64,000 bases of DNA from Nitrososphaerales archaeon (lineage in GTDB: Archaea > Thermoproteota > Nitrososphaeria > Nitrososphaerales > CADDZS01). Both the position numbers and the translations under genes were made by a program. Shown here one piece after another: positions 1 through 64,000 of this stretch (positions are counted from its first letter, which is position 1; each line of letters begins with the position of its first letter). The notes beneath the pieces are model-generated. The model did not search any database. It was given only the letters and a program-made list of their open reading frames with translations, and had not been told where the DNA came from. Where the stretch lies: the NCBI GenBank assembly GCA_030041295.1, contig JASHOD010000142.1, forward strand, positions 1-64,000, read 5' to 3'.

Positions 1-575
1 ATGTAGTCCTGGTATAGCGACGAGTTGAGGGTAGCATACTGCGCATTGAAGTAAGCGGTATCCACCGAGTCTATCTTCACAAGGGCGTTGTACATCGCGT
101 GGATAGTCTCGTTCACATACCATGGACTGTACCAAAGGTGCGGGTTTACCGTCGCGATTTGGGCATTCGTGAGTCCAACTACCTGCTGCGCATCAACGAC
201 AACCTGACCCGGGGTGTTGCTGGCATTTATCAGCAAGGAGACCCATGTATCGTAGTCCATCCCGTTGATTATGACCAACTGCGCGTTCGCGATTGCGATT
301 GCATCGGCTGGATTGGACTGATATTCGTGAGGGTCGGTGTTCGGGTCGCTGACGATGCTGGTTACGTTTCCGTGAATACCAACGAGCTGCGACACCAAGC
401 TACCCCAGAAATTCTCCGCTGCGACTATTTGAATCGGTTTTCCCGAACCCAGTGCCGAGGTCGTCGCACTCGTCGTAGTTGTTGTGCTCTTTGACGCCAA
501 GTAGACTGCGATTCCCGCGGCCGCAACCAAAACGACTACGACTACAACTATTCCGATTATCTGTGTGGATTTCAT
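1..575 (-). CDS. Metal (Zn/Mn-type) ABC transporter substrate-binding protein, partial
   Basis: This is the N-terminal 191 codons of a gene that runs off the left edge of the window. It starts at ATG 573-575. The protein opens with MKSTQ, a single hydrophobic segment (about residues 6-27) and a Ser/Thr-rich linker, so it is probably a membrane-anchored extracellular protein. The folded part begins IQIVAAENFWGS and contains the DPNTDPHEY motif near residue 85. This is the signature of cluster A-I solute-binding proteins (ZnuA/TroA/MntC), in which the His binds the metal. NPHLWYSPW further on matches the second metal-site region. The function is therefore probably high-affinity zinc or manganese uptake with an ABC permease and ATPase lying outside the window. 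The exact metal cannot be told from this part. Confidence 0.85.
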   Translation of the reverse strand, partial: MKSTQIIGIVVVVVVLVAAAGIAVYLASKSTTTTTSATTSALGSGKPIQIVAAENFWGSLVSQLVGIHGNVTSIVSDPNTDPHEYQSNPADAIAIANAQLVIINGMDYDTWVSLLINASNTPGQVVVDAQQVVGLTNAQIATVNPHLWYSPWYVNETIHAMYNALVKIDSVDTAYFNAQYATLNSSLYQDY

Positions 576-605
576 GCCTTACAAATCTCCAGTGTAGCGA
601 ATGCG

Positions 606-616
606 TATTTTTTATT
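606..616 (-). promoter_or_regulatory. Putative TATA box of the metal-binding protein gene
   Basis: On the minus strand an A/T-only stretch, AATAAAAAATA, lies 31-41 bp upstream of the ATG at 575. That places a start site a few bases before the coding region. No metal-regulator operator was recognised nearby. The rest of 576-854 is AT-rich and shows no gene. Confidence 0.4.
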
Positions 617-854
617 CGTAATTTGACTCAGATTAGTAGCCATTAATATTGTTTTTCTATATATTATTAACTTGGCTTCTAAAACTAACATAGCTGTTAT
701 GAATTCATTAGCTTGAAGCGTAATAGTCTGTCCAATTTGTTGGCTGATCACTTGAAATGACGCCGTCAGCAGCCGTCCGCTTCTTACACTTTATTAGAAT
801 GGGCCTTGTGTATTTTCAGATTAGAAAAGAACTCTGAGGGAGTTGAACCAATTC

Positions 855-1379
855 ATGGATACAATAGATGCTATCGCGACTAAGCTTGAAACTCGTCAGT
901 TTGATCAAAAGAAGGTTCCGGATGAAGTGAAGATGAAAGTACTTGAGTCGGCTAGACTAACCGGAAGTTCAAATAATACTCAGCACTGGCGATTTATCTT
1001 GCTTGAAGATCCGCAAAGTGTTGGTCGTCTTGCTGACGACAGTACTACTGGACCTTGGGTCAGAGGCGCCAATTTTGCCGTCTTAATTCTGACGGATCCG
1101 AAGGTGAATGGTCACATGATAGACGCAGGAAGAGCTTTGCAAGATATGCAACTCGCTGCCTGGAATTATGGCGTGGGGTCTGGAATTTTCACTGGATTCA
1201 ATCAGGAGAAATTGAAACAAGATTTCGCAATTCCCCCTAATCTAGTTCCAACTGCAGCTCTAGGTTTTGGTTATGCAGCCGTCAAAAAGACCGGAAAGCG
1301 GAAGGAAAGAAAGCCCCTAGAGCAAATTGCTTATTCGGGCAAGTACGGCCAGCCGCTCAAGATGGCAGCAGCGAAGTAG
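855..1379 (+). CDS. Nitroreductase-family protein
   Basis: A short (174-178 aa) FMN-dependent oxidoreductase of the nitroreductase superfamily. The N-terminal pattern ARLTGSSNNTQHWRFILLED corresponds to the family's FMN-phosphate-binding region (usually aPSa.N.QPW.F), and GRALQDMQLAAWNYGVGSGI is the conserved helix before the dimer interface. Family members reduce nitro compounds, quinones or enones with NAD(P)H; the physiological substrate is unknown. The frame is also open from TTG 843, but ATG 855 is preferred because a GAGGGAG ribosome-binding sequence ends 12 bases before it. It stands alone between oppositely oriented neighbours. Confidence 0.85.
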   Translation: MDTIDAIATKLETRQFDQKKVPDEVKMKVLESARLTGSSNNTQHWRFILLEDPQSVGRLADDSTTGPWVRGANFAVLILTDPKVNGHMIDAGRALQDMQLAAWNYGVGSGIFTGFNQEKLKQDFAIPPNLVPTAALGFGYAAVKKTGKRKERKPLEQIAYSGKYGQPLKMAAAK

Positions 1380-1780
1380 AGTAAAGAATCCAAAGCTGAA
1401 AGTCGCCTTCTGAGTTCAGAAGGGGCATGTAGCAATTCTAGTTGTTTTCTATAACTCATTTCAGCTTTCTTGAGCCTCTCGTGTGAGAAGAAAGACAAGG
1501 CGTCGTCTTCATCTTCCACCCCGCATCTTGGTAGAACAATATCGAACATATTCGTGATGAAAAACGTGGATCCGATCAGATCCCTCAACTAGTCAAAATC
1601 GTCCTTGATTCAGTTCCAAACCATTAGCCTTGCCGCGGCGTTCGTCGATGCGTAAACCAGCGTCTAATAGATGTTTGTCCTTGGAACTTCGCCGCTAGCA
1701 CCGGAGTCAAGAACTCTTTCAAGCATGATCGGCATCCTGAGGAGGAGTGAGGCCCCCGACATAGCTTCTCACTGTCAGTC
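1380..1780. other. Intergenic stretch without a convincing gene
   Basis: About 400 bases separate the nitroreductase from the convergent HIT gene. A perfect 7-bp stem with a 4-base loop (CCTTCTG/CAGAAGG, 1406-1423) lies 27 bases after the nitroreductase stop and might mark the transcript end. A minus-strand frame (1331-1588, 85 codons) crosses it, but it overlaps the nitroreductase and has no recognisable domain, so it is not called as a gene. Confidence 0.4.
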
Positions 1781-2329
1781 TCAGTATTCGAGTTCGGCTT
1801 CTATTGCCTGCCTAATCGATTCGGAAATTCGATTCATCTCCTCATCATTTTTGTAGCTTCTGCGCGGCCAGAAAAACCCTTTGAGTCCGTCCCCAAATTT
1901 CCTCGGCACTATGTGAATGTGAAGATGAGGAACGCTTTGACTCACGTTATTGTTGATTGCGAGGAATATTCCGTCCGCATTCATTGCGGTTCTAACTGCT
2001 CTTGCAACTAACTGGGCATTCGAAAATAGCGGCGGTACGACTTCCACTGGAAGATCGAGCAATGTTTCGTAATGCTTGATTGGAACTACAAGTGTGTGGC
2101 CAAGATAAACAGGTCTTCTGTCCAAGAAAGCCGCAGTATTATCATCATGAAACAGGATCCGTCTTGGGGGTTCTGGTTTGTTTTGATTTCGGATGATTTC
2201 GCAAAATGGGCAGGGCACTAGTTTGTCTTTTAGTTTGTTAGTTCTGCGAATTGAACTCTGTTCGCCGTTTACGTATTCAAACAGTTTCGATTGATCAGTA
2301 TCTTCTTTTTGGATCTTATCCACAGTCAA
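1781..2329 (-). CDS. HIT-family nucleotide hydrolase/transferase
   Basis: Histidine-triad protein of 182 aa. The defining HxHxHxx motif is H135-L-H137-I-H139-I-V-P-R, and the middle His is the nucleotidyl-attacking residue in this family. A CPFC pair (Cys40, Cys43) opens the domain, as in zinc-binding Hint/FHIT-like bacterial and archaeal members, followed by the typical GHTLVVPIKHYETLLDLP strand. HIT proteins hydrolyse AMP-linked or dinucleoside polyphosphate substrates; the substrate here cannot be assigned. The first 38 residues are poorly conserved-looking, so translation could instead start at the GTG just before CPFC. It is monocistronic and divergent from the permease at 2529. Confidence 0.9.
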   Translation of the reverse strand: MTVDKIQKEDTDQSKLFEYVNGEQSSIRRTNKLKDKLVPCPFCEIIRNQNKPEPPRRILFHDDNTAAFLDRRPVYLGHTLVVPIKHYETLLDLPVEVVPPLFSNAQLVARAVRTAMNADGIFLAINNNVSQSVPHLHIHIVPRKFGDGLKGFFWPRRSYKNDEEMNRISESIRQAIEAELEY

Positions 2330-2483
2330 ACAGTCCCTTAGCCATTTTGAAGGAGTCCGCTGAAGCTCTCCTCTGGTCGACGAAGAACATTGGCACTATT
2401 CATAACAAACACTCCTGATCTTTGTGAAATCAAAAATCACGCTTCTCCTAAATCTAACATCTACAAATAACGTCTGACAAGCC

Positions 2484-2491
2484 ATAAATAA
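2484..2491 (+). promoter_or_regulatory. Putative TATA box of permease/iminopeptidase operon
   Basis: ATAAATAA, preceded by GCC, lies 38-45 bp upstream of ATG 2529. The implied start site near 2514 would give a leader of roughly 15 bases. Confidence 0.45.
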
Positions 2492-2528
2492 AGCGAAGCC
2501 CTTTGGCGCTCGCAACAGAGAAACGCAC

Positions 2529-4127
2529 ATGGCTAGTCAGAATAAACAGAGTATTTTTGCACGCGAAGCAACTGGGCTTACTAGGCAAATTGGAGCCTGG
2601 GATGCCTTTCTAGGCAATATCCTAGCAATGGGAGTAGCTTACTTTTTCGTCTTTGCCTATTTCGCCGCGCTCTTATTTCCTGGCGCGGACCTTCCCGTTA
2701 CTGTCTTCGTCACATTGATTCCGGGCGTCGTAGTCGCCCTTCTTTACTATCTATTCACGGTAGCAATGCCAAGGACTGGAGGAGACTACATCTGGACCAG
2801 TAGGATTCTACATCCGTCCTTAGGTTTCATGACAAATTTGGTTTTGACGTTTACTTGGCTTGCAAGTCTAGCAACTGCGATCGCGTGGGGCGTGAGCTAT
2901 GGACTGGTGCCTTCACTTGCCGGGGTCGGGCTCGTTGACGCAAATGCCGAAGCTTCCAATCTCGCTAGTATGCTTTCAAAGACGGACAATGCCTTCATTC
3001 TCTCCTGCGTGCTTATCGTGTTGTTCATATTGCCTGTGCTATTAGGAGTAAAGGCGCCATTCAAAGTAATGTGGGTTCTATTTGCCATCGCGCTCTTGGG
3101 AACCTTGGTAACTATAGCGGCTTTCTTCTCTGCCCCGAATGCCACTTTTGCGGCAAATTTCAGCAACCTGTCCGGTATGAAGTACACTACCACGATTTCC
3201 ACCGCAGGGCTAGCTCCAGGTTTTCTCGTTGGCGCTACAATTACCGGATCTATCTTTACTATGACAAACTTTCTCGGTTTCTTCAGCTCGTCATATTTCA
3301 CAGGTGAAGTGAAGCGAGTGGCACGTTCGCAAGTGATTGCGATGTTTGGTTCTCTTTTTTTCCTGATGGTAATCGCGCTTCTAATCTATAGCTCCTTGTA
3401 TTATTCTGTCGGACCAAATTTCCTAAATGCGATCACGTTACTCCAGGGAACAGGTAATGCCGCATATACATTGCCCGCAGTTCCAGTAGTTAATTTTCTT
3501 GTAGCGTTCTCAAACACCAACCCGTACGTGATCATGCTTTCGGGAATTGCTTTGTTTGCTACTGGATTAGGTGGGGCTACTCTCTTTGCATTCGTAGGTG
3601 TTCGAAATCTTTTTGCATGGTCCTTTGATCGTTTGATGCCCACTGCGATGACCAAGCTCGATTCAAAACGAGGGGCGCCGTATGTTGCAACCATTGTGAT
3701 CCTCATCTGCTCTTTGGTATTCGAAGCTGTGTACTACTATACCTCATTCTTCAGCTTCTACGTTTTTGCCACTTTGAATCTGTTCATCGTATTTACTATG
3801 GTGTCCATTGCAGCGATCCTCTTTCCTATTCGGTTCAAGTCGCAATTTGCAGCCTCACCGAGCATCGTTACAAAGAAGTTAGGAAATGTCCCGTTCATTT
3901 CTATACTTGGAGTGATCGGCGTGGTTGTGAACGTCTATTTTGGATACGCCACCACTTCACCAGCTATATCTCCCACCCCAACTGCACCTTTGCTGCATCT
4001 TCTTGCCTTTGCAAGCGTTCCCCTCACCATCATCGCGGCTTTCGTGATCTATGGAATCGCTTACTTTGTTAGAAGAAGTCAGGGCATCGCCCTGGGACTA
4101 GCCTTCAAGGAAATTCCTCCAGAATAG
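2529..4127 (+). CDS. APC-superfamily amino-acid permease (copy 1)
   Basis: A 532-aa integral membrane protein with about 12 hydrophobic segments. The N-terminus carries the APC signature FAREATGLTRQIGAWDAFLGN before TM1, and PRTGGDYIWTSR between TM2 and TM3 is the usual P-x-x-G-G-x-Y substrate-site loop. Such transporters are secondary importers or exchangers of amino acids or polyamines; the substrate is not predictable. It ends three bases before the proline-iminopeptidase gene, so the two form an operon, which suggests import of amino acids released from peptides. A close paralogue lies at 6963-8570 in the opposite orientation, and both end in the heptapeptide FKEIPPE. Confidence 0.93.
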   Translation: MASQNKQSIFAREATGLTRQIGAWDAFLGNILAMGVAYFFVFAYFAALLFPGADLPVTVFVTLIPGVVVALLYYLFTVAMPRTGGDYIWTSRILHPSLGFMTNLVLTFTWLASLATAIAWGVSYGLVPSLAGVGLVDANAEASNLASMLSKTDNAFILSCVLIVLFILPVLLGVKAPFKVMWVLFAIALLGTLVTIAAFFSAPNATFAANFSNLSGMKYTTTISTAGLAPGFLVGATITGSIFTMTNFLGFFSSSYFTGEVKRVARSQVIAMFGSLFFLMVIALLIYSSLYYSVGPNFLNAITLLQGTGNAAYTLPAVPVVNFLVAFSNTNPYVIMLSGIALFATGLGGATLFAFVGVRNLFAWSFDRLMPTAMTKLDSKRGAPYVATIVILICSLVFEAVYYYTSFFSFYVFATLNLFIVFTMVSIAAILFPIRFKSQFAASPSIVTKKLGNVPFISILGVIGVVVNVYFGYATTSPAISPTPTAPLLHLLAFASVPLTIIAAFVIYGIAYFVRRSQGIALGLAFKEIPPE

Positions 4128-4130
4128 AAA

Positions 4131-5033
4131 ATGACCAAGAAAAGCGAAGTACACGAGACTATTGGCCGCGTGAAGGTCCTAGGCTTTAATCTATTCTTCA
4201 GAATCTTTGTGCCAGCTCAGGGCAAGCCAAAGGGAACAGTCGTTTGTCTCCACGGAGGCCCGGGTGCTAGCCACGACTACCTCCTTCCCCACGTAGACCT
4301 TGCAAAGTTCGGGTACAAGGTCGTATTCTATGATCAGCTTGGCTGCGGCAGATCCGAAGTTCCAAAGAACGTTGTGCTATTCAGTGTCGAACGAGGCGTG
4401 GAGGAACTAGAGGAGTTCAGGAAAATGATGAGGCTAGGAAGGATTCATCTAATGGGGTCAAGTTACGGTGGCATGCTCGCCCTTTCTTATGCCCTAAAGT
4501 ATCAGAGATACTTGAAAAGCCTGGTCACGACCGGAGGTTTGGCGAGCGTTCCTCTTTGTGTGGATGAAATGAATAGATTAAAGCGAGCGCTGCCGAAAGT
4601 AGTCCAAAGAACAATGCAAAAGTACGAAGACGCAGGAGACTATCATAACATGGCCTATGAGAAGGCCGTGATGGTTTTTTACAAGCGACATCTCCTACGG
4701 CTTGAGAAATGGCCGAAGGAGCAGGATTACACGATGAGGCACCTTAGTAAACCCGTGTATTATACCATGAACGGGCCAAATGAATTCATGATCATAGGTA
4801 ATACGAAATATTACGATATAACCGACAAATTGCATAGGATTCGGGTCCCGACTCTGGTGATGGGGGGAAGATACGATGAGGTAACGCCGAAAGTAGCTCG
4901 AAGCATCCATAGTAACATTAACGGATCGAAGCTTGTCACCTTCGAGAAGAGCTCCCATATGCCGTTTTGGGAAGAACGCGAGAAATATATGGAGACTCTA
5001 AGTCAATTCATGGACAAGAATAACGATAACTGA
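4131..5033 (+). CDS. Proline iminopeptidase-family alpha/beta hydrolase (copy 1)
   Basis: A 300-aa alpha/beta hydrolase resembling family S33 prolyl aminopeptidases and related tricorn-associated peptidases. HGGPG (41-45) forms the oxyanion region, GSSYGG contains the nucleophile Ser111, and the acid and base are probably Asp249 (GGRYDEVTP) and His276 (SSHMPFWEE). The conserved MNGPNEF segment in the cap domain is typical of the archaeal proline iminopeptidase type. The expected reaction is release of an N-terminal residue, preferentially proline, from short peptides in the cytoplasm. It directly follows the permease gene. A paralogue at 5996-6922 has the same motifs. Amide or ester hydrolases of the same fold cannot be excluded. 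Confidence 0.9.
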   Translation: MTKKSEVHETIGRVKVLGFNLFFRIFVPAQGKPKGTVVCLHGGPGASHDYLLPHVDLAKFGYKVVFYDQLGCGRSEVPKNVVLFSVERGVEELEEFRKMMRLGRIHLMGSSYGGMLALSYALKYQRYLKSLVTTGGLASVPLCVDEMNRLKRALPKVVQRTMQKYEDAGDYHNMAYEKAVMVFYKRHLLRLEKWPKEQDYTMRHLSKPVYYTMNGPNEFMIIGNTKYYDITDKLHRIRVPTLVMGGRYDEVTPKVARSIHSNINGSKLVTFEKSSHMPFWEEREKYMETLSQFMDKNNDN

Positions 5034-5036
5034 CCT

Positions 5037-5849
5037 TTATTTCTGAGACTTTGACAGCCAGTATTTCGCAATCTCCTGAGCTGTCGCAATCCATACACCT
5101 TCGTGTGATTTGACGTGGGCTATGATCTTCTCAAGCGCCTTGCTCGGTGCAGGTCTTCCCGTGACTAGCGGGTGCATTGTGAGACAATAGAATTTCCCTT
5201 CCTCATATAGCACGTCGAATTCGTCGCGCCACAACTCGAACACTTCCTGAGGCGAGTACCCTCGCTCTGCATAATTGTCGTAATCATCTAGCGTTACGGC
5301 GCTGGGGAGTTCCACTATGTTGTGCCCGTCATCGAATTTGTGTACATATGGAAGATCATTGTCCAGTGAGTCACCGCGCCAAATGAAACCGCCTAATTCG
5401 TGAAGAATTTTCACGGTACTTTTGCTCGGATTCCAGTCAGGCGTCCTGTGACCTACGGGCCTCGTTCCGGTTATCTTCTGGACTATTTCTACCGTCCTTT
5501 GGATGTCCTTGCGTTCCTCCTCAGAGTCCATATTATAATACGGGCGATGATCCCATCCGTGCACCGCAACTTCGTGCCCTTTCTCTTGGATAGCTTTTAC
5601 CACGTCGGGCCTTTTCTCCGCGGTGCGCCCGACCATGCAGAAAGTAGCTTTCACCTGGTGACGATCCAGAATTCTCAAAACCCTTGCCGTACCCGCGTTT
5701 GTGTCATAGTATCCTTGGCTGACGTAGAACATTTTCTCGGGACCGAATGCATCAATCATCCCTGATTCGTCGTCATTATCGAAAGTGAAGATCGCCGCGC
5801 AGCGAATCCCTTTCGGCCAAACCTGTTGATCTTTATCCGTTGAAGTCAA
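5037..5849 (-). CDS. Polysaccharide deacetylase-family (CE4, PuuE/HpPgdA-like) protein
   Basis: A 270-aa NodB-homology domain protein. Motif 1 is FTFDNDDES (Asp24, Asp26-27) in place of TFDDG. The metal-binding motif is HGWDH (His97, His101) instead of HS/TxxH, followed by HRTPDWNPS and, near the C-terminus, TMHPLVTGRP. This variant set is seen in the PuuE-allantoinase-like and Helicobacter PgdA-like branches, which act on cyclic amides or N-acetyl groups, so a small amide or peptide-derived substrate is as likely as a polysaccharide. No signal peptide is visible, so it should be cytoplasmic. Its stop lies 4 bp from that of the convergent iminopeptidase gene. Confidence 0.85.
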   Translation of the reverse strand: MTSTDKDQQVWPKGIRCAAIFTFDNDDESGMIDAFGPEKMFYVSQGYYDTNAGTARVLRILDRHQVKATFCMVGRTAEKRPDVVKAIQEKGHEVAVHGWDHRPYYNMDSEEERKDIQRTVEIVQKITGTRPVGHRTPDWNPSKSTVKILHELGGFIWRGDSLDNDLPYVHKFDDGHNIVELPSAVTLDDYDNYAERGYSPQEVFELWRDEFDVLYEEGKFYCLTMHPLVTGRPAPSKALEKIIAHVKSHEGVWIATAQEIAKYWLSKSQK

Positions 5850-5995
5850 ATTACTTTCCTCTCTCTACTTCTTCCCTTTGCTGAAAGTACAGTCCGGAGT
5901 CTCGCCATTATCTCTTAAGAGTTTAGAGAGGTGCCAAACCGATGAACCATTCAACCTCGTTTATGAGAATTGTCGAAGAAAACATAGACTATCAG

Positions 5996-6922
5996 CTAGC
6001 GCTTGATTTTTCGGGAAGACGCCTTTTTCTTTCCTATATTATCCAGGAAATTTGTTACAACCTGAATGTACTTTTCCCTTTCCTCCCACATCGCAAGATG
6101 GGAAGAATTTTGAAACATTACAAACTTCGACCCCTCGATTCCCCTATGGATACTCTTCGCGACTTTTGGGGAAACCTCGTCATACTTGCCGCAGGTTACA
6201 AGTGTCGGGACATGAATAGTGTGAAGTTGTTCTTGGCTTACTTTCCAGTGACGGATGTTTCCTATTATTGTAAACTCGTTCGGTCCGTTCATTGTGTTGT
6301 AGACAACTGGGCTCACGTGTTCCATCGAGTATACGAGTTCCTTCGGCCACGGGTCCAATCTGCAAAAGTAGGTCTTGTAGAACGGCTCAAGAACCTTTGC
6401 GAATTCAGGGTCTGTGTATTCTCCTGCTTCCTCGTACTTTGCCATTGTCGCTAGAACATCTTTGGGGAGCTCTGATTTCATTCGCATCATCTCGGAGATT
6501 GTTAGTTCCATGTCATCTATTCCGCCCGTCGTAACGAGACTTTTTAGATGCTTTTGATAGATTAGGGCATAAGCGATTGCAAGTAGTCCGCCGTAACTTG
6601 AACCCAGCATGTGCACCTTGCCTAGATTCATCGCATCGCGAAAGCCTTCCAAGTCCTCGACAGCACGGTCTATGGTGTAGAGCGCGATATTTTTCGGTAA
6701 GTCAGACTTGCCGCACCCCAACTGATCATAAAAGACCACACGATATCCGTACTGCGCCAGATCTGCGATGGACAGCATGTAGTCGTGAGTCAGCCCCGGT
6801 CCGCCATGGACCGTCAGTACGGTACCTTTCTCTTCATTTCCGAATGATTTGAAGTACAGATTGTAACCGTTGACTGTAACATGACCATCGTCGAATGCTT
6901 TGTCTGCCATTTCCGTTTGCAT
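5996..6922 (-). CDS. Proline iminopeptidase-family alpha/beta hydrolase (copy 2)
   Basis: A 308-aa paralogue of the 4131-5033 product, aligned along its whole length: HGGPGLTHDYML, FYDQLGCGKSDLP, GSSYGGLLAIAYAL with the nucleophilic Ser, MNGPNEFTIIGN, GKYDEVSPKVAKSIH (acid) and SSHLAMWEEREKY (base). The N-terminal MQTEMADKAFDDG leaves two possible ATG starts four codons apart. It sits 40 bp downstream of a second APC permease on the same strand, so the permease-peptidase pair is repeated as an inverted copy. A basic tail (KKKASSRKIKR) is absent from copy 1. Confidence 0.9.
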   Translation of the reverse strand: MQTEMADKAFDDGHVTVNGYNLYFKSFGNEEKGTVLTVHGGPGLTHDYMLSIADLAQYGYRVVFYDQLGCGKSDLPKNIALYTIDRAVEDLEGFRDAMNLGKVHMLGSSYGGLLAIAYALIYQKHLKSLVTTGGIDDMELTISEMMRMKSELPKDVLATMAKYEEAGEYTDPEFAKVLEPFYKTYFCRLDPWPKELVYSMEHVSPVVYNTMNGPNEFTIIGNIRHWKVSQEQLHTIHVPTLVTCGKYDEVSPKVAKSIHRGIEGSKFVMFQNSSHLAMWEEREKYIQVVTNFLDNIGKKKASSRKIKR

Positions 6923-6962
6923 TGCTTACTGACCAATTCATCCGAGTAAAAACTAGGGCCGC

Positions 6963-8570
6963 TTATTCTGGAGGTATCTCTTTGAATGTCAAATCTAGGT
7001 TAATTCCTTTGGACTTGCGGTAAAGATACGATATCGCGTAGATGACAATCGAAACCACAATTGTCAGAGGCACTATCGCATATGCGAGTTCTTTGACTAG
7101 AGCTGTCCCAACTAATGGAGTTACGGCCGGAGAGACACTTGAATAGGCTATGAATATTGACGCAACCAGTCCTGCAACTCCAAGGATAGTGATGAGAGGC
7201 ACTCCTCCGACTCGTGTTTTGACGACGCCAGGAGCTGATTCAAACATCGCTTTCTTCTTGTAAGGAAATACAATTGCCGCAATCGAGACAAATGCATAGG
7301 CTATGAAGTACGCGAGTGCGGAATAGATGTAAAACTGGAAGAAGATAGTGTAGTAGTAACCGACCACTGTAAGTATGGAAATAATCCACAGGAGGATAAC
7401 ACTTGCATATGGAGCTCCCCGCTTCGAATCTACGTTAGTCAGCCAAGAAGGCAAAAGTCTATCGAAGGACCATGCGAACACGTTTCTGACGCAGACGAAC
7501 GTAAACGCGGTAATGGAGCCGACCGATGTTGCAATTAAAGCGAGAGTTGCTATTACGACTACGAACGGATTAGGGCTTGCAAATACGGCAAGAAAATTCA
7601 ATGACGGCGCAGCGATTGCCGTGTATTGGGGGCTAAGTGAACTCGAAAGATACGAAATATCGGTGAGAAAACTAGAACCGATTGAGTAATACACGGCGCC
7701 ATACAGGAGTGCCATAACTCCTGCTCCCAAGAGAACTGCTCCAAACATGCCATATAGCTGGGATTTTTCTGAATGTTTTACCTCGCCGCCGTAGTACGCA
7801 GAGTTGTTGAAACCAAGAAAATTAATGATTGTGAAGACTCCACCTGTCAATGTAGCTGACAACAGGAATCCACTAGGTATGCCTGCGCTAGATGCCGCGC
7901 TTGTAATCGCGGTGCTATTCATTCCTGATAGACGATTAAAATTAGATATGAAAGTGGCATGCGGAGCAGACAAGAATGCTCCGATCAGGATTAATGTACA
8001 AACAAGAGCGATTCCAAATACTACAGTCAGATACCTGAACACATTTCTCGTGCTCAAGAAAAGCGGCGTCAAGAAAATACACAGAATGACTAGGGAAATA
8101 ATGAAACTGTATGGAAGGGTGGAAACCTTTCCGGCAATAGTCACAAGATTTGCGTTTGAGCCTACTATTCCTAATCCCGCAAGCATAGGTGTCAAACCGT
8201 AGAGAACGATCCAAGCGGCCACGACGCCGTTCGTCGTGACCAGCGTAAAGGTAATCAGCACATTTCCAACGAACCCCGCGGTTGGATGCAGGATTCTACT
8301 TACCCATATGAAATCTCCACCAGTTCTTGGCATTGCGACAGTGAAGAGGTAATAGATTGCCGATAGTAGAAAAGCCGGAATCAGAGCAAAAGCGACGGTG
8401 TAAGGCAAATCCACGCCTGGATACAGCGAGGAGCTGAAGAAGGCGAATACAAGGCCGTATCCTAGGCCCATGACCATGATATTGCCTATCATGGCATAGA
8501 AGCTTCCTACCTCTCTCGTCAGTCCGGTTGCCTCTCTTGCAAAGTAGGTTTTTCTTTGTTGATTTTCCAT
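6963..8570 (-). CDS. APC-superfamily amino-acid permease (copy 2)
   Basis: A 535-aa permease with about 12 hydrophobic segments, clearly paralogous to the protein encoded at 2529-4127. Shared marks are FAREATGLTREVGSFYAMIGN, PRTGGDFIWVSRILHPTAGF, FAWSFDRLLPSWLTNVDSKRGAPY and the C-terminal FKEIPPE. The sequences have diverged through the helices, so this is an old duplication and substrate preference may differ. It is the first gene of a minus-strand set (permease, iminopeptidase, deacetylase). A TATA-like element 27-34 bp upstream of the ATG suggests a leaderless transcript. Confidence 0.93.
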   Translation of the reverse strand: MENQQRKTYFAREATGLTREVGSFYAMIGNIMVMGLGYGLVFAFFSSSLYPGVDLPYTVAFALIPAFLLSAIYYLFTVAMPRTGGDFIWVSRILHPTAGFVGNVLITFTLVTTNGVVAAWIVLYGLTPMLAGLGIVGSNANLVTIAGKVSTLPYSFIISLVILCIFLTPLFLSTRNVFRYLTVVFGIALVCTLILIGAFLSAPHATFISNFNRLSGMNSTAITSAASSAGIPSGFLLSATLTGGVFTIINFLGFNNSAYYGGEVKHSEKSQLYGMFGAVLLGAGVMALLYGAVYYSIGSSFLTDISYLSSSLSPQYTAIAAPSLNFLAVFASPNPFVVVIATLALIATSVGSITAFTFVCVRNVFAWSFDRLLPSWLTNVDSKRGAPYASVILLWIISILTVVGYYYTIFFQFYIYSALAYFIAYAFVSIAAIVFPYKKKAMFESAPGVVKTRVGGVPLITILGVAGLVASIFIAYSSVSPAVTPLVGTALVKELAYAIVPLTIVVSIVIYAISYLYRKSKGINLDLTFKEIPPE

Positions 8571-8596
8571 GTTCTAACGGCGAAGAACCCTGACTC

Positions 8597-8604
8597 TTAT
8601 AAAG
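8597..8604 (-). promoter_or_regulatory. Putative TATA box, leaderless promoter of permease copy 2
   Basis: On the minus strand CTTTATAAG ends about 27 bp before the ATG at 8570. Archaeal transcription starts about 25 bp downstream of TATA, so the mRNA would begin at or next to the start codon. Confidence 0.5.
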
Positions 8605-8785
8605 GTTAGAAAGACAACGATACAAAGAAATTCAGACACAAACACTTTATCGTACTTGTCGAATTTACTTGCTCTTTCCTTGGAGTAACTAGACAGTCAT
8701 AGACTTTTTTCCCAATGTGTTTAGACCCTGAATAACCTTATGTGCCACAGTCGTTTTTTCTCAATGTTGAGAAAGCAAATTGTCG

Positions 8786-10126
8786 ATGAAGGAAGTTTTC
8801 GACTACATAGACTCGAGCCACGACAGCGCTATTGAGCTTCTTTCAAAGCTAGTACGGCAACCAAGCGTGGCGGCCACAGGACAGGGCATAAAGGAGTGCT
8901 CCGAGCTGGTTACAAATCTTCTGGGGGAAATCGGAGCAAACCCGAAAGTGTACGATTTGGGCGAGGGGAGCCCTGTAATTGCAGGAGAGATCAAGAGTAA
9001 GAAAAATCCGAAAAAGACGATCCTCTTTTACAATCACTACGATGTACAACCGCCTGAACCTCTTGAGCTCTGGGACAGCCCTCCTTTCTCTCCAACGATA
9101 AAGGAGGGAACTATGTACGGGAGAGGCGTTTCGGACGACAAGGGAGAACTCGCAGGGCGATTGAAACTTACGGAAGCCTTTCTAAAGACTTGGAACGATG
9201 TTCCCTGCAATTTCAAATTTGTTTTCGAAGGCGAGGAAGAAATCGGGAGCATACACTTGGGTAAGTACGTGAAGAAATCCCCGGAGATCTTTCGCGCCGA
9301 TGGAGTAATTTGGGAATTCGGAGGCGTCGACCCGAAGGAACGTCCACAAGTAATCCTCGGCGTAAAGGGCATTCTCTACATTGAACTGACCTCGAAAATC
9401 GCAAAGAAGGACGCGCATTCCTCGTTAGGCGCTATTGTGGAAAATCCTGCGTGGCGCCTTGTGGGGGCACTGAGCACTTTAAAGAAAGACGACGAGATCC
9501 TGATTCCGGGTTGGTACGAAGACGTCAAACGTTTTACAAAAGAGGAGCTCGAATGGATAAGAAAGGCCCCCTACGATGCCAAGTCCGTAAAGCACGAGCT
9601 GGGGATAAAGAACTTCATAGCCGACATGGGCGTGGACGAGGCAAAGAAGGCTCTCGCAGGCAAACCGACTTGCACGATTTGCGGAATGAATTCTGGGTAT
9701 ACTGGAGTAGGTTCGAAGACCGTACTTCCGAGCGAAGCGTTCGCAAAGATCGACTTCAGACTCGTTCCAGATCAAGATCCGGACGATCTAATCAAGAAAC
9801 TGAGGAAGCATCTAGTCTCCAAAGGGTATGGCGATGTGGAGATTGCCTACTCAGAAGGAGAGAAAGCAAAGAGAACCTCGCCGAGGGAACCGCTCGCAAT
9901 AGCTGCAAAAGAAGCAGCTGAGTCAGTATATCAAAAACCGGCCATAGTTGAAATTTCTTCAGCTGGCACGGGTCCTATGTATCTGTTTGATTCGCCTTGC
10001 GTAGCAATCGGAGGAGGTCATGCCTTCACCAATGCCCATGCGCCAAACGAGAACAAGAGGCTGGACTACTTGGTCTCTGGTATGAAATGGGTGGCAGACA
10101 CAGTAAATCGCTTTGCAATACAGTAA
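8786..10126 (+). CDS. M20-family metallopeptidase (dipeptidase/carboxypeptidase type)
   Basis: About 446 aa, of the M20/M25/M40 family of zinc peptidases. Metal and catalytic motifs are in order: YNHYDVQP (His and Asp), GRGVSDDKGE (bridging Asp), EGEEEIGS (general-base Glu and metal Glu), and a C-terminal GGGHAFTNAHAPNE His. The lid/dimerisation domain falls between them (about residues 190-310). The family hydrolyses dipeptides or the C-terminal residue of N-acyl amino acids in the cytoplasm. The frame opens at TTG 8780, but ATG 8786 is a better start. Position next to two permease-iminopeptidase cassettes fits a peptide-degradation role. Confidence 0.92.
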   Translation: MKEVFDYIDSSHDSAIELLSKLVRQPSVAATGQGIKECSELVTNLLGEIGANPKVYDLGEGSPVIAGEIKSKKNPKKTILFYNHYDVQPPEPLELWDSPPFSPTIKEGTMYGRGVSDDKGELAGRLKLTEAFLKTWNDVPCNFKFVFEGEEEIGSIHLGKYVKKSPEIFRADGVIWEFGGVDPKERPQVILGVKGILYIELTSKIAKKDAHSSLGAIVENPAWRLVGALSTLKKDDEILIPGWYEDVKRFTKEELEWIRKAPYDAKSVKHELGIKNFIADMGVDEAKKALAGKPTCTICGMNSGYTGVGSKTVLPSEAFAKIDFRLVPDQDPDDLIKKLRKHLVSKGYGDVEIAYSEGEKAKRTSPREPLAIAAKEAAESVYQKPAIVEISSAGTGPMYLFDSPCVAIGGGHAFTNAHAPNENKRLDYLVSGMKWVADTVNRFAIQ

Positions 10127-10150
10127 AAGAACGTCCGTACTTTGAAATCA

Positions 10151-11200
10151 ATGCGTCTAGTCTCCGATGGGAAACCTTTGGAGCTGTTAGTTTCGACTGA
10201 TCTTCCAAGGCCCGCGAAAGGAGAAGCACTTGTCAAGGTAGATTATTGTGGGGTATGCCACACAGATCTGCATTTGATCGAGGGTTCTTACAATTTAGGA
10301 AACGGCAAGAAGATCCCGACTGGATTGCATCTTCCTGTAACCTTAGGACACGAGATAAGCGGGACTATTGAAGATATTTCTCCTGACGCAAAGTTGAGGA
10401 AAGGAGATCGCGTCGTTGTATATCCTTGGATTGGATGTGGATCCTGCAGAAAATGTGTGACTGCACTAGAGAATTTATGCGAGGGAAAACCAAGATTTCT
10501 TGGGGTCTTCCTTGACGGCGGATATTCTGATTATGTTTTGGTGCCCGATGCTCGCTATCTAGAAAGCGCGGAAGATATAGATCCAAAACAAGCTGCGCCA
10601 CTTGGTTGTTCGGGTTTGACTGCATTCAGTTCTGTTAGAAAGTGCAATCTGGGTCAGGATGACACTCTCCTCATAATAGGCGCTGGAGGGCTGGGGACAA
10701 TTGCGGTCCAGATTGCAAAGAAAAGTACTTCCCCGCGCGTCGCCGTCGCGGACATCGATGATAGTAAATTAGATCTGGCAAAGAAACTGGGAGCAGACTA
10801 CGTGTTCAATTCTGCGAAAACGCCGGAGAGGGAGATCACTGCTCAATTAAAAGCGATCACTCCAAATTCAAGAGGTGTCGATGCCGCGATTGATTTTGTC
10901 GGAATCCCCGCAACGACTTCTCTCGGTTTTCGATCGATCGGAAAAGGCGGAACGCTGGTTGTTGTCGGCCTTACTGGTGGAACCGCAGAACTTCCTCTTG
11001 CATTATTTCCTCTTCGGGGAGTCCAAGTTCTCGGGAATTTTACGGGAACTTTGAAAGACTTGGCGAACCTAGTTGACATTGCAAAGAAAGGACTTGTGAG
11101 CCCCGTAGTGTCGGAGGTTTATCCGCTTGAAGACGCGAATGCTGCCTTGGACAAGCTAAACCGAGGAGAGGCTAGAGGACGAATCTTGCTAAAAACATAA
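10151..11200 (+). CDS. Zinc-dependent alcohol dehydrogenase (MDR superfamily)
   Basis: About 349 aa, a medium-chain dehydrogenase. The catalytic zinc site is CGVCHTDLH plus GHEISG, and the structural zinc site is CGSCRKC...C. The Rossmann motif is GAGGLGTIAVQIAK, followed by an acidic end of strand 2 (VADIDD) that favours NAD(H) over NADP(H). It oxidises alcohols or reduces aldehydes; the substrate is unknown. The frame is open from TTG 10142, but ATG 10151 (MRLVSDGK) fits the family N-terminus. It starts 24 bp after the M20 gene and may be cotranscribed. Confidence 0.92.
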   Translation: MRLVSDGKPLELLVSTDLPRPAKGEALVKVDYCGVCHTDLHLIEGSYNLGNGKKIPTGLHLPVTLGHEISGTIEDISPDAKLRKGDRVVVYPWIGCGSCRKCVTALENLCEGKPRFLGVFLDGGYSDYVLVPDARYLESAEDIDPKQAAPLGCSGLTAFSSVRKCNLGQDDTLLIIGAGGLGTIAVQIAKKSTSPRVAVADIDDSKLDLAKKLGADYVFNSAKTPEREITAQLKAITPNSRGVDAAIDFVGIPATTSLGFRSIGKGGTLVVVGLTGGTAELPLALFPLRGVQVLGNFTGTLKDLANLVDIAKKGLVSPVVSEVYPLEDANAALDKLNRGEARGRILLKT

Positions 11201-11255
11201 ACTCCTAGTTTTGTAAGTCTAGTATCATTTGCGATTGGCACCTCTTCGCAATATC

Positions 11256-11264
11256 ATTTAATTT
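11256..11264 (+). promoter_or_regulatory. Putative TATA box of aldo/keto reductase 1
   Basis: ATTTAATTT lies 25-33 bp upstream of ATG 11289, the spacing expected for a leaderless archaeal mRNA. Confidence 0.4.
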
Positions 11265-11288
11265 GGACCAAATTGTATATTCGCAAGA

Positions 11289-12284
11289 ATGCAATATACA
11301 CGCTTAGGGTCGACCGGGCTCAAAGTATCCCGTATTTGCCTTGGGACATTCTCATTCGGAAATTCTTCGGAATGGACCCTTGAGATCGACGAGGCGAGAC
11401 CTATTGTCAAGAAAGCACTCGATCTAGGGATAAATTTCTTCGACACCGCAAACTCGTACTCTAGCGGTAGGTCGGAAGAGATAGTCGGTGAGTTGCTAAA
11501 GGACGCGAGAGATGAAGTTGTTATTGCGACAAAAGTGAGGGGAAAGACCGGCGAAGGCGTGAATGATATCGGCCTTTCCAGGTCTCACATCTTGAGAGAA
11601 GCAGAAAGGTCGCTAAAGAGACTCAAAACTGATCGAATAGATCTGTACCAGATTCACCGTTGGGACTATGAAACTCCAATAGAAGAAACGCTATTTGCTA
11701 TGAATGATCTTGTTAGATCTGGCAAGGTGACCTACATCGGAGGTTCCAGTATGTTTGCTTGGCAATTTGCAAAGGCGCTCTTTACGAGCGACCTTCATGG
11801 CATTGCGAGATTTGTGTCGATGCAAAATCACTACAACCTTTGTTACCGGGAAGACGAAAGAGAAATGATTCCGCTGTGCAGGGATCAGGATATCGCAATT
11901 ATTCCGTGGAGCCCTCTAGCTCGTGGTTTCCTCTCCGGCAAATACAAACGCGGACAGATACCCGAAAGTGCAAGAGCAAAATCGGATCGATACTTACCGG
12001 AGAGATTCTTCAAGCCCGAGGACTTTGATGTTGTTGAGGGGGCCGAGCAAGTAGCAAAGGAAAAGGGAACCAATACATCACAGGTTGCACTCGCATGGTT
12101 ATTCCATAAACAAGTCACTTCTCCAATTATCGGAGCGACAAAGATCGAACATGTGGAAGAGGCAGTGGCAGCTCTTCAGTTGAAACTTTCTAGTGACGAT
12201 CTGAAAAGGCTAGAAGAACCGTACAAGATGCATCCCGTGATTGGCCACGGAGGCCCTGAACTCACAAAATTATTTACTGGCTAA
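11289..12284 (+). CDS. Aldo/keto reductase (copy 1)
   Basis: A 331-aa TIM-barrel NAD(P)H oxidoreductase of the YajO/AKR11-like group. The N-terminus MQYTRLGSTGLKVSRICLG is typical. The catalytic tetrad is visible as Asp and Tyr in FFDTANSYSSGRSEE, Lys in VVIATKVRG and His in DLYQIHRWD. SSMFAWQFAKAL and IIPWSPLARGFLSGKY are conserved barrel segments. It reduces aldehydes or ketones of unknown identity. A paralogue lies at 19438-20421. It is probably transcribed alone. Confidence 0.93.
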   Translation: MQYTRLGSTGLKVSRICLGTFSFGNSSEWTLEIDEARPIVKKALDLGINFFDTANSYSSGRSEEIVGELLKDARDEVVIATKVRGKTGEGVNDIGLSRSHILREAERSLKRLKTDRIDLYQIHRWDYETPIEETLFAMNDLVRSGKVTYIGGSSMFAWQFAKALFTSDLHGIARFVSMQNHYNLCYREDEREMIPLCRDQDIAIIPWSPLARGFLSGKYKRGQIPESARAKSDRYLPERFFKPEDFDVVEGAEQVAKEKGTNTSQVALAWLFHKQVTSPIIGATKIEHVEEAVAALQLKLSSDDLKRLEEPYKMHPVIGHGGPELTKLFTG

Positions 12285-12406
12285 AGCTAGCCGGGTTGTA
12301 GATACGGTTTTAGAGGAATGAATGCTCTCTCTTGGTCTAGAGGATCAATGGAAGGCGGCACTGATGGTATGTCGAAATTCGTCTAGAACTTTGAACTAAC
12401 CGTATG

Positions 12407-13042
12407 TTAATGAAGCAGGGGAATTCCCCAGTGTTCGAGAAAATAAGCTAGAGAAAGCTCTGAAGCTTTGTACATTGTGTGGATAGGCAGAGAAGGAAAC
12501 TCCTTGTCCTTCTGTCTCGCGAGCCACTCGCTGTGGCACGGAATATGGATAAAGCCGCCTCCGAACCCACCCTTTCGGGCTCCTCTTACTATGACGAACA
12601 TTGCGTTGTTGCATAGATATCCCCCGGCGGTTGTGCTAATCTCGCTCGGTATTCCGGACTGATTTAGATGCTCGACAAGTCCTTCAACCGGAAGATTTGT
12701 GAAAATTCCATCGGGAGCTGTCTCGTCAATGGGCACTCCGTTCATGATTTTGCCAGTCTTGTCCGGGGCGTGTGTATAGCGGTAGTTTATTGCGATCTTC
12801 TCGGGCGTGTATTTGGCTCTACTCGCAGCAAGACCAAATCCGACAACTAGCAAGGGATTCACCGAGTCTATTGCGGAAACGATTTCCCTCTCTACTGTCG
12901 AATAGTCGACGTGAAGAATTCTTGCAACGACTTCCTGTCCACTAAAACTCTTATTTTCAAGATGCTTTGCGATTAATCCAGATGGGTTCTCGTCGAATTC
13001 GAGAAAGGGTTCAAAGCCAAATACTAGAATTGCCAGTTTCCT
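12407..13042 (-). CDS. pcp: Pyroglutamyl peptidase (C15), start codon anomalous
   Basis: Removes N-terminal pyroglutamate (5-oxoproline) from peptides in the cytoplasm. The frame encodes the family hallmarks in order: VFGFEPFLEFDENPSG at the N-terminus, PEKIAINYR (catalytic Glu), GGYLCNNAMF (catalytic Cys) and GGFIHIPCHSE (catalytic His). Total length is about 207-211 aa, as in the family. The first ATG in frame (12862) would remove the essential FGFEPF region. Between it and an in-frame TAG at 13043-13045 there is no ATG, GTG or TTG. Translation must start at ATT 13030 or CTG 13036, or a single-base indel has separated an upstream ATG (about 13077) from the frame. It follows the oxoprolinase-like genes on the same strand. 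Confidence 0.85.
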   Translation of the reverse strand, partial: RKLAILVFGFEPFLEFDENPSGLIAKHLENKSFSGQEVVARILHVDYSTVEREIVSAIDSVNPLLVVGFGLAASRAKYTPEKIAINYRYTHAPDKTGKIMNGVPIDETAPDGIFTNLPVEGLVEHLNQSGIPSEISTTAGGYLCNNAMFVIVRGARKGGFGGGFIHIPCHSEWLARQKDKEFPSLPIHTMYKASELSLAYFLEHWGIPLLH

Positions 13043-13113
13043 CTACCTTTTCTTCTGGGCTCAACTCTAGCGAGCATTCTGAAATTTAAAGGCATTGTAA
13101 TGTTGGCGAAAGT

Positions 13114-14784
13114 TTAGACGCTATAGCCGCATTTCTCTGCATAATCTCGAGTGATCAGCCCGTCTGCGATATCCTCGATGATTTTTTCAGTATCTCGGTT
13201 TTTTGGATTTCCATAACCCCCACCGCCAGCCGTGTAGATTTGCACAATATCTCCTTGTTCGAGAATCGTGGTTGATTTGATCGGAATGTCCCTCGCCTTC
13301 TCATCCGAGCGAGCCCGTAGCAAAGTAACTCTCATGTTCACGCCCTCCCTTCCGCCGTCTAGCCCCCACGGTCTGTGTCTACCTCGCTCTGCCAAAACTG
13401 TAAAGACTGTCCTAGAGTCGCTCCTTGATTGAAACGCCCGTATCAATCCTGACCCTCCTCTGAATTTGCCGCCTCCGGAGCTGTTCTGCCTAAATTCGTA
13501 GCGCACTATCAGGAGGGGCAGGTTTCGCTCGATATCCTCAATAGGTGTATTCATCGTATTTGTCATGTTTCCTTGGATTCCGTCTATTCCATCTGATTTC
13601 GGTCGACCACCCAGACCGACCCCGGCAGTCTCGTAAAAAGCCCAGCTCTTTCCGTTGTGGATCCCCCCAATCATTACGTTGTTCATAGAGCCTCCGGATG
13701 CGGCAGGAACCTTCTCCGGCGAGGCCCTTGCCAGTGCTTTGAACAGAAGGTCTGCGTTTCTCTGACTCGTCTCGACGTTGCCCCCTGCGACGGGCGCAGG
13801 GAAATTGGGATTTACAATCGTGCCGCTTGGTGCAAAAACTTCGATTGAAGAAAATGCTCCGAAATTTGGAGGGACGTCCTTTCCAGTTAATGTCCTCATC
13901 ACGTAGTAAACTCCGGAAAGTGTAACACCGAACACAGCATTTAGAGCAAGTGGAAGCTGCGGATCCGTTCCCGAGTAATCCACGGAGATCTTCTCCCTCG
14001 AAATCTTGATTTTCACCCTAAGAGTGATGTCGCTCCTTCCATCCGGGTGCTCTAGGTAATCTGTAGCCTCGTAAGTCCCCTTCCTCAAGGAAAGCAGTCT
14101 TTTCTTGACGAGACGTCTCGCATAGTCGAAGGAAGATTCGCAAGAGTCAACAAATATATCATATCCATACTTTTCGACGAGAGACAAGAGTCTACGCTCG
14201 CCGGTGACATTCGCCGCGACCTGTGCTTTCAGATCGCCTAATCGCTCCGAGGGGGTGCGCGAATTTGAAGAAAAGAATACGAGGGTCTCCTGGACAAATT
14301 CATCATTCTTCATCAAGAATACCGGATTTAGCATAAAACCCTCCTCAAAAACGGAGCTGGAGTCTACTGTGATGCTTCCGGGTACCTTCCCACCAACGTC
14401 AGAGTGATGAGCTTTGTTTGCAGCAAAGGCGATTAGTTTCTTCTTCCCATAGAATATAGGGCGAACGACAGTAACATCATTGAGATGAGTTCCAGCGACA
14501 TATGGATTGTTAACAACTAGCATCGAGCCAGGTTCGAAATCGATTCTTTCCCTATCACAGTAGTCAATTATGTTTCGTAGACCCCAAGGAAGTGAGCCCA
14601 GATGGACGGGGATATGTTCAGCCTGGGCAAGCAACCTACTTTCATAATCAAAGAGAGCCGCAGAGTGATCCATTCTCTCCTTTATGTTAGGCGAATAGGA
14701 CGAATTGCGAAGAGCGATTCCCATTTCTTCGCTCGCATAGTAAAGGGAACTGGCTACGAGTTCACGGGTGATTAGATCGCTCAT
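13114..14784 (-). CDS. Hydantoinase B/oxoprolinase-family subunit (probable 5-oxoprolinase beta)
   Basis: A 556-aa HyuB-type subunit. Family segments are EEMGIALRNSSYSPNIKERMDHSAALF near the N-terminus, VNNPYVAGTHLNDVTVVRPIFY with conserved His/Asp residues, NKAHHSDVGGKVPGS, and the glycine-rich ending AERGRHRPWGLDGGREG and GDIVQIYTAGGGGYGNP. With HyuA it forms ATP-dependent enzymes that open cyclic amides (hydantoins, 5-oxoproline) or carboxylate acetone. Neighbouring pyroglutamyl peptidase makes 5-oxoproline the best guess: cleavage of 5-oxoproline to glutamate with ATP hydrolysis. HyuA ends 3 bases upstream, so the two are cotranslated. Confidence 0.9.
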   Translation of the reverse strand: MSDLITRELVASSLYYASEEMGIALRNSSYSPNIKERMDHSAALFDYESRLLAQAEHIPVHLGSLPWGLRNIIDYCDRERIDFEPGSMLVVNNPYVAGTHLNDVTVVRPIFYGKKKLIAFAANKAHHSDVGGKVPGSITVDSSSVFEEGFMLNPVFLMKNDEFVQETLVFFSSNSRTPSERLGDLKAQVAANVTGERRLLSLVEKYGYDIFVDSCESSFDYARRLVKKRLLSLRKGTYEATDYLEHPDGRSDITLRVKIKISREKISVDYSGTDPQLPLALNAVFGVTLSGVYYVMRTLTGKDVPPNFGAFSSIEVFAPSGTIVNPNFPAPVAGGNVETSQRNADLLFKALARASPEKVPAASGGSMNNVMIGGIHNGKSWAFYETAGVGLGGRPKSDGIDGIQGNMTNTMNTPIEDIERNLPLLIVRYEFRQNSSGGGKFRGGSGLIRAFQSRSDSRTVFTVLAERGRHRPWGLDGGREGVNMRVTLLRARSDEKARDIPIKSTTILEQGDIVQIYTAGGGGYGNPKNRDTEKIIEDIADGLITRDYAEKCGYSV

Positions 14785-14787
14785 AAG

Positions 14788-16863
14788 TCAGGAACTCCCA
14801 CTGTATCGCGAGAGTGTCAGGTTTCCAAATTGATCCATCCTCCACGACCAGGTTGAGTTTATTATGGCGGTTGAATCATATTCCTCGACGATGCAGGGCC
14901 CCTTTCCTTTCATTCCGCTGGCGAGACTCTCTCTTTGGATAGTGTGCACGTCGTAGAATTTATTTGAAACCCAGGCTCTTCGTTTGCTCCCAATTGGCTT
15001 GGATGATCCAATTAGATTTCTTTTGGGAGCTAGTTCGGGTTTTTTCGTCGGAATCAAGGCGCGCAATTTCGCGTTCACAATTTCTATTCTGTCATCGGAA
15101 GAGTAACCATAATGCTCTTTGTGCTTCAAATTGAATTCTCTTTCGATATCTGTTGCGGATTTTTTCTTTCGGTATGGAATCGGCATTTCATAAGATTGAC
15201 CCAAGTATCGAGCTTCCACAAACTCGAAGAACCTGAATTTAGAAATTGTTTTTTGTCCTTCCCCTTTCTCTCTAAATTCGCCAATGGCTTTCCTTGCCGT
15301 CCTCCTTAGCTTCTCAAAATACTGTTCAAGGTCAACTGATGCCGTGTCGCCCATGACGGGAATTGCGAAATTTCTTTCAATATCAGCTGTCAAGAGTCCA
15401 TAAGCCGAGAATAGACCGGCGTGAGGGGGAAGAACGATGTTTGAAATCCCCAGATCTTCGGCTAGATCACAAGCATGCATTGGTCCGGCGCCACCGAAGG
15501 CGAACAGGGTATAATCCCGGGGGTCCCTTCCGCGTTCCACGCTTACAATCGAAATAGCGCGGGCCATCTCATTGTTCACTATGTTTATGATTCCTCGGGC
15601 TGCCTTTTCAACGCTTGTTCCGAGTTTTGTAGCAATGTTTGTCTTCAGAGCCTTGTAAGCGAGATCCTTACGTATCTTCATCCTGCCGCCAAGGAGAGAA
15701 ACCGGATCAAGTCTTCCGAGAACAATATTCGCGTCGGTCACTGTCGCATCCTTACCACCTCTGTCATAAGCAGCTGGGCCAGGATCAGAACCTGCGCTTA
15801 GAGGGCCGACTCTTAGGGCACCAGCTTCATCGACGTAGGCAATCGTGCCGCCGCCCGCACTCACCTCCGCAAGATCAATGAAGGGAGCTCTGACCGCGTA
15901 GCCACTTCCCTTGATCGACCTTCCACTATGGCTCCCGCCCGCCACTTCGAACTCGAAAGCAACGTCAGGCTCGTAGTTTACAATCGCTCCGGCTTTCGCA
16001 GTAGTGCCGCCCATGTCGAAGGTGAGTATTTTTTCGAGTGATAGTGATTTGGCCAAATACCGGGAGGCAAGCACTCCCGCGGCGGGACCCGATTCTATCA
16101 TTAGCATCGGGTAACGTGATGCTTGTTCGATTGTGCTGACGCTGCCATCCGAGTTCATCACATAAATCGGCGATAAGAATGCTTTTTCTCGCAGGATCTC
16201 ACTTAGGCGTTTAAGATACTTTGAAACTAGAGGCGCGAGCGAGGCATTGACCACGGTGGTGCTGAATCTTTCGAACTCCCTGTACTCACGGTTCACATCG
16301 CTGGATGTGTCAATGTGACCTTTGAATCCCTCATCCCTGAAAATTTTGGCAGCCTCTTGCTCGTGGCTCATGTTCACGTACGAGTTAAGAAAACAAATTG
16401 CAAGTGACTCGTAACCTTTTTTCGAAATTTTCTTTGCAATTCTAATTAGATCGAATTTCGAAAGTGGTTCGAGTTCGCTTCCGTCGGCGAGTATGCGTCC
16501 CCTTACTGTGTACCTATCTCTACGACGCACAATGGGAATTGGTCTTTTGTTCTCAATGTCGTAAAGCTCGGCCCTTCTCTGCCTTCCAATTTCCAGAATG
16601 TCTCTAAAGCTCTCGTTTGTGACAAGCGCCGTACGCGCTAGGTTCGTATGAGTCAATAATGCGTTTGTCGCGGCAGTCGTGGCGTGAGAAATTAGGACAA
16701 CCTCTTTTGCATCCCTCTTATAATCCTCTAGGCCATTCAAAATGCCCTGAGCGATATTTCCTGGGGTTGTTGGGACCTTTGTGACCCGTAGGTCCTTTCT
16801 CTTCTCGTCGTAGACTGTTACGTCTGTGAATGTGCCCCCGACGTCAATTCCAATGTATAACAT
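14788..16863 (-). CDS. Hydantoinase A/oxoprolinase-family subunit (probable 5-oxoprolinase alpha)
   Basis: A 691-aa ATPase subunit of the hydantoinase/oxoprolinase family. Two actin-like phosphate-binding motifs are present, [14 protein letters not shown] at residues 6-19 and [13 protein letters not shown] in the middle. Other family marks are [28 protein letters not shown] and [19 protein letters not shown]. It activates the cyclic amide by phosphorylation while the B subunit completes hydrolysis. It is the first gene of a minus-strand operon HyuA-HyuB-pcp, which supports 5-oxoproline as the substrate. N-methylhydantoinase or acetone carboxylase remain possible, but no gamma subunit for the latter is nearby. 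Confidence 0.9.
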
Positions 16864-17064
16864 ATGACTTGCTCAAAATTAAGAAAACGGAAATTGGTGA
16901 AAAAGAAACTTTCTTTTCAAAATATGTACTCGGATATAAGACATGACCGGTGTCCTGCGATATCTTATCTTCGATTCCAGAGAAACGCTGGTCATCCTAG
17001 GCTGTTCTTTTTGCCTAATGATTTCAGGCATCAGGTTAAAATTATGTAGCCATCAAAAGCTGAC

Positions 17065-17628
17065 GTGGCAAGAGACCAGACAACCGGAATATCTTTTGTA
17101 AAAGCTGTAGAATATAGTCTGATCGCAGCGTTAATCATAGCAACTATTCTCACAGCACTTTACTGGCTCTCTGTCTTTGTCTCATCATTTCTGAATCTTC
17201 CATCCTCGCTAAATATACCATTTGAAGTGCGAATCCTTGGCTTCTTATCACTAGCTTTCGCTGTCGCTTTCTCTAGCTGGATCTTTAGGTATAGGAAGCC
17301 CTCTGACATGATTCTATCCACTTACTTCACTTTTGCGAAACTATTTCGGAGGATACCCATCGCATCACAATCTCAGCGGAGGGAAGCATTGATCATGAGC
17401 GGACCGCAAAAGTATGTGAGGCATCCGCTTTACTTTGGACTAATGGTGACTGTATTTGGATGGGGATTGTTGACAGTTTCGACGTACTACCTCATTCTAA
17501 CTCTTTTCCTCCTAATCTGGTTTCGGTTTATCCTGATTCCCTTTGAAGAAAAAGAGCTGTGTGCACTCTTCGGAGATCAGCATAGAAAATACATGGAAAA
17601 TACTCCCATGCTCATACCCTTCCCTTAA
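17065..17628 (+). CDS. Isoprenylcysteine carboxyl methyltransferase-like membrane protein
   Basis: A 187-aa protein with four to five hydrophobic segments and the C-terminal ICMT/PEMT signature: GPQKYVRHPLYFGLMVTVFGWGL, then LIPFEEKELCALFGDQHRKYMENTPMLIPF. The RHPxY and EExxL...Y motifs bind S-adenosylmethionine at the membrane face. Archaeal and bacterial members methylate unknown small molecules or lipids; true prenyl-cysteine substrates are unlikely here. The start is GTG 17065, since no upstream ATG is in frame. It is divergent from the oxoprolinase operon and apparently monocistronic. Confidence 0.8.
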   Translation: MARDQTTGISFVKAVEYSLIAALIIATILTALYWLSVFVSSFLNLPSSLNIPFEVRILGFLSLAFAVAFSSWIFRYRKPSDMILSTYFTFAKLFRRIPIASQSQRREALIMSGPQKYVRHPLYFGLMVTVFGWGLLTVSTYYLILTLFLLIWFRFILIPFEEKELCALFGDQHRKYMENTPMLIPFP

Positions 17629-17655
17629 GGTCAAGACGCCATTCTGATTTTATCT

Positions 17656-17669
17656 CTACGATATCGTAG
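17656..17669. promoter_or_regulatory. Perfect 14-bp palindrome
   Basis: CTACGATATCGTAG is a perfect inverted repeat (7+7, no spacer) 28 bp after the methyltransferase stop and 180 bp before the DUF4242 gene. It looks like a dimeric regulator site; no dedicated regulator adjoins it. Confidence 0.4.
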
Positions 17670-17810
17670 TTATCTGATTCAATTTTCATTCATAGAATAT
17701 ATTATAGCAAATCATCGAAACATTCCGCCACAGTCTCTACAATACCCTGAACCTAAGGGGTTTCGCCAACTCTGCAAAGGAGACAAGAATCATTTTCCCT
17801 GTAAGTTACA

Positions 17811-17820
17811 AAACTTAAAG
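17811..17820 (+). promoter_or_regulatory. Putative TATA box of DUF4242 gene
   Basis: AAACTTAAAG lies 29-38 bp upstream of ATG 17849. Confidence 0.4.
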
Positions 17821-17848
17821 CGTAGACAAGAACGGAAGTAAAGCCGGT

Positions 17849-18100
17849 ATGCCGAAGTACATAGACGTTCACAAGAACATGAAGGGAGTAAAACTCGAAG
17901 ACGTTGCCGAAGCTCACGCGAAGGACCTGAAGGTCCAGGACAAGTATGGCGTAAAGTTCGAGAAGTATTGGGTTGACGAGGAGCAGGGAACGATATACTG
18001 TTTATCTCACGCGCCCAACAAGGAAGCTATCTCGAAGACGCACAAGGAGGCTCATGGACTTCTTCCAGAAGAGACTTTTGAGGTCAAAGAGGGAAGTTGA
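17849..18100 (+). CDS. DUF4242-family small protein
   Basis: An 83-aa soluble protein beginning MPKYIDVHKNMKG. It has the pattern AEAHAKDLKVQDKYGVKFEKYWVDEEQGTIYCL and a final EAHGLLPEETFEVKEG. This is the DUF4242 ferredoxin-like fold, whose studied Streptomyces relative binds nickel through His residues. Conserved His (VH, AEAH, KTHKEAH) are present here. Its role is unknown; it may bind a metal or small ligand. The strong lysine and acidic composition suggests a cytoplasmic, well-expressed protein. Confidence 0.8.
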   Translation: MPKYIDVHKNMKGVKLEDVAEAHAKDLKVQDKYGVKFEKYWVDEEQGTIYCLSHAPNKEAISKTHKEAHGLLPEETFEVKEGS

Positions 18101-18191
18101 TCTCATCCGGTAACTCCCGCTCGGTCACGTTAAAAACCTCAGAAAATGGGGTTCGTACGAATGTCCCTCCGAAGATCACTGGAAAAGCGGT

Positions 18192-18431
18192 GTGTTAACG
18201 AAACTCTGGACTGCCGAGGCGTTTAGAGCAGCCACAATATTTGGGAGCGCTAGCACCGACGAGAAGCTTCTTAGTCCGCTTGAATCGATTATAATCAATA
18301 GAGAGAAATTCAAAATTGTCTTGCTTTCCCTTTCCGCCGCGAGGTCGATAATTACTGGCGCAATTGTCGAAAAAGATGCTAATGATTCGGAGTTAGTCAG
18401 AAAAATGCCGTACAACCCAACTTTCAAATAG
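18192..18431 (+). CDS. Hypothetical protein, possibly 5'-truncated
   Basis: A 79-codon frame starting at GTG (VLTKLWTAEAFRAATIFGSA) and ending SELVRKMPYNPTFK. No family was recognised. Codon pattern and regular alternation of charged and hydrophobic residues look like a real protein. The same frame stays open upstream to 18114 and reads KWGSYECPSEDHWKSG just before the GTG, but contains no ATG, GTG or TTG there. An ATG at 18146 is in another frame. The gene may therefore be frameshifted near its start. A minus-strand frame covers the same bases but is less protein-like. Confidence 0.35.
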   Translation: MLTKLWTAEAFRAATIFGSASTDEKLLSPLESIIINREKFKIVLLSLSAARSIITGAIVEKDANDSELVRKMPYNPTFK

Positions 18432-18885
18432 TTGTCGAGGATCTGCGAGATAAGGGAATTCAAACTCATCTTTCACTCATTCGCGAGGGTTCTCAATTCA
18501 TTTAGGGCATCATGTTCAAGTCTGAAACTGATCGACTTAGTGGTCCTTTCCCTGGCCGAGCCGTTGTTATTGAAACTTGTCATTACAAACAGCTGCATCT
18601 AGTGAGATTGCCACTGATTTAATAAGAATACTTAATTCGATGGAGAGTCGAAAATCAGATAGAGGATAAGTAAAACGCAGACCTGACAAATTATTAGCAG
18701 GCCAGAGTTGCGCGCAGCTGCATTCAGTGTTTTAGAAACCAAAGGGTTTACCTTTAATTAATGCACCACTACACTCTGCATGATTACCCAAGAAGAAAGA
18801 GAGCAGAGCCTTTCAATGCATCTCGACAACGTTCGAGCTTATCAGCAACGAAGAAACGCTTTCGAAAGTTCTGGCATCGCATAGG
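18432..18885. other. Intergenic stretch, no convincing gene
   Basis: About 450 AT-rich bases. A 35-codon frame from ATG 18780 is the only start-containing plus-strand frame near the end and has no recognisable motif. No RNA gene or repeat was recognised. Confidence 0.3.
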
Positions 18886-19086
18886 TTGAAGGTGCCAAGG
18901 GTAGAACGCGTTGGTACAGATGGATTCTTGACAAAGATCGTTTGCTCTAATTGTGATCTTGAACGAACCGCTATAATTTCAAACATACAAGAAAGTGCGA
19001 AAATGGCAGGCTCGAAAAGGAATGGTAGAGAGCTAATCTCGCAAAATTCCGAGAATGGTGGACTGAGTACTTCATTGAGCGTCTAA
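18886..19086 (+). CDS. Possible small CxxC protein or remnant
   Basis: The frame reads LKVPRVERVGTDGFLTKIVCSNCDLERTAIIS, with one CxxC pair that could be half a zinc ribbon. It starts only at TTG 18886, while the open frame extends upstream to about 18785 without a standard start. The C-terminal 25 residues look random. It may be the remains of a zinc-ribbon gene or spurious; it is included because the CSNCDLE segment is distinctive. Confidence 0.25.
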   Translation: MKVPRVERVGTDGFLTKIVCSNCDLERTAIISNIQESAKMAGSKRNGRELISQNSENGGLSTSLSV

Positions 19087-19095
19087 TCCCATAGT

Positions 19096-19341
19096 CTACG
19101 TCTGCATAGCCCCGCAGTTCGGACAAGACTCTGAGGATTTTTGTGACGAAAGCTTTGCACCGCAATTGTAGCAAAAATTGCGGGCGGATCTGGGTGGAGG
19201 AGGATAGCCTCCGCCGCCTAGGTCGTCATAATTCATGCCCCTATGGTTGTTATTCCTCTTCCTAGATTGACTGATTGCGTACACAATGAGGACTACTAGG
19301 ACGATTATGCCGGGCCATACAATAGGATCGTCCCAAGCCAT
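19096..19341 (-). CDS. Membrane-anchored zinc-ribbon protein
   Basis: 81 aa. One N-terminal transmembrane segment (WPGIIVLVVLIVYAIS, about residues 9-24) is followed by a basic stretch (SRKRNNNHR), a Gly/Pro-rich linker and a C-terminal zinc ribbon with two Cys pairs (FCYNCGAKL and SCPNCGAMQ). This layout is common in archaeal small proteins of unknown function. The zinc ribbon should face the cytoplasm given the basic residues after the helix. It is monocistronic and convergent with the preceding frame. Confidence 0.8.
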   Translation of the reverse strand: MAWDDPIVWPGIIVLVVLIVYAISQSRKRNNNHRGMNYDDLGGGGYPPPPRSARNFCYNCGAKLSSQKSSESCPNCGAMQT

Positions 19342-19404
19342 TATCTCTCACTAGAGTTGATTAATTAATCACGTATTTATTCCATAACGAAACCTCGAGG
19401 ATTC

Positions 19405-19412
19405 TTTTATAA
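19405..19412 (+). promoter_or_regulatory. Putative TATA box of aldo/keto reductase 2
   Basis: TTTTATAA lies 26-33 bp upstream of ATG 19438, implying a leaderless mRNA, as for the paralogue at 11289. Confidence 0.5.
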
Positions 19413-19437
19413 TTCAAGACCTCGGAAAGATTCATTC

Positions 19438-20421
19438 ATGGAATACGTCAGGTTCGGGTCGACAGGCGTCAAAGTTTCGAAGATTTGTCTTGGTTGCATG
19501 TCCTTTGGGAACGAAGCCAAATGGATGGTAGATGGAGATGCGGCAAAATTAGTATTGAAAAGAGCCTGGGACCTCGGAATAAATTTCTTCGACACCGCCA
19601 ACGTCTATTCGAATGGGAGATCTGAAGAAATTCTTGGTGAGTTCCTTAGCGGCTTTCGCGACGATGCCGTTATCGCAACGAAAGTGTATAGCGAAATGGG
19701 GCCGCTCCCAAACCAAAGGGGGCTGTCGAGGCGACATATCATGTGGCAGTCGAGGGAGTCGCTCGCGAGATTAAAAACAAAGTACATCGACCTCTATCAG
19801 ACTCACAGGTGGGACTACCAAACCCCCACCGACGAAACTCTCTCCGCCATGACAGATCTAGTTAGAAACGGATCCGTGAATTACATTGGTGCATCCAGCA
19901 TGTGGGCGTGGCAATTTGCAAAGGCACTTTACATAAGTGACCTCAAGGGTTATGCACGTTTTGTCAGCATGCAGGATCTATATAATTTGATATACCGCGA
20001 GGAGGAAAGGGAGATGATCCCGCTATGCAAATCAGAAGGAATAGCCCAAATCCCCTGGAGTCCGACCGCGGCAGGGTTCCTTTCGGGAAGGTATTTTCAA
20101 AATGGAAAACTCGCCGCGTCGGAGAACGATAGTGCGCGACTTGCACCGGGATCCTTCACCTATTCTAGATACGTCGGAAAACCTCGGAGCGATCAGATTG
20201 TCGCTAGGACAATCGAAGTTGCGAAGAACAACGGAGTAACACCGAATCAAGTCGCTCTCGCTTGGCTATTCAAGAAGGGAGTCACGGCTCCGATAATCGG
20301 CACGTCGAAGGTCGAGCATTTGGAAGAGATGGTAGAGTCGATCAATGTCAAAATTTCAGATGATGAGACAAAATATCTTGAGGAACCTTACGCGCCGCAG
20401 CCGATATCCGGATTCACCTAA
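19438..20421 (+). CDS. Aldo/keto reductase (copy 2)
   Basis: A 327-aa paralogue of the 11289-12284 product. It begins MEYVRFGSTGVKVSKICLGCMSFGN. Tetrad residues are FFDTANVYSNGRSEE (Asp, Tyr), IATKVYSEMG (Lys) and LYQTHRWDYQTP (His). The loops after strand 7 differ (SGRYFQNGKLAASENDSARLAPGSF), suggesting a different substrate. Its last four bases overlap those of the convergent PLP-enzyme gene. Confidence 0.93.
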   Translation: MEYVRFGSTGVKVSKICLGCMSFGNEAKWMVDGDAAKLVLKRAWDLGINFFDTANVYSNGRSEEILGEFLSGFRDDAVIATKVYSEMGPLPNQRGLSRRHIMWQSRESLARLKTKYIDLYQTHRWDYQTPTDETLSAMTDLVRNGSVNYIGASSMWAWQFAKALYISDLKGYARFVSMQDLYNLIYREEEREMIPLCKSEGIAQIPWSPTAAGFLSGRYFQNGKLAASENDSARLAPGSFTYSRYVGKPRSDQIVARTIEVAKNNGVTPNQVALAWLFKKGVTAPIIGTSKVEHLEEMVESINVKISDDETKYLEEPYAPQPISGFT

Positions 20422-21521
20422 GACATTCTACCCCTAGCGAGGATCTTCCAAGTTTTCTCTACCCTTGATCCTCGCAGCCCGATCATCTCTTCGTGTTGGT
20501 TCACGCAAGTACAGCAATGATACGGGATAAATTCCAATCTATTCCCGACTGATACATCGTTGTTCTTACTCAATTCCAGCCAACCATGCTCTTCGGAAAA
20601 CTTCACAACTTCCAAACCATCCCGTCCCTTGGCTTTCGGGAATCGTTTCTGGTCAAAGTTAAAAGCTTTCGAGCCAGCATCGACAACGGCACGCGTGTCA
20701 GTTGGCTTGCTCATGACGGTACTTAGAACAGTCAGCGCACAATCGTCGTAGGTCGCGACCTCTTTCTCGACCAATCCGACATCATTGAAGAGATACATTC
20801 CCGGCTGGATTTCAGTCACGTCAGGATTTTTTGCATTGATCCAGGAACTTACCGAGGAACCTACGCTAACGACATCAACATCTAGTCCTTTATCCTTCAT
20901 TCCGCTCTTCGTGGTGCTTATGACATCCATCGCTTCCTTGCATATTTTCAATCTCTCTTCCTTAGTTTTCCCTTCGGCGACGTGCCCCTCGTAACCCATT
21001 AACCCTTTTAAGATCACGTTCTTCTGTTTTGAAATCAGTTCGGCTAGTTCGATAGCTTGTTTTGGAGTTGCGGCCCCGCATCTGTGCATACCGACGTCAA
21101 CTTCGACATACAGATCGATTTCGGATCCTGCATCAGAGCATGCCTTGCTAATTTCCATCATGTTACTTTGATCATCGACAGCCACCCCGAGATGGGTTTT
21201 CTTTGCCAGATCAGCGAGCCTTTCGAGCTTTTTTGTGCCGACGACTTCATTCGTTATGAAAATGTCATCGATTCCTTGAGAAGCGAAAACCTCGGCCTCG
21301 CTCAATTTCTGTAAGCAAACTCCACTAGACCCTGCTTCTAGTTGCAACTTTGCAATTTCCGGCACCTTGTGAGTCTTCGCGTGAGGTCGTAAATTGACTC
21401 CGCATTCCCTTGCAAAGTCTGCCATCCTTTTCATATTCTTCTCCATAATAGCGAGATCGACAAGAAGCGATGGAGTGTCCAAATCTTCCTTGTTCAAATT
21501 ACGAATCTTGAATTCTTTCAT
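20418..21521 (-). CDS. D-threonine aldolase / D-serine dehydratase-like PLP enzyme
   Basis: A 367-aa fold-type III PLP protein (alanine-racemase-like N-domain). LDTPSLLVDLAIMEKNMKRM and RPHAKTHKVPEIA carry the PLP-binding Lys. C-terminal HGWLEL and PYHCCTCVNQHE supply the His and Cys zinc ligands characteristic of the DSD1 group. Members either cleave D-threonine-type beta-hydroxy amino acids to glycine plus aldehyde or dehydrate D-serine to pyruvate. The HCC-type zinc site is compatible with either. It fits the surrounding amino-acid catabolic genes. Confidence 0.88.
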   Translation of the reverse strand: MKEFKIRNLNKEDLDTPSLLVDLAIMEKNMKRMADFARECGVNLRPHAKTHKVPEIAKLQLEAGSSGVCLQKLSEAEVFASQGIDDIFITNEVVGTKKLERLADLAKKTHLGVAVDDQSNMMEISKACSDAGSEIDLYVEVDVGMHRCGAATPKQAIELAELISKQKNVILKGLMGYEGHVAEGKTKEERLKICKEAMDVISTTKSGMKDKGLDVDVVSVGSSVSSWINAKNPDVTEIQPGMYLFNDVGLVEKEVATYDDCALTVLSTVMSKPTDTRAVVDAGSKAFNFDQKRFPKAKGRDGLEVVKFSEEHGWLELSKNNDVSVGNRLEFIPYHCCTCVNQHEEMIGLRGSRVEKTWKILARGRMS

Positions 21522-21564
21522 GGATCACCCGTTCAATAAAAGTTACTTATCGTAAAGGAAGAGG

Positions 21565-21591
21565 AAACTCCGAGTCAAAATCTCGGAGTTT
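21565..21591. promoter_or_regulatory. Perfect 10-bp hairpin between DUF996 and PLP-enzyme genes
   Basis: AAACTCCGAG and CTCGGAGTTT form a perfect 10-bp stem around a 7-base loop. It lies 37 bp downstream of the DUF996 stop and 43 bp upstream of the PLP-enzyme start, both on the minus strand. It could be a transcript-end structure, a leader element or an operator. Confidence 0.45.
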
Positions 21592-21627
21592 GTAGCGCAG
21601 AACTCTCTTTTTTTCTCCCTCGTTTGC

Positions 21628-22239
21628 TCAGCTTTTCGGCGGTATTGTCTGCCACTCCATTACAGATGGCTGTTCTTTGACAGAGAAGAATGCGATAACG
21701 AGCAGTATTTGGGAGACGAAGATAATCAAAAATCCCACTCCGATTATTGCTGTCGCGGCTCCTATGAGGTAGAGCAGACCCGCTGTCTTGAACATGTTCG
21801 CATTCAATTTAGAAGCCATCGAGCTATAGCACCTACGGACGAATACCGCCGAGATAACCAAGATTACCCATATGGAAACCAACCCCGCAACCACGGTGAC
21901 TGCTAGCCCAAAGAATTCCTGGACAGGAATATTTGGAGAAAAAGCAAACCTCGCGTCAACGAACGATCCCATGTTTAAAACTTGGTATATTGCTCCGGCT
22001 ATCGTGACTGCCGCAACGGCAATCGCTCCGATTCCAAGGGCGACTGCATTCCTCATGTTGGTGTAGATGCTTCTCTCGTTAACCATTTGAGAAATCTTTC
22101 TGATAGCCAGGAGCATCAAGACCAGCCCCGAGATTCCTAGCAACCAGCCTATATCTGGTACTGCGGCGAGTAAGACTAACAAAGCGCCTATTCCGCCTAA
22201 CACTTTGACATCCGAAAACTTCGAAGATAAAGAAGACAA
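21628..22239 (-). CDS. DUF996-family membrane protein
   Basis: 203 aa with four or five hydrophobic segments. The beginning, FSDVKVLGGIGALLVLLAAVPDIGWLLGISGLVLMLLAI, and the MVNERSIYTNMRNAV loop resemble the archaeal DUF996 family of unknown function. The C-terminus is soluble and short (QPSVMEWQTIPPKS). No enzymatic motif is visible. It is transcribed away from the divergent membrane-protein gene at 22392. Confidence 0.7.
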   Translation of the reverse strand: MSSLSSKFSDVKVLGGIGALLVLLAAVPDIGWLLGISGLVLMLLAIRKISQMVNERSIYTNMRNAVALGIGAIAVAAVTIAGAIYQVLNMGSFVDARFAFSPNIPVQEFFGLAVTVVAGLVSIWVILVISAVFVRRCYSSMASKLNANMFKTAGLLYLIGAATAIIGVGFLIIFVSQILLVIAFFSVKEQPSVMEWQTIPPKS

Positions 22240-22391
22240 TTTCTTACTTCCTCAAGTGTTCACACCATGGGGCGTGAATAAAAGACTCGCGTGTTATCGA
22301 AACGTATTGAGGACACGTTCCGCTTAAGTATCGAAAATAATGACAATTCGTTTTGGATGCAAAAAATGGTTGGAGGTGAGTCCTTGGGCGT

Positions 22392-23096
22392 TTGACTGAG
22401 GATCCTGCCCTTCGAAACGAAATAGAATCAAGCCTTAACTCAATTGCCGAAAGCTCACAGAATTGGTTAGGTCGACTGCGAAAACGACAGAGAGAAGTCA
22501 GGCTGATTACCTCATTTCTGACGGCAATCTTGATCTTCTTTGCTACACTCATCGTTGCGACGATAGTGATTCTAGTTTCAGCCCATGTGCTTGCTCCGAC
22601 TATGAGCCCTACGACAGTTTCTAACAATTTCACCAATTTCTTGAATCAACATCCTAGTTTCATATTTGACGTAGCAGCTCCGGCATTCCTCACTGGTCCC
22701 GTGTCTGGCATAGCCACTTATCTTTTGATGAGATGGAAACATGAGCAAAGAATGAAGAAATTGGCTGCCCTAATAGCGCAGATGAACAAGAAGATAATGG
22801 CTCAAGACCAATCGGCGGGGCCCTTAGAAGATGCCTTCTCTCTAACCGAACAGATTTTCACTTTGCTTCCAGACCTTGTAAGAAGCAGAAAGCAGGATTC
22901 CCTGTTATTCGGGTTTGTCGCCTTCATAGTCGCTCTTATTGGAGGAAACATTGGCAGCGCGATTTTGGTGGGCGTGATTGTTTGGATTTACTTTCGATAC
23001 GAGTTTGGCAAGAACTACGAACAGGAGATTTCAAAGTTCGAAGGACAAAGAAAAATCTTCGAACAACGCAAGAAGGACTTTATAGAAACTTTGTGA
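22392..23096 (+). CDS. Membrane protein with cytoplasmic coiled-coil segments, unknown function
   Basis: 234 aa starting at TTG. TM segments are at about residues 38-64, 85-115 and paired helices at 175-205. Charged helical stretches follow: RKRQREVR, MKRRK-type linker WKHEQRMKKL and the C-terminal YEQEISKFEGQRKIFEQRKKDF. No family was recognised. A winged-helix gene begins 11 bp downstream, so the two probably form an operon in which the membrane protein could be linked to the regulator's signal. Confidence 0.65.
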   Translation: MTEDPALRNEIESSLNSIAESSQNWLGRLRKRQREVRLITSFLTAILIFFATLIVATIVILVSAHVLAPTMSPTTVSNNFTNFLNQHPSFIFDVAAPAFLTGPVSGIATYLLMRWKHEQRMKKLAALIAQMNKKIMAQDQSAGPLEDAFSLTEQIFTLLPDLVRSRKQDSLLFGFVAFIVALIGGNIGSAILVGVIVWIYFRYEFGKNYEQEISKFEGQRKIFEQRKKDFIETL

Positions 23097-23106
23097 TGTT
23101 GAAAAA

Positions 23107-23379
23107 TTGGAAAAGCCGGATCTCTACGTCGTTGCCCGCTTCTTGGACATTATGTACAAAAACGGTCCAGCGATGAAGAAGACTAACATCCAGATGCTCT
23201 TAGGCTTGAACTATCCTCGCTTTTTGGAGTACCTTGAATGGCTTTTGAAACATAATCTTGTCGTAGAAACTATCGACGAATCCAAAGCAGAGAAAATCAT
23301 GCTTACGCCAAAGGGATATGATTCATATCACAGACTGGTAGACTGGATTAGGGAAACTCTGGATGGAGTGAAGATTTGA
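23107..23379 (+). CDS. Winged-helix DNA-binding protein
   Basis: A 90-aa single-domain protein from TTG 23107. Helices PAMKKTNIQMLLGLNYPRFLEYLEWLLKHNLV, then VETIDESKAEKIMLTPKGYDSYHRLVDWI form the helix-turn-helix and wing of the archaeal type found in many Thaumarchaeota and Sulfolobales (ArnR-like C-terminal or PhdYeF-unrelated 'predicted transcriptional regulator' folds). It probably represses or activates nearby genes as a dimer. It directly follows the membrane-protein gene. Confidence 0.75.
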   Translation: MEKPDLYVVARFLDIMYKNGPAMKKTNIQMLLGLNYPRFLEYLEWLLKHNLVVETIDESKAEKIMLTPKGYDSYHRLVDWIRETLDGVKI

Positions 23380-23386
23380 TCTTTTT

Positions 23387-23584
23387 CTAATCTAGCAGAT
23401 TCTGTTTTGCCTGCTCGTCCAACAGCTCTCGCAAACGATTTTGCTTTTCGAATATCGTCTCGTGCAATGATTCTAGTTCTGCTTTCAAATCCGTCTCCTT
23501 CTTTTCCAGTGATTCGATTTCTTGCTCTAATTTCGTAATCTTATCAGAGCTCGCGCCACCACGGCTGACCCAAGTCTTTACCAA
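23387..23584 (-). CDS. Small coiled-coil protein
   Basis: 65 aa. After a short head (MVKTWVSRGGASS) the rest is a heptad-patterned helix, ITKLEQEIESLEKKETDLKA and onward, with Leu/Ile at a and d positions. It probably forms a dimeric coiled coil. The function is unknown. It converges with the winged-helix gene. Confidence 0.55.
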   Translation of the reverse strand: MVKTWVSRGGASSDKITKLEQEIESLEKKETDLKAELESLHETIFEKQNRLRELLDEQAKQNLLD

Positions 23585-23614
23585 GTAATCTTTCCTCCCT
23601 ATCCGTTCAATTTG

Positions 23615-24318
23615 TTAGTCCTTAGTGACAGAATCTTCCTTTAAGATATTGTCCCTTTCGTCAAAGGGAAAGTGCCTAGGTTTAACTTTCAAAAAAAATC
23701 TAACACTCGGGTCCACTCTTCCTCGAAATGTTTTGACGGGATTTGACGTAAACCCGAGATAAGCCTGCTCAGAAATACGCTCGGATGGATTGTTCCTTCT
23801 GACCATATAGTACAAGCAAATTCTGATTGCTCGATGGACTCCATCAATGACAGTCAGATCCTTTACTTCAACTGCGCCGACAGCGACAAGTCTGCGGTCT
23901 CCCTTCTCCTTCACTTTCTTCTCGAGATTATCCCTGATCTTTTCGCCCTCCCGTTCCGCGATCAAGATCTTCCTTTCTTCTAAAGTTCCATTCCCGTTTT
24001 TCATCTTCCATTTCCCCTCGTCGACGCCTCCAGTGAGGTTGATTGCCTCGAAGAACCCGAAGAAAGAGAATCCGAATTTTGATCGTGGATTACTAGGATT
24101 CTTGATAGATCTTGCTTCGACAGAACGACGACTTACCATTGCGCGTGCGAGAAGAATGAGACGATTGGGCGAATGCTCCTTAGCATTATGTAACGTCTCC
24201 TATTCGCTATCTCGTCATTGTAATCGTGCGGTTTCTTGATTAATCGAGTGTAATCCTTCGAAAAATGAGAGTCGATAAATTTCTTGAAGTCTGGTCTGTC
24301 CCGATATTCAGTATCCAA
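23615..24318 (-). pseudogene. Frameshifted hypothetical protein (two overlapping frames)
   Basis: Two minus-strand frames look like halves of one protein. The upstream frame (24318-24133) starts at ATG and reads MDTEYRDRPDFKKFIDSHF and YNDEIANRRR before turning unconvincing. The second frame is open from 24199 with no start codon (ETLHNAKEHSPNRLILLARAM) and continues through ARSIKNPSNPRSKFGFSFFG and VKDLTVIDGVHRAIRICLYY to the stop at 23615. A single-base indel near 24190 would join them into about 230 aa. The IDGVHRA segment recalls ParB/sulfiredoxin-like nuclease folds, but that is weak. If intact after all, the gene is the 174-aa frame from 24139. Confidence 0.4.
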
Positions 24319-24468
24319 TTACTTCTGCCTATGTTGCCTTCCTAATCATGCCCACCAAGAGAGTAAACCCTACTCAGGATCAGCGAACCATTTCACTCAT
24401 TAGACAAAAGCTTCATGTAATTTGGTGTTAGACAAAATCTCTCTTAAAGAATCAGATACTTGAGCGTA

Positions 24469-25695
24469 TCACGCAACTGTACCAAGAGCATACTTGCTTT
24501 CGATCAAGGCGCCTATTTCGAATCGGTCGCTTTTGAAGATGGAAACATCGTAATCATGAAAACCCCCATCCAAGACGAGTCCGCTCATAATCCTTCCAAA
24601 TTCGGGACATAGTTTGAAACCATGGCCACTAAGACCAATCAAGCAATACAGACCCGGATATCCTTCGCCTTCCAAGTCGTCTATAACTGGCTCTTGGTCC
24701 GGCGTAACATCGTATACGCCAGTGTATCCTCTCAAGAACTGTCCTTTTTCCGCCATAATTGGGAGACATTCGGCGACAGACTTTGAAAAACGCTCTACTT
24801 CGGAGTATGATACGTCGATGTCATAGTTATCAGGATTCACTGCCCCCTGCGATGTATCAAGCTCCAGTTCGATGCTGCCAGCGTAAAAAAGCGAATTTCC
24901 CTCCGGTTTGTAGTACATACGCCTCGGAAAATCAAAAATCAGAGGCCTTGTTCCTTGATAGACCTCCGGTCTCCGGTAGATGATTACCGGATGACGAACC
25001 GGTTTTATCGGGATGAAGTCAATTTTAAGTTTCGCAAGTAATTCCTTTGACCAAACACCAGTCGCGAGAATAACTTTCGATGCTTCTATAGCCCCGTTTG
25101 TGGTTTCGAGTTGATAAGAGGATGAAGAGCCGTTCCCTATCTTCTTGACGTCCGTGACCCTTGTTTCGGTCATGACATTAGCGCCTAACTCCGAAGCTGC
25201 AGCGGAGAATGCATTTGAAGTGAGCGAGGGGTCAGCGTACCCAGAATTTGGTTCATAGACAATAGGCTTGAAAGAAGTTGGATCAATTTCCGGCTCTATC
25301 CTCTTTGCCTCCTCGAAATCTAACACACGAGATTCGATGCCAAGGCCGTGATGCATTATCAGGTTATCTCGGATGCCTTTCTCGGTGCTCTCGTCTCCAC
25401 CTATGATCAGGCCGGTCTGTTTAAAACCTGCAGAGCGGCCATTCATTTCTTGCTCGAATCGCTTGAAGAAGTTCAGGCTGTTAAGCGCCATCTTTGCAAC
25501 AGATGGGTTACTATAGTGCGTCCTGACCAGCGCGGTGGACCTGCTGGTTTGACCGGAAGCCATCTGGATCCCTCTCTCGAGTAATACAATGTCCTTCACA
25601 CCTCTCTTCGCAAGATGATACAGGATACTGCAACCGGTGGAGCCTCCGCCTACGATTACGACCTCGCGTTTCACAAATGTTGTGACATGACTCAA
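24469..25695 (-). CDS. FAD-dependent oxidoreductase (DAO/sarcosine oxidase-like)
   Basis: A 408-aa member of the D-amino-acid oxidase/glycine oxidase/dimethylglycine dehydrogenase superfamily. The FAD Rossmann motif is VIVGGGSTGCSILYHLAKRG, followed by LLERGIQMASGQTSRSTALVR, typical of sarcosine/dimethylglycine enzymes. C-terminal YTGVYDVTPDQEPVIDD and GLYCLIGLSGHGFKLCPEFG close the FAD site. It oxidises the C-N bond of an N-methyl or D-amino acid; the substrate is uncertain. Cytoplasmic. It lies in the amino-acid catabolic region and stands alone. Confidence 0.9.
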   Translation of the reverse strand: MSHVTTFVKREVVIVGGGSTGCSILYHLAKRGVKDIVLLERGIQMASGQTSRSTALVRTHYSNPSVAKMALNSLNFFKRFEQEMNGRSAGFKQTGLIIGGDESTEKGIRDNLIMHHGLGIESRVLDFEEAKRIEPEIDPTSFKPIVYEPNSGYADPSLTSNAFSAAASELGANVMTETRVTDVKKIGNGSSSSYQLETTNGAIEASKVILATGVWSKELLAKLKIDFIPIKPVRHPVIIYRRPEVYQGTRPLIFDFPRRMYYKPEGNSLFYAGSIELELDTSQGAVNPDNYDIDVSYSEVERFSKSVAECLPIMAEKGQFLRGYTGVYDVTPDQEPVIDDLEGEGYPGLYCLIGLSGHGFKLCPEFGRIMSGLVLDGGFHDYDVSIFKSDRFEIGALIESKYALGTVA

Positions 25696-26328
25696 CTATC
25701 TAAATCGTTTGCGAGCCGGTACTTTCCGTTACATACCCCGATCCACTCAAGAATCAAGGAATATTTGAAAAAGCTGATAGTATGAACTGGTACCGTAGAC
25801 ACTGTCGCTGTATCCGTAACCTCCGGAAGAGACGTCGGTTCCCGAAGACGGCTATACAGCGACGGAATCTATCCCACTTGAAATCAAGAACTGCATGTAC
25901 TGCCCAGCTATTGGAGGATTTACGCCGGAGTAATCGCCGAAACCCACCGCGAGCTTGGAAATGTCAGCCATACCTCCAATCATCGAAGTTACCTCGGACT
26001 CGAAAGTAGTCAGGTTGTTAGTGTATCCCTCCAGGTTCAGCTGGTCTATCGACCCCCTCGCTTAGCGTCTACGTGTTGTCGCGGGATCTCAAAACATAGT
26101 TTCTAGCAGTCCTCTTCTGAGGGGTACTGCAAAACTCTCCTTCGATTTCCGATACAGCTGCACTCGGTCCGCCCCTTGACGCATTAAACGCAGCGGTTCA
26201 ACTTACTTCTCTAAGAGAGAAAAAAGCGTTCTTGCCTTTTCTCTATTTACTCGTCCAGTCGCATGATGCTTACATGACCCACCGACGCATATAGGTTCTA
26301 AACCGTGTTTGTACCTGACTAACTTTCA
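25696..26328. other. Gene-poor gap containing a possible gene remnant
   Basis: About 630 bases between two divergently placed FAD enzymes. The only protein-like frame is the minus-strand remnant at 25852-26061. The right part is AT/GC-mixed without repeats, apart from a short TTCTCT/AGAGAA hairpin at 26207-26221. Confidence 0.4.
25852..26061 (-). pseudogene. C-terminal fragment of an unidentified protein
   Basis: An open frame of 69 codons is preceded in frame by TAA (26062-26064) and has no internal start before its conserved-looking core. It reads DQLNLEGYTNNLTTFESEVT, then GGMADISKLAVGFGDYSG and QYMQFLISSGIDSVAV, which looks like a genuine folded protein end rather than noise. The parent family was not recognised. 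Probably the tail of a deleted gene. Confidence 0.3.
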
Positions 26329-27543
26329 ATGAGAATTTGCGTGGTGGGTGCCGGTCTATCAGGACTGGTAGCGGCGGACTTGTTGAACAGCGCAGAGCAT
26401 GACGTTATATTGCTTGAAGCGCGAAACAGGGTCGGAGGACGCGTTTGGACACAAAAACTGCCTAGCGGATCGATAATCGAGAGAGGGGCCGAATATATTG
26501 ATTTAGAGCAACATGCGTTGCTTTTCACGCTCGCGAGGCTCGGGCTTTCTCTTGCACCTGCTGGGACAAGCTATACTGCTAGAGAACCGCGGGGTGGCAT
26601 CGGTACCACGATAAAGGAAATGAGCGAAGCGGTAGATGTCGTAAAGACTCTTATCGCGAAGGAACCATTGCGTTTATTGAACCAATCCGCGGCGGAGCTG
26701 CTTTCTGATGCAGATATATCCTCAGGGGCGAGAGAAGCAATTGCGTCGCGTGTCCAGATCACGACCGCTTATCCCGTTGACAAGGTACACGCATACGCCC
26801 TTATTCATATTGGGTTCGGTACATCTGAAGGTTTGAGGGTAGCTGGCGGTAACCAAAGTGTCGCGTTGCGTCTGGCCGAGCGCCTCGGGGATGAACGAGT
26901 CCTGTTGTCTCATCCTGTAACTAGAATAAGGTGGTCGCAGAATGGCGTAACATTAGAAAGCGGGCAAGACTCGTTTAGTTGTAAAGCCTGTATAATCACC
27001 GTCCCCGCGAGTGTGATTTCAAAAATCCATTTTGATCCCGAATTGCCCCGATGGAAGGAGGAAGCTTTTCGAAACGTGGCGTACGGTCACGCAGCAAAGT
27101 TGTACATCCCACTTACACGTGTTCCTCCACCGAGTTCAGTTCATTCTGTCCCGGATCACTACTGGACTTGGACCGCGAAGGATGAAAGTGGAAACGTGCA
27201 ACCTGTCGTCAGTGCCTTCGCGGGCTCTGCGCAAAGCTTGGAAAGGCTCGAAGTCAAGAACGGACCCAAGAAATGGGTCGAAAATCTTCGAAAGCTGAGA
27301 CCTGACTTGGAACTGGATTCAGAAAATGTGCTTCTCTCGACGTGGGACGACGAGCCATGGGTCGAAGCCGCCTATTCTGCAAGACCGCTAAACCTTCCGC
27401 TTTCCTACGATGAAATCCTATCAAGACCTATCGGCCCACTGCATTTCGCTGGAGAACATACGGCAGGTCAGCACTCTTCAACTATGGATGGCGCAGTACG
27501 ATCTGGAATAAGAGCTGCCGGCGAAATCATGATAACGCCCTAA
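26329..27543 (+). CDS. Flavin monoamine oxidase-family protein
   Basis: 404 aa. The N-terminal dinucleotide motif [37 protein letters not shown] and ERGAEYID are diagnostic of the amine oxidase/polyamine oxidase family. The C-terminal [25 protein letters not shown] completes FAD binding. It would oxidise primary or secondary amines, or an amino acid, to the imine with O2 or another acceptor. No covalent-flavin Cys motif is visible. Start is ATG 26329. It is likely monocistronic. Confidence 0.92.
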
Positions 27544-27666
27544 AGCAAAGCCAATGCTTGAAAGTAATTCATTAAGGACTCTCGCGCCGGTGAAATTCGC
27601 GCCTCTATTCCGAATATAAAAAGGAATGATGACGGTTATGTCTTCTTCCGATATCCTAGGGCAGGG

Positions 27667-30603
27667 CTACTGTTTCTTCTCTAGTTGTACCCTTACTCCG
27701 GCCGCGGCGTCTTGCTCACGTGGTTTTGTCCCTTCACTGACGGAAATACCACTTCCCCCGTCCACCCACGCCATCTTGCGTTGAAGGGTTGTCGTGTAAA
27801 GTACCTTCCAATCCAGTCCAATCCGATCCGCCCAAGTTTTGAACACACGAGGATCAATATAGTTGCGTAGAGAGGTGTTCAAGTTGTAATCACGCGTTTG
27901 CTCCGTGAGCTCGATTTGCTTTCTCAGTTTTGCGATCCGAATTTTGAGCCGTTCCTTCTGCTTGTCTGTTTTCACCGTACTTTGTTCTAATTGCGCGAGC
28001 CTTTCCTTCTTCTTCTGCAAGGTTTGCTCGAAGGTTTTGGGAGGAGTCCTTTTGTGGTTGCATTTCAATGCAGCTTCAAGGTTTGCAAGGCGAGCCTCGT
28101 AGATCTTCTCGTGCTCGGGAGTCCCCTCTAGGAACTTGTTGTGGATTTTCAGATAATCTTTCACGACTGTTGTCGCAAGAAAAGTGCGAAACACCTTCGC
28201 GGTAAGGCCTGGTGAGGCTCTACCGAAGAAGTCATTTACATGGCGTGATGTGATTCCGTCAAAAATCAGATCGTCAGGTTTCTTGCCCTTGCAAAATTCA
28301 CGAAGATTGTCGATCGCGACACTTTCGCTTGGACTCACTTCGAGAGTTTTCTGCCACCGAACATAGTCCTTTCCAAAGAAATCGAAATCGACCGCGTTCT
28401 GCCGCGCAAAGATTAGATGCTCAACGCGTAGGGTGGATGCCCCAACCGTATCGGCCTCGTCCTCGTCTTTTTCATCTCCGACCCTCATCGCGAGCCTATA
28501 AATTAGAAAACAAGCGGTTGCAATCTTTCTCTCTTTTGGATCTTTCGACTTCATTGATTTCAAAATATAGGACTCGACTTTTCTGATATCTTTCTCCAGT
28601 TTCTGCGCCTTGTCATACTTGCTCTTGTCGCGCATTTGACGAATGCTCGATGAATCGTGCAACCAAACGTACTTCACTTTGTCAGCGAGTTTATCAGTCC
28701 AGCACGCAATCCACATGCATTCTGGTTGGTGTACGATCTTCCATTTTTTGTTCTCAGGATTTGGGGCGTTCTCATCTAGGTTTAACGTGACATCTTCTTC
28801 CATTACTCTCGGTTTCCAATGACCTCGAAGAGGGTGCGAATTATGAACAACAAATCCATCCGCGATGAAATTTGGATCGCTCGTCTCAGCCATTGAAACA
28901 TCATAAGTTTGGGCTTTTCCAGCTTCTTTTATCGAAAGAACTTTTTCAAGACAAAACAGTTCTGAATCGAGGACTTGTAATCTTGACCAGTCCCACTTTG
29001 CGCGCAAACTATTCGATCGTGTATCGAATGAATTGAATTTGCTTCTTGAACCTTCAAGAATATCACCTTCATCCAGCAGCAGTCGACATACAGATTTGTA
29101 TTCGCTAACAAAAAATCGATACGTCTTGCTTGACGAATATCCATGGCGATCTCTAGTTGTAAGATTGGAAACTTGGAGGCTTGCACTTATCGCTAGTTCA
29201 CGAAAATCCTCGATTAGGCGACGGTTAGGAGACTCGAATCCGAAAGATGAATATTGAATACCATTTACGCGGTTGACAAAGTAAGCGCCATCAGCATCCG
29301 CATAACCTCTGATTAGCGCACATTTGAGATCATCCGCAAGTCCAAATACCCATGCGGGTACCCTCTTCGTCAGCGCCGTACCGGTTACCCCCAACGACTG
29401 GATCGCGGAAGCGAACTCCGTGGAAAATACTTGCAAAACCCAAGAATTTCCAGGAGGGTGTCTTACAATATCAGGAACTAGACCGAAAACCTCTTCGCAT
29501 ATCTTCGTATAACGATCGACGAGCTTCTGATGATCCTCCGAAAAAGAGACAACTGATCCGACGCTATTACTCCTTCTGCTTATGTAACCATCCCCTAAAT
29601 AATAGCCCAGGAGACGAGCGAGCTTTGGCGTAACAATCATTCCGTTGACTGTTCGTGAGGGCGTGTTACTGTATTTCGTAGTGCCCGGCGTTTGATACCT
29701 TTTGACAGTTACAACATAGTCGCCTTTCTTCAAATCGGACAAGTTAATCCATTTAAGAGATGCGGGAAATTTTTCTTTCGTAAAATTACCGTTCTCGTTT
29801 CTCCGAGGAACCTTTTCGATGCGAAGCGTGAGAAAAGGATGATTGGATGTAGCTCGTATCGAATGAGTTCGCGTCCTCAGGTTGAGTAACGTTCTGACAC
29901 CTTGAGGAGCGATCGAATGAACCGGCTTGTAGAACATCTTTGAAGATCCATGATGGGTTGCAATCATCTCATTTGCGACGAGCTCTTGGACATATTTTGG
30001 TCCATTGATTGCTTTAACTATGGTATCTCCAGATACGCATCCTCTGCCCATGAACAAACCGGGGGGTTCGACAACCCAATTAGCAATCTCAGTCCTGACC
30101 CCGTCCACTAGGGCATAACCGTATTTTTCCTTGAGTTCTAGCCTTTTCTTTTTTCTCTCGGCCGCTAGAGCCTTCTTTTGCTCCTTTGTCAGCTCGACCT
30201 TTTCGGGAAGTGTTGGAAAAACAATGTCGGAAATCCCTGCATTCTTGTATTTCTCGTGGAACAGCTTTAGAAAATCAGAAAGAAAGTTTTGTTGGAAGAT
30301 CGGGTCCTCGACGTAAGGCGTTCCGATTTTCTTTGCCCACGCTACCGCCATCTCCTCCTGGGCGAGGTTCATATTGATCTTGTCGCCTTTAATGAACAGG
30401 ATATTGGTCCGTGGATCTGACTTGTATGGCTCTGGAAATACAACCCCGTTATGAGCTAGAGTAGCCCATTGCTTCTTTCTCGAACTAACCCTAGGCTGCC
30501 CCTCCTCTTCTGCCTCTTCCTCCTCATCGTCGCTCTCTTCATCAGCATCAGCAGAGTCGATTCCGTCTTCTTGTTCTTGCTCCAGTTCCTCGACCTCGGT
30601 CAT
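27667..30603 (-). CDS. DNA topoisomerase IB (eukaryotic type) interrupted by an intein
   Basis: A 978-aa precursor; removing the 400-residue intein leaves 578 aa, the size expected for archaeal TopoIB. The N-extein (1-188) has an acidic tail and ends VVEPPGLFMGRG. The C-extein (589-978) begins SHPLRGHWKPR; together these match the conserved PPGLFRGRGNHP region of eukaryotic Top1. Catalytic Arg707 lies in RLAMRVGDEKDEDEADTVG and the active-site Tyr915 in LRNYIDPR. A coiled linker (about 850-900) precedes it. The enzyme relaxes supercoils through a 3'-phosphotyrosine intermediate. TopoIB is a marker of Thaumarchaeota among Archaea. The gene is monocistronic. Confidence 0.96.
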   Translation of the reverse strand: MTEVEELEQEQEDGIDSADADEESDDEEEEAEEEGQPRVSSRKKQWATLAHNGVVFPEPYKSDPRTNILFIKGDKINMNLAQEEMAVAWAKKIGTPYVEDPIFQQNFLSDFLKLFHEKYKNAGISDIVFPTLPEKVELTKEQKKALAAERKKKRLELKEKYGYALVDGVRTEIANWVVEPPGLFMGRGCVSGDTIVKAINGPKYVQELVANEMIATHHGSSKMFYKPVHSIAPQGVRTLLNLRTRTHSIRATSNHPFLTLRIEKVPRRNENGNFTKEKFPASLKWINLSDLKKGDYVVTVKRYQTPGTTKYSNTPSRTVNGMIVTPKLARLLGYYLGDGYISRRSNSVGSVVSFSEDHQKLVDRYTKICEEVFGLVPDIVRHPPGNSWVLQVFSTEFASAIQSLGVTGTALTKRVPAWVFGLADDLKCALIRGYADADGAYFVNRVNGIQYSSFGFESPNRRLIEDFRELAISASLQVSNLTTRDRHGYSSSKTYRFFVSEYKSVCRLLLDEGDILEGSRSKFNSFDTRSNSLRAKWDWSRLQVLDSELFCLEKVLSIKEAGKAQTYDVSMAETSDPNFIADGFVVHNSHPLRGHWKPRVMEEDVTLNLDENAPNPENKKWKIVHQPECMWIACWTDKLADKVKYVWLHDSSSIRQMRDKSKYDKAQKLEKDIRKVESYILKSMKSKDPKERKIATACFLIYRLAMRVGDEKDEDEADTVGASTLRVEHLIFARQNAVDFDFFGKDYVRWQKTLEVSPSESVAIDNLREFCKGKKPDDLIFDGITSRHVNDFFGRASPGLTAKVFRTFLATTVVKDYLKIHNKFLEGTPEHEKIYEARLANLEAALKCNHKRTPPKTFEQTLQKKKERLAQLEQSTVKTDKQKERLKIRIAKLRKQIELTEQTRDYNLNTSLRNYIDPRVFKTWADRIGLDWKVLYTTTLQRKMAWVDGGSGISVSEGTKPREQDAAAGVRVQLEKKQ
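28840..30039 (-). mobile_element. Intein with LAGLIDADG homing-endonuclease domain in TopoIB
   Basis: In-frame insertion of exactly 400 residues between GRG and SHP of the topoisomerase. Splicing motifs are Cys1 in CVSGDTIVK (block A), ATSNHPFLT (block B), YDVSMAETSDPNFIADGFVVHN (blocks F and G, cut here by the 20-residue limit of readers only in spirit), the terminal His-Asn pair and Ser as +1 residue. Two dodecapeptide endonuclease motifs, LLGYYLGDGYI and LIRGYADADGAY, retain their acidic residues (intein positions 150 and 250). Both the splicing and homing activities therefore look intact. Confidence 0.93.
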
Positions 30604-30905
30604 TTTGTTTTGATTTTACCTGCCAAAATTGTCAAAGCGCGAAATAGCAAAAGCTTGGTTTGCCTATTGCATCATTTTGGCCTAACCTGCACTTAAACCT
30701 ATACAAAAATTTGTCAAAGTCCGCAGAAATCGAGCACGTAATGAGAAGAATTGAGTTCATCGGTGATCGGTGATCAAGCTTCAATCAGTTGCTTCGTTAC
30801 CTAGTCGGTTGATGAATGTTTAGGACCCGCTCGGGAACAAGCGAAGATCTAACAATTCCGGCGCGTTGCAGGCCGTGGTGACCGCCCGGGGGCGACTCGC
30901 GATGC
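30604..30905. other. Intergenic stretch upstream of topoisomerase gene
   Basis: About 300 bases with no recognisable gene. It holds the topoisomerase promoter region on the minus strand and a short tandem repeat (ATCGGTG twice, near 30760). GC rises sharply toward the esterase pseudogene. Confidence 0.35.
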
Positions 30906-31590
30906 TCAACGTCCAAACGCCCACGACACCATAAGCGGGAACTCTTCTCTCCAAAAGGCGTCGCCGTGCGACCCGACACGCTCGGTCATGACAACAGCCG
31001 TATCTGCATTGCGTAGCGTGACAGCTCATCGGTTCGTGTTCTTAAGAAAGAACGGTTCCCGCGTGCCGGCGACGAGGTACACATGCGGAAGTGATCTTGC
31101 ATCTCGGTAGGCAGTATGTAACCTCCGCCCGGCGACTCGCAAAAGACCGCACCGTAGAAATTGGGACGGCGAAGCCCATGGTGAGCGCGAACTCTCCACT
31201 CGCGGAGACACAAAACACAGCCGTGCGTTTGGCAGGCAGCGCGACTACGAAACACGACCGCGCTCATTGGCAGACATCCCCGACGAAGAACTTCTCGTTT
31301 GCCGCGAACCGTTCCGCGTTAAAGGGCGCCGAGTACTCGCGGAGTCGCTGCATCTCGTCGTCCAGCCGGTGGATACCGACTATCATGGTTGGACGTACGT
31401 CAGCCAACTCTAGGACTCGGCCCCACTGCGAGATCAACTGACCATCACCGGCGAAAACGACTGCTTCGGGCGGAACTGGCGGGACGTACAGCGTCACTTG
31501 ACGACCCTCGTTGTAGTTCAACGTCTCAGTGACGAGATTTCCCGAAATGGACGAAGACGACATTGTCACTGCCTCCTTACTTTTTCGCAA
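30906..31590 (-). pseudogene. Decayed enterochelin-esterase-like alpha/beta hydrolase
   Basis: The N-terminal 108 codons are intact (VTLYVPPVPPEAVVFAGDGQ, MIVGIHRLDDEMQRLREYS, KFFVGDVCQ) and stop at TGA. The same frame continues as VVALPAKRTAVFCVSASGEFALTMGF, where the nucleophile motif (normally GxSxGG) reads VSASGE. A frame change then gives PNFYGAVFCESPGGGY, another gives PHVYLVAGTREPFFLKNTNR followed by TGA, then VVMTERVGSHGDAFW and a stop. Two stops and two frameshifts make this a pseudogene of a putative esterase of the siderophore-esterase (Fes/IroE-like) superfamily. It is GC-rich compared with its neighbours, suggesting transfer from a high-GC donor. Confidence 0.85.
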
Positions 31591-31600
31591 TACATCAAGT

Positions 31601-32074
31601 TCATGATAGCGGAATGAAGTCGTCTGGCGACTTGAATATCCGTAAAATCGCGTGGCTCTTGCTGTCGCGAAAAACTTTCCAGTATTTCGTCCTCAAGTTC
31701 GCGATATATTCATCGTATTCGTTCGTATCGCGGAAGGCAAGAACTTGCATCACGTCCCATTCGCCAGTGACTGAAGCGTCCATGAGAACATGGTGACTAG
31801 CCCTAAAATCCTCTAGTGCACTCGCGAGTACAGTTTCGTCGAATGATCCTAGTTTGAGGAACAAAACAAAAAATATGCTATAGCCTAGCTTTGCGTAGTC
31901 AATCTTCGCTCGAAATCCGTTTATTACGTTGGCTTTCTCGAGCTTTGCGATTCTTGATGCGACAGTTTGTCTTGTCATGCCGACTTTTTGTGCAAGCTTC
32001 TTTGAGGACTGGAGCGAATCTTTCGCCAATTCAACAAGCAATTTTCTATCGGTTTGGTCAATTATGTTTTCCAA
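31601..32074 (-). CDS. Lrp/AsnC-family transcriptional regulator
   Basis: 157 aa starting at TTG 32074. The N-terminal helix-turn-helix (DRKLLVELAKDSLQSSKKLAQKVGMTRQTVASRIAKLEKANVI, residues 8-50) is followed by the RAM ligand-binding/oligomerisation domain (FFVLFLKLGS...VTGEWDVMQVLAFRDTNEYDEYI). Lrp-type regulators sense amino acids and often control their own gene. A 15-bp palindrome 4 bp upstream of the start supports autoregulation. Divergent from the S-adenosylhomocysteinase gene. Confidence 0.93.
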   Translation of the reverse strand: MENIIDQTDRKLLVELAKDSLQSSKKLAQKVGMTRQTVASRIAKLEKANVINGFRAKIDYAKLGYSIFFVLFLKLGSFDETVLASALEDFRASHHVLMDASVTGEWDVMQVLAFRDTNEYDEYIANLRTKYWKVFRDSKSHAILRIFKSPDDFIPLS

Positions 32075-32077
32075 TGA

Positions 32078-32092
32078 TTAACACAATGTTAA
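32078..32092. promoter_or_regulatory. Palindromic operator candidate at the Lrp gene
   Basis: TTAACA-CAA-TGTTAA is a perfect 6-bp inverted repeat with a 3-base centre, 4 bp upstream of the Lrp start codon. A related TGTTATAACGTTAAC lies at 32111-32125. Position and symmetry fit an autoregulatory Lrp site. Confidence 0.55.
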
Positions 32093-32228
32093 GTGAAAGC
32101 GATGATCATGTGTTATAACGTTAACGTCTTTCTTGAATTTCTTTACTTCTGACAATACTTAAATTGATATTAGAGCACACGAAAGGTTAACCCCGTTTCG
32201 AATTTTGTAATTTGGATAGTGCATAATT

Positions 32229-33479
32229 TTGAGCAAAATCAAAGATCCATCTCTCGCTAGTGCTGGAAGAAAGAAAATCGAGTGGGCAGAATCGAGAATG
32301 CCTGTCCTAATGAAATTACGTGCGATTCATTCGAAGAAAAAGACACTTCAAGGATTCAAAATCTCGGGTTGCCTTCACGTGACGAAAGAAACCGCTGTTT
32401 TGGTTGAAACTTTCAAGGCTTCTGGGGCGCAAGTTGCCTGGTCCGGGTGCAACCCGTTATCCACGCAAGACGATGTGTGCGCGGCCCTGGACGCAAAGGG
32501 GGTCGAGATGTTTGCGTGGCGCGGCCTAACTCCGAATGAGTATTATTGGTGCATCGAAGAGACTCTCAAGATAAAGCCCCAACTCACGTTAGATGACGGG
32601 GCGGATCTAATTTTCACGGTTCATACAAAACACACGGAATACCTAAACGGACTCGAAGGAGGGACAGAAGAAACTACGACCGGCGTCCACAGGATTAGGG
32701 CGATGGCTAAAGACGGAAAACTGCGCTACCCAATCATAGCAGTAAATGACGCGGAGACAAAATCTGATTTTGACAATGTGTACGGAACCGGTCAAAGCGC
32801 AATCGATGGTGTGATACGAGCGACGAACGTGCTCTTTGCTGGCAAGAATGTCGTGATTTCTGGATACGGGCACTGCGGCAAAGGATTATCCTCAAGGGCG
32901 AGGGGCCTGGGAGCCAACGTCATAGTGACGGAAGTAGATTCGATTCAAGCGCTGCGCGCTAGAATGGATGGGTACAGCGTGATGTCGATGGGAAAAGCGG
33001 CGAGAACGGGGGACATTTTCATCACAGCAACAGGATGCAAAGATGTGATTACAAAAGACCATTTTGCTCAAATGAAGGACGGGGCGATTTTGGCTAATGC
33101 AGGCCACTTCAACGTCGAGTATTCAATATCAGATCTCGAAGCTCTTTCAAAGAAGAAAAGGGAGATTAGACCTGACAATGTCGAGTACACTTTGCCTAAT
33201 GGAAGGAGGGTTTATGCTCTCGCGGAGGGAAGACTCGTCAATCTTGCAGCGGCCGAAGGACATCCTAGCGAAGTTATGGACATGAGTTTTGCAAACCAGT
33301 TCCTCTCAATCTTGAGGCTCTCTGGAGAAGGCAAGAACTTGAAGCCGGATGTTTATGAGATTCCGAGGTCCCAGGATGAGGAAGTTGCGAGATTGAAACT
33401 TGAAAGCATGGGGATGGAAATTGACTCGCTCTCGAAGGAGCAGATTAAATACCTCACCAGTTGGGAAAGCGGGACCTAA
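32229..33479 (+). CDS. ahcY: S-adenosylhomocysteine hydrolase
   Basis: 416 aa. Splits S-adenosylhomocysteine into adenosine and homocysteine with tightly bound NAD, restoring methylation capacity. Conserved segments are GCLHVTKETAVLVETF, WSGCNPLSTQDDV, DDGADLIFTVH, GGTEETTTGVHR, NDAETKSDFDNVYGTGQS, the NAD motif SGYGHCGKGLSSRARG and AAEGHPSEVMDMSFANQ. It lacks the C-terminal Lys-Tyr extension of eukaryotic enzymes, as usual in Archaea. The only plausible start is TTG 32229 (MSKIKDPSLAS). It stands alone. Confidence 0.97.
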   Translation: MSKIKDPSLASAGRKKIEWAESRMPVLMKLRAIHSKKKTLQGFKISGCLHVTKETAVLVETFKASGAQVAWSGCNPLSTQDDVCAALDAKGVEMFAWRGLTPNEYYWCIEETLKIKPQLTLDDGADLIFTVHTKHTEYLNGLEGGTEETTTGVHRIRAMAKDGKLRYPIIAVNDAETKSDFDNVYGTGQSAIDGVIRATNVLFAGKNVVISGYGHCGKGLSSRARGLGANVIVTEVDSIQALRARMDGYSVMSMGKAARTGDIFITATGCKDVITKDHFAQMKDGAILANAGHFNVEYSISDLEALSKKKREIRPDNVEYTLPNGRRVYALAEGRLVNLAAAEGHPSEVMDMSFANQFLSILRLSGEGKNLKPDVYEIPRSQDEEVARLKLESMGMEIDSLSKEQIKYLTSWESGT

Positions 33480-33825
33480 GAAAAGGATTCGATCTTGAGT
33501 CTGCTCCTGCTGATTGCCGCGAATTTCAACGGCGCGTACTATTCGTACTCCTGTGTAGTGAGAGATTTCGAAGTTAGCAAAATAATTGGGAAAATCAGCG
33601 GGCTGGCACGCCAATTGACTAAATTTTTCTTTCCGGAGAAATTGGCTAGATCTCCGACCCGGTTGTAAGGTCGTAGTAAAGTTCGGACGACTTTCGAGCT
33701 CCTCTTTTCGGTTTACTACTTTTTGGATTGTGAGATAAGGTTGAATTTTTTTTACGATTTTCGTGCTTGCATTGTCGCCTCAAGCAATATAGACAAGAAA
33801 GTACGGCCTTGATAACGAGCAAAGT
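33480..33825. other. Intergenic stretch, no gene seen
   Basis: About 345 bases after the S-adenosylhomocysteinase gene. It contains a T-run (around 33748-33756) that may end transcription, and AT-rich sequence upstream of the next gene. No coding or RNA feature was recognised. Confidence 0.35.
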
Positions 33826-34389
33826 GTGAGAGACGAGCAGAGATCCGGGTTAAGGGCGGGTTTGATCTCGGGGGCAGTCTGGGCTGCCCTGATGACTCTC
33901 GCGACCGTCAGCGAGATTGGATTGAATTATTCCGCGGTGCTATCAAGTTACAACAGCTATTGCAACGCAAACGCTACAGCTTGCGGCGGATTGACAGGTT
34001 CTCAGTACGTTACCCAAAGTGTTGAATTCAACTCTATCATTACGATTATCGTCGGAATCGCATTTGGCGCGCTCGTTGGATACCTTTTCATCATGATTGC
34101 CTCGAGGTTTCTTTTGAGGCAGAGTTACATGGTAAAAGGTGTATTAATATCCGTGTTTTTGTGGTTGCTTTACGAATTGGGACTGACCGGATTTTCCGAC
34201 TGGTACCAATTACTCACATCGCTTGTTGTCTCTTTGTTTTCCGGCTACGTTCTCGGACTCCTCTATACGAGATATAGTGGGCCTCCACCACAACTGGTGG
34301 GGAAAGAATCTGACTATGCCAAAAACGCAGGATCTTCTGGATCTGACGGTTTTTCGAAGTCGGGTCGCAAAGGAGGGTCTCAACCGTAA
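33826..34389 (+). CDS. Four-helix membrane protein, unknown function
   Basis: 187 aa from GTG 33826. Hydrophobic segments are at about 10-32, 70-98, 108-125 and 130-150. A probably extracellular loop (YNSYCNANATACGGLTGSQY) has two Cys, and the soluble tail is Ser/Gly/Lys-rich (PPPQLVGKESDYAKN onward). No family was recognised. Its stop overlaps the end of the convergent AAA gene by 10 bp. Confidence 0.6.
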   Translation: MRDEQRSGLRAGLISGAVWAALMTLATVSEIGLNYSAVLSSYNSYCNANATACGGLTGSQYVTQSVEFNSIITIIVGIAFGALVGYLFIMIASRFLLRQSYMVKGVLISVFLWLLYELGLTGFSDWYQLLTSLVVSLFSGYVLGLLYTRYSGPPPQLVGKESDYAKNAGSSGSDGFSKSGRKGGSQP

Positions 34390-35303
34390 TAGGTTGGGGA
34401 CAATTCGCTTTTCATATTCGTACTTGAGGACGAGCGTTCAAAGTAATTCCTGAGATATTCGTAATATCTCAAATCCTCTCCTCTCAAGCTAGGTCTAACG
34501 CCATCCAAGGCTTTCTCGAAATAACTCATGGAAAGCGGTTCCTTCTTGTTCGCTATGAACTTCTTGAGCCAGTTTGTAGTGGCGTTGTTCACCAATAGCT
34601 CCAAGTCAGCTCCGGTGTAGAGATGAGTCTTTTGTGCGAGAATATCGACGTCAATTTCGTCAATTGGTTTACCGTTCAAATGAATTTTCAAGATTTCTTT
34701 ACGCTCGGCTTTGTTCGGAGGAGGTATGTAGATCATCTTGTCAAATCTTCCGGGACGTAGAAGAGCAGGATCGAGCCTGTTCGGGATATTCGTTGAACCG
34801 AGAATCGTGACCTGATTTAGCGGAACAAAGCCATCCATCTCAGATAATAAGGAAGAAAGTAATGAAGTCCTTGCATCCTCAATCATGATTGCTTGCCTGT
34901 TTGGTGCCAAGCTTTCTAGCTCATCGAAAAAGACAATCGAGGGCTTTGTCTTTGCGGCTTTCACGAAAAGTTGTCTGACTCTTCTCTCCGAGACTCCGAA
35001 CCATTCACTCATGATGTCGGAGGAACGAATATGATAGAACGTCGCGCTGCATTCTCTTGCTATTGTTCTTGCAAAGAGGGTCTTACCCGTACCTGGAGCG
35101 CCCCAAAGTAAAATCCCCTTTGGCGCCCTTATGTTGAGTTTCTTGTATAAGAGGGGGTGGCGCATCGGCATTATAATTGCATCGCGGATTTCCTGCTTGA
35201 CCGAATCATAGCCTCCAATATTTTGGAAGGTCAAATCTACGATTTGCTTCCTGGGCCTGCGCTTTGTATCCTTGTGAGTCTTTTTTCTGAGTTTAAGCGC
35301 CAT
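34380..35303 (-). CDS. AAA-family ATPase, single domain
   Basis: 307 aa. A basic N-terminus (LRKKTHKDTKRRPRK) precedes one AAA module of the classic CDC48/Vps4/FtsH clade. DLTFQNIGGYDSVKQEIRDAI opens it; Walker A is GAPGTGKTLF, Walker B IVFFDELES, the second region of homology ILGSTNIPNRLDPALLRPGRFD, and YTGADLELLVNNA the sensor 2 helix. No N-terminal substrate domain and no protease or transmembrane segment is present. It is expected to act as a hexameric remodelling ATPase on an unknown substrate. Confidence 0.9.
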   Translation of the reverse strand: MALKLRKKTHKDTKRRPRKQIVDLTFQNIGGYDSVKQEIRDAIIMPMRHPLLYKKLNIRAPKGILLWGAPGTGKTLFARTIARECSATFYHIRSSDIMSEWFGVSERRVRQLFVKAAKTKPSIVFFDELESLAPNRQAIMIEDARTSLLSSLLSEMDGFVPLNQVTILGSTNIPNRLDPALLRPGRFDKMIYIPPPNKAERKEILKIHLNGKPIDEIDVDILAQKTHLYTGADLELLVNNATTNWLKKFIANKKEPLSMSYFEKALDGVRPSLRGEDLRYYEYLRNYFERSSSSTNMKSELSPTYYG

Positions 35304-35430
35304 TCAGATTCAAAGCTTGAAACTAGAGGACATTTAATATCTTTGAATAAAACAAGATAAGGCAAAGCTTCAAATTATTTTACAAAATGCGTGCGCCTTT
35401 GCCTTTGTTCTCAATTCTACCAAATGCTTT

Positions 35431-35973
35431 TTGAAACGCTCCGGCTCTGAAGAAATTGTGACTGCAAGCTCCGAAATTTCGAAACCAGACTGGCTAAATC
35501 CACCGAAGACTGTTCATGCAGTACTCTGCCATATTACTAAGGGCAATGAGTATCTTTTGCTTCTGAAATCGAGTGGAAGATTTGGGGAGGGATTCTGGAA
35601 CGCGCCAGGCGGCAAGCTAGAGCCGAACGAAAAGCCGGAAGATGCGGCTAGACGTGAAGTGCTCGAAGAGACTGGGTTAAGAATTTCAGAGCTGACCGAA
35701 GCTGGATCTCTGAAGTTCTATTTCGGCAAGAATAAGCAATTCCCAGATTGGTCTGTTGATGTATTTGTCTCTTCGAAATTTGAGGGAAAACTTACCGAAA
35801 GCAAGGAAGGTAAACTGCGTTGGTTCAAAAAAGATTCCATGCCTTATGACAGAATGTGGGCCGATGATATTCACTGGCTACCTCTCTTGCTTCAAGGAAA
35901 AAAGTTCCAAGGCACGTTCATTTTCAGCGCTGATTCGAAGGAGCTACTAAACTCGTCTATCACTTTGGTATAG
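35431..35973 (+). CDS. NUDIX hydrolase (8-oxo-dGTP diphosphatase-like)
   Basis: 180 aa from TTG 35431. A complete Nudix box occupies residues 61-83 (GKLEPNEKPEDAARREVLEE followed by TGL), with the REUxEE metal-binding core intact. Downstream WSVDVFVSSKFEGKLTESKEGKLRWF and MWADDIHWLPLLLQGKKFQGTF match MTH1/MutT-like proteins that hydrolyse oxidised purine nucleoside triphosphates. The substrate is unproven. The first 25 residues may be an overlong N-terminus. It precedes the radical SAM gene on the same strand by about 100 bp. Confidence 0.9.
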   Translation: MKRSGSEEIVTASSEISKPDWLNPPKTVHAVLCHITKGNEYLLLLKSSGRFGEGFWNAPGGKLEPNEKPEDAARREVLEETGLRISELTEAGSLKFYFGKNKQFPDWSVDVFVSSKFEGKLTESKEGKLRWFKKDSMPYDRMWADDIHWLPLLLQGKKFQGTFIFSADSKELLNSSITLV

Positions 35974-36017
35974 GTTCATCAAGGAGATTTCTTTCGAGTA
36001 TGAAAATACCCAGAGTG

Positions 36018-36031
36018 CTGTAAATATACAG
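36018..36031. promoter_or_regulatory. CTGTA-N4-TACAG palindrome upstream of radical SAM gene
   Basis: A 5-bp inverted repeat around AATA, 45 bp upstream of ATG 36076. Its AT-rich centre may also serve as a TATA element. It resembles in form, but not spacing, bacterial LexA boxes. Confidence 0.3.
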
Positions 36032-36075
36032 TAATTCTTATCAAATAGTTCGTATCTGTTTGTTCGCTCGAATTC

Positions 36076-37050
36076 ATGTCGTTCGCAAGCGAAAAAAGCA
36101 ACAGCGAATATCTCAAATTTCTTGATATTCCGGATCTCTCGATTAACGACCAAGAAATCAAGATTAGCGAAACGAGATGCTCCTCACTACTTAATAGGCT
36201 CGATTATGGCGGCAGGCGTTCATCTGAAGAAGAATTCACGATAAACGTGTTCAAGGGATGTACTCATAACTGTTCTTACTGTTACGCCCCGTCTCTAATT
36301 CATGATGAAAGGAAATGGGGTACCTATGTTGGGGTTAAAATAAATGCTCCTTTGGTCTTAGAAAGGGAACTGCGCGGAATGACAGATAAGAAGATGGTTC
36401 TAGTCTCCAGCGCTTCCGATCCCTATCAGGCAATTGAGTCACGTTACAAGTTAACGAGGCACTGTTTGCAGATCCTTCAGCGGCATCAATTTCCTGTTAT
36501 AATCCTGACCCGCTCGCCACTTGTTTTGCGCGATTTGGATATATTGAAAAAATTTGAATGGGTACGCGTCGGGGTCTCAATTTCATCTCTTTCAGGGGAT
36601 TTCTTCGAACCCGGAGTCCCGAAGTTAGAAGCTAGGTTGAAAACCCTTCAGAAGCTAAACGAAGAGGGTATAGAGACTTGGGTTTCGCTTGCCCCTATAG
36701 CCCCTCAAATTATGCTTACGAACTTTGAATGGCTCTTTCGGAGGTTGAAGCAAGCGAAAATCTCCGCGATTTCTTTGGGGATGCTACGATTTGTTGGATA
36801 CGAAGCCTCAAGAATAATGTTCGAAGAAAGGACTGGAGTAGATTCGAATAAAGTACTTGAAGATGGGGTTCGAATAATTGCAGGTTTGCGCGAGCTGGCG
36901 CAATCGTACGGGTTAGATACATCCTGTTCCTCCATAAACTACGAGAAAAAGAACTTTGATGATACCGTCGCAAGAAGCTCGACGATAGACAATTTTGTCG
37001 ATCAGCATGTCCGTCAAAATGGCATGATGCACATTATATCAAGAAACTAA
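36076..37050 (+). CDS. Radical SAM protein, spore-photoproduct-lyase-like (Rv2578c type)
   Basis: 324 aa. The [4Fe-4S]-SAM motif is CTHNCSYC (Cys62, Cys66, Cys69). SSASDPYQAIESRYKLTRHCLQ and VSLAPIAPQIMLTNFEWL belong to the SplB-related COG1533 group. Members include spore photoproduct lyase, but most are uncharacterised; the region around the active site does not by itself show DNA repair. It generates a 5'-deoxyadenosyl radical for an unknown reaction. Cytoplasmic. The upstream NUDIX gene could point to nucleotide or DNA damage, which is inference. Confidence 0.88.
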   Translation: MSFASEKSNSEYLKFLDIPDLSINDQEIKISETRCSSLLNRLDYGGRRSSEEEFTINVFKGCTHNCSYCYAPSLIHDERKWGTYVGVKINAPLVLERELRGMTDKKMVLVSSASDPYQAIESRYKLTRHCLQILQRHQFPVIILTRSPLVLRDLDILKKFEWVRVGVSISSLSGDFFEPGVPKLEARLKTLQKLNEEGIETWVSLAPIAPQIMLTNFEWLFRRLKQAKISAISLGMLRFVGYEASRIMFEERTGVDSNKVLEDGVRIIAGLRELAQSYGLDTSCSSINYEKKNFDDTVARSSTIDNFVDQHVRQNGMMHIISRN

Positions 37051-37109
37051 CTATCTTTTGACCATAAACTGATTTATTTGTCCCTTAACATAGAAAGTTT
37101 CTACATTCC

Positions 37110-39098
37110 TTGGAACGAGAACAAGTCAATCTTGCCGCCATCATGTTTACCGACATTGTTGGCTATACTTCGCTCACAGAGAGCAATGAGAATCTAGCTC
37201 TGACCCTGCTCGACGAGCATCGCAAGATTGTACGCCCATTGATAGAAGCCCATGGTGGGAAGGAAGTGAAAACGATGGGCGATGCGTTCCTAGTCGAGTT
37301 CACGAGTGCGGCGGAAGCTGTCAAATGTGCTAGTGAAATTCAAGAATCATTATTCAGATTCAATTCAAAGCGCAAGCCCGCTGAAAGAATTCTTCTTAGG
37401 ATAGGAATTCATCTCGGCGATGTAATCCATTCAGGTAGAGATGTGTACGGGGACGCCGTCAACCTAGCGTCTAGGATCGAGCGGCTATCAGAGCCCGGAG
37501 GAGTTACAGTCTCACGTCAGGTTTATGACAGCGTTCGTAGCAAACTTCGAGAAATCAGATTCGAAAGCATCGGAATGCGACAGATGAAAAACGTAGAGAA
37601 CCCTCTTGAAGTCTTCAAAGTAACGCTGCCTTCGGAGGAAGATTCTCCGAATTTCCATTATACGCTACCCGACGAAGAAGCTCAGCCAAGAAATCGAATA
37701 GCCGTCCTGCCATTCGTGAATATTGGCCCGGATTCAACGAATGAATTCTTCGCCGATGGATTGACGGAGGAGCTCATTTCGCGACTCTCGCAGGCAAAGG
37801 ATCTGAGAGTCATTGCGAGGACTTCGGCCATGAATTACAAGAACGATCGACAGAAGAAACTACGGGACATCGGTCGAGAACTAGGAGCAGGCACTGTGGT
37901 TGAAGGGAGTGTCAGAAAAGCCGGGAACAAGGTACGCGTTAACGTTCAAGTCGTAAACGCCGTGAACGAGGAGCATCTTTGGTCTTCCACTTATGATAGA
38001 AACCTAGACGATATATTCGAGATTCAAACCGATATTGCTACCAAGGTAGCCGATTCTTTTTCTTCCAATTTAGCTCCTTTAATGACAAAGCAAATTCGCG
38101 ATTCGCAAGGGAAGGACGAAACAGAAGATGTCACTGCGTACACATACTTCCTTCGAGGCCGCCATCTTCTTTTCAGCGAAAGTGAGTCCTCGATTAAACA
38201 GGCGATAGAATTCTTTACCAAATCAATCGAGGTAGATCCCACATTTGCTCGAGCTTATGTAGGAAGAGCGCAAGGGTACCTCGAAATCACAGACTTTGCT
38301 CATCTTCCATTTGTAGAAGGAGCGAGAAGAGCTGAAGCGGATGTTAAGAGCGCCCTGGAACTTGACCCTGATCTAGCTGAAGCCCATGCAACAATGTCGC
38401 AAGTAAGGCACGCTTTGGATGAATTCAGCGAGGCAGAGGCCGAAGCGAAAAGGGCAATTGAACTTAACCCTAGCCTTGCGGATGCTTACCACGCGCTTGG
38501 CACTCTTAAATGGGAAACGGGCGATATTGCCGCTTGCACGGAACTATACGAGACAGCCTACAAACTGGATCCTCTAAAAGAGGAAAACGTCGGCATGTTA
38601 GCCGAGATTTATTTTGAACAAGGAAAGGACGAGGAGGCCCTGAAAATTGTGAGCTCAATAGAACATCTGTATCCCCAGATGTTTTATGGTAACATGATCG
38701 TTTACTACGTTACAAAGCACAACCTTCCAAAGGCAAGCGAATTTTTGGACAAGTTTGCTTTGGAGGCAGGTCGTGACTCGATATTCACGCTAGGGCTCGA
38801 AGGTATGCTCGTTGCTTACAAGGGCGAGAAAAACAGAGCACTAGAAATTATTACACAAATTGAGCACCTGTCAGGTCAGGACACGAGCGCCGTTTCTTCT
38901 ATCGCAAACGTTTACTATGCTCTCGGAGACATGGACAAATTCTTTGAATTTCTGAACAGGTCAATGGATATACATGCACTAATGCTAGGTCCTTTGGTCA
39001 ACTCCGCGATGTATGCGAATGCGAGGAAGGATCCTCGGCTGAGAAAACTGCTCGAAAGGCTTGATCTTAAGATAAACCTCCCATCTCTCGCAACCTAA
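37110..39098 (+). CDS. Class III adenylate cyclase with TolB-like and TPR domains
   Basis: 662 aa from TTG 37110. The cyclase domain (1-170) has metal Asp15 (FTDIVGYT) and Asp58 (GDAFLVEF), adenine-specifying Lys54 and Asp115, and Asn118/Arg122 (DAVNLASRIE), so it should be active and make cAMP. Residues 200-320 form a TolB/FlgO-like domain (RIAVLPFVNIGPDSTNEFFADGL), then tetratricopeptide repeats run to the end. This architecture is common in soil bacteria (rhizobia, Acidobacteria). In an archaeon it suggests acquisition by transfer. No transmembrane segment is visible. The signal and cAMP target are unknown. Confidence 0.92.
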   Translation: MEREQVNLAAIMFTDIVGYTSLTESNENLALTLLDEHRKIVRPLIEAHGGKEVKTMGDAFLVEFTSAAEAVKCASEIQESLFRFNSKRKPAERILLRIGIHLGDVIHSGRDVYGDAVNLASRIERLSEPGGVTVSRQVYDSVRSKLREIRFESIGMRQMKNVENPLEVFKVTLPSEEDSPNFHYTLPDEEAQPRNRIAVLPFVNIGPDSTNEFFADGLTEELISRLSQAKDLRVIARTSAMNYKNDRQKKLRDIGRELGAGTVVEGSVRKAGNKVRVNVQVVNAVNEEHLWSSTYDRNLDDIFEIQTDIATKVADSFSSNLAPLMTKQIRDSQGKDETEDVTAYTYFLRGRHLLFSESESSIKQAIEFFTKSIEVDPTFARAYVGRAQGYLEITDFAHLPFVEGARRAEADVKSALELDPDLAEAHATMSQVRHALDEFSEAEAEAKRAIELNPSLADAYHALGTLKWETGDIAACTELYETAYKLDPLKEENVGMLAEIYFEQGKDEEALKIVSSIEHLYPQMFYGNMIVYYVTKHNLPKASEFLDKFALEAGRDSIFTLGLEGMLVAYKGEKNRALEIITQIEHLSGQDTSAVSSIANVYYALGDMDKFFEFLNRSMDIHALMLGPLVNSAMYANARKDPRLRKLLERLDLKINLPSLAT

Positions 39099-39124
39099 GG
39101 TACGTGCACTCTTGCTCTCTGGTA

Positions 39125-39670
39125 TTATCTCGCGATTTCTTTCCTCATCTTTGAAAGATCTCCGCTCTTCGTACTCAAACCTATTTCAGTGAGCAAAGTG
39201 AATAGAAAGAACAATCCACCAAGTAATAGAGTAATTAAATTGTATCTAAGATCGAGTAGTGCATAGGATTCGATCAAGGCTATCACAACAATTCCCACCA
39301 AAGCGCCCGAACCGTATATCCAAGCCCGTTTATTTTTGGAGACAATCTTCAGATCTTCTTGATTAAGTTTAGTCCCGAGAGTAATTAAGAGCGAGGCTAA
39401 CTTTTTCACAATTGAGAGACTAGTACTGTTCCTAAGTTCGCTTCGACCGATGTAGAAGAAAAGTGTTCTAACTTTACAAAACCTCGCAACAATGTAATGC
39501 CCAAGAGGATGGGCGGCATACCAGATTATGGCGACTGAAATTATGAACGCTACTGCTTGTGGAATAAATTGTTCGATTAATGAGGACAGATACAAGATTG
39601 CTATGCCGACTATCTCCAGAAATACGAGTAAAAACACTCCAAGTTGTGTGGAAATTCTTCTTCGGTTCAC
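39125..39670 (-). CDS. Membrane protein, unknown function
   Basis: 181 aa with four hydrophobic segments (about 10-30, 35-55, 115-135 and 140-162). A HPLGHY motif at the end of the second helix vaguely recalls metal-binding membrane hydrolases, but no second motif supports that. The C-terminus is charged and cytoplasmic (STKSGDLSKMRKEIAR). It lies downstream of the PP2C gene on the same strand, 40 bp away, and may be cotranscribed. Confidence 0.6.
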   Translation of the reverse strand: MNRRRISTQLGVFLLVFLEIVGIAILYLSSLIEQFIPQAVAFIISVAIIWYAAHPLGHYIVARFCKVRTLFFYIGRSELRNSTSLSIVKKLASLLITLGTKLNQEDLKIVSKNKRAWIYGSGALVGIVVIALIESYALLDLRYNLITLLLGGLFFLFTLLTEIGLSTKSGDLSKMRKEIAR

Positions 39671-39710
39671 TTTAAATTTTACCTCTCTGCTCTCCAGGAA
39701 GTAGGATGCC

Positions 39711-40412
39711 CTAAAGGAAGATCAAAATTGCGCTCATATCGTCAGCCTTTAGCTCTGTTCTCATCGCCTCCCTAACTAGTTCGCGTGCGCTCCTTGTCTC
39801 ATTTACTACGTTTCGCAGCTTCGCAAGATTGTTCGAAGTTCCCAAAATGTTATCGCTGACTCCGTCTGAGCATAAGAGCAGGATACTGCCTTCGCAATAG
39901 TTTGTGGTCATTGTATGGACAGTCAGCACTTCCTGGTCAATACCGAGATATTGGATGATTGACCACATGTTGGTCGGATCCTCGAATCTCATCGAGTCGT
40001 CCTTGTATACAGGGGTGATATCTTCCTTTGAAACCAAGAATATCGGGCTATCGCCCACGTTCGCAGTTAGTATTTTCTTGTTCTCGGGCTCAATCTTAGC
40101 CAGCGCAAGTGTAGTACCCATTCCTTCGTACCTCAACTTTCTAGCCTGAACCAAAATTGCCTCGTTTATTTCCAACAGGCAAGAGCAAAGATCCTCCTCT
40201 GTGTTCAGTACCAATGATTTATCTCGTATTATATTGACTGCAATTTGACTAGCTTCCTTTCCCCCAAGATATCCTCCTACGCCATCAGCTACTGCAAAGA
40301 CGAGGCTGGTTCCCGACGAGTAGAGCGAATCCTGATTTTCTCTATGATGGAGTCCTATACTGTTGGTTTCAGAACAGGAGTCGAATGAAATGTAATGACT
40401 AGAGTCGGTTAT
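39711..40412 (-). CDS. PP2C-family serine/threonine phosphatase, start codon anomalous
   Basis: The frame has the PP2C motifs: NQDSLYSSG, VFAVADGVGGYLGGKEAS (metal Asp and GG), EGMGTTLALAKI, TANVGDSPIFLVS, LLLCSDGVSD and KADDMSAILIF. The first TTG in frame lies after the ADGVGG motif (40214), so the gene must begin upstream. There the frame is open to a TGA at about 40420 and has no ATG, GTG or TTG. ATA 40412 would give about 233 aa, the usual size. An ATG preceded by GGGAG exists in another frame at about 40424, so a one-base indel is the simplest explanation. It dephosphorylates Ser/Thr proteins with Mn/Mg. Confidence 0.8.
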   Translation of the reverse strand: MTDSSHYISFDSCSETNSIGLHHRENQDSLYSSGTSLVFAVADGVGGYLGGKEASQIAVNIIRDKSLVLNTEEDLCSCLLEINEAILVQARKLRYEGMGTTLALAKIEPENKKILTANVGDSPIFLVSKEDITPVYKDDSMRFEDPTNMWSIIQYLGIDQEVLTVHTMTTNYCEGSILLLCSDGVSDNILGTSNNLAKLRNVVNETRSARELVREAMRTELKADDMSAILIFL

Positions 40413-40435
40413 TGGAAGATGTCATCTCCCGCGTA

Positions 40436-40954
40436 CTATGAGATTTTCATTTTAAGGTATTCTGATCTAAAGTTGTTGTAATGATCCGCGTTCATCTGAA
40501 TCCGATTGATCTCCTCGTCGGTAAGTATTCTTCTCGGAACGGCGGGCGAGCCGATGACCAAGCTGTTCGGGGGCATTTCCTTTCCTTGAGCTACTAGGGC
40601 GCCGGCCGCAACGATGGTATTCTCTCCAATCTTCGAACCGTTAAGCAACGTCGCTTGCGTTCCAACTAGACAATTAGAGGAGATCGTTGCACCGTGGATG
40701 ACGGCCGCGTGCCCTATTGACACCCGATCACCTATTTCTACAGGAAAGCCCAAGTCAGTGTGTATCACGCAATTATCCTGCACGTTGCTTTGTTTTCCAA
40801 TCCTTATCGCTTCCAACTCTGTTCGAAGAACCGCACCAAACCAAACCGAACTCTCATCGCCCAACGAAATATCCCCAATTAGAGTCGCGTTTTCTGCGAC
40901 AAAGCACCCGCTCCCAATCTTGGGAGTTTTGTCTTTGACTGAGGGAGTAATCAA
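40436..40954 (-). CDS. Gamma-carbonic-anhydrase-like hexapeptide-repeat protein
   Basis: 172 aa, a left-handed beta-helix protein. It has repeated hexapeptides (AENATLIGDISLGDESSVWFG, IGKQSNVQDNC, IGDRVSIG) and three metal-binding His in VIHTD and GHAAVIHG. This is the CamH/PaaY/YrdA branch, which includes active gamma-carbonic anhydrases and inactive relatives. The general-base Glu loop of Cam is absent, as in CamH. It would interconvert CO2 and bicarbonate or bind another ligand, as a trimer in the cytoplasm. The PP2C gene follows closely on the same strand. Confidence 0.9.
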   Translation of the reverse strand: MITPSVKDKTPKIGSGCFVAENATLIGDISLGDESSVWFGAVLRTELEAIRIGKQSNVQDNCVIHTDLGFPVEIGDRVSIGHAAVIHGATISSNCLVGTQATLLNGSKIGENTIVAAGALVAQGKEMPPNSLVIGSPAVPRRILTDEEINRIQMNADHYNNFRSEYLKMKIS

Positions 40955-41009
40955 AATTCTAATCCGTAGTAATACGAAGGAACTATCGGATTTAATGCGT
41001 TTATCTTTG

Positions 41010-41372
41010 CTAGTTTGCCTTGGCCGGTGCGGCAGTAGGAATCTCTTTTCCTTGTTCCTGCACGCCAGAGAAGAAGGGTTCGAGCTGACCTGAAAGCCTC
41101 TTTATTTCAGAACCAAGCTCGGCCATTTTCTTTTTCAACTCTTCCATTTTAATCGCTGTCATTCGCTCCGCATCGTCAAGATTACTTGCCCCCGGCGCAA
41201 GGGGAAGGAATTTCTGCGGGAGAGAATCAAGCGTTGTTTTGCCAAGCATCCTTGACTTTTTGATTGCAATAAGAAGTCCTAGGCTGTCTTCGTAGATCTT
41301 CTTTAATTTGAGAAATTCCTTTGTGAGATGAATTAGCTCAAGGCTCTTTGACTTGAAAATGTCTTGGTTCAA
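41010..41372 (-). CDS. Coiled-coil protein, unknown function
   Basis: 120 aa and mostly helical. LIHLTKEFLKLKKIYEDSLGLL and MTAIKMEELKKKMAELGSEIK have heptad spacing, separated by a Pro-rich loop (LPQKFLPLAPGAS), with an Ala/Pro tail. No family was recognised. It may be an adaptor or scaffold. Its neighbours on the same strand are small unknowns and the gamma-carbonic-anhydrase-like gene. Confidence 0.55.
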   Translation of the reverse strand: MNQDIFKSKSLELIHLTKEFLKLKKIYEDSLGLLIAIKKSRMLGKTTLDSLPQKFLPLAPGASNLDDAERMTAIKMEELKKKMAELGSEIKRLSGQLEPFFSGVQEQGKEIPTAAPAKAN

Positions 41373-41517
41373 AATGAAGCATTAGGCCGCTCTGGTGAAT
41401 ACTCCCTTCGAATTCCCGAGATCAAGGCCTTGGTTCGAGGGCTATATTTCAGTTTGCAAATATTTAGCGCGAAATCTTGCCTTAAATCTGAAAGGGTATG
41501 TTCAAAATGCACTAAAA

Positions 41518-41976
41518 TTACTTGATTGCTTGATCCTTAGAACCAATGGACTTGTCGATAGCCTCGTCGAGCTGGGAGAAACTGTTCGGAATGCCGGTAT
41601 AGACTTTAACGCCATTGACGTAGAAAGTCGGGTTCAAAATCTCCGACGATTCCTTTCTCCTGAGAAATGAGTTCAGGAATTTATTTGGAGAGCGCTCGAA
41701 GATCCGAATTTCTACGCCCCTACCGTAAGCTCTTTCGAAATCAATTGTTATAGAAACTATTTTGACGTACAAAGGAAGCTGATCTTTGGGAATAGAAGCC
41801 AGCGCAGGGTCAATCGGTTCCATATTGGATGCGGATGATTCTTCGCTAGAAACAAGACGTCTGTCCCTTCCTCGTGATTGCACTACGGTTTGATTATTCT
41901 GTTTACAGATCTCAAAAAATCTCGGATCTATACCAACAATATCGAGTCTAACAAAAGAACCAGAGGCTCGTTTCAA
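41518..41976 (-). CDS. Thioredoxin-fold-like hypothetical protein
   Basis: 152 aa. The C-terminal half (YVKIVSITIDFERAYGRG, ILNPTFYVNGVKVYTGIP, SFSQLDEAIDKSI) has the cis-Pro strand and final helix pattern of thioredoxin/DsbA-like folds. The N-terminal part lacks a CxxC pair; its only Cys is in FFEICKQNNQ. It is therefore probably not a disulfide oxidoreductase. The function is unknown. It appears to be expressed from its own promoter on the minus strand. Confidence 0.5.
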   Translation of the reverse strand: MKRASGSFVRLDIVGIDPRFFEICKQNNQTVVQSRGRDRRLVSSEESSASNMEPIDPALASIPKDQLPLYVKIVSITIDFERAYGRGVEIRIFERSPNKFLNSFLRRKESSEILNPTFYVNGVKVYTGIPNSFSQLDEAIDKSIGSKDQAIK

Positions 41977-42043
41977 GGCGCAGACCAGTGAGAGGAAAAT
42001 AGATAGAGAAAAGGTTTGCCCATAGTCGCTAGTACTTTAGCAA

Positions 42044-42322
42044 TCATTGCCTTGACTTTTTCACGTCGCCGCGGTTCAATTTGAGGACCTTGCCTTTCCT
42101 AACCAACCGGACTATGACCCGACCGTAGGGAACAAATTGCTCAATGATGCCATGGTCGTCTTCGTCGCTAACATACACGGTATCGCCAAGGTTCAACCGA
42201 ACTCGCATAATACCCAATTCATAATCACCTAGAATGCTCCTTAACTTCCTGGCCTGAGAAAATATATCTCCGCCTTGTACTGCTTCCCCAGCACAGTAAT
42301 TTCCCAGTAAGGTCGTAGTCAC
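42044..42322 (-). CDS. Small beta-rich hypothetical protein
   Basis: 92 aa from ATG 42322, or 54 aa from the internal ATG 42208 (MRVRLNLGDTVYVSDEDDHG). The second part looks like a small SH3/KOW-type barrel: GDTVYVSDEDDHGIIEQFVP, then VIVRLVRKGKVLKLNRGDV. The first 38 residues are less regular. The role is unknown; RNA or protein binding is possible from the fold impression only. Confidence 0.45.
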   Translation of the reverse strand: MTTTLLGNYCAGEAVQGGDIFSQARKLRSILGDYELGIMRVRLNLGDTVYVSDEDDHGIIEQFVPYGRVIVRLVRKGKVLKLNRGDVKKSRQ

Positions 42323-42391
42323 ATATAGACTTTATGACCATTCGCGCCAGACTTTCGAACTTCGCTGCATAGCGCTCAACAGTGGAATATT

Positions 42392-43273
42392 CTAATTGAA
42401 TTCCTTCCGTTCAAAAAGAACCAACCCTAAAACTGCTGTGACCGCGAAATAAACTAGCATTATCGCCAATCCTTCTGGAACAGTTGCATTGAAAGTGCTG
42501 AAAGTGATCGTACGGCCGGCGCGGCCCACAGGCTCGGTGACAGTAGCTGAATGTTTAGGATAAGGAGACATCATTATGTTTGCGATTATATCTGAACCAT
42601 AGGAAAGAAGGAACCATGGTTCAATATGGACGAATATTGAAATTAATTCTTCAATTACTGTGAAGCCGAACAAAAGTAGGACGACAGATACAAGTATAGA
42701 ATATGAAGCCGACTTGAACATGGAACTGAAGAAGAAGGACAAACCTAGCGCGGAAATTAGATATACAAGTGTAAAGACGAAGGATTCTCCAAATTGATAG
42801 GGTATGGATGTGCCGAAATAATAAATTCCGTTAATTAGTGTGATGCTTGTAGCCACCGCGATGATGATCAAAGATGCCGCTACGGCTGCGAGCCATTTGC
42901 CTATGTATATTGAAGACCTTCTGATTGGATTTGGCACGAGATAATAACCTGTCTTGTTTTGAAATTCCGAAGAAATTGCATCCCCGCCAAAGAAGATGGC
43001 ACAAAAAATAACAACAAATGTGGCGGATTCGCCCCACCACGTGGAGTAAAAGTTCAGGCTATCTGTAAATGAAGACGAACCCCCTGAATGCCATACAACT
43101 AGCGTAAGTGCGACTTCTATAACGAGGCCGATCGTTAGAAGGATATAAAATCGTCTGGCCCTGAAGTAATTGAGAAATTCATACTTTGTCTGGACCCTAA
43201 CTTGCCCAAGGCTGGACGGGACATTGTTGTTAGCTTTTACGTAATCCTGGTCATTTTCTTGTTGAACGGCCAT
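42392..43273 (-). CDS. ABC-2-type transporter permease
   Basis: 293 aa with about six hydrophobic segments and a large soluble part between the first two. The N-terminus (QVRVQTKYEFLNYFRARRFYIL) and FGGDAISSEFQNKTGYYLVPNPIRRSSIYIGKWLAA are typical of ABC-2 permeases, where an elbow helix precedes TM1. Together with the ATPase 17 bp upstream it forms an exporter for an unknown substrate (lipid, drug or polymer). Confidence 0.9.
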   Translation of the reverse strand: MAVQQENDQDYVKANNNVPSSLGQVRVQTKYEFLNYFRARRFYILLTIGLVIEVALTLVVWHSGGSSSFTDSLNFYSTWWGESATFVVIFCAIFFGGDAISSEFQNKTGYYLVPNPIRRSSIYIGKWLAAVAASLIIIAVATSITLINGIYYFGTSIPYQFGESFVFTLVYLISALGLSFFFSSMFKSASYSILVSVVLLLFGFTVIEELISIFVHIEPWFLLSYGSDIIANIMMSPYPKHSATVTEPVGRAGRTITFSTFNATVPEGLAIMLVYFAVTAVLGLVLFERKEFN

Positions 43274-43290
43274 GTTTTTTCACTGTCACC

Positions 43291-44238
43291 TTACAAAGTT
43301 TCCTTAATTAGGTTCAAGTACACGTCCTCAAGTGCAGACGAAGATGCTCTAAAACTACTCATACCGAGATTTAGCATTGCAAGGTCTGTAAGAATTCTCG
43401 CCTGAGCTTCTGGGCCGCCTGTAAACCTTATTCGCAAATTCTTGTCATCCATTTTCTCAACTGATGTAATTCCTTTCACGCTTTCGACTGCCTTGATAAT
43501 ACCACTTTCGCCCACCATCCCGACAAATCCGATTTCGACGACAGCACCACCGCCTGAAATTCTTGTTGTGAGATTGTGGATTGTATCGTACGCTAAGAGT
43601 TTTCCATGATCTATCATGGCTACTTCGTCGCAGACATCCGTTACCTCTGGAAGGAGGTGCGAACTCATGAAAATGAGTCTCTTTTGTTTTTTCAGATTTT
43701 TTACAATGTCTCTCACTTCGGCCATCCCGCGCGGATCTAGACCTGTTGTGGGCTCGTCAAGAAGTACAATTTCTGGATCATTGAGAAGAGTTGATGCTAC
43801 GTCGATTCTCTGTTTCATTCCCTTTGAAAATTTGCCAACCCGTTTATCCGCCCATTCCTCCATGCGTACTTCATTTAGCGCTTCTTCGATTTTCTTTTTT
43901 CTGATTTCAGCTGGCACCCCTCTTTGCTCTGCTACCATCATGAGAGCTTCGTTAGGAGTCAGTGAAGGATAAATTTCTGGGGTCTCGATTAACGCAGAAG
44001 TCGCTGCAAGCGCTTTCTTTTTCTCTGTATGGACATCAATGCCATTAATCAATGCCTTCCCTTCGGTCCTGAAAATTAAATCGGTAAAAATTTTCAATGT
44101 GGTGGTCTTTCCCGCTCCGTTTGGACCTAGAAACCCGACGCATTTTGAGCCTTCGATCTTGAGGTTCAGGTTATCCAGAGCGGTAAAGGTGCCGTATTTT
44201 TTTGAGAGATTTATTGCTTCGATAGAGTGGTCATTCAT
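43291..44238 (-). CDS. ABC transporter ATP-binding protein
   Basis: 315 aa. Walker A GPNGAGKTTTLK, Q-loop region, signature FSKGMKQRIDVAS, Walker B IVLLDEPTTGLDP and the switch His (FMSSHLLPEV) are complete. The C-terminal extension (about 225-315) is the regulatory domain of the DrrA/NatA/CcmA group. It energises the ABC-2 permease encoded next. An 18-bp palindrome about 95 bp upstream may control the pair. Confidence 0.95.
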   Translation of the reverse strand: MNDHSIEAINLSKKYGTFTALDNLNLKIEGSKCVGFLGPNGAGKTTTLKIFTDLIFRTEGKALINGIDVHTEKKKALAATSALIETPEIYPSLTPNEALMMVAEQRGVPAEIRKKKIEEALNEVRMEEWADKRVGKFSKGMKQRIDVASTLLNDPEIVLLDEPTTGLDPRGMAEVRDIVKNLKKQKRLIFMSSHLLPEVTDVCDEVAMIDHGKLLAYDTIHNLTTRISGGGAVVEIGFVGMVGESGIIKAVESVKGITSVEKMDDKNLRIRFTGGPEAQARILTDLAMLNLGMSSFRASSSALEDVYLNLIKETL

Positions 44239-44332
44239 TCAGAGTCATCCAAACCTTCTTTTAGACAGGAATAAGAGGTATTAGCCGTATAACGGCTACG
44301 CTTATCCAAATTAGATTCAGAGGCCATATAAT

Positions 44333-44350
44333 TATATCGGATACGATATA
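44333..44350. promoter_or_regulatory. 18-bp operator-like palindrome between ABC exporter and SixA genes
   Basis: TATATCG-GATA-CGATATA is a perfect 7-bp inverted repeat with a 4-base spacer, in the divergent promoter region 95 bp from the ABC gene start and 100 bp from the SixA start. Confidence 0.5.
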
Positions 44351-44449
44351 GTTAGCAGTACCTTCCTTAAGATGTGCTCTGTGTGAGCCGTTTCCGCAAA
44401 CATAGATAGGTTCAAGTCCTCCCGAAATATTGAATCTACTCCATCCCGC

Positions 44450-44938
44450 TTGATTCTATATTTGCTGCGTCATGCTCAGGCTCAACCAAAATCTAGTTTC
44501 GGAGCAGATGAAGATAGATCGTTGACATCAGAAGGACGCGATAAAGTCTCAAAAGTACTAAATCTTGCAAAAGGCAATCTTTCAGTCGAATTAGATCGAA
44601 TTCTTTCAAGCGATTTCAAAAGAGCGATCGAAACCGCGGAAATCGCGAAACAAATTTTGAAACCCAAAAAACCGAAGATAATTACAAGCGGAGAGCTTGG
44701 GCCTGAAAGTTCACCGTACGAAGCATATGAATTCTTAGCGAAACAAAAATTCGGGCCGCAAAACCGCGTGCTTCTAGTTTCGCATCAGCCGCTCCTCGGA
44801 GAAATCCTTTCCAGTCTTCTAGGCACAGGTGAGGCCATCGGGTTTGCTCCAGGATCGATGGCAAGGGTCGATGTCAGCGGGCACCTTGAACCAAACTCTG
44901 GAGAATTGATTTGGCTCGTCTCCTCCGATGTTGTGTAA
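44450..44938 (+). CDS. SixA-like phosphohistidine phosphatase
   Basis: 162 aa from TTG 44450. The histidine phosphatase signature LYLLRHAQAQP (Arg7, His8 nucleophile) is followed by LTSEGRDKVSKV, ILSSDFKRAIETAEI and the second catalytic His in LLVSHQPLLGEILSSLL. The small size matches SixA, which dephosphorylates histidine-phosphorylated proteins in bacteria; the archaeal target is unknown. Cytoplasmic. Confidence 0.9.
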   Translation: MILYLLRHAQAQPKSSFGADEDRSLTSEGRDKVSKVLNLAKGNLSVELDRILSSDFKRAIETAEIAKQILKPKKPKIITSGELGPESSPYEAYEFLAKQKFGPQNRVLLVSHQPLLGEILSSLLGTGEAIGFAPGSMARVDVSGHLEPNSGELIWLVSSDVV

Positions 44939-45002
44939 ATTCGGCTTTCGAAAACAAGAAAAGCAAAGAATATCGACCACATTCATTGTAAGGTTATTTC
45001 AA

Positions 45003-45503
45003 TTGAGTTCTGTCAAAGCTGTCCCAAAAAGTGAGTTTGTCTCTTTTGTTAGAAAGTACTTGGTCGTTGAAGGACTACCGTGCGCAAGGCACTGCGACAA
45101 AACGACTCATTTTGCTCCGCTCATGGAGAATCGTGACAAGATCATTGGGGCCTACATTTGTCCTGATAACTTTGTTTCAAGGATTGTTGCCTTTGAATCA
45201 AGGCAGAATAATGGTGGCATCCCCTGGCTCATCGGTTACGTCAGGAACGAATTGGAAGGCGGTTCATTGGTTAGGGACAAGGACTTTAGGTCTGCTACGC
45301 GGCACGGGTGGGAGCTCGGTGGAAACGCGGAAGAAGAGATAAAGTCACTCGCAGACCAGTCAAATGGGATAAAGGAGTACTACTGGACATTCTACGCCCG
45401 CAGCGACGACGAGAAGAAAATGGGAAACTTTCTTTGCGACAAGTGCGGAAAACTCTTCACGCAACCAATGACTTCAAAGAATAAAACTTGCCAGCGACAC
45501 TAG
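45003..45503 (+). CDS. Hypothetical protein with C-terminal zinc-ribbon half
   Basis: About 166 aa from TTG 45003 (MSSVKAVPKSEFVSFVRKYL). The frame is open to ATG 44928, but that would overlap SixA and add an unlikely head. It contains CARHCDKTTHFAPLM, two Trp-rich strands and, at the end, FLCDKCGKLFTQPMTSKNKTC, possibly a zinc site. No known family. Its last 4 bp overlap the convergent thioredoxin-like gene. Confidence 0.6.
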   Translation: MSSVKAVPKSEFVSFVRKYLVVEGLPCARHCDKTTHFAPLMENRDKIIGAYICPDNFVSRIVAFESRQNNGGIPWLIGYVRNELEGGSLVRDKDFRSATRHGWELGGNAEEEIKSLADQSNGIKEYYWTFYARSDDEKKMGNFLCDKCGKLFTQPMTSKNKTCQRH

Positions 45504-45883
45504 TTCGATTGCTGTTGTTTCTTTATTTCGGCATAGAATCTGCTTTTGAATAGATTCTCCCAGCGCACCCTAGTAACTTCAGGATTCTCAGAAAATCCCG
45601 TAAATACGTGTTTCACATTTCCATCTTTGAATTCCATGAATATCTGAGGAATCAGGTAATCTTCAGCATTATCCCCGTATTCCTTGACAAGGTGATCGGC
45701 AATCTTCACGTCTTCCTCTCGATCAGTGTCCAAGACTCTGATTGGTACTTCAAGGTCGTCCGCCATACGCTTTGAATTATCTACTGAAAGAGGATAACAG
45801 TGCGGGCACCACTTTGCGATCACGGCAGAGATTCTTTCGACCTTTGCATGAGTCGAACGGTTAGGTGAAGAGGAGGAAGGCAA
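45500..45883 (-). CDS. Thioredoxin-like protein (CPHC)
   Basis: 127 aa. A thioredoxin fold with the active site VIAKWCPHCYPLS. RVLDTDREEDVKIADHLVKEYG, then DYLIPQIFMEFKDGNVKHVFTGF supplies the cis-Pro (IPQ) and following strands. CPHC is the DsbA/glutaredoxin-like dithiol, but no signal peptide is present, so it acts in the cytoplasm. The redox partner is unknown. The Ser-rich start (MPSSSSPNRS) may be overlong. Confidence 0.8.
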   Translation of the reverse strand: MPSSSSPNRSTHAKVERISAVIAKWCPHCYPLSVDNSKRMADDLEVPIRVLDTDREEDVKIADHLVKEYGDNAEDYLIPQIFMEFKDGNVKHVFTGFSENPEVTRVRWENLFKSRFYAEIKKQQQSN

Positions 45884-45933
45884 TATCTTTTCTGGTCCTG
45901 TAAATCTAGAAGTGTAAAGTTTGATTTAATCTT

Positions 45934-46746
45934 TTATTGAGAGAAATTGGAAACAGACCGCGATCCCAAGAACATATTTGTCTCGTAAAGGAGAGTAACT
46001 TGACCCTCCTCTTGATACGCGTCAAACATGCTTTTCAATTCGCCTTTCATTTGAGGGTAGGTTTGCTCTTCAGGCTGAGGAGTGTATGAAGACGAGCATA
46101 CTCTGCCCAATAGTCCATCAAAATTCAACCGTTGATAGTTAGGTAGCGTGAATTTCCTGAAAACCCAATGTGGAAAGAAATCGGATAGATCGTCGTTTTC
46201 AACTCTCGCAACGGCAGCCCTTTTACGAGCATACTTGTTGACCAATTGCTCATAATCTTCCATAATTCCCGATGAACCATCTCTCCTCCTGTCATTGTAC
46301 AGGACGCAAAGGAACCCGCCCTTCCGCAGGATCCTAAGAAATTCAATCCGAGATTTCTTGCGGTCGAACCAATGCATGGCCTGACCAACGGATATCAGAT
46401 CTACGCTTTCGTCGTTTAGAGTCGTGTCTTCGGCCGTTCCCCGAACACTCTTGAAATTTTTAAAACTTGACAAAGAGGATTCGGCGAAGCCCCTCATTTC
46501 GTCGTTCGGTTCTACGGCAAAGACATGATTCCCGTTCTCGAGGAATAGCCTCGTAAGAATTCCAGTGCCTGAACCGATATCCACAACTATTTTACCAGAA
46601 TCGAAATTTGCTTCCTTGCGAAGGATTTCGAGTACGGTCTTGGGGTAAGTGGGTCGATTTCTCGAATAAACGTCAGCCCTTCCCGTGAATCTTTGAGTGA
46701 AATCTTCCATAGCTATATTCAGAACCCCATGTTTTTCTTTTTTCAA
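45934..46746 (-). CDS. Class I SAM-dependent methyltransferase
   Basis: 270 aa, or 258 aa if translation starts at the internal ATG of MEDFTQRFTGRADVYSRNRP, which is the more usual beginning of the family. The SAM motif is VVDIGSGTGILTRLFLENG, followed by AVEPNDEMRGFAESSL and VDLISVGQAMHWFDRKKS. The last motif (Q/A-x-H-W) places it near UbiE/Tam-like methyltransferases acting on small molecules. Overlaps the upstream glycosyltransferase gene by 4 bp, so they are cotranscribed. Confidence 0.9.
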   Translation of the reverse strand: MKKEKHGVLNIAMEDFTQRFTGRADVYSRNRPTYPKTVLEILRKEANFDSGKIVVDIGSGTGILTRLFLENGNHVFAVEPNDEMRGFAESSLSSFKNFKSVRGTAEDTTLNDESVDLISVGQAMHWFDRKKSRIEFLRILRKGGFLCVLYNDRRRDGSSGIMEDYEQLVNKYARKRAAVARVENDDLSDFFPHWVFRKFTLPNYQRLNFDGLLGRVCSSSYTPQPEEQTYPQMKGELKSMFDAYQEEGQVTLLYETNMFLGSRSVSNFSQ

Positions 46747-47798
46747 ATTGGTTCTGTCGAGTCAATCTTCGGACGAAGTATTGGAGGAGTAGGAGAGGTT
46801 AAGGGCTTCCTCAAGTAAGGAGACACGCGAACAACATATTTGTTAGTGATCATCATCAGGACAATCGCACAGACTATCGTCGACGGAAGGAGAAAATAAT
46901 TCCAAAACCCGTCGATTGGAAGTACAAATGCAGCTAAACTAAGTACGATTGCAATTCCAGTGAGCATCCTTTTCCTCCCGGACGAAAATACAGCAGAGAC
47001 TAACGCGGTGGGAATTGCAAAAACCAGTATCCTCAATACTGTTACTAATCTATAGCCAGTTAAAATATAAACGAAATAGTACAAACTCCAAGAGCCACTC
47101 GTTTGAAGCGGCCGCTGAAACTGAAAGTACACGGCATCTTGCAAGAAGCTTGACGGAGAATACACTAAAAAGGGCAAAACAATCGCTCCGGCGAGAAGTA
47201 TTGAGACGAGCGCGGGCTTGATGTTTGATTTACGAAGGCAGTAAACTGCAATGATCGGAAGAACGAATATCACGAATTGGTTAGTCGCTAAGGCTAGTCC
47301 AAGCAGAACACCAGAAAGTATCCATCTTTTGTAGAAAAGACCCGCGATTCCGCCCACCAGGAACATCGATCCTACCATCTTGTTTGTCCCAAGGACGCTC
47401 GTGAGCAAAATCGAAATCGGCAACAGTGCATAGGCGATTGGCCCAGTTAATGGAATCCAAGCTAGTTGTCGTTCGGTCTTTCCTAACAATGAGCTCGCGA
47501 TGAAATACAGTGCGACCAGAATGACGACGTCTGCGACGATGATGCCGTACCTTATATTCCAACCGAGCAGCTCGAACGGAGCAAAATAGATGGGAATCAC
47601 TGGCATGTACGAAAAATTGACTACATGACCGATGCGGTTCGTAAAATCAGAGTAAAGATAGGGATTTCGAAAGAGCAAAATGAGCTGAGCGGCTTCTCGA
47701 TCTACGTAATAGACGTCAACTGGATACTTCACCAAGCCAAAACCAAAATACAGAGTCGCAATCAAGCGAAGAAGGATGGCTCCTAACATGATCACCAA
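46743..47798 (-). CDS. Membrane glycosyltransferase-like protein (GT-C/GT87 type)
   Basis: 351 aa with about nine hydrophobic segments. The first external loop has the acidic pair in VDVYYVDREAAQLILLFRNPYLYSDF, a pattern seen in dolichyl-phosphate-sugar-dependent mannosyltransferases of GT87/DUF2029. It would move a sugar from a lipid carrier onto a lipid or protein glycan at the outer face of the membrane. The assignment is by topology and this motif only. Cotranscribed with the methyltransferase gene. Confidence 0.65.
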   Translation of the reverse strand: MVIMLGAILLRLIATLYFGFGLVKYPVDVYYVDREAAQLILLFRNPYLYSDFTNRIGHVVNFSYMPVIPIYFAPFELLGWNIRYGIIVADVVILVALYFIASSLLGKTERQLAWIPLTGPIAYALLPISILLTSVLGTNKMVGSMFLVGGIAGLFYKRWILSGVLLGLALATNQFVIFVLPIIAVYCLRKSNIKPALVSILLAGAIVLPFLVYSPSSFLQDAVYFQFQRPLQTSGSWSLYYFVYILTGYRLVTVLRILVFAIPTALVSAVFSSGRKRMLTGIAIVLSLAAFVLPIDGFWNYFLLPSTIVCAIVLMMITNKYVVRVSPYLRKPLTSPTPPILRPKIDSTEPI

Positions 47799-47942
47799 TA
47801 GATGATAAACAGATGAGGGAACTCTTATTTGCGTAGATAGGGCGCCTCCTCAGCGGCGATACTAATCCCTTGTAGTTATCCTAGCGTAATTCAATTTTCT
47901 TCTCCGCGTCTTCGAATTCTGTGATAGAAAATGAGATCGTCT

Positions 47943-48827
47943 CTAGGTCCTTTTTATCACATTTCTCAGGAAAATTATCGCGACCAAAATCAGACCACCT
48001 CCGATGTATTGGACAGGTGTAAGAAGCACACTGAGCAAGAGATATGACGCTACCGCTGCCATAATCGGCTCGCCCGTCGCGGCAATAGAAGCCTCGGTAC
48101 CTGTCAGTCGCTGTAGACTCCGAACATATAGTCCGTAAGCAAACAATGTTCCAAAGATCGAGACGAACAGTATCAATGCGAAAATTTGCATAGTGAACTT
48201 TTCATGGATCAAACTGAATGTTCCAATTGGCAACGATGCGGTCCCGGCTATCAGGAAGCCCCAAGCGGTTATGGGCCATGATCCGTAGATTGTGGTTAGT
48301 TTCTTTGATGCCAAAGTGTAGAAGGCTGCCGCGATCGCGCAAAGTGTTCCAAAAACGAAGGCTAGCACACTTACATGAAAAGAAATGGTCGAACCATTCG
48401 CTACCAAAAGGAATGTTCCGATCATGGCAAGTGCAATCGCGGCAAGGTGCGAGAAACTGAATTTGTACACATGCGCTGCTATTTCGTATATCGCAACCAT
48501 GGGAAGGAACAGCAGCTGAAGCAATGTCGCGATTGCAGCGTTCGAGTAGCTGATCGCAAGAAAATAGAAGAGCTGAGACGGCAAGATTCCGAGCACTCCG
48601 AACATAATAATGACCCCAGTATGAGCACGCGGCCACTTTGGACGGAGCCAGAGGAAGAGGAACGCGCTTGCAATGAAAAGGCGTAATGTAACAAGACCCT
48701 CCGGGGGAAACCCGTCTCTTTGAAAGAGAATTTGGGCAACCGTGCCCGATAGTCCCCATAGGCAGGTTGCCAATATTGCTATGCCAAAGGAGCCAGTCTT
48801 GCTTTGGGGCCTCTCGCCAGTGGTCAT
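47943..48827 (-). CDS. EamA/DMT-family transporter
   Basis: 294 aa with ten hydrophobic helices in two related halves. GIAILATCLWGLSGTVAQILFQ opens the first EamA repeat, and AFVFGTLCAIAAAFYTLASKKL begins the second. GTEASIAATGEPIMAAVASYLLLSVLL is the conserved helix 9 region. Members export amino acids, nucleosides or metabolites; the substrate is unknown. Divergent from the VOC protein gene. Confidence 0.92.
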   Translation of the reverse strand: MTTGERPQSKTGSFGIAILATCLWGLSGTVAQILFQRDGFPPEGLVTLRLFIASAFLFLWLRPKWPRAHTGVIIMFGVLGILPSQLFYFLAISYSNAAIATLLQLLFLPMVAIYEIAAHVYKFSFSHLAAIALAMIGTFLLVANGSTISFHVSVLAFVFGTLCAIAAAFYTLASKKLTTIYGSWPITAWGFLIAGTASLPIGTFSLIHEKFTMQIFALILFVSIFGTLFAYGLYVRSLQRLTGTEASIAATGEPIMAAVASYLLLSVLLTPVQYIGGGLILVAIIFLRNVIKRT

Positions 48828-48907
48828 CGTCTCTTTCTAGAAGACAGAGTCGAAAAACAACTATTATACAAAGCGCTTCAGAACATTTCCAAAATGGAGT
48901 TGGCATT

Positions 48908-49318
48908 TTGACATTATTTTGCTATACAGGAATAACAGTGAAGGATCTCGACAAATCGATAAAGTTCTATACAAATGTAATGAGAATGAAACTAGTGGCC
49001 AGAATCAAGAATCCATACACTAACGGAGAATTTGCCGAGCTCACCTCGCGAAAAGGGAAGCTTCCGAACCTTGAGCTCAATTGGTATGCCGAGAAACGAT
49101 CGTACGAGAGCGGCGATGAGTTGGATCACCTTGCGTTCTTGGTCAAAGATGCCAAAGCGGAATTGAAGAGGCTGAAGAAGTTGAGGGTCGAAATTGTTCG
49201 AGAACCTTACGAGAGTCCGAATCATGTTGTGTTCTTTGCCAAAGATCCTAATGGAATATGGATCGAGATTTTTTCAAAGAAAAGGAAGGACGCATTTCCG
49301 AAGAACGTCGGGCTCTAA
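48908..49318 (+). CDS. Glyoxalase/VOC-superfamily protein
   Basis: 136 aa from TTG 48908; the longer open frame overlaps the divergent transporter and is not credible. Two beta-alpha-beta-beta-beta modules are visible: FCYTGITVKDLDKSIKFYTN and HLAFLVKDAKAELKRLK, ending VVFFAKDPNGIWIEIFSK with the metal-binding Glu. Metal ligands His (DELDHLAF) and Glu fit the lactoylglutathione-lyase/methylmalonyl-CoA epimerase group. The substrate is unknown. Confidence 0.85.
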   Translation: MTLFCYTGITVKDLDKSIKFYTNVMRMKLVARIKNPYTNGEFAELTSRKGKLPNLELNWYAEKRSYESGDELDHLAFLVKDAKAELKRLKKLRVEIVREPYESPNHVVFFAKDPNGIWIEIFSKKRKDAFPKNVGL

Positions 49319-49338
49319 AGTCAGATGATCCAAAAAGA

Positions 49339-50139
49339 ATGCCTGAGGTCGATAAAGTAGAAGGCAAAAATGCGCAAATGTTAGAATATCTTCTGCATGA
49401 CCCAACGGCAAACGGGTTTGCTATCGAAGATATAAGAGACATGCCAAAAGACGGGGAGTTCTACTCTTCGAAAGATCCCGTGACGAAAGATATTACGGGA
49501 TATTTGCTTAATCATTATGAGGGGAATGAGTTATTCGTTACTCTAAAGAGTCAATCGGAGCAGGATGCCGTCCAACTTCTGACTTGCGTTCCAACTGACA
49601 ACTCGCTAACGATCTACTTGCATACAGACCCGACGAATGAGCAAACTGTCAAGAAATATTTTCTCTCAAAAAACAGAGAATTTGAAAAGACAGATGACTT
49701 TTTGATGGCAATTGTGAAAGATACTACGCAGCTCATCCATCCCAATTACGCGAAAATCATAACGAGAAAGTACAGTCGAGACGTAGGTAAGCTAATTTCT
49801 CACTCGACTAGGGGTGATTTGTCGGAAGTAGTAGGTCAGGTGCTCGATCAAGAAAAGATCTGGGGAATGATTGTCGATGGCCACGTTGTTTCGGTCGCAG
49901 CGATAGCTTCCTCCCAGCCGGAGGTGGGTGTTATCGTTGATGTCAACACAGATCCGAATTATAGGAGAAGGGGGTACGGAACAATGGTTACATCAGCTGC
50001 CACCGAGCGAGCGCTGCAAGATTCCAAAATAGTGTCGCTCTTCGTTAATTCCTCAAATATCGAGGCGACACGAGTCTACGAGAAGCTCGGTTACAAATTG
50101 TATGCAAGATCAATCAGGTTCAAGGCTAAATTGAAATGA
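49339..50139 (+). CDS. GNAT-family acetyltransferase with N-terminal extension
   Basis: 266 aa from ATG 49339 (MPEVDKVEGKNAQMLEYLLHD). The frame is open to 49258, but that would overlap the VOC gene. The C-terminal half is a GNAT fold: KIWGMIVDGHVVSVAAIASS, then VIVDVNTDPNYRRRGYGTMV (acetyl-CoA loop Q/R-x-x-G-x-G/A) and NIEATRVYEKLGYKLYARS. The N-terminal half (about 130 aa) is a second, degenerate GNAT-like module. The substrate is unknown. A small zinc-ribbon gene overlaps its stop by ATGA. Confidence 0.8.
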   Translation: MPEVDKVEGKNAQMLEYLLHDPTANGFAIEDIRDMPKDGEFYSSKDPVTKDITGYLLNHYEGNELFVTLKSQSEQDAVQLLTCVPTDNSLTIYLHTDPTNEQTVKKYFLSKNREFEKTDDFLMAIVKDTTQLIHPNYAKIITRKYSRDVGKLISHSTRGDLSEVVGQVLDQEKIWGMIVDGHVVSVAAIASSQPEVGVIVDVNTDPNYRRRGYGTMVTSAATERALQDSKIVSLFVNSSNIEATRVYEKLGYKLYARSIRFKAKLK

Positions 50140-50270
50140 TAGTTGAAAGACGGATGTGTCCGGTTTGCAAGAAGGAGGTCGAGGTCGAACTTGTTAGAAA
50201 GCCAGATGTGGATCTCAAGATTTGCACGGTCTGCGGTGCAGCTATCTCAATCCTCTACAAAGAGTCTTGA
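50136..50270 (+). CDS. 44-residue zinc-ribbon microprotein
   Basis: The ATG overlaps the stop of the acetyltransferase gene (ATGA), which indicates translational coupling. The product has two Cys pairs, RMCPVCKKEVEV and KICTVCGAAISIL, forming a four-Cys zinc ribbon with nothing else. It probably works with the acetyltransferase or binds nucleic acid; the role is unknown. Confidence 0.75.
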   Translation: MIVERRMCPVCKKEVEVELVRKPDVDLKICTVCGAAISILYKES

Positions 50271-50352
50271 AAACCGTAGATTTATTTGGCGTTTATTTTC
50301 TAATTATGAGTAGTCGTCGTCTAGAGTAGCTAACCTAGCGATAGAGAGATGA

Positions 50353-51063
50353 ATGGCTTTGAGCAGAACTAGTAGCAGGGGGAATTCAATTCGCGGTGGC
50401 ACCGAGAGGGCCTCGTTGATTACTAGGCTCATTTCTTGGTTTGACAGTTACGTCGAATTATATACTATTGACCCGGTTCGAATCGATAGATCTCTAAAGG
50501 GGTACGAAGGCACCGATCTCGATCAGATCTGGAAGAGTGTCAGAGGAGATGTCAACCAGATTAACGCGCTCCCTGAGAAATCAAAGGACCTCGAAAAATA
50601 CGCCAGGCGAGCTTCGAACTCGAGAAAGTATTCTCTGATTATTGGCGGCGCTACTTTTGCCGTTTTGATTGCTTATCTATTGTTTCAAAACCAGATAAAG
50701 GCTGCGGCTGGTTACTATGCAGAACTTGCTATTCCGGGAGTTATGCTTGTGCTACTTTATGGAATGCTCATGCTGACGATGTTCTCCACAAGATCCCTAA
50801 ACAAAGAGATGCGCTCATTCTACGCGGAACATTCTGGAGATTTAACGAAACAGAAAGCGCATATGCGCGATGCGACGCAGCAACTGATCGACCGTCTTTC
50901 GAGAGAGATTTATTCCCATGATTTCAACCCTAGCAGATTCAAGTTTAACCTCTATCATTCAAACTACAAGAATATCGCAGTCGTGGGCCGCAGCGGGGGT
51001 AAATTTGTGTCTACGGTAAAACCCCGGATCTCATCGCAACAGGCATCTAAGCAAAGCACTTGA
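50353..51063 (+). CDS. Membrane protein with two central helices, unknown function
   Basis: 236 aa. Basic N-terminus, a helical segment (LDQIWKSVRGDVNQINALPE), two adjacent transmembrane helices (about 98-117 and 128-150) and a cytoplasmic C-terminus that is helical and then basic. No family was recognised. The start at ATG 50353 is the first in frame after the zinc-ribbon gene. Confidence 0.55.
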   Translation: MALSRTSSRGNSIRGGTERASLITRLISWFDSYVELYTIDPVRIDRSLKGYEGTDLDQIWKSVRGDVNQINALPEKSKDLEKYARRASNSRKYSLIIGGATFAVLIAYLLFQNQIKAAAGYYAELAIPGVMLVLLYGMLMLTMFSTRSLNKEMRSFYAEHSGDLTKQKAHMRDATQQLIDRLSREIYSHDFNPSRFKFNLYHSNYKNIAVVGRSGGKFVSTVKPRISSQQASKQST

Positions 51064-51140
51064 ATTGTGCGCAGGGCGAGTTCCCTTTCGGACGGAGAAA
51101 GCTAGAGTCTCGCCCCGGTGGCATGTGCTAGTCTTACTTT

Positions 51141-51356
51141 CTAGTCTCTTTCCACGCTGTATGCTATCTCAATATCTGCACGATATTGAACGATTTTACC
51201 GTTCTCTACCTTTCCGGTAAAATGAACTAATTCGACTCCTGTTATTCCTCTGATTGTCTTGGATTCTTTCTTCACAGCCATCTCAGTAGCGTCTTGCCAA
51301 CTCTTCTTCGAGTGCCCGATTAGTTCGGTTACTTTCGCGACTGCTGCAGCAGGCAT
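51141..51356 (-). CDS. Dodecin-family flavin-binding protein
   Basis: 71 aa, the full family length. Dodecins form hollow 12-mers that store riboflavin or FMN. The pattern VTELIGHSKKSWQDATEMAVKKESKTIRGITGVELV, with the Trp that stacks on flavin and VQYRADIEIAYSVE at the end, is typical. The gene is monocistronic. Confidence 0.9.
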   Translation of the reverse strand: MPAAAVAKVTELIGHSKKSWQDATEMAVKKESKTIRGITGVELVHFTGKVENGKIVQYRADIEIAYSVERD

Positions 51357-51432
51357 AATAAATCACTAGCATTATGTGGATGGGACGGCTCTGTGTGGTC
51401 TTCGGTTGATTAGAAAAAAGAGCTAATAGTGA

Positions 51433-52368
51433 TTTTCAACCAAAGATCCATATGTCAAAAGACCATTACTAGTTTCTTGTTACGGTTTTAAGATTGTAAA
51501 TGGGAAACTGCGAATTCCTCTTTCAAAGAGAAGGTACGAATTCATTCCTCTTAATAATTACACTCTCAAGATACTAGAATCTGACAAGACACTCATCGTA
51601 AGATCGTTCACTATTACACAAACAGCTCTTTCTCTTTGCATTGCAAAGGACGTACCTGAAATTCAGTTACGACGAGATCCATTCAGTGATCGGGATTGAT
51701 AGAAATCTGCGAAATCTCACTGTGGGAAATCAGGAGAAAATACCAAAGACATTGTGCATTCCTTTAAGAGAAATGATGTTAGAATTCGAACGAAAATAGC
51801 TTCCAAGTACGGCAGGAGAAGGAAAGCAAGGATAGGAACTATACTAAACATGATATCAAAGGACGTAGTTGAAAGAGCTCTTGAAGTCAAGTCAGCTATA
51901 GTCTTTGAAGATATCAGGTACATCAGATCAATGTATCGAAGAGGCAATTTCCAAGGACGAAAGTTTCGAGGACAGATGAACAATTACTGGCCTTTTGCTG
52001 AGATTAAAAGACAAACAGAATGCAAAGCTCAATGGAAGGGGATTCCGGTAATTCATCTTACGAAACCTGAAACCAGAGAAACGAGTTCAATCTGCTACAT
52101 ATGTGGGGAGAGACTCCAAAGTAGCAGGGATAAATCTAGAAAGCTCTGGTGTAAGAAGTGTGAGAGGTGGTTTGATCGCGATCTAGTCGCTGTCATGAAT
52201 ACTTCTCACCGCGGCTGGGTGAGGTTCGCGCAGTCGCATAACGTAAAAGGCATTGGAAACGAAGCGATGGTACAGGAACGCGTACGAAGGAAGGATGAGG
52301 AACCGCTAATCCGAATAGTCGATCCAATGAAGTTATGTCAGAGGGATAAGGGGAGAGAGATCTTTTAG
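51433..52368 (+). pseudogene. Degenerate IS200/IS605-type TnpB
   Basis: Three segments in two frames make a broken RNA-guided nuclease gene. 51433 onward gives the WED-like part (SCYGFKIVNGKLRIPLSKRR, PLNNYTLKILESDKTLIVRS). A frame change brings the RuvC-I motif SVIGIDRNLRNLTVG (Asp codon 51698-51700), and a second change leads into the segment starting at 51754. That segment keeps RuvC-II (IVFEDIR), the zinc finger ICYICGERL...LWCKKCERW and RuvC-III (FDRDLVAVMN). The N-terminal 100 or so residues and tnpA are missing. No terminal repeats or guide-RNA end could be assigned. Confidence 0.88.
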
Positions 52369-52516
52369 TTTGATTGATCGATCTGCTGCTATCAACCGAA
52401 GACTACACAGAACCTCCTAGTGAATTTTGTCTAAACTCTGACAAAGACAATTATCTGGGTTTGATTTCTGTATTCATTTTGACAGTAGTAAAAGAAGGGG
52501 AAAAAGAGAGTAAGAT

Positions 52517-53587
52517 TTGCTATCCTTCATTGGAGTAGGACTGGAGCAATCACCGACCCTTGAGGCAATAGAGATTCTGAAGGAATGTGACATGACATAT
52601 TGGGAAAACTACACGTCCCCAGTTATCAATCAGGACCTTATTCAGATTCTATCAAACTCGATTGGAGAAGGAAAGAAGAAGATTGAGGTTGTCAAAAGAG
52701 AATTCGTCGAAGACGGGAGGCAGATTCTTGAACAGGCGGCGAAGAGCAAAGTCGCGCTCGTTTGCTCCGGAGATCCTCTGGTTGCAACAACGCACCAGGA
52801 TCTTCGAATTAGGGCAATTAGAGCTGGCATAGAGACAAAAATAGTGCATGGCTCTTCAATACTCTGCGCAATAGGAGGAGAGCTGGGTCTTTCCTCGTAC
52901 TCGTTTGGGAAAACCGTAACGTTGACGAAGAGTCCCATGCAGTACACTGCCTACCTCACAATTTACCAAAATCTGATTCGGGGCCTGCACACTACATTGC
53001 TTCTTGAATGGGACGAGAAGAGTAATTTCTTCCTATCGCCGAAAGATGCCATAGCAAGCCTGATCGAGGCTGAAAAGGATCTAAAATATAACATAATAAC
53101 GAATGATACTCTCCTGCTTGCGGTTTCAAGAATAGGGGAAAGGACGCAGAGCCCGCGCATTTCTTGTTGCAATTTCTTTGAAGTGCAATCCATGTCGGAT
53201 TTCGGACCCCCTCCGATTACGCTTGTCCTACCAGGTAAACTTCACTTCACGGAAATTGAAGCATTGTCATCAATAACTGGAAAGAAAGAATCCTATTTCA
53301 AAGACAATTCGAAGAACATTCAACGGCTCTCGCAAACGATGCTTGCAAAGTATTCGCAAAAGACCCTCGTCGCGTTGAAACGAGCAAAGGATGCGGCCAG
53401 CAAGATAGAGAATGGTGAGGGAAGCAAGAAATACGAATCAGTCTTCGAAAATGTCGAATTATACACTTCGGATGCGCTTCGCTTCCTGAACGAAGGAAAA
53501 GAGGAGCTGGCGATTTTGAGTATAGGATACGCGGAAGGTTTGCTAGATTCACTTCGTTTTTCGGGAGAGCTGGAATTCGAATGGTGA
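52517..53587 (+). CDS. dphB: Diphthine synthase fused to a DUF357 domain
   Basis: 356 aa from TTG 52517. The first 255 residues are the tetrapyrrole-methylase-fold DphB (LSFIGVGLEQSPTLEAIEIL, CSGDPLVATTHQDLRIRA, GSSILCAIGGELGLSSYSFG), which methylates the modified His of elongation factor 2 on the way to diphthamide. The C-terminal 90 residues (ALKRAKDAASKIENGEG, NVELYTSDALRFLNEGKEEL, SIGYAEGLLDSLRF) match DUF357, an archaeal helical domain usually encoded separately. The fusion suggests DUF357 assists EF2 modification. Confidence 0.9.
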   Translation: MLSFIGVGLEQSPTLEAIEILKECDMTYWENYTSPVINQDLIQILSNSIGEGKKKIEVVKREFVEDGRQILEQAAKSKVALVCSGDPLVATTHQDLRIRAIRAGIETKIVHGSSILCAIGGELGLSSYSFGKTVTLTKSPMQYTAYLTIYQNLIRGLHTTLLLEWDEKSNFFLSPKDAIASLIEAEKDLKYNIITNDTLLLAVSRIGERTQSPRISCCNFFEVQSMSDFGPPPITLVLPGKLHFTEIEALSSITGKKESYFKDNSKNIQRLSQTMLAKYSQKTLVALKRAKDAASKIENGEGSKKYESVFENVELYTSDALRFLNEGKEELAILSIGYAEGLLDSLRFSGELEFEW

Positions 53588-53591
53588 CTGA

Positions 53592-54086
53592 TTAAAGCCG
53601 TAGTTCAAGGTACAGTGTACCGGGAACAGGATTAGGTCGATAGGCCTTGATGGGCTTGAAACCCATTTTGGTATAGATAGAAATCGCCTCCTTCATCGAA
53701 GGCAATGTATCGAGTCGGATTGCTTTGTATCCCATTTTTCTGGCTCGTTCGATTACCGACTCGATCAGGAGCTTTCCTAGCCCTCTCCCGCGGTATTCTG
53801 CCTTTACATAAAGTCGCTTCATCTCGCAAATCTGATCTGAGATCCTCCTCAAAGCAACACAACCGACTGAATCGTTTTGATGCAAAGCGAGGAAGAGAGC
53901 TCCGCTCGGCGGGGAATATTCACTTGGGAACGTGGCCATTTCTTCGTCGAAATTCTGAAAACACAAATCGACTCCAAGCGAAGCTGCGTACTCCGAAATC
54001 AGATTCCTCGCGTCTTCTACTCTATCTTGAGATTGAGCTACATCGACGACGAGCTCGATGATGTTTTCGCTCGTTGCTTTCTCCAA
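53592..54086 (-). CDS. GNAT-family N-acetyltransferase
   Basis: 164 aa. The acetyl-CoA motif is MKRLYVKAEYRGRGLGKLLIESVIERARKMGY, with ALHQNDSVGCVALRRI before and AISIYTKMGFKPIKAYRPNPVPG after it. The PVPGTLYLEL ending is common in GNATs of unknown substrate. It converges with the dphB-DUF357 gene. Confidence 0.88.
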   Translation of the reverse strand: MEKATSENIIELVVDVAQSQDRVEDARNLISEYAASLGVDLCFQNFDEEMATFPSEYSPPSGALFLALHQNDSVGCVALRRISDQICEMKRLYVKAEYRGRGLGKLLIESVIERARKMGYKAIRLDTLPSMKEAISIYTKMGFKPIKAYRPNPVPGTLYLELRL

Positions 54087-54117
54087 GTGAGTTCTCTCGC
54101 TCTCCCTCTTCTCTTCC

Positions 54118-55161
54118 TTACTTGACGACTAGCGAAACAACCAATAGAGCTCCGAGTCCTAGAAGTATGGGGACAGGCAGACCTGGAGATATTTCCCGCT
54201 TTCTGAATACAGTAAACGAAAGAAGGATTCCGACGTCAACAGCAACCATCACGACAAAGAAAGCTATCAAGCGATCCAATAAAAGAGCCACAGCTGGCAC
54301 CATCGTGTAGAACGCAATATCTGCCATCCCGATTTCAATGCCGCTCAATCTGATAGAGAGCAACCCGAAATCGGGCCACTTCGAAAGCCTTCCCGAGGGA
54401 GCTGGATTTCCTGAAGAAGAAGATGACAGGTCAGCACTTTGAGGAATCGCCGAAGTAGCTGTCGGTAGCGGCGAACCACTATTTTGCCTTTGATCTTCGT
54501 CTCGCGCAACGTCTCGAACTAGTTTTCCCATCCTTCCGTAATAAACGGCGTACACGTCGAATACAGCGTAGACTGCTGGTATTATCCAATTTAGCGGCGC
54601 CTGAAGCAGTACGGGAAAACAGCTTCCAAGCTCCAGAGCTAGCGCGAGCGCAATCACGTTGGTGATTAGAGCGCTGCCTCTGTAGGCTGCTAGAACGGTA
54701 ATCACGAGGGCTGCGAAAGAAGCACCGATTGGTATCCAAGACGACAACCCACTGATGAAAGTAAAGTAAAGCTCGGTGACGTTGAAGATCAGAAACAGGC
54801 TAATCAAAAGAGAGAACAATTTCATTTTCTTCCGCCTGTAGAGAAAGGCGAGAAATCCAATCACCACGACATTCGCGCCGACGAAAAGAAGAGCGAGGAT
54901 GAGCCCTGCACTAACAGTGCTGCCGACTGGGGATACAAACTGAGGGGTCGAGTTTGGAATCGATACGCTGGACGTGATGTTATGTGGTATGATTATCGGC
55001 GGGCTGGTTGAATTTGCTGCCTGCGACGAACTCGTGGCTGCAACGCCGGTTGCAACCCGTAGAATGGTGAAGAAGGCGACCACTTGAAAAACGATCGAAA
55101 TGAGCAAGAGTTCGAGCTCGCTCTTTTCGAAGGAGAAAAAACGCGCCAAGCTGGACTTCAC
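54118..55161 (-). CDS. Presenilin-like (A22) intramembrane aspartyl protease
   Basis: 347 aa with nine hydrophobic segments. The two catalytic aspartates are suggested by AVFDVYAVYYGRMGKLV (Asp202, the YD motif) and EIGMADIAFY (Asp281, in place of GxGD). LPVPILLGLG (from 328) stands where PAL is found in presenilins. A 60-residue Ser/Pro-rich loop separates the two helices, as in archaeal PSH. The N-terminal half has a Ser/Thr-rich external loop between the first two helices. It would cleave membrane proteins within the bilayer. The unusual GMAD and PVP motifs lower confidence. Confidence 0.7.
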   Translation of the reverse strand: MKSSLARFFSFEKSELELLLISIVFQVVAFFTILRVATGVAATSSSQAANSTSPPIIIPHNITSSVSIPNSTPQFVSPVGSTVSAGLILALLFVGANVVVIGFLAFLYRRKKMKLFSLLISLFLIFNVTELYFTFISGLSSWIPIGASFAALVITVLAAYRGSALITNVIALALALELGSCFPVLLQAPLNWIIPAVYAVFDVYAVYYGRMGKLVRDVARDEDQRQNSGSPLPTATSAIPQSADLSSSSSGNPAPSGRLSKWPDFGLLSIRLSGIEIGMADIAFYTMVPAVALLLDRLIAFFVVMVAVDVGILLSFTVFRKREISPGLPVPILLGLGALLVVSLVVK

Positions 55162-55259
55162 TCAAGCAAGACTCATTTTAGATCGGCAATACAATTAAGG
55201 GAATGGGCGAGAAGAGCCGTCACTAAAAAAGAGAAGAACCGAATTCGTCTACTAGAGTT

Positions 55260-55943
55260 TCAGGTCTTCGGCAAAACGATAACGTAGCCGCTCATGATAA
55301 ACCCGTGAATCGTGCAATAATAATGATATGTGCCAGGGGTAGTGAAGGTTACCTTGTAAGCCTGTCCTGGATTTAAAGCGCCGGAATTCCATGATTGAAG
55401 CTGACCGGGATAGCTTGTAGTTGTGTGCGCCACCGAGCCGTCATTTGACCATTGGACTGTTGCATTCTTGTCTAATTGAACTGTGATATTTTGGGGTGAG
55501 AAGGTCAAACTCGACCCGGGCCCCATGCATACGTATACAGTAGATCCAGACGGGGCTGTTCCGCAGGGAACGGCCTTCGGACCTGGCGCAGAAACAGGTA
55601 TTGTGAGTACATACGTCGCCGCGAGTCCCAGTATCACGACAAGTAGAATACCAAGAAAGACCTTCGCGCCGGGGCCGGGAATCGGCATGCCATCCTTAAA
55701 TAGGCCGATCGGAAGCAGAATGAACCCAAAGACCATCATGTAGCTCGAAACGTTCTGGATTTCTTGAAAAGACGCGACAGTTGCAGAATTACTACACGGA
55801 ATTAGACCGAGGAATTGTGGCATTTCTCCCGCATTGGGGCAGGGAATCTTTGCAAAGAATAACCACACGAGTTGAGCTCCAATGCTTATGATGAGCATGA
55901 ATACGCTGATGTAGAAAATGTCCTTATCCAAAGAAAAGATCAC
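55260..55943 (-). CDS. Membrane-anchored cupredoxin of the cytochrome oxidase operon
   Basis: 227 aa. Three hydrophobic helices (about 10-32, 68-88 and 92-115) precede a plastocyanin-like domain with a complete type 1 copper site: His173 (SVAHTTT), Cys210, His213 and Met217 (YYCTIHGFIM). The copper domain faces outside. It starts within the last 4 bp of the CoxI gene, so it is translated together with the oxidase, and it most likely donates electrons to CoxII in place of cytochrome c. No separate CoxIII is seen in the operon. Confidence 0.88.
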   Translation of the reverse strand: MIFSLDKDIFYISVFMLIISIGAQLVWLFFAKIPCPNAGEMPQFLGLIPCSNSATVASFQEIQNVSSYMMVFGFILLPIGLFKDGMPIPGPGAKVFLGILLVVILGLAATYVLTIPVSAPGPKAVPCGTAPSGSTVYVCMGPGSSLTFSPQNITVQLDKNATVQWSNDGSVAHTTTSYPGQLQSWNSGALNPGQAYKVTFTTPGTYHYYCTIHGFIMSGYVIVLPKT

Positions 55944-57781
55944 TCCAAAGAGGAATGCTCCTTTAGATCTGCTTGATTGGCGAATGGATTATTAAAATCA
56001 AATGTGGTCGTGTTCGACTGTTCTGCCGAAACAACGTCTGTAGCTAGTTGCCCGCCAAATTGAGGCTGGGATGCACTCGGAGGGCTATATCTTGTAAGAG
56101 GCGCAGGGAGCGGTGTTGGGCTCGGAGTTTGTACCGTGATCTCAGGAATTACGTTGCTCTTCAACATCGTCGGGCTCTGAAGTGTCTTTAGAATATTCCA
56201 GATAAATGGAATTTGCGCCGCAGCTGTTAAGAGAGCGAAGAAAAGCGCGGCGTACAAAGGATCGGCATAGATTGCCGTGAAAGGCAAGCTAGCCTGTATT
56301 GGAGCGAACTCCCTCCTTGGAACTCCCATGTAACCCATTAGGGCAAAGGTCCCTGCGAGGCCGAACCCTCCAATACATGTACCCCAGAAATGAACCTCGC
56401 CAAGAGTCTTGCTATACCACTGTTTCCCTGAAATTTCGGGCAGAATCCAGTAAAGGACGCCAAAGGCAGCGATGACGATACCATCTAGCCCATTGAAGTG
56501 AAAATGAGATACAACAAGGTACGTATTATGCTCATAGACATCTAGAGCGATATTCCCCTGTTCGACGCCCATTACTCCGCCTACAATCCAACCAAGAATG
56601 CTTGCCGCAAAGAATTTCGCTGATAAGTTCCAATCGTACTTGGATCTCCAGATAAGAGCCAGTAACGTGAAGACTGAAATTCCTGATGCGATGCCAATCA
56701 CCATAGACATGTTTTGCGACATGAGTTGCAAGGCAAACGGTTGTGAAGTATCCATGAACAAATGATGACTGTACACGCCAACTCCCGTAATCAGGAGGAG
56801 AGGCCAAGGAGCCTTTGCCCATCTGGAACTAGAGAATTTTCTGTTTGCAAAGATTGGTATCAGCGTGTAGTACATGCCGATGAGGGGAAAGAACGCAAAG
56901 TAGACAATTGGATGGTAGTTGATCCAAAGAAAGTTCTTTGCAACAAGATTGTTCAAGAATGCTGGATTCCCCGCTGTTGTCCAAACTCCGTCGCCGAGCA
57001 AGGTGAGAAAGGGTGGTGCCGAAACTATCATGTCGACAGTAGTGACGACCGCAGCAACCACGGCTGGTGGATAGCCAAGAATCCTACTCCTCACGGGTTT
57101 TGGCATGTACGCGTCAAAGCCGATTGATGCGGCGAATTTTGAAGAAAGAGAAGTCAGCATTCCAGGGCTGGCGTTGTAGGCGTCTTTGTACTTGCTTGAG
57201 AAAGCCGTTCCAAATATATCGTATGCGAAGACTATGAGAGATACATTCGTGATAATCATCCCTGCGAAGAAAATCATAGCTTGCCAAGCCTCCCAAGTGG
57301 CGGTTGAAGTCCATGCTGCCGGATTCCAAAGCGGAGTTAAGAAATACCAACCAGGACCAAAGCCTTCAAGGCAGGCAAACCAAACCATATAGAAACCGAT
57401 TGCAAACAAAAAGAATATGTAAGGAAGTAATTTTTCGTTGTAGATTTTGCGACCCATGTACTTGGGAAAAACGTAGATGCACAGACCGTAGGCAAAGGGG
57501 AACTGCCAGCCGATGAACATTCCAAGGCCATGCGCAGTGAGAAGTTGACCGAAGACTGAAGCAGTTCCTAGTGGACCAATTATCCCAGGATTCCCGGCCT
57601 GATCAGTTCTCATGAAGAGGGCGAGGGTTCCAGCAATAATGAAGTTCAAGAACGAGAGATAGAGGAGTCGACGAACCCATTTCTTCGTGTAAGGGTTTAG
57701 GGCACCAGTTGACTCATTGGGGTTTTGGATCGGTTCTCCCTTTACTCCTCCCTCTGACGTAGCCAACGAGAAATCCACCAA
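55940..57781 (-). CDS. Cytochrome c oxidase subunit I
   Basis: 613 aa, about 13-14 helices. Low-spin heme ligands are His84 (TAHGLGM) and His428, the high-spin heme ligand is His426 (SHFHFNG), and CuB ligands are His290, His339 and His340. Tyr294 in YHPIVY is the expected cross-linked Tyr; the preceding residue is Ile rather than Glu, so the D-channel Glu is missing as in A2/B-like oxidases. It reduces O2 to water and pumps protons at the membrane. Second gene of the CoxII-CoxI-cupredoxin operon. Confidence 0.95.
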   Translation of the reverse strand: MVDFSLATSEGGVKGEPIQNPNESTGALNPYTKKWVRRLLYLSFLNFIIAGTLALFMRTDQAGNPGIIGPLGTASVFGQLLTAHGLGMFIGWQFPFAYGLCIYVFPKYMGRKIYNEKLLPYIFFLFAIGFYMVWFACLEGFGPGWYFLTPLWNPAAWTSTATWEAWQAMIFFAGMIITNVSLIVFAYDIFGTAFSSKYKDAYNASPGMLTSLSSKFAASIGFDAYMPKPVRSRILGYPPAVVAAVVTTVDMIVSAPPFLTLLGDGVWTTAGNPAFLNNLVAKNFLWINYHPIVYFAFFPLIGMYYTLIPIFANRKFSSSRWAKAPWPLLLITGVGVYSHHLFMDTSQPFALQLMSQNMSMVIGIASGISVFTLLALIWRSKYDWNLSAKFFAASILGWIVGGVMGVEQGNIALDVYEHNTYLVVSHFHFNGLDGIVIAAFGVLYWILPEISGKQWYSKTLGEVHFWGTCIGGFGLAGTFALMGYMGVPRREFAPIQASLPFTAIYADPLYAALFFALLTAAAQIPFIWNILKTLQSPTMLKSNVIPEITVQTPSPTPLPAPLTRYSPPSASQPQFGGQLATDVVSAEQSNTTTFDFNNPFANQADLKEHSSLE

Positions 57782-58429
57782 CTAGGTAGAAGTAATGTTC
57801 ATCGAGCTTATCATCGTATAATGGCCAAACCCACAGAATTCCAAACATCTGATGTAATAGATGCCCGGAGTGCTGAAGGTAATTAAAATCGAATTGTAAA
57901 ATCCTGGCATGACTTGGACCTGAGCTTTGATTTCTGCGGTGCTACATGACGCATCAGTGCACTGATACACTCCAAAATCATGGTTCACATCGAGGCTCGT
58001 TACGTTGAACAAAACAGTGTCGCCGGAGGGGATTTGAATTGTCGACACTATCTTGTTCGGAAAACAAGACAGGTTGTTCAAGCTCGAGGAGCTATTTGCC
58101 CAATTCGGCGCCATGCACAGGGTCCATGCAAACTGCTGCGCAGTTACATCGACCGTCAAGTTGGGGTGAACATTTGTGTGCAAGTAAGGATAAGGAATGA
58201 AAGGGGCAGTCGAAATGCTGAACGCAATAAAAATCACAACAATGATAATGACCCAGTGCTTCTCGTATTTAGCGAGCGCGTGCGAATCAGCTTCCTCAGG
58301 ACGCTTCGTTGACCAATAGATGAATACAAACGCGACAACGGTTATTACAACAGCAATCGCGAAAATGAACGCCAGGTAGATGGCGTTCATCCCAACGTCG
58401 CCAGCTAGTATGGCGTCTATCGGGGTCAA
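57782..58429 (-). CDS. Cytochrome c oxidase subunit II
   Basis: 215 aa from TTG 58429. Two membrane helices (about 17-40 and 60-80) anchor a cupredoxin domain with the dinuclear CuA site: an upstream His (VNHDFGVY) and Cys195, Cys199, His203, Met206 (CLEFCGFGHYTM). An aromatic patch (QQFAWTLCM) precedes it. It accepts electrons from the cupredoxin or another donor and passes them to subunit I. It is the first gene of the operon. Confidence 0.95.
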   Translation of the reverse strand: MTPIDAILAGDVGMNAIYLAFIFAIAVVITVVAFVFIYWSTKRPEEADSHALAKYEKHWVIIIVVIFIAFSISTAPFIPYPYLHTNVHPNLTVDVTAQQFAWTLCMAPNWANSSSSLNNLSCFPNKIVSTIQIPSGDTVLFNVTSLDVNHDFGVYQCTDASCSTAEIKAQVQVMPGFYNSILITFSTPGIYYIRCLEFCGFGHYTMISSMNITST

Positions 58430-58455
58430 ATTATCTCGTTGCTCGAAATTTTAAA

Positions 58456-58463
58456 CTATAAAG
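58456..58463 (-). promoter_or_regulatory. Putative TATA box of the oxidase operon
   Basis: On the minus strand CTTTATAG, followed by an A/T run, lies 27-34 bp upstream of the TTG at 58429, which implies a leaderless transcript. Confidence 0.5.
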
Positions 58464-58586
58464 CTTATGATTGAACTTTTTCTTTTCCGCAAAACAAATC
58501 TGTTTTTCTGTTTTGCGTTTGAATCATCAAGAAATTGAAACGATTAAGCATAGTTTAAACGAAAATCCTTTTGCAACCACACGATA

Positions 58587-58594
58587 CTTATTTA
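58587..58594 (+). promoter_or_regulatory. Putative TATA box of tRNA-Tyr
   Basis: CTTATTTAT-type sequence ends about 30 bp upstream of the first tRNA base at 58625. Confidence 0.45.
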
Positions 58595-58655
58595 TGGACA
58601 GAGGGCACCACTTCTGTTTTGAGACCCGCGGTAGCTCAGCCTGGTAGAGCTTCCG

Positions 58656-58718
58656 TCCTATTGGTTCCATACCAATGCAGATTGAAAAAGTCTCCCTGCT
58701 AAGAACCAAAGGGAAGAT
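58656..58718 (+). other. tRNA-Tyr intron 1 (63 nt, position 30/31)
   Basis: Flanks TCCG and GCTGTAG must be joined to rebuild the anticodon stem. The 5' exon CTTCC can pair with GGAAG near the intron's 3' end, as needed for a bulge-helix-bulge splice substrate. Confidence 0.65.
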
Positions 58719-58725
58719 GCTGTAG

Positions 58726-58794
58726 TGATCTTGGCTCCGCAAATGCGGCGCTGATCCCGCTCAGCTTGCTAGGCGACAACAGAAAATCAAAGAT
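58726..58794 (+). other. tRNA-Tyr intron 2 (69 nt, position 37/38)
   Basis: Lies directly after G37 of the anticodon loop. ATCTT near its 5' end pairs with AAGAT at its 3' end, which fits a bulge-helix-bulge substrate. Confidence 0.75.
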
Positions 58795-58835
58795 ACCGGA
58801 GTGTCGCAGGTTCAATTCCTGCCCGCGGGACTCTT

Positions 58836-59738
58836 TTACGAATTTGTCAATTCTCGATTCAAGAGTTCGTGATATTGTGCTTTGTAAAACTCTAGCCGCC
58901 TGTCTTCGAAGACATCATTCATCGAGGTCACCTTCTTGTTGCGCGACAAATCGAGGTTCAACCTTGCGACTTTAGCTATGCTTTCGTTAGCCTTGGCTGA
59001 AGCAAGTTTTTCCATCGTCGGCGAGATTATTTGGCTCTTGCCCGTGAAGTGAAAGTTATCCTCTTTACTACGATTTTCGATCCCGACTCTATTCGCGGTA
59101 ATTACGAAGACTCTATTTTCGAAAGCTCGGACCATCATTCCTATCTGAGCCTTTCCCGGAAGGACCAAGTTCGAAGGATGACAAATGACGTCAGCTCCTT
59201 TTACAGCGACTTCTCGCGATGCTTCGGGAAAGAACCAATCAAAGCAAATTATCGGACCAATCTTACATCCATACCTTTCAAGATCAAAAACCTTGAAGCC
59301 GGAATCTCCCGGCTCGAACCAGAGTTTTTCACGGTAGAAAAGATGCGTCTTTCTGTAAGTTCCCAGAATTCGACCGTTATCAATTATGACGGCCGAGTTG
59401 AAGATACTTTCTCCGGATTTCTCGGTGAGCCCCGCGACCAATGCGCATTTTCTCTTTTCGCTGAAGGATTGCAGGACCTGAACTGAAGGGCCTGTCTCAA
59501 GAGACTCTGAAAATTGTCTCGCTTCTTCCTTGGATGTGAAAGCGTATCCACTGTTACAAAGCTCGGGGAAAACATAGAGATCGGCTCTAACCTTGGATGC
59601 TAGTTTCACGGCACGTTCAATATTTTCGGAATTTTCACCGAATTTCGGACGCATTTGAACAAATGCCCCCAGAATGGATATCTTGGATTCTTGCATTTTT
59701 CCTTCTAAACAGGCCCGATCCACTATTGAACTTGCCAA
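58836..59738 (-). CDS. Carbon-nitrogen hydrolase (nitrilase superfamily)
   Basis: 300 aa with the catalytic Glu59 (YVFPELCNSGY), Lys130 (GTYRKTHLFYREK) and Cys165 (IICFDWFFPE). The size and motifs fit omega-amidase/N-carbamoyl-amino-acid hydrolase/aliphatic amidase type members. It hydrolyses an amide or nitrile; the substrate is unknown. Translation may start at Met15 (MQESKISILGAFVQM). Its stop lies just past the tRNA end on the other strand. Confidence 0.9.
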   Translation of the reverse strand: MASSIVDRACLEGKMQESKISILGAFVQMRPKFGENSENIERAVKLASKVRADLYVFPELCNSGYAFTSKEEARQFSESLETGPSVQVLQSFSEKRKCALVAGLTEKSGESIFNSAVIIDNGRILGTYRKTHLFYREKLWFEPGDSGFKVFDLERYGCKIGPIICFDWFFPEASREVAVKGADVICHPSNLVLPGKAQIGMMVRAFENRVFVITANRVGIENRSKEDNFHFTGKSQIISPTMEKLASAKANESIAKVARLNLDLSRNKKVTSMNDVFEDRRLEFYKAQYHELLNRELTNS

Positions 59739-59973
59739 CCTAAATAATCTTCCCGCTCAAAACCACAAGGCCGTTCGATGATTCATCCTGCAAAAATCTT
59801 CCACAATCCTTTATCTTTACTTCGACTTTTCAAAGTCTACAAAAGTTTTGGAGAAAGGTTTCTAGTACAAATTGACATCGCAAGTCATAGAAAATTCCTC
59901 GCTGGAGGGGTCGCCTCCAAATCTAAGGGAGGCTTCCGATGAACGAACAAATAGCAGTAACAAACTCTCTGTC

Positions 59974-60504
59974 CTAAAGTCTGATCCTCATTTCCCAACC
60001 TCTCTCCCATCCCAGTTTCTTGTAGACCGGGCGTCCCATCTCGGAAGCGTGAAGAGACATTCGCGAGAACCCCTTCGATTTACTCCACTTCATGGCTTCT
60101 TTGACTATTCTTGTCGCGAGACCGTATCCCCGGTACTCAGGCAAGGTGTACATTGACAGGAGGTACGGTTCTTTAATCCAAACCGGAGGAGCCATCGGTC
60201 GAGGAGGCACATCTTTGATCCACACGGCTCCGGTCGCTATGACTGCACCGTCTTTTCTTTGTGTCAGAAAAGCGACGAACCGCTTACCTCTCATGTGTTT
60301 CCTGACGAACCTTTTGTACTCGCGCGCCCATGCCGAGTAGTCAAATTTGGCTTCAGGATGCAGTTCTGAAAATAATCTTCGACGATGGTCCACCAAAACA
60401 TCCATATCACGAAGAGTCGCCTTTCTGACCATTACCCGCCCTAGTTTCTTCCTCATAATCTTGGAATGGCGCGAGGCTCTTTGGTACTGCTGCTTCTTTC
60501 TCAA
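59974..60504 (-). CDS. GNAT-family N-acetyltransferase
   Basis: 176 aa. After a basic head (MRKKQQYQRASRHSK), a GNAT domain starts around MVRKATLRDMDVLVDHRRRLF, which may be the true start. SMYTLPEYRGYGLATRIVKEAMKWSKSKGF is the acetyl-CoA loop, followed by MGRPVYKKLGWERGWEM. The substrate is unknown. Monocistronic. Confidence 0.85.
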   Translation of the reverse strand: MRKKQQYQRASRHSKIMRKKLGRVMVRKATLRDMDVLVDHRRRLFSELHPEAKFDYSAWAREYKRFVRKHMRGKRFVAFLTQRKDGAVIATGAVWIKDVPPRPMAPPVWIKEPYLLSMYTLPEYRGYGLATRIVKEAMKWSKSKGFSRMSLHASEMGRPVYKKLGWERGWEMRIRL

Positions 60505-60642
60505 AGAGATGAACTCTTGATCGGATCAATTCTACAATATGAAATTTTAGAGATTTTGGTCTCTCATAGTATTCATACTTTCAACATATACTTCGAGAAA
60601 ATGTGACGAAAGGATGAAAGAGAAAAGATGCTCGAGATTTTC

Positions 60643-61110
60643 TTATGCAGGGCCTTTGAGCCACGCGCGAAGAGCTTCATACCAAAACAGCGCTGAAACC
60701 ACAATTAGCAATCCCACGAACCAGAACTCAATTGTCGGTGTTGACGAGATCCCTTGCTCAACCAGCACAACAGTAGATAGAAAAGTCGTAATGATTGTGA
60801 AGAAAACCGCGTAGAATACAAATCTAGGAACGATGAATGTTCCGAATTTCATAAAGTCCTTCAGGACGTCGACTCGAATTTGCTCGGCCGCGAAATACTC
60901 TCCCCCATTTTCGCCGATCAAGCCTAGGTCTACTAGCTTCGCAAGATGGTACTGCGCGAGTGACGAGCTCGAAAAGCGAAGCGCCCTTTGAATCTCTCTC
61001 ACGCCGGTCTTCTTGTGGGTGACAACGTAGACGTACACGCGCAGCGTGTTTCCCTTTAGTTGCGACTCGGCGACTTTTCGTCGCTCGTCGGAATCCATGG
61101 GTTGGCTCAT
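60643..61110 (-). CDS. Winged-helix regulator with C-terminal membrane helices
   Basis: 155 aa. The N-terminal winged helix (VYVYVVTHKKTGVREIQRALRFSSSSLAQYHLAKLVDLGLI, about residues 25-65) resembles ArsR/DUF7347-like archaeal domains. GGEYFAAEQIRVDVLKDFMKFG forms the wing and linker. Two transmembrane helices follow (about 93-118 and 126-147), so the DNA-binding domain is tethered to the membrane. It faces the DUF4382 gene across an operator-like inverted repeat and probably controls it. Confidence 0.82.
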   Translation of the reverse strand: MSQPMDSDERRKVAESQLKGNTLRVYVYVVTHKKTGVREIQRALRFSSSSLAQYHLAKLVDLGLIGENGGEYFAAEQIRVDVLKDFMKFGTFIVPRFVFYAVFFTIITTFLSTVVLVEQGISSTPTIEFWFVGLLIVVSALFWYEALRAWLKGPA

Positions 61111-61282
61111 CTACGATGTCTATCCTTGAGGTCTTCTTTTCTTACTTTTAAACCAAGAAAAGAGGTCTAACTATATACTCGCCGCTTTCTTTTGCAAAGT
61201 GTCGGTAAGACTTCGCCTTCTCGCGGTGAATCTCAAATTCAGGTTTCCAATCTCAAAGGCCAATTTTTCTGGGTAAAAAGAG

Positions 61283-61324
61283 TGTTCAAAAAAGTTTGAA
61301 CAGAATATTCGGGGGCTGTTCAAA
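61283..61324. promoter_or_regulatory. TGTTCAAA inverted repeat plus third half-site
   Basis: TGTTCAAA (61283-61290), a 4-base spacer and TTTGAACA (61295-61302) form a perfect 8-bp inverted repeat. Another TGTTCAAA lies at 61317-61324, 34 bp from the first in direct orientation. The array lies 50-90 bp upstream of the DUF4382 start and about 170 bp upstream of the winged-helix gene. Confidence 0.65.
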
Positions 61325-61375
61325 AATAATGGTTCTAGTATTCATTCCTTCCATAAATCTGGCTGAGAACGATAC

Positions 61376-62530
61376 ATGTCGTCTGTTAGGAATGTCGTGT
61401 TATCAGGGGTTATCGCCGCAATCATTGCGGTCGGCTTGATTTTAGCTGTTGTCCTAGTTCCTGGAACCGGCTTGAGCGTCCGAGTCAGTTCTACCACGAC
61501 TGCGTCTGTTAGTTCTACTCTATCGACTGAGAGTGCCCAAAGCATTAGCTCAGAGTCGAGTGGTCAGGGCTATATGGCCGTGCTCCTTACAGATCCTCCG
61601 ACCGTGCCAGCGAATGTAACCGCCGTATACATGCAGTATGACCAAGTCCAAGCGCACATCGCTGATGCTGGAAATCAAACGGGTTGGTACGATCTTTCCG
61701 GGTCAGGGGCAATCAATCTCATGGGATTAGTTAACGCCTCTCAAACCATTGCGAACCAGACGCTCCCCTTTGGCAAGTTCAACGGCTTGAGATTCAATGT
61801 GACAGGAGTGACAATTACATATGAGAGCCAAAATTACACAGCCCAAACAATCTACGGTGAGAATACACTATACGTCTGGATTCCCGGAGGAATCAATGTG
61901 ACGGTAGCACAAACAACTGCGGCATTGATTGATCTCTCCCCGACTGTCCTCATGACGGGAGGGTCGAGCAACCCATCTTTCGTGTTTGTTCCAGCCGCTG
62001 TTGGCTATGTCATTCCAACGGCATCGATACCGGCAGAATCGTATGCAATTGGGAATAAAGCGATCCTCACGACGAATTCCTGGTGGGTAACTACGATAGA
62101 ACAAGGTACGAAATTCGGAATCTCAAAAGTCAGCTTGACGCCGACATCGCTGAACATAACGGTGGTTAACCAAGGCACGACTTCGATAATTATGAGGCTC
62201 GTTGCGGTTACTACTCAAACATCTACTGCTGGAGGAATCGAGGGCGAGTTAAGAAGTTCGGATGTATTTGCAATTGAAAGCAATGGATCATTGGTAAATC
62301 TCAATACGAGCAGCACACAGTCTGTCGATAATCAGGTTGGAGCGGGGGGATTGATACTTGCTCCGGGTCAAACTGTTATTCTGCATTACAGCGGATCTAT
62401 TGTAATTGGCACCCAGATTTCTCTGGGACTACATATGACTTCTCAGTCAATTACGACTTCGACGATGTATCACGTTTGGGTTCAGGGCAATAACCAGATA
62501 GCTCAGGCGGCGGTGAAGGCGTCATCATGA
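61376..62530 (+). CDS. DUF4382-domain surface protein
   Basis: 384 aa. A N-terminal membrane helix (VLSGVIAAIIAVGLILAVVLVPG), a Ser/Thr-rich stalk and then a DUF4382 domain (MAVLLTDPPTVPANVTAVYM, TGWYDLSGSGAINLMGLV, LPFGKFNGLRFNVTGVTITY). A second beta-rich domain follows (GISKVSLTPTSLNITVVNQG). Many NxS/T sites suggest glycosylation outside the cell. DUF4382 proteins are anchored extracellular proteins of unknown role in archaea and bacteria. Confidence 0.85.
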   Translation: MSSVRNVVLSGVIAAIIAVGLILAVVLVPGTGLSVRVSSTTTASVSSTLSTESAQSISSESSGQGYMAVLLTDPPTVPANVTAVYMQYDQVQAHIADAGNQTGWYDLSGSGAINLMGLVNASQTIANQTLPFGKFNGLRFNVTGVTITYESQNYTAQTIYGENTLYVWIPGGINVTVAQTTAALIDLSPTVLMTGGSSNPSFVFVPAAVGYVIPTASIPAESYAIGNKAILTTNSWWVTTIEQGTKFGISKVSLTPTSLNITVVNQGTTSIIMRLVAVTTQTSTAGGIEGELRSSDVFAIESNGSLVNLNTSSTQSVDNQVGAGGLILAPGQTVILHYSGSIVIGTQISLGLHMTSQSITTSTMYHVWVQGNNQIAQAAVKASS

Positions 62531-62643
62531 CACCACATGAAATCGCACGAGAGCTAGTCGGATTGGCAAAAACAGAAAAAGATAAGCGCCGAGTAGAGAT
62601 CCTGTTAAACTCCCTCACGCTTGAGAAACCTAGTGCACGTTAG
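62527..62643 (+). CDS. Possible 38-residue microprotein coupled to the DUF4382 gene
   Basis: The ATG overlaps the DUF4382 stop (ATGA), indicating translational coupling. The sequence MTPHEIARELVGLAKTEKDK is helical and charged, without a known domain. The coupling is the main support. Confidence 0.35.
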   Translation: MTPHEIARELVGLAKTEKDKRRVEILLNSLTLEKPSAR

Positions 62644-63035
62644 AGACTAACGAGTAAAAAATCGGAGTGAATATCCGATATCGAATTCAAAATGAGTCCG
62701 AACCGACGGTGAGTCTTTCCCTTTGAATTGGGCTGATTCGACAACGGACCCGATCTAACACTCGTAGAATTCTGGGTCGAATCCGTTGTAGATTCGGGCC
62801 TGTCTCTTACGACGCTCAGCCCTCTGCAATAGCCTTTGTTTTGAAGCGCTCATTACGTAACCTAACTGTTCACCAACAGTCACTCGCTATTTAACGAAAT
62901 GAGTGAAGCTTACAGTAATTCGACAATGGCCGAATGTAGGTTAGTTCTCATGTCTACTTTGCTTGGAATACGAGTTTGAAAATTGACAGCTGACAACCCA
63001 ATAATTGGTGGGAGCCTTTCACTTCTTCGTCCTCA
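62644..63035. other. Gap between DUF4382 and DUF1028 genes
   Basis: About 390 bases. It contains the possible microprotein frame at 62755-62853 on the minus strand and otherwise no recognised feature. Two inverted AT/GC-mixed stretches (CGGAGTGAATATCCG near 62660) are short. Confidence 0.3.
62755..62853 (-). CDS. Possible 32-residue basic microprotein
   Basis: ATG 62853 opens a frame MSASKQRLLQRAERRKRQAR, then a short acidic/aromatic end (YNGFDPEFYEC). The strong basic helix could bind RNA or DNA. No homologue was recognised, so this may be spurious. Confidence 0.3.
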   Translation of the reverse strand: MSASKQRLLQRAERRKRQARIYNGFDPEFYEC

Positions 63036-63971
63036 TCATAAATGGAGAATCTCATTCAAAATCCCGGGATCATTTGACATTAGTCCGATCCGCGGTAACG
63101 TTCTAGCAACTTGCTTCCAATCCTTGTTCTTGCTGAAAACTTTCTTGAAGATTGGTCTTGCTTCTTTGAGTCTCTTTGCTTGCACTAAACTTACGGCCTG
63201 CCAAAATTCGATTTCTTCTATTTCAGGGGCGAATTCGCTTGCCATTTTGTAGGCTTTGAAAGAGTCCCCAAACCTTCGACGATTGAGCAAGTCATCGCCT
63301 TTGTTAGCCCATTCGTACCCTCTTTGCAAACGCAATAGTCTCTTAATCTCGGGCAGAGGTTTCTTCGAATCTTCAACGCGAAGATCGATTAGTCTTCCAG
63401 TCCAAGAATTAGGCGCTATTTTTGGAGAGACAACAAGAATCGCGGCGGATTGTTTCCCTCTGACATCGCCTCCCGCTTTTTCTGCTGCTTCAAGAGCTTG
63501 AATCAAACGCTCAGCTAAAGGCAACCTATTTTTTCCTTGAACGGCGGAAGTGTTTTTGTAACTCTTCGCCATAGCTTCCCAGATCGTGTCGTTACGCATG
63601 ATATTTGCTTGGCAAGTAAAACCATCTCCTTCCACATGACCCGCTTCTGGAAAGCATTTCTTTCCTGTGTGCACGGCGGTGCGTCCTCTGGAGTCAACTA
63701 GGGCAACCTGTCTTGTTTCAGACCGTGAATCTGATTCGAGCATTGCGTCAAGCGCCTCTCTTGCGCTCTTTCCACCTGCCATAAGTTCCAAACCGAGCGG
63801 CCCGTAGCTCGCATCAACCATCGCCTGGGTTGCGACCGCACCGACACCTGCCCTAGCCCATGATACAATGGAACCCACCGAGAACCAATGAGATTGAACG
63901 GCAACGCCTAATTCCCCGGTCTCTTTATCGCGAGCGACGATAGAATATGTCAATTGAAAACCATCTATCAA
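63036..63971 (-). CDS. DUF1028-family (Ntn-hydrolase-like) protein
   Basis: 311 aa. The N-terminal 210 residues match DUF1028: TYSIVARDKETGELGVAVQS, VSWARAGVGAVATQAMVDAS, RQVALVDSRGRTAVHTGKKC and SAAILVVSPKIAP. Its fold is Ntn-hydrolase-like, and members are often found near peptidase and amino-acid genes. The C-terminal 90 residues contain helical repeats of TPR type (DDLLNRRRFGDSFKAYKMAS, FWQAVSLVQAKRLKEARPIF). The enzyme activity is unknown. Confidence 0.88.
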   Translation of the reverse strand: MIDGFQLTYSIVARDKETGELGVAVQSHWFSVGSIVSWARAGVGAVATQAMVDASYGPLGLELMAGGKSAREALDAMLESDSRSETRQVALVDSRGRTAVHTGKKCFPEAGHVEGDGFTCQANIMRNDTIWEAMAKSYKNTSAVQGKNRLPLAERLIQALEAAEKAGGDVRGKQSAAILVVSPKIAPNSWTGRLIDLRVEDSKKPLPEIKRLLRLQRGYEWANKGDDLLNRRRFGDSFKAYKMASEFAPEIEEIEFWQAVSLVQAKRLKEARPIFKKVFSKNKDWKQVARTLPRIGLMSNDPGILNEILHL

Positions 63972-64000
63972 GACTGTTTATTCTTTTTGATCCGAATTTA

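Follow-up and report, generated by a model that had tools for sequence, protein, structure and literature searches.

A hydantoinase-like gene pair followed by pcp

In the window, by which we mean the whole 64-kb stretch of DNA analysed here, from an uncultured archaeon of soil type, HyuA, HyuB and pcp follow one another on the same strand (Table 1). This was the arrangement described by the initial annotation, with the same coordinates for HyuA and HyuB, and the domain searches bear it out: HyuA has strong Pfam matches to Hydant_A_N, Hydantoinase_A and Hydant_A_C, HyuB matches Hydantoinase_B with 590 bits, and Peptidase_C15 is matched at 12458-13030 (128 bits, cut-off 22.7) with the catalytic residues intact. 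The domains that define the HyuAB family lie in adjacent genes separated by only 3 bp. Both ATP-site aspartates of HyuA are present (D7 and D283, aligned with D11 and D295 of the caprolactamase subunit CapA), as are all four HyuB metal ligands (D39, H100, D103 and H126, corresponding to D41, H99, D102 and H124 of CapB), the reference sites being those published in PMC8453981.

Table 1. Features of the locus and its surroundings, in window positions
Feature	Position	Strand	Description
HyuA	14788..16863	-	691 aa; ATP-binding (ASKHA-type) subunit of predicted 5-oxoprolinase
HyuB	13114..14784	-	556 aa; metal-binding hydrolase subunit
TATA-like box TTTAAATT	13083..13090	-	HyuB-pcp gap; possible separate pcp promoter
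pcp, pyroglutamyl peptidase I (C15)	12407..13036	-	~209 aa, probable CTG start
M20 peptidase (PRK06446 / dipeptidase-like)	8780..10126	+	peptide-catabolism context, outside the trio
APC-type amino-acid permease	6963..8570	-	context
Proline iminopeptidase family hydrolase	5996..6922	-	TIGR01250 above cut-off; context

Read from a standard start codon, the pcp ORF gives only 151 aa (12407-12862), and the frame remains open to 13042. Because this frame has no ATG, GTG or TTG upstream of 12862, translation must begin at a non-standard codon unless there is a base error in the assembly. The likely start is the CTG, 77 bp past the HyuB stop, which gives a protein of 209 aa. In this numbering the triad is E79, C142 and H164, invariant in seven archaeal homologues, and the solved archaeal Pcps 1iu8 and 1a2z align across nearly the full length. 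The C15 domain, the Glu-Cys-His triad and an N-terminal GFEPF motif identify a pyroglutamyl peptidase I; the NCBIfam model PRK13193 gave 171 bits against a cut-off of 271, the shortened 151-aa ORF being scored rather than the 209-aa protein.

Given the TATA-like box in the gap between HyuB and pcp, which may be a separate pcp promoter, co-transcription of HyuAB and pcp is not established. Exact matches to TTTAAATT occur twice in the 64-kb window, once outside this gap, against 5.1 expected. A scan of the locus for sigma-70 promoters and terminators was uninformative, as the host is an archaeon. With peptidases and permeases nearby, the setting is consistent with an organism that lives by degrading peptides.

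Conservation of the neighbourhood

The order HyuA, HyuB, pcp had been put forward as an argument for a specific substrate, with the conservation of the trio in related genomes as a check and its lack as grounds for refutation. The trio is not conserved. Seven genomes of the order have both pcp and HyuB, and only the window genome has the two on a single contig (0/6 others). We found no pcp in the available DNA (up to 10 kb) around the 80 HyuB loci closest to ours in named genomes, and pcp does not adjoin the close HyuAB orthologues, which are 60-70% identical. By the standard that the initial annotation set itself, the argument from synteny stands refuted as far as close relatives are concerned, and conserved synteny with pcp was rejected as support at that level; among them the adjacency is unique to the window genome, and gene order is a weak argument for the substrate. 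Other neighbours of HyuAB in the clade are varied (MFS, SSF and branched-chain ABC transporters, a TPP enzyme, DUF72) and none is universal. The literature searched yielded no published pcp-HyuAB operon.

In terms of gene content, pcp and HyuB co-occur above expectation in the order (7 of the 9 genomes with pcp; Fisher P 0.0003) and at phylum level (P 0.01), both values being uncorrected for kinship. No pcp was found in 29 of the 43 HyuAB genomes of the clade that were searched. 5-Oxoproline forms spontaneously as well.

A distant genus of Sulfolobaceae, represented by two species, independently groups HyuAB with pcp, gamma-glutamyltranspeptidase (GGT) and a peptide ABC transporter. In one genome (G513, locus L167) intact HyuAB and these genes share a single 11.5-kb block, and the same block is found in a congener that we take to be Sulfodiicoccus acidiphilus (G439, L143).

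Residues of the HyuB pocket

Ten HyuB columns were picked as specific to the archaeal clade, blind to the fused oxoprolinases. Seven of these lie no more than two residues from columns aligned to published pocket residues of caprolactamase; random column sets averaged 1.05 near the pocket, and none of 20,000 reached seven. Eight of the ten recur in fused OPLAH-type proteins of 1192-1205 aa that are 33-34% identical overall (binomial P 0.004). These fused reference proteins are called 5-oxoprolinases on the basis of architecture, motif and annotation.

The refined fingerprint comprises 12 HyuB residues, NIKER-H-N-S-M-N-Y-T. All 12 are found in the window HyuB, Saci_0368, the Sulfolobaceae cluster and two haloarchaea, and also in four fused bacterial plasmid proteins, including one (L186) that had been left out of residue selection. 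The other proteins compared have 0-5/12: 0/12 in caprolactamase CapB, 1/12 in 7hk5, and scores within this range for the second HyuB of the window genome and the second pair of S. acidocaldarius. Plasmid HyuB genes that annotation labels as hydantoinase have 3-5/12. The window HyuB is predicted, from its residues, to have an oxoprolinase-type pocket shared with the fused, apparently eukaryote-type enzymes.

Two other candidate discriminators were discarded. CapA Lys40, mentioned in PMC8453981, was dropped because Gly occupies position 40 of the aligned CapA chain, and the Lys close by, at position 32, does not vary among the proteins compared. In HyuA, the DRGG loop marks fused proteins only.

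We suspect, with somewhat more conviction than doubt, that NIKER-H-N-S-M-N-Y-T marks true 5-oxoprolinases, whether two-gene archaeal HyuAB or fused eukaryote-type enzymes, and that two-gene HyuAB is a main archaeal route of 5-oxoproline disposal, in places within clusters for gamma-glutamyl or pyroglutamyl peptides (GGT-pcp-Opp-HyuAB in Sulfodiicoccus, HyuAB-pcp here).

HyuAB as a putative 5-oxoprolinase

Given the fingerprint, the Sulfolobaceae cluster and the absence of PxpA (LamB_YcsF), which had no match in the window genome or the other eight searched genomes of the family, we read HyuAB as a predicted ATP-dependent 5-oxoprolinase of a two-gene archaeal type that would dispose of the 5-oxoproline made by Pcp (probability about 0.75). 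In the trees of both HyuA and HyuB, moreover, the window pair and Saci_0368/0369 fall into one supported clade, apart from CapAB and 7hk5. The substrate first proposed is retained mostly on these four grounds. The excess co-occurrence of pcp and HyuB also counted in favour of this reading, as did the growth and extract data from S. acidocaldarius. Counted against the assignment were the unique adjacency of pcp, its possible own promoter, DVGGTFTD in HyuA, the majority of clade genomes without pcp, and the indirect assignment both of the Saci pair and of the fused reference proteins.

In this scenario Pcp, judging from its family and intact triad, would cut N-terminal pyroglutamate off peptides to release 5-oxoproline. 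Following published models of caprolactamase and 5-oxoprolinase, HyuA would use ATP to phosphorylate the lactim form of 5-oxoproline, whose ring would then be opened at the HyuB metal site to give glutamate and phosphate. The polar HyuB pocket, with the invariant R37 beside the metal ligand D39, may bind the substrate carboxylate.

It is possible, if less probable than the reading above, that HyuAB is a 5-oxoprolinase acting mainly on 5-oxoproline that arises from glutamine and glutamate by spontaneous conversion, with pcp separately transcribed and without a particular functional link. The TATA-like box, the prevalence of clade genomes that hold HyuAB without pcp and the unconserved adjacency would all be accounted for; the separate pcp-HyuAB-Opp-GGT cluster in two Sulfolobaceae species and the co-occurrence excess argue for a connection. 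This explanation overlaps the preferred one, the sole difference being the source of the substrate.

An ATP-dependent hydantoinase or a general lactamase (of the caprolactam, valerolactam or N-methylhydantoin type), lying beside pcp by chance, is in our view an unlikely identity for HyuAB. The best NCBIfam matches are indeed caprolactamase CapA and CapB, the top PDB hit, a fused protein, bears the name N-methylhydantoinase, and the adjacency is not conserved. However, the NCBIfam scores are far under cut-off (439 against 1000 bits and 255 against 1000 bits), and the vicinal Cys410-Cys411 of caprolactamase is replaced by G405-N406 in the window HyuB, so that a caprolactamase identity was rejected; the fingerprint scores of CapB and 7hk5 and both trees point the same way, and neither a carbamoylase gene nor one for a hydantoin racemase was recognised alongside HyuAB. 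A ketone (acetone or acetophenone) carboxylase, suggested by common superfamily membership and weaker matches to ApcC/ApcD and AcxA/B, is very improbable: the Apc scores are far under cut-off, the short subunits are hydrolase-like by the criteria of PMC5214803, and the gene after HyuB is pcp, with no gamma-subunit gene adjoining the pair.

The annotation of the HyuAB family is highly ambiguous (hydantoinase, oxoprolinase, caprolactamase or carboxylase), and the most useful part of this work is the fingerprint, which sets probable 5-oxoprolinases apart from the other members and makes the family testable. Together with the second, independent cluster, it could sharpen the annotation of many archaeal genes, which a simple assay could then test. 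HyuAB of this type would account for the disposal of 5-oxoproline, a damage product, in archaea without PxpABC.

Among known systems, PxpABC, the other prokaryotic 5-oxoprolinase (PMC13274462), consists of unrelated proteins that catalyse the same reaction as predicted for HyuAB. Caprolactamase CapAB of Pseudomonas jessenii (6YRA; PMC8453981) resembles the window pair in its two subunits, fold family and ATP and metal sites, but is 28-31% identical, lacks the fingerprint and is reported to be without 5-oxoprolinase activity. The fused OPLAH/OXP1 enzymes and their bacterial counterparts have HyuA and HyuB domains, the same HyuB metal ligands and, in the bacterial plasmid proteins scored, the complete fingerprint; they are, however, single chains of ~1200-1290 aa with 30-34% identity and DRGGTFTD in the HyuA loop in place of DVGGTFTD. 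Given its two genes and this loop, we do not class the window pair as OPLAH, to which it is related only in the HyuB pocket.

A further close counterpart is Saci_0368/Saci_0369, likewise two adjacent genes, with about 43% identity in each subunit (41-43% for HyuA against Saci_0369) and an identical fingerprint, although not beside pcp (pcp of S. acidocaldarius lies at 1.545 Mb, the pair at 0.31 Mb). S. acidocaldarius can use pyroglutamate for growth, ATP stimulates a 5-oxoprolinase activity in its crude extracts, and a two-gene archaeal HyuAB was proposed as 5-oxoprolinase in 2019 (PMC6507225); Saci_0368/0369 is a candidate with support at the level of extracts rather than genes. The initial suggestion that the locus would define the function of an ambiguous family is therefore too strong, since that proposal came earlier and other paralogues, one of them in the window genome, differ in the pocket. 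The window HyuAB would add a new case to the two-gene archaeal 5-oxoprolinases already proposed.

A predicted route from pyroglutamate to glutamate

HyuAB and Pcp are predicted to form a route from pyroglutamate to glutamate, and we consider this reading probably right (about 0.75). In this scenario, Pcp would release 5-oxoproline from pyroglutamyl peptides, HyuA would activate it with ATP, and the metal site of HyuB would open the ring to yield glutamate. The internal steps of HyuAB are drawn from published models (PMC8453981), and we infer that R37 of HyuB would hold the substrate carboxylate. The 5-oxoproline function proposed in the initial annotation is favored by the HyuB pocket fingerprint, the trees, a gene cluster in Sulfodiicoccus and the absence of PxpA; the gene-order argument originally offered for it does not stand in close relatives. 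Further work is best directed at the fingerprint and the Sulfodiicoccus cluster.

The window genome is an archaeal metagenome-assembled genome of 3.68 Mb (completeness 96%, contamination 7%), and the window covers positions 1-64000 of its contig C56. A genome of the same family (G023, record JAPCJU010000066) is that of isolate SubAcS9-71, among the 'Heterotrophic Terrestrial Thaumarchaeota' (PMC10640624). HyuA, HyuB and pcp were confirmed to lie on the same strand, and the pcp boundary was corrected. Standard ORF calls all make pcp too short: its frame is open up to 13042, with homology from about 13030. Given that a TATA-like element sits in the HyuB-pcp gap, pcp may have its own promoter. 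Catalytic residues E79/C142/H164 of Pcp, metal ligands D39/H100/D103/H126 of HyuB and D7/D283 of HyuA are intact, and GC content is uniform over the trio region. Neighboring genes for a proline iminopeptidase-family protein, an M20 dipeptidase-like protein and two APC permeases are apparently in transcription units apart from the trio. Two similar aldo/keto reductase genes lie one on either side of the trio region.

Features of the window around and beyond the trio
Feature	Positions	Strand	Remark
HyuA	14788-16863	-	691 aa
HyuB	13114-14784	-	556 aa
TATA-like TTTAAATT	13083-13090		HyuB-pcp gap; putative pcp promoter
pcp	12407 to about 13036	-	likely CTG start at 13036
Aldo/keto reductase gene	11289-12284		
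Aldo/keto reductase gene	19438-20421		
Eukaryote-type DNA topoisomerase I	27667-30603	-	apparent LAGLIDADG intein within protein

The HyuB pocket and its relatives

In HyuA and HyuB trees, the window pair and Saci_0368/0369, a two-gene 5-oxoprolinase candidate of Sulfolobus acidocaldarius, form a supported clade. Caprolactamase (6YRA), the fused protein 7hk5, the window genome's second HyuAB (contig C148; only 30-34% identical to the window pair) and a second S. acidocaldarius pair fall away from it. Ten HyuB columns (N33, R37, E56, H57, N336, S340, N369, Y384, T413 and K503) reach 95% conservation or more within the archaeal clade but are missing, or all but missing, in caprolactamase, 7hk5 and the paralogues. 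Seven are no more than two residues from a column that aligns with a published pocket residue of caprolactamase (1.05 expected; as many in none of 20,000 random sets). Eight also occur in fused bacterial-plasmid proteins of 1192-1205 aa, despite overall identities of 33-34%. These look like eukaryote-type 5-oxoprolinases, and the gene for one adjoins a TRAP transporter. Human and yeast 5-oxoprolinases share the motifs NIKER(L)D and DRGGTFTD.

Refinement gave a set of 12 columns; they were picked once three of the fused proteins had been seen, and are thus biased for such proteins. Among held-out sequences, a fused protein (L186) and a Halocatena HyuB (L184) each scored 12/12, and two-gene HyuB proteins (L179-L183, L185), some annotated as N-methylhydantoinase B or hydantoin utilisation protein B, scored 1-5/12. 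Caprolactamase scored 0/12 and the C148 HyuB 1/12. The rule is not absolute, because one clade member (L156) scored 9/12. When the HyuA and HyuB trees were built again to include the fused proteins and a haloarchaeon, they did not resolve the joining point of the fused HyuB part and set the fused HyuA part apart from all others, so the shared HyuB pocket does not just restate the tree.

The second S. acidocaldarius pair (L145, G221:C1:1858506-1860071) is absent from the candidate list of the 2019 pyroglutamate paper, and its HyuB pocket is quite different (1/12). On two haloarchaeal plasmids (L177, L184), full-fingerprint HyuAB genes directly follow an Nramp-type transporter gene, and in one of them a maleate cis-trans isomerase-family gene comes next. 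At eight archaeal loci, mostly of Bathyarchaeota (L101, L118, L121, L128, L134, L135, L136 and L140), a 2,4-diaminopentanoate dehydrogenase homologue is found near HyuAB, in most cases immediately upstream of HyuA, which may hint at a different substrate or pathway.

Linkage of pcp and HyuAB

The neighborhood is for the most part not conserved, and by the criterion set in the initial annotation it fails as an argument in close relatives. In the order (151 genomes), pcp occurs in 9 and HyuB in 32; 7 carry both, and the two share a contig in the window genome only. No pcp was found beside the closest HyuAB orthologues (L043, L044, L046, L047 and L049; HyuB 60-70% identical), of which L044 and L047 have less than 0.5 kb of DNA past HyuB. 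Nor was pcp found at the best 80 HyuB loci of named genomes, picked by the pattern NIKERMD or [YF][AT]SEEMG[IV], in a search of locus DNA (3 kb or more past HyuB in 56) with a profile that recovers known pcp genes in a control. By whole-genome search, 14 of 43 of these named genomes have pcp elsewhere. At phylum level (398 genomes), both genes are present in 25, and besides the window genome only Sulfodiicoccus acidiphilus HS-1 has them near each other, 8 kb apart. Co-occurrence is above expectation in the order (P 0.0003) and the phylum (P 0.01; Fisher, kinship not corrected).

The HS-1 locus (L143) comprises a gamma-glutamyltranspeptidase gene (GGT), pcp, five genes for an oligopeptide ABC transporter, HyuA-HyuB and an amidohydrolase gene, with GGT and HyuA each broken into two frames. 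The same core block is intact in a congener (L167: HyuB 522 aa, HyuA 653 aa, pcp 214 aa, GGT 518 aa, transporter also present), with about 12 bp between pcp and GGT; the splits in HS-1 come from errors in sequencing or else from recent decay of the genes. The HS-1 pcp matches the window type, at 43% identity. Given this independent cluster, in which the two genomes share ancestry and count as one event, the pcp-HyuAB link arose at least twice, in differing arrangements, and the second includes genes for gamma-glutamyl/pyroglutamyl release and peptide import.

Comparison with known 5-oxoproline metabolism

PxpA, which marks the alternative 5-oxoprolinase of prokaryotes (PxpABC), was not found in the window genome nor in eight other genomes of the family searched. 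GGT genes are present in the window genome elsewhere than the trio. A second pcp-like (C15) gene (L059, G000:C98:52603-53208; likewise L054, L057 and L061) lies, at L059, in a cluster with amidohydrolase, pyrB-, pyrI-, SHMT-, xanthine-dehydrogenase- and amino-acid/carbamate-kinase-like genes, matched in ORF size and order at L054. The Glu-Cys-His triad is kept, but the N-terminal GFEPF motif reads GFEG(F/W) in L059, L054 and L057, so the protein may not be a pyroglutamyl peptidase.

The S. acidocaldarius ORFs in the window clade (505 and 640 aa) have the lengths reported for Saci_0368/0369 (PMC6507225). This organism grows on pyroglutamate, its extracts have ATP-stimulated 5-oxoprolinase activity, and Saci_0368/0369 transcript levels rise when the medium contains glutamate (PMC6507225). 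Short of gene-level proof, these growth, extract and transcript data support the 5-oxoprolinase assignment.
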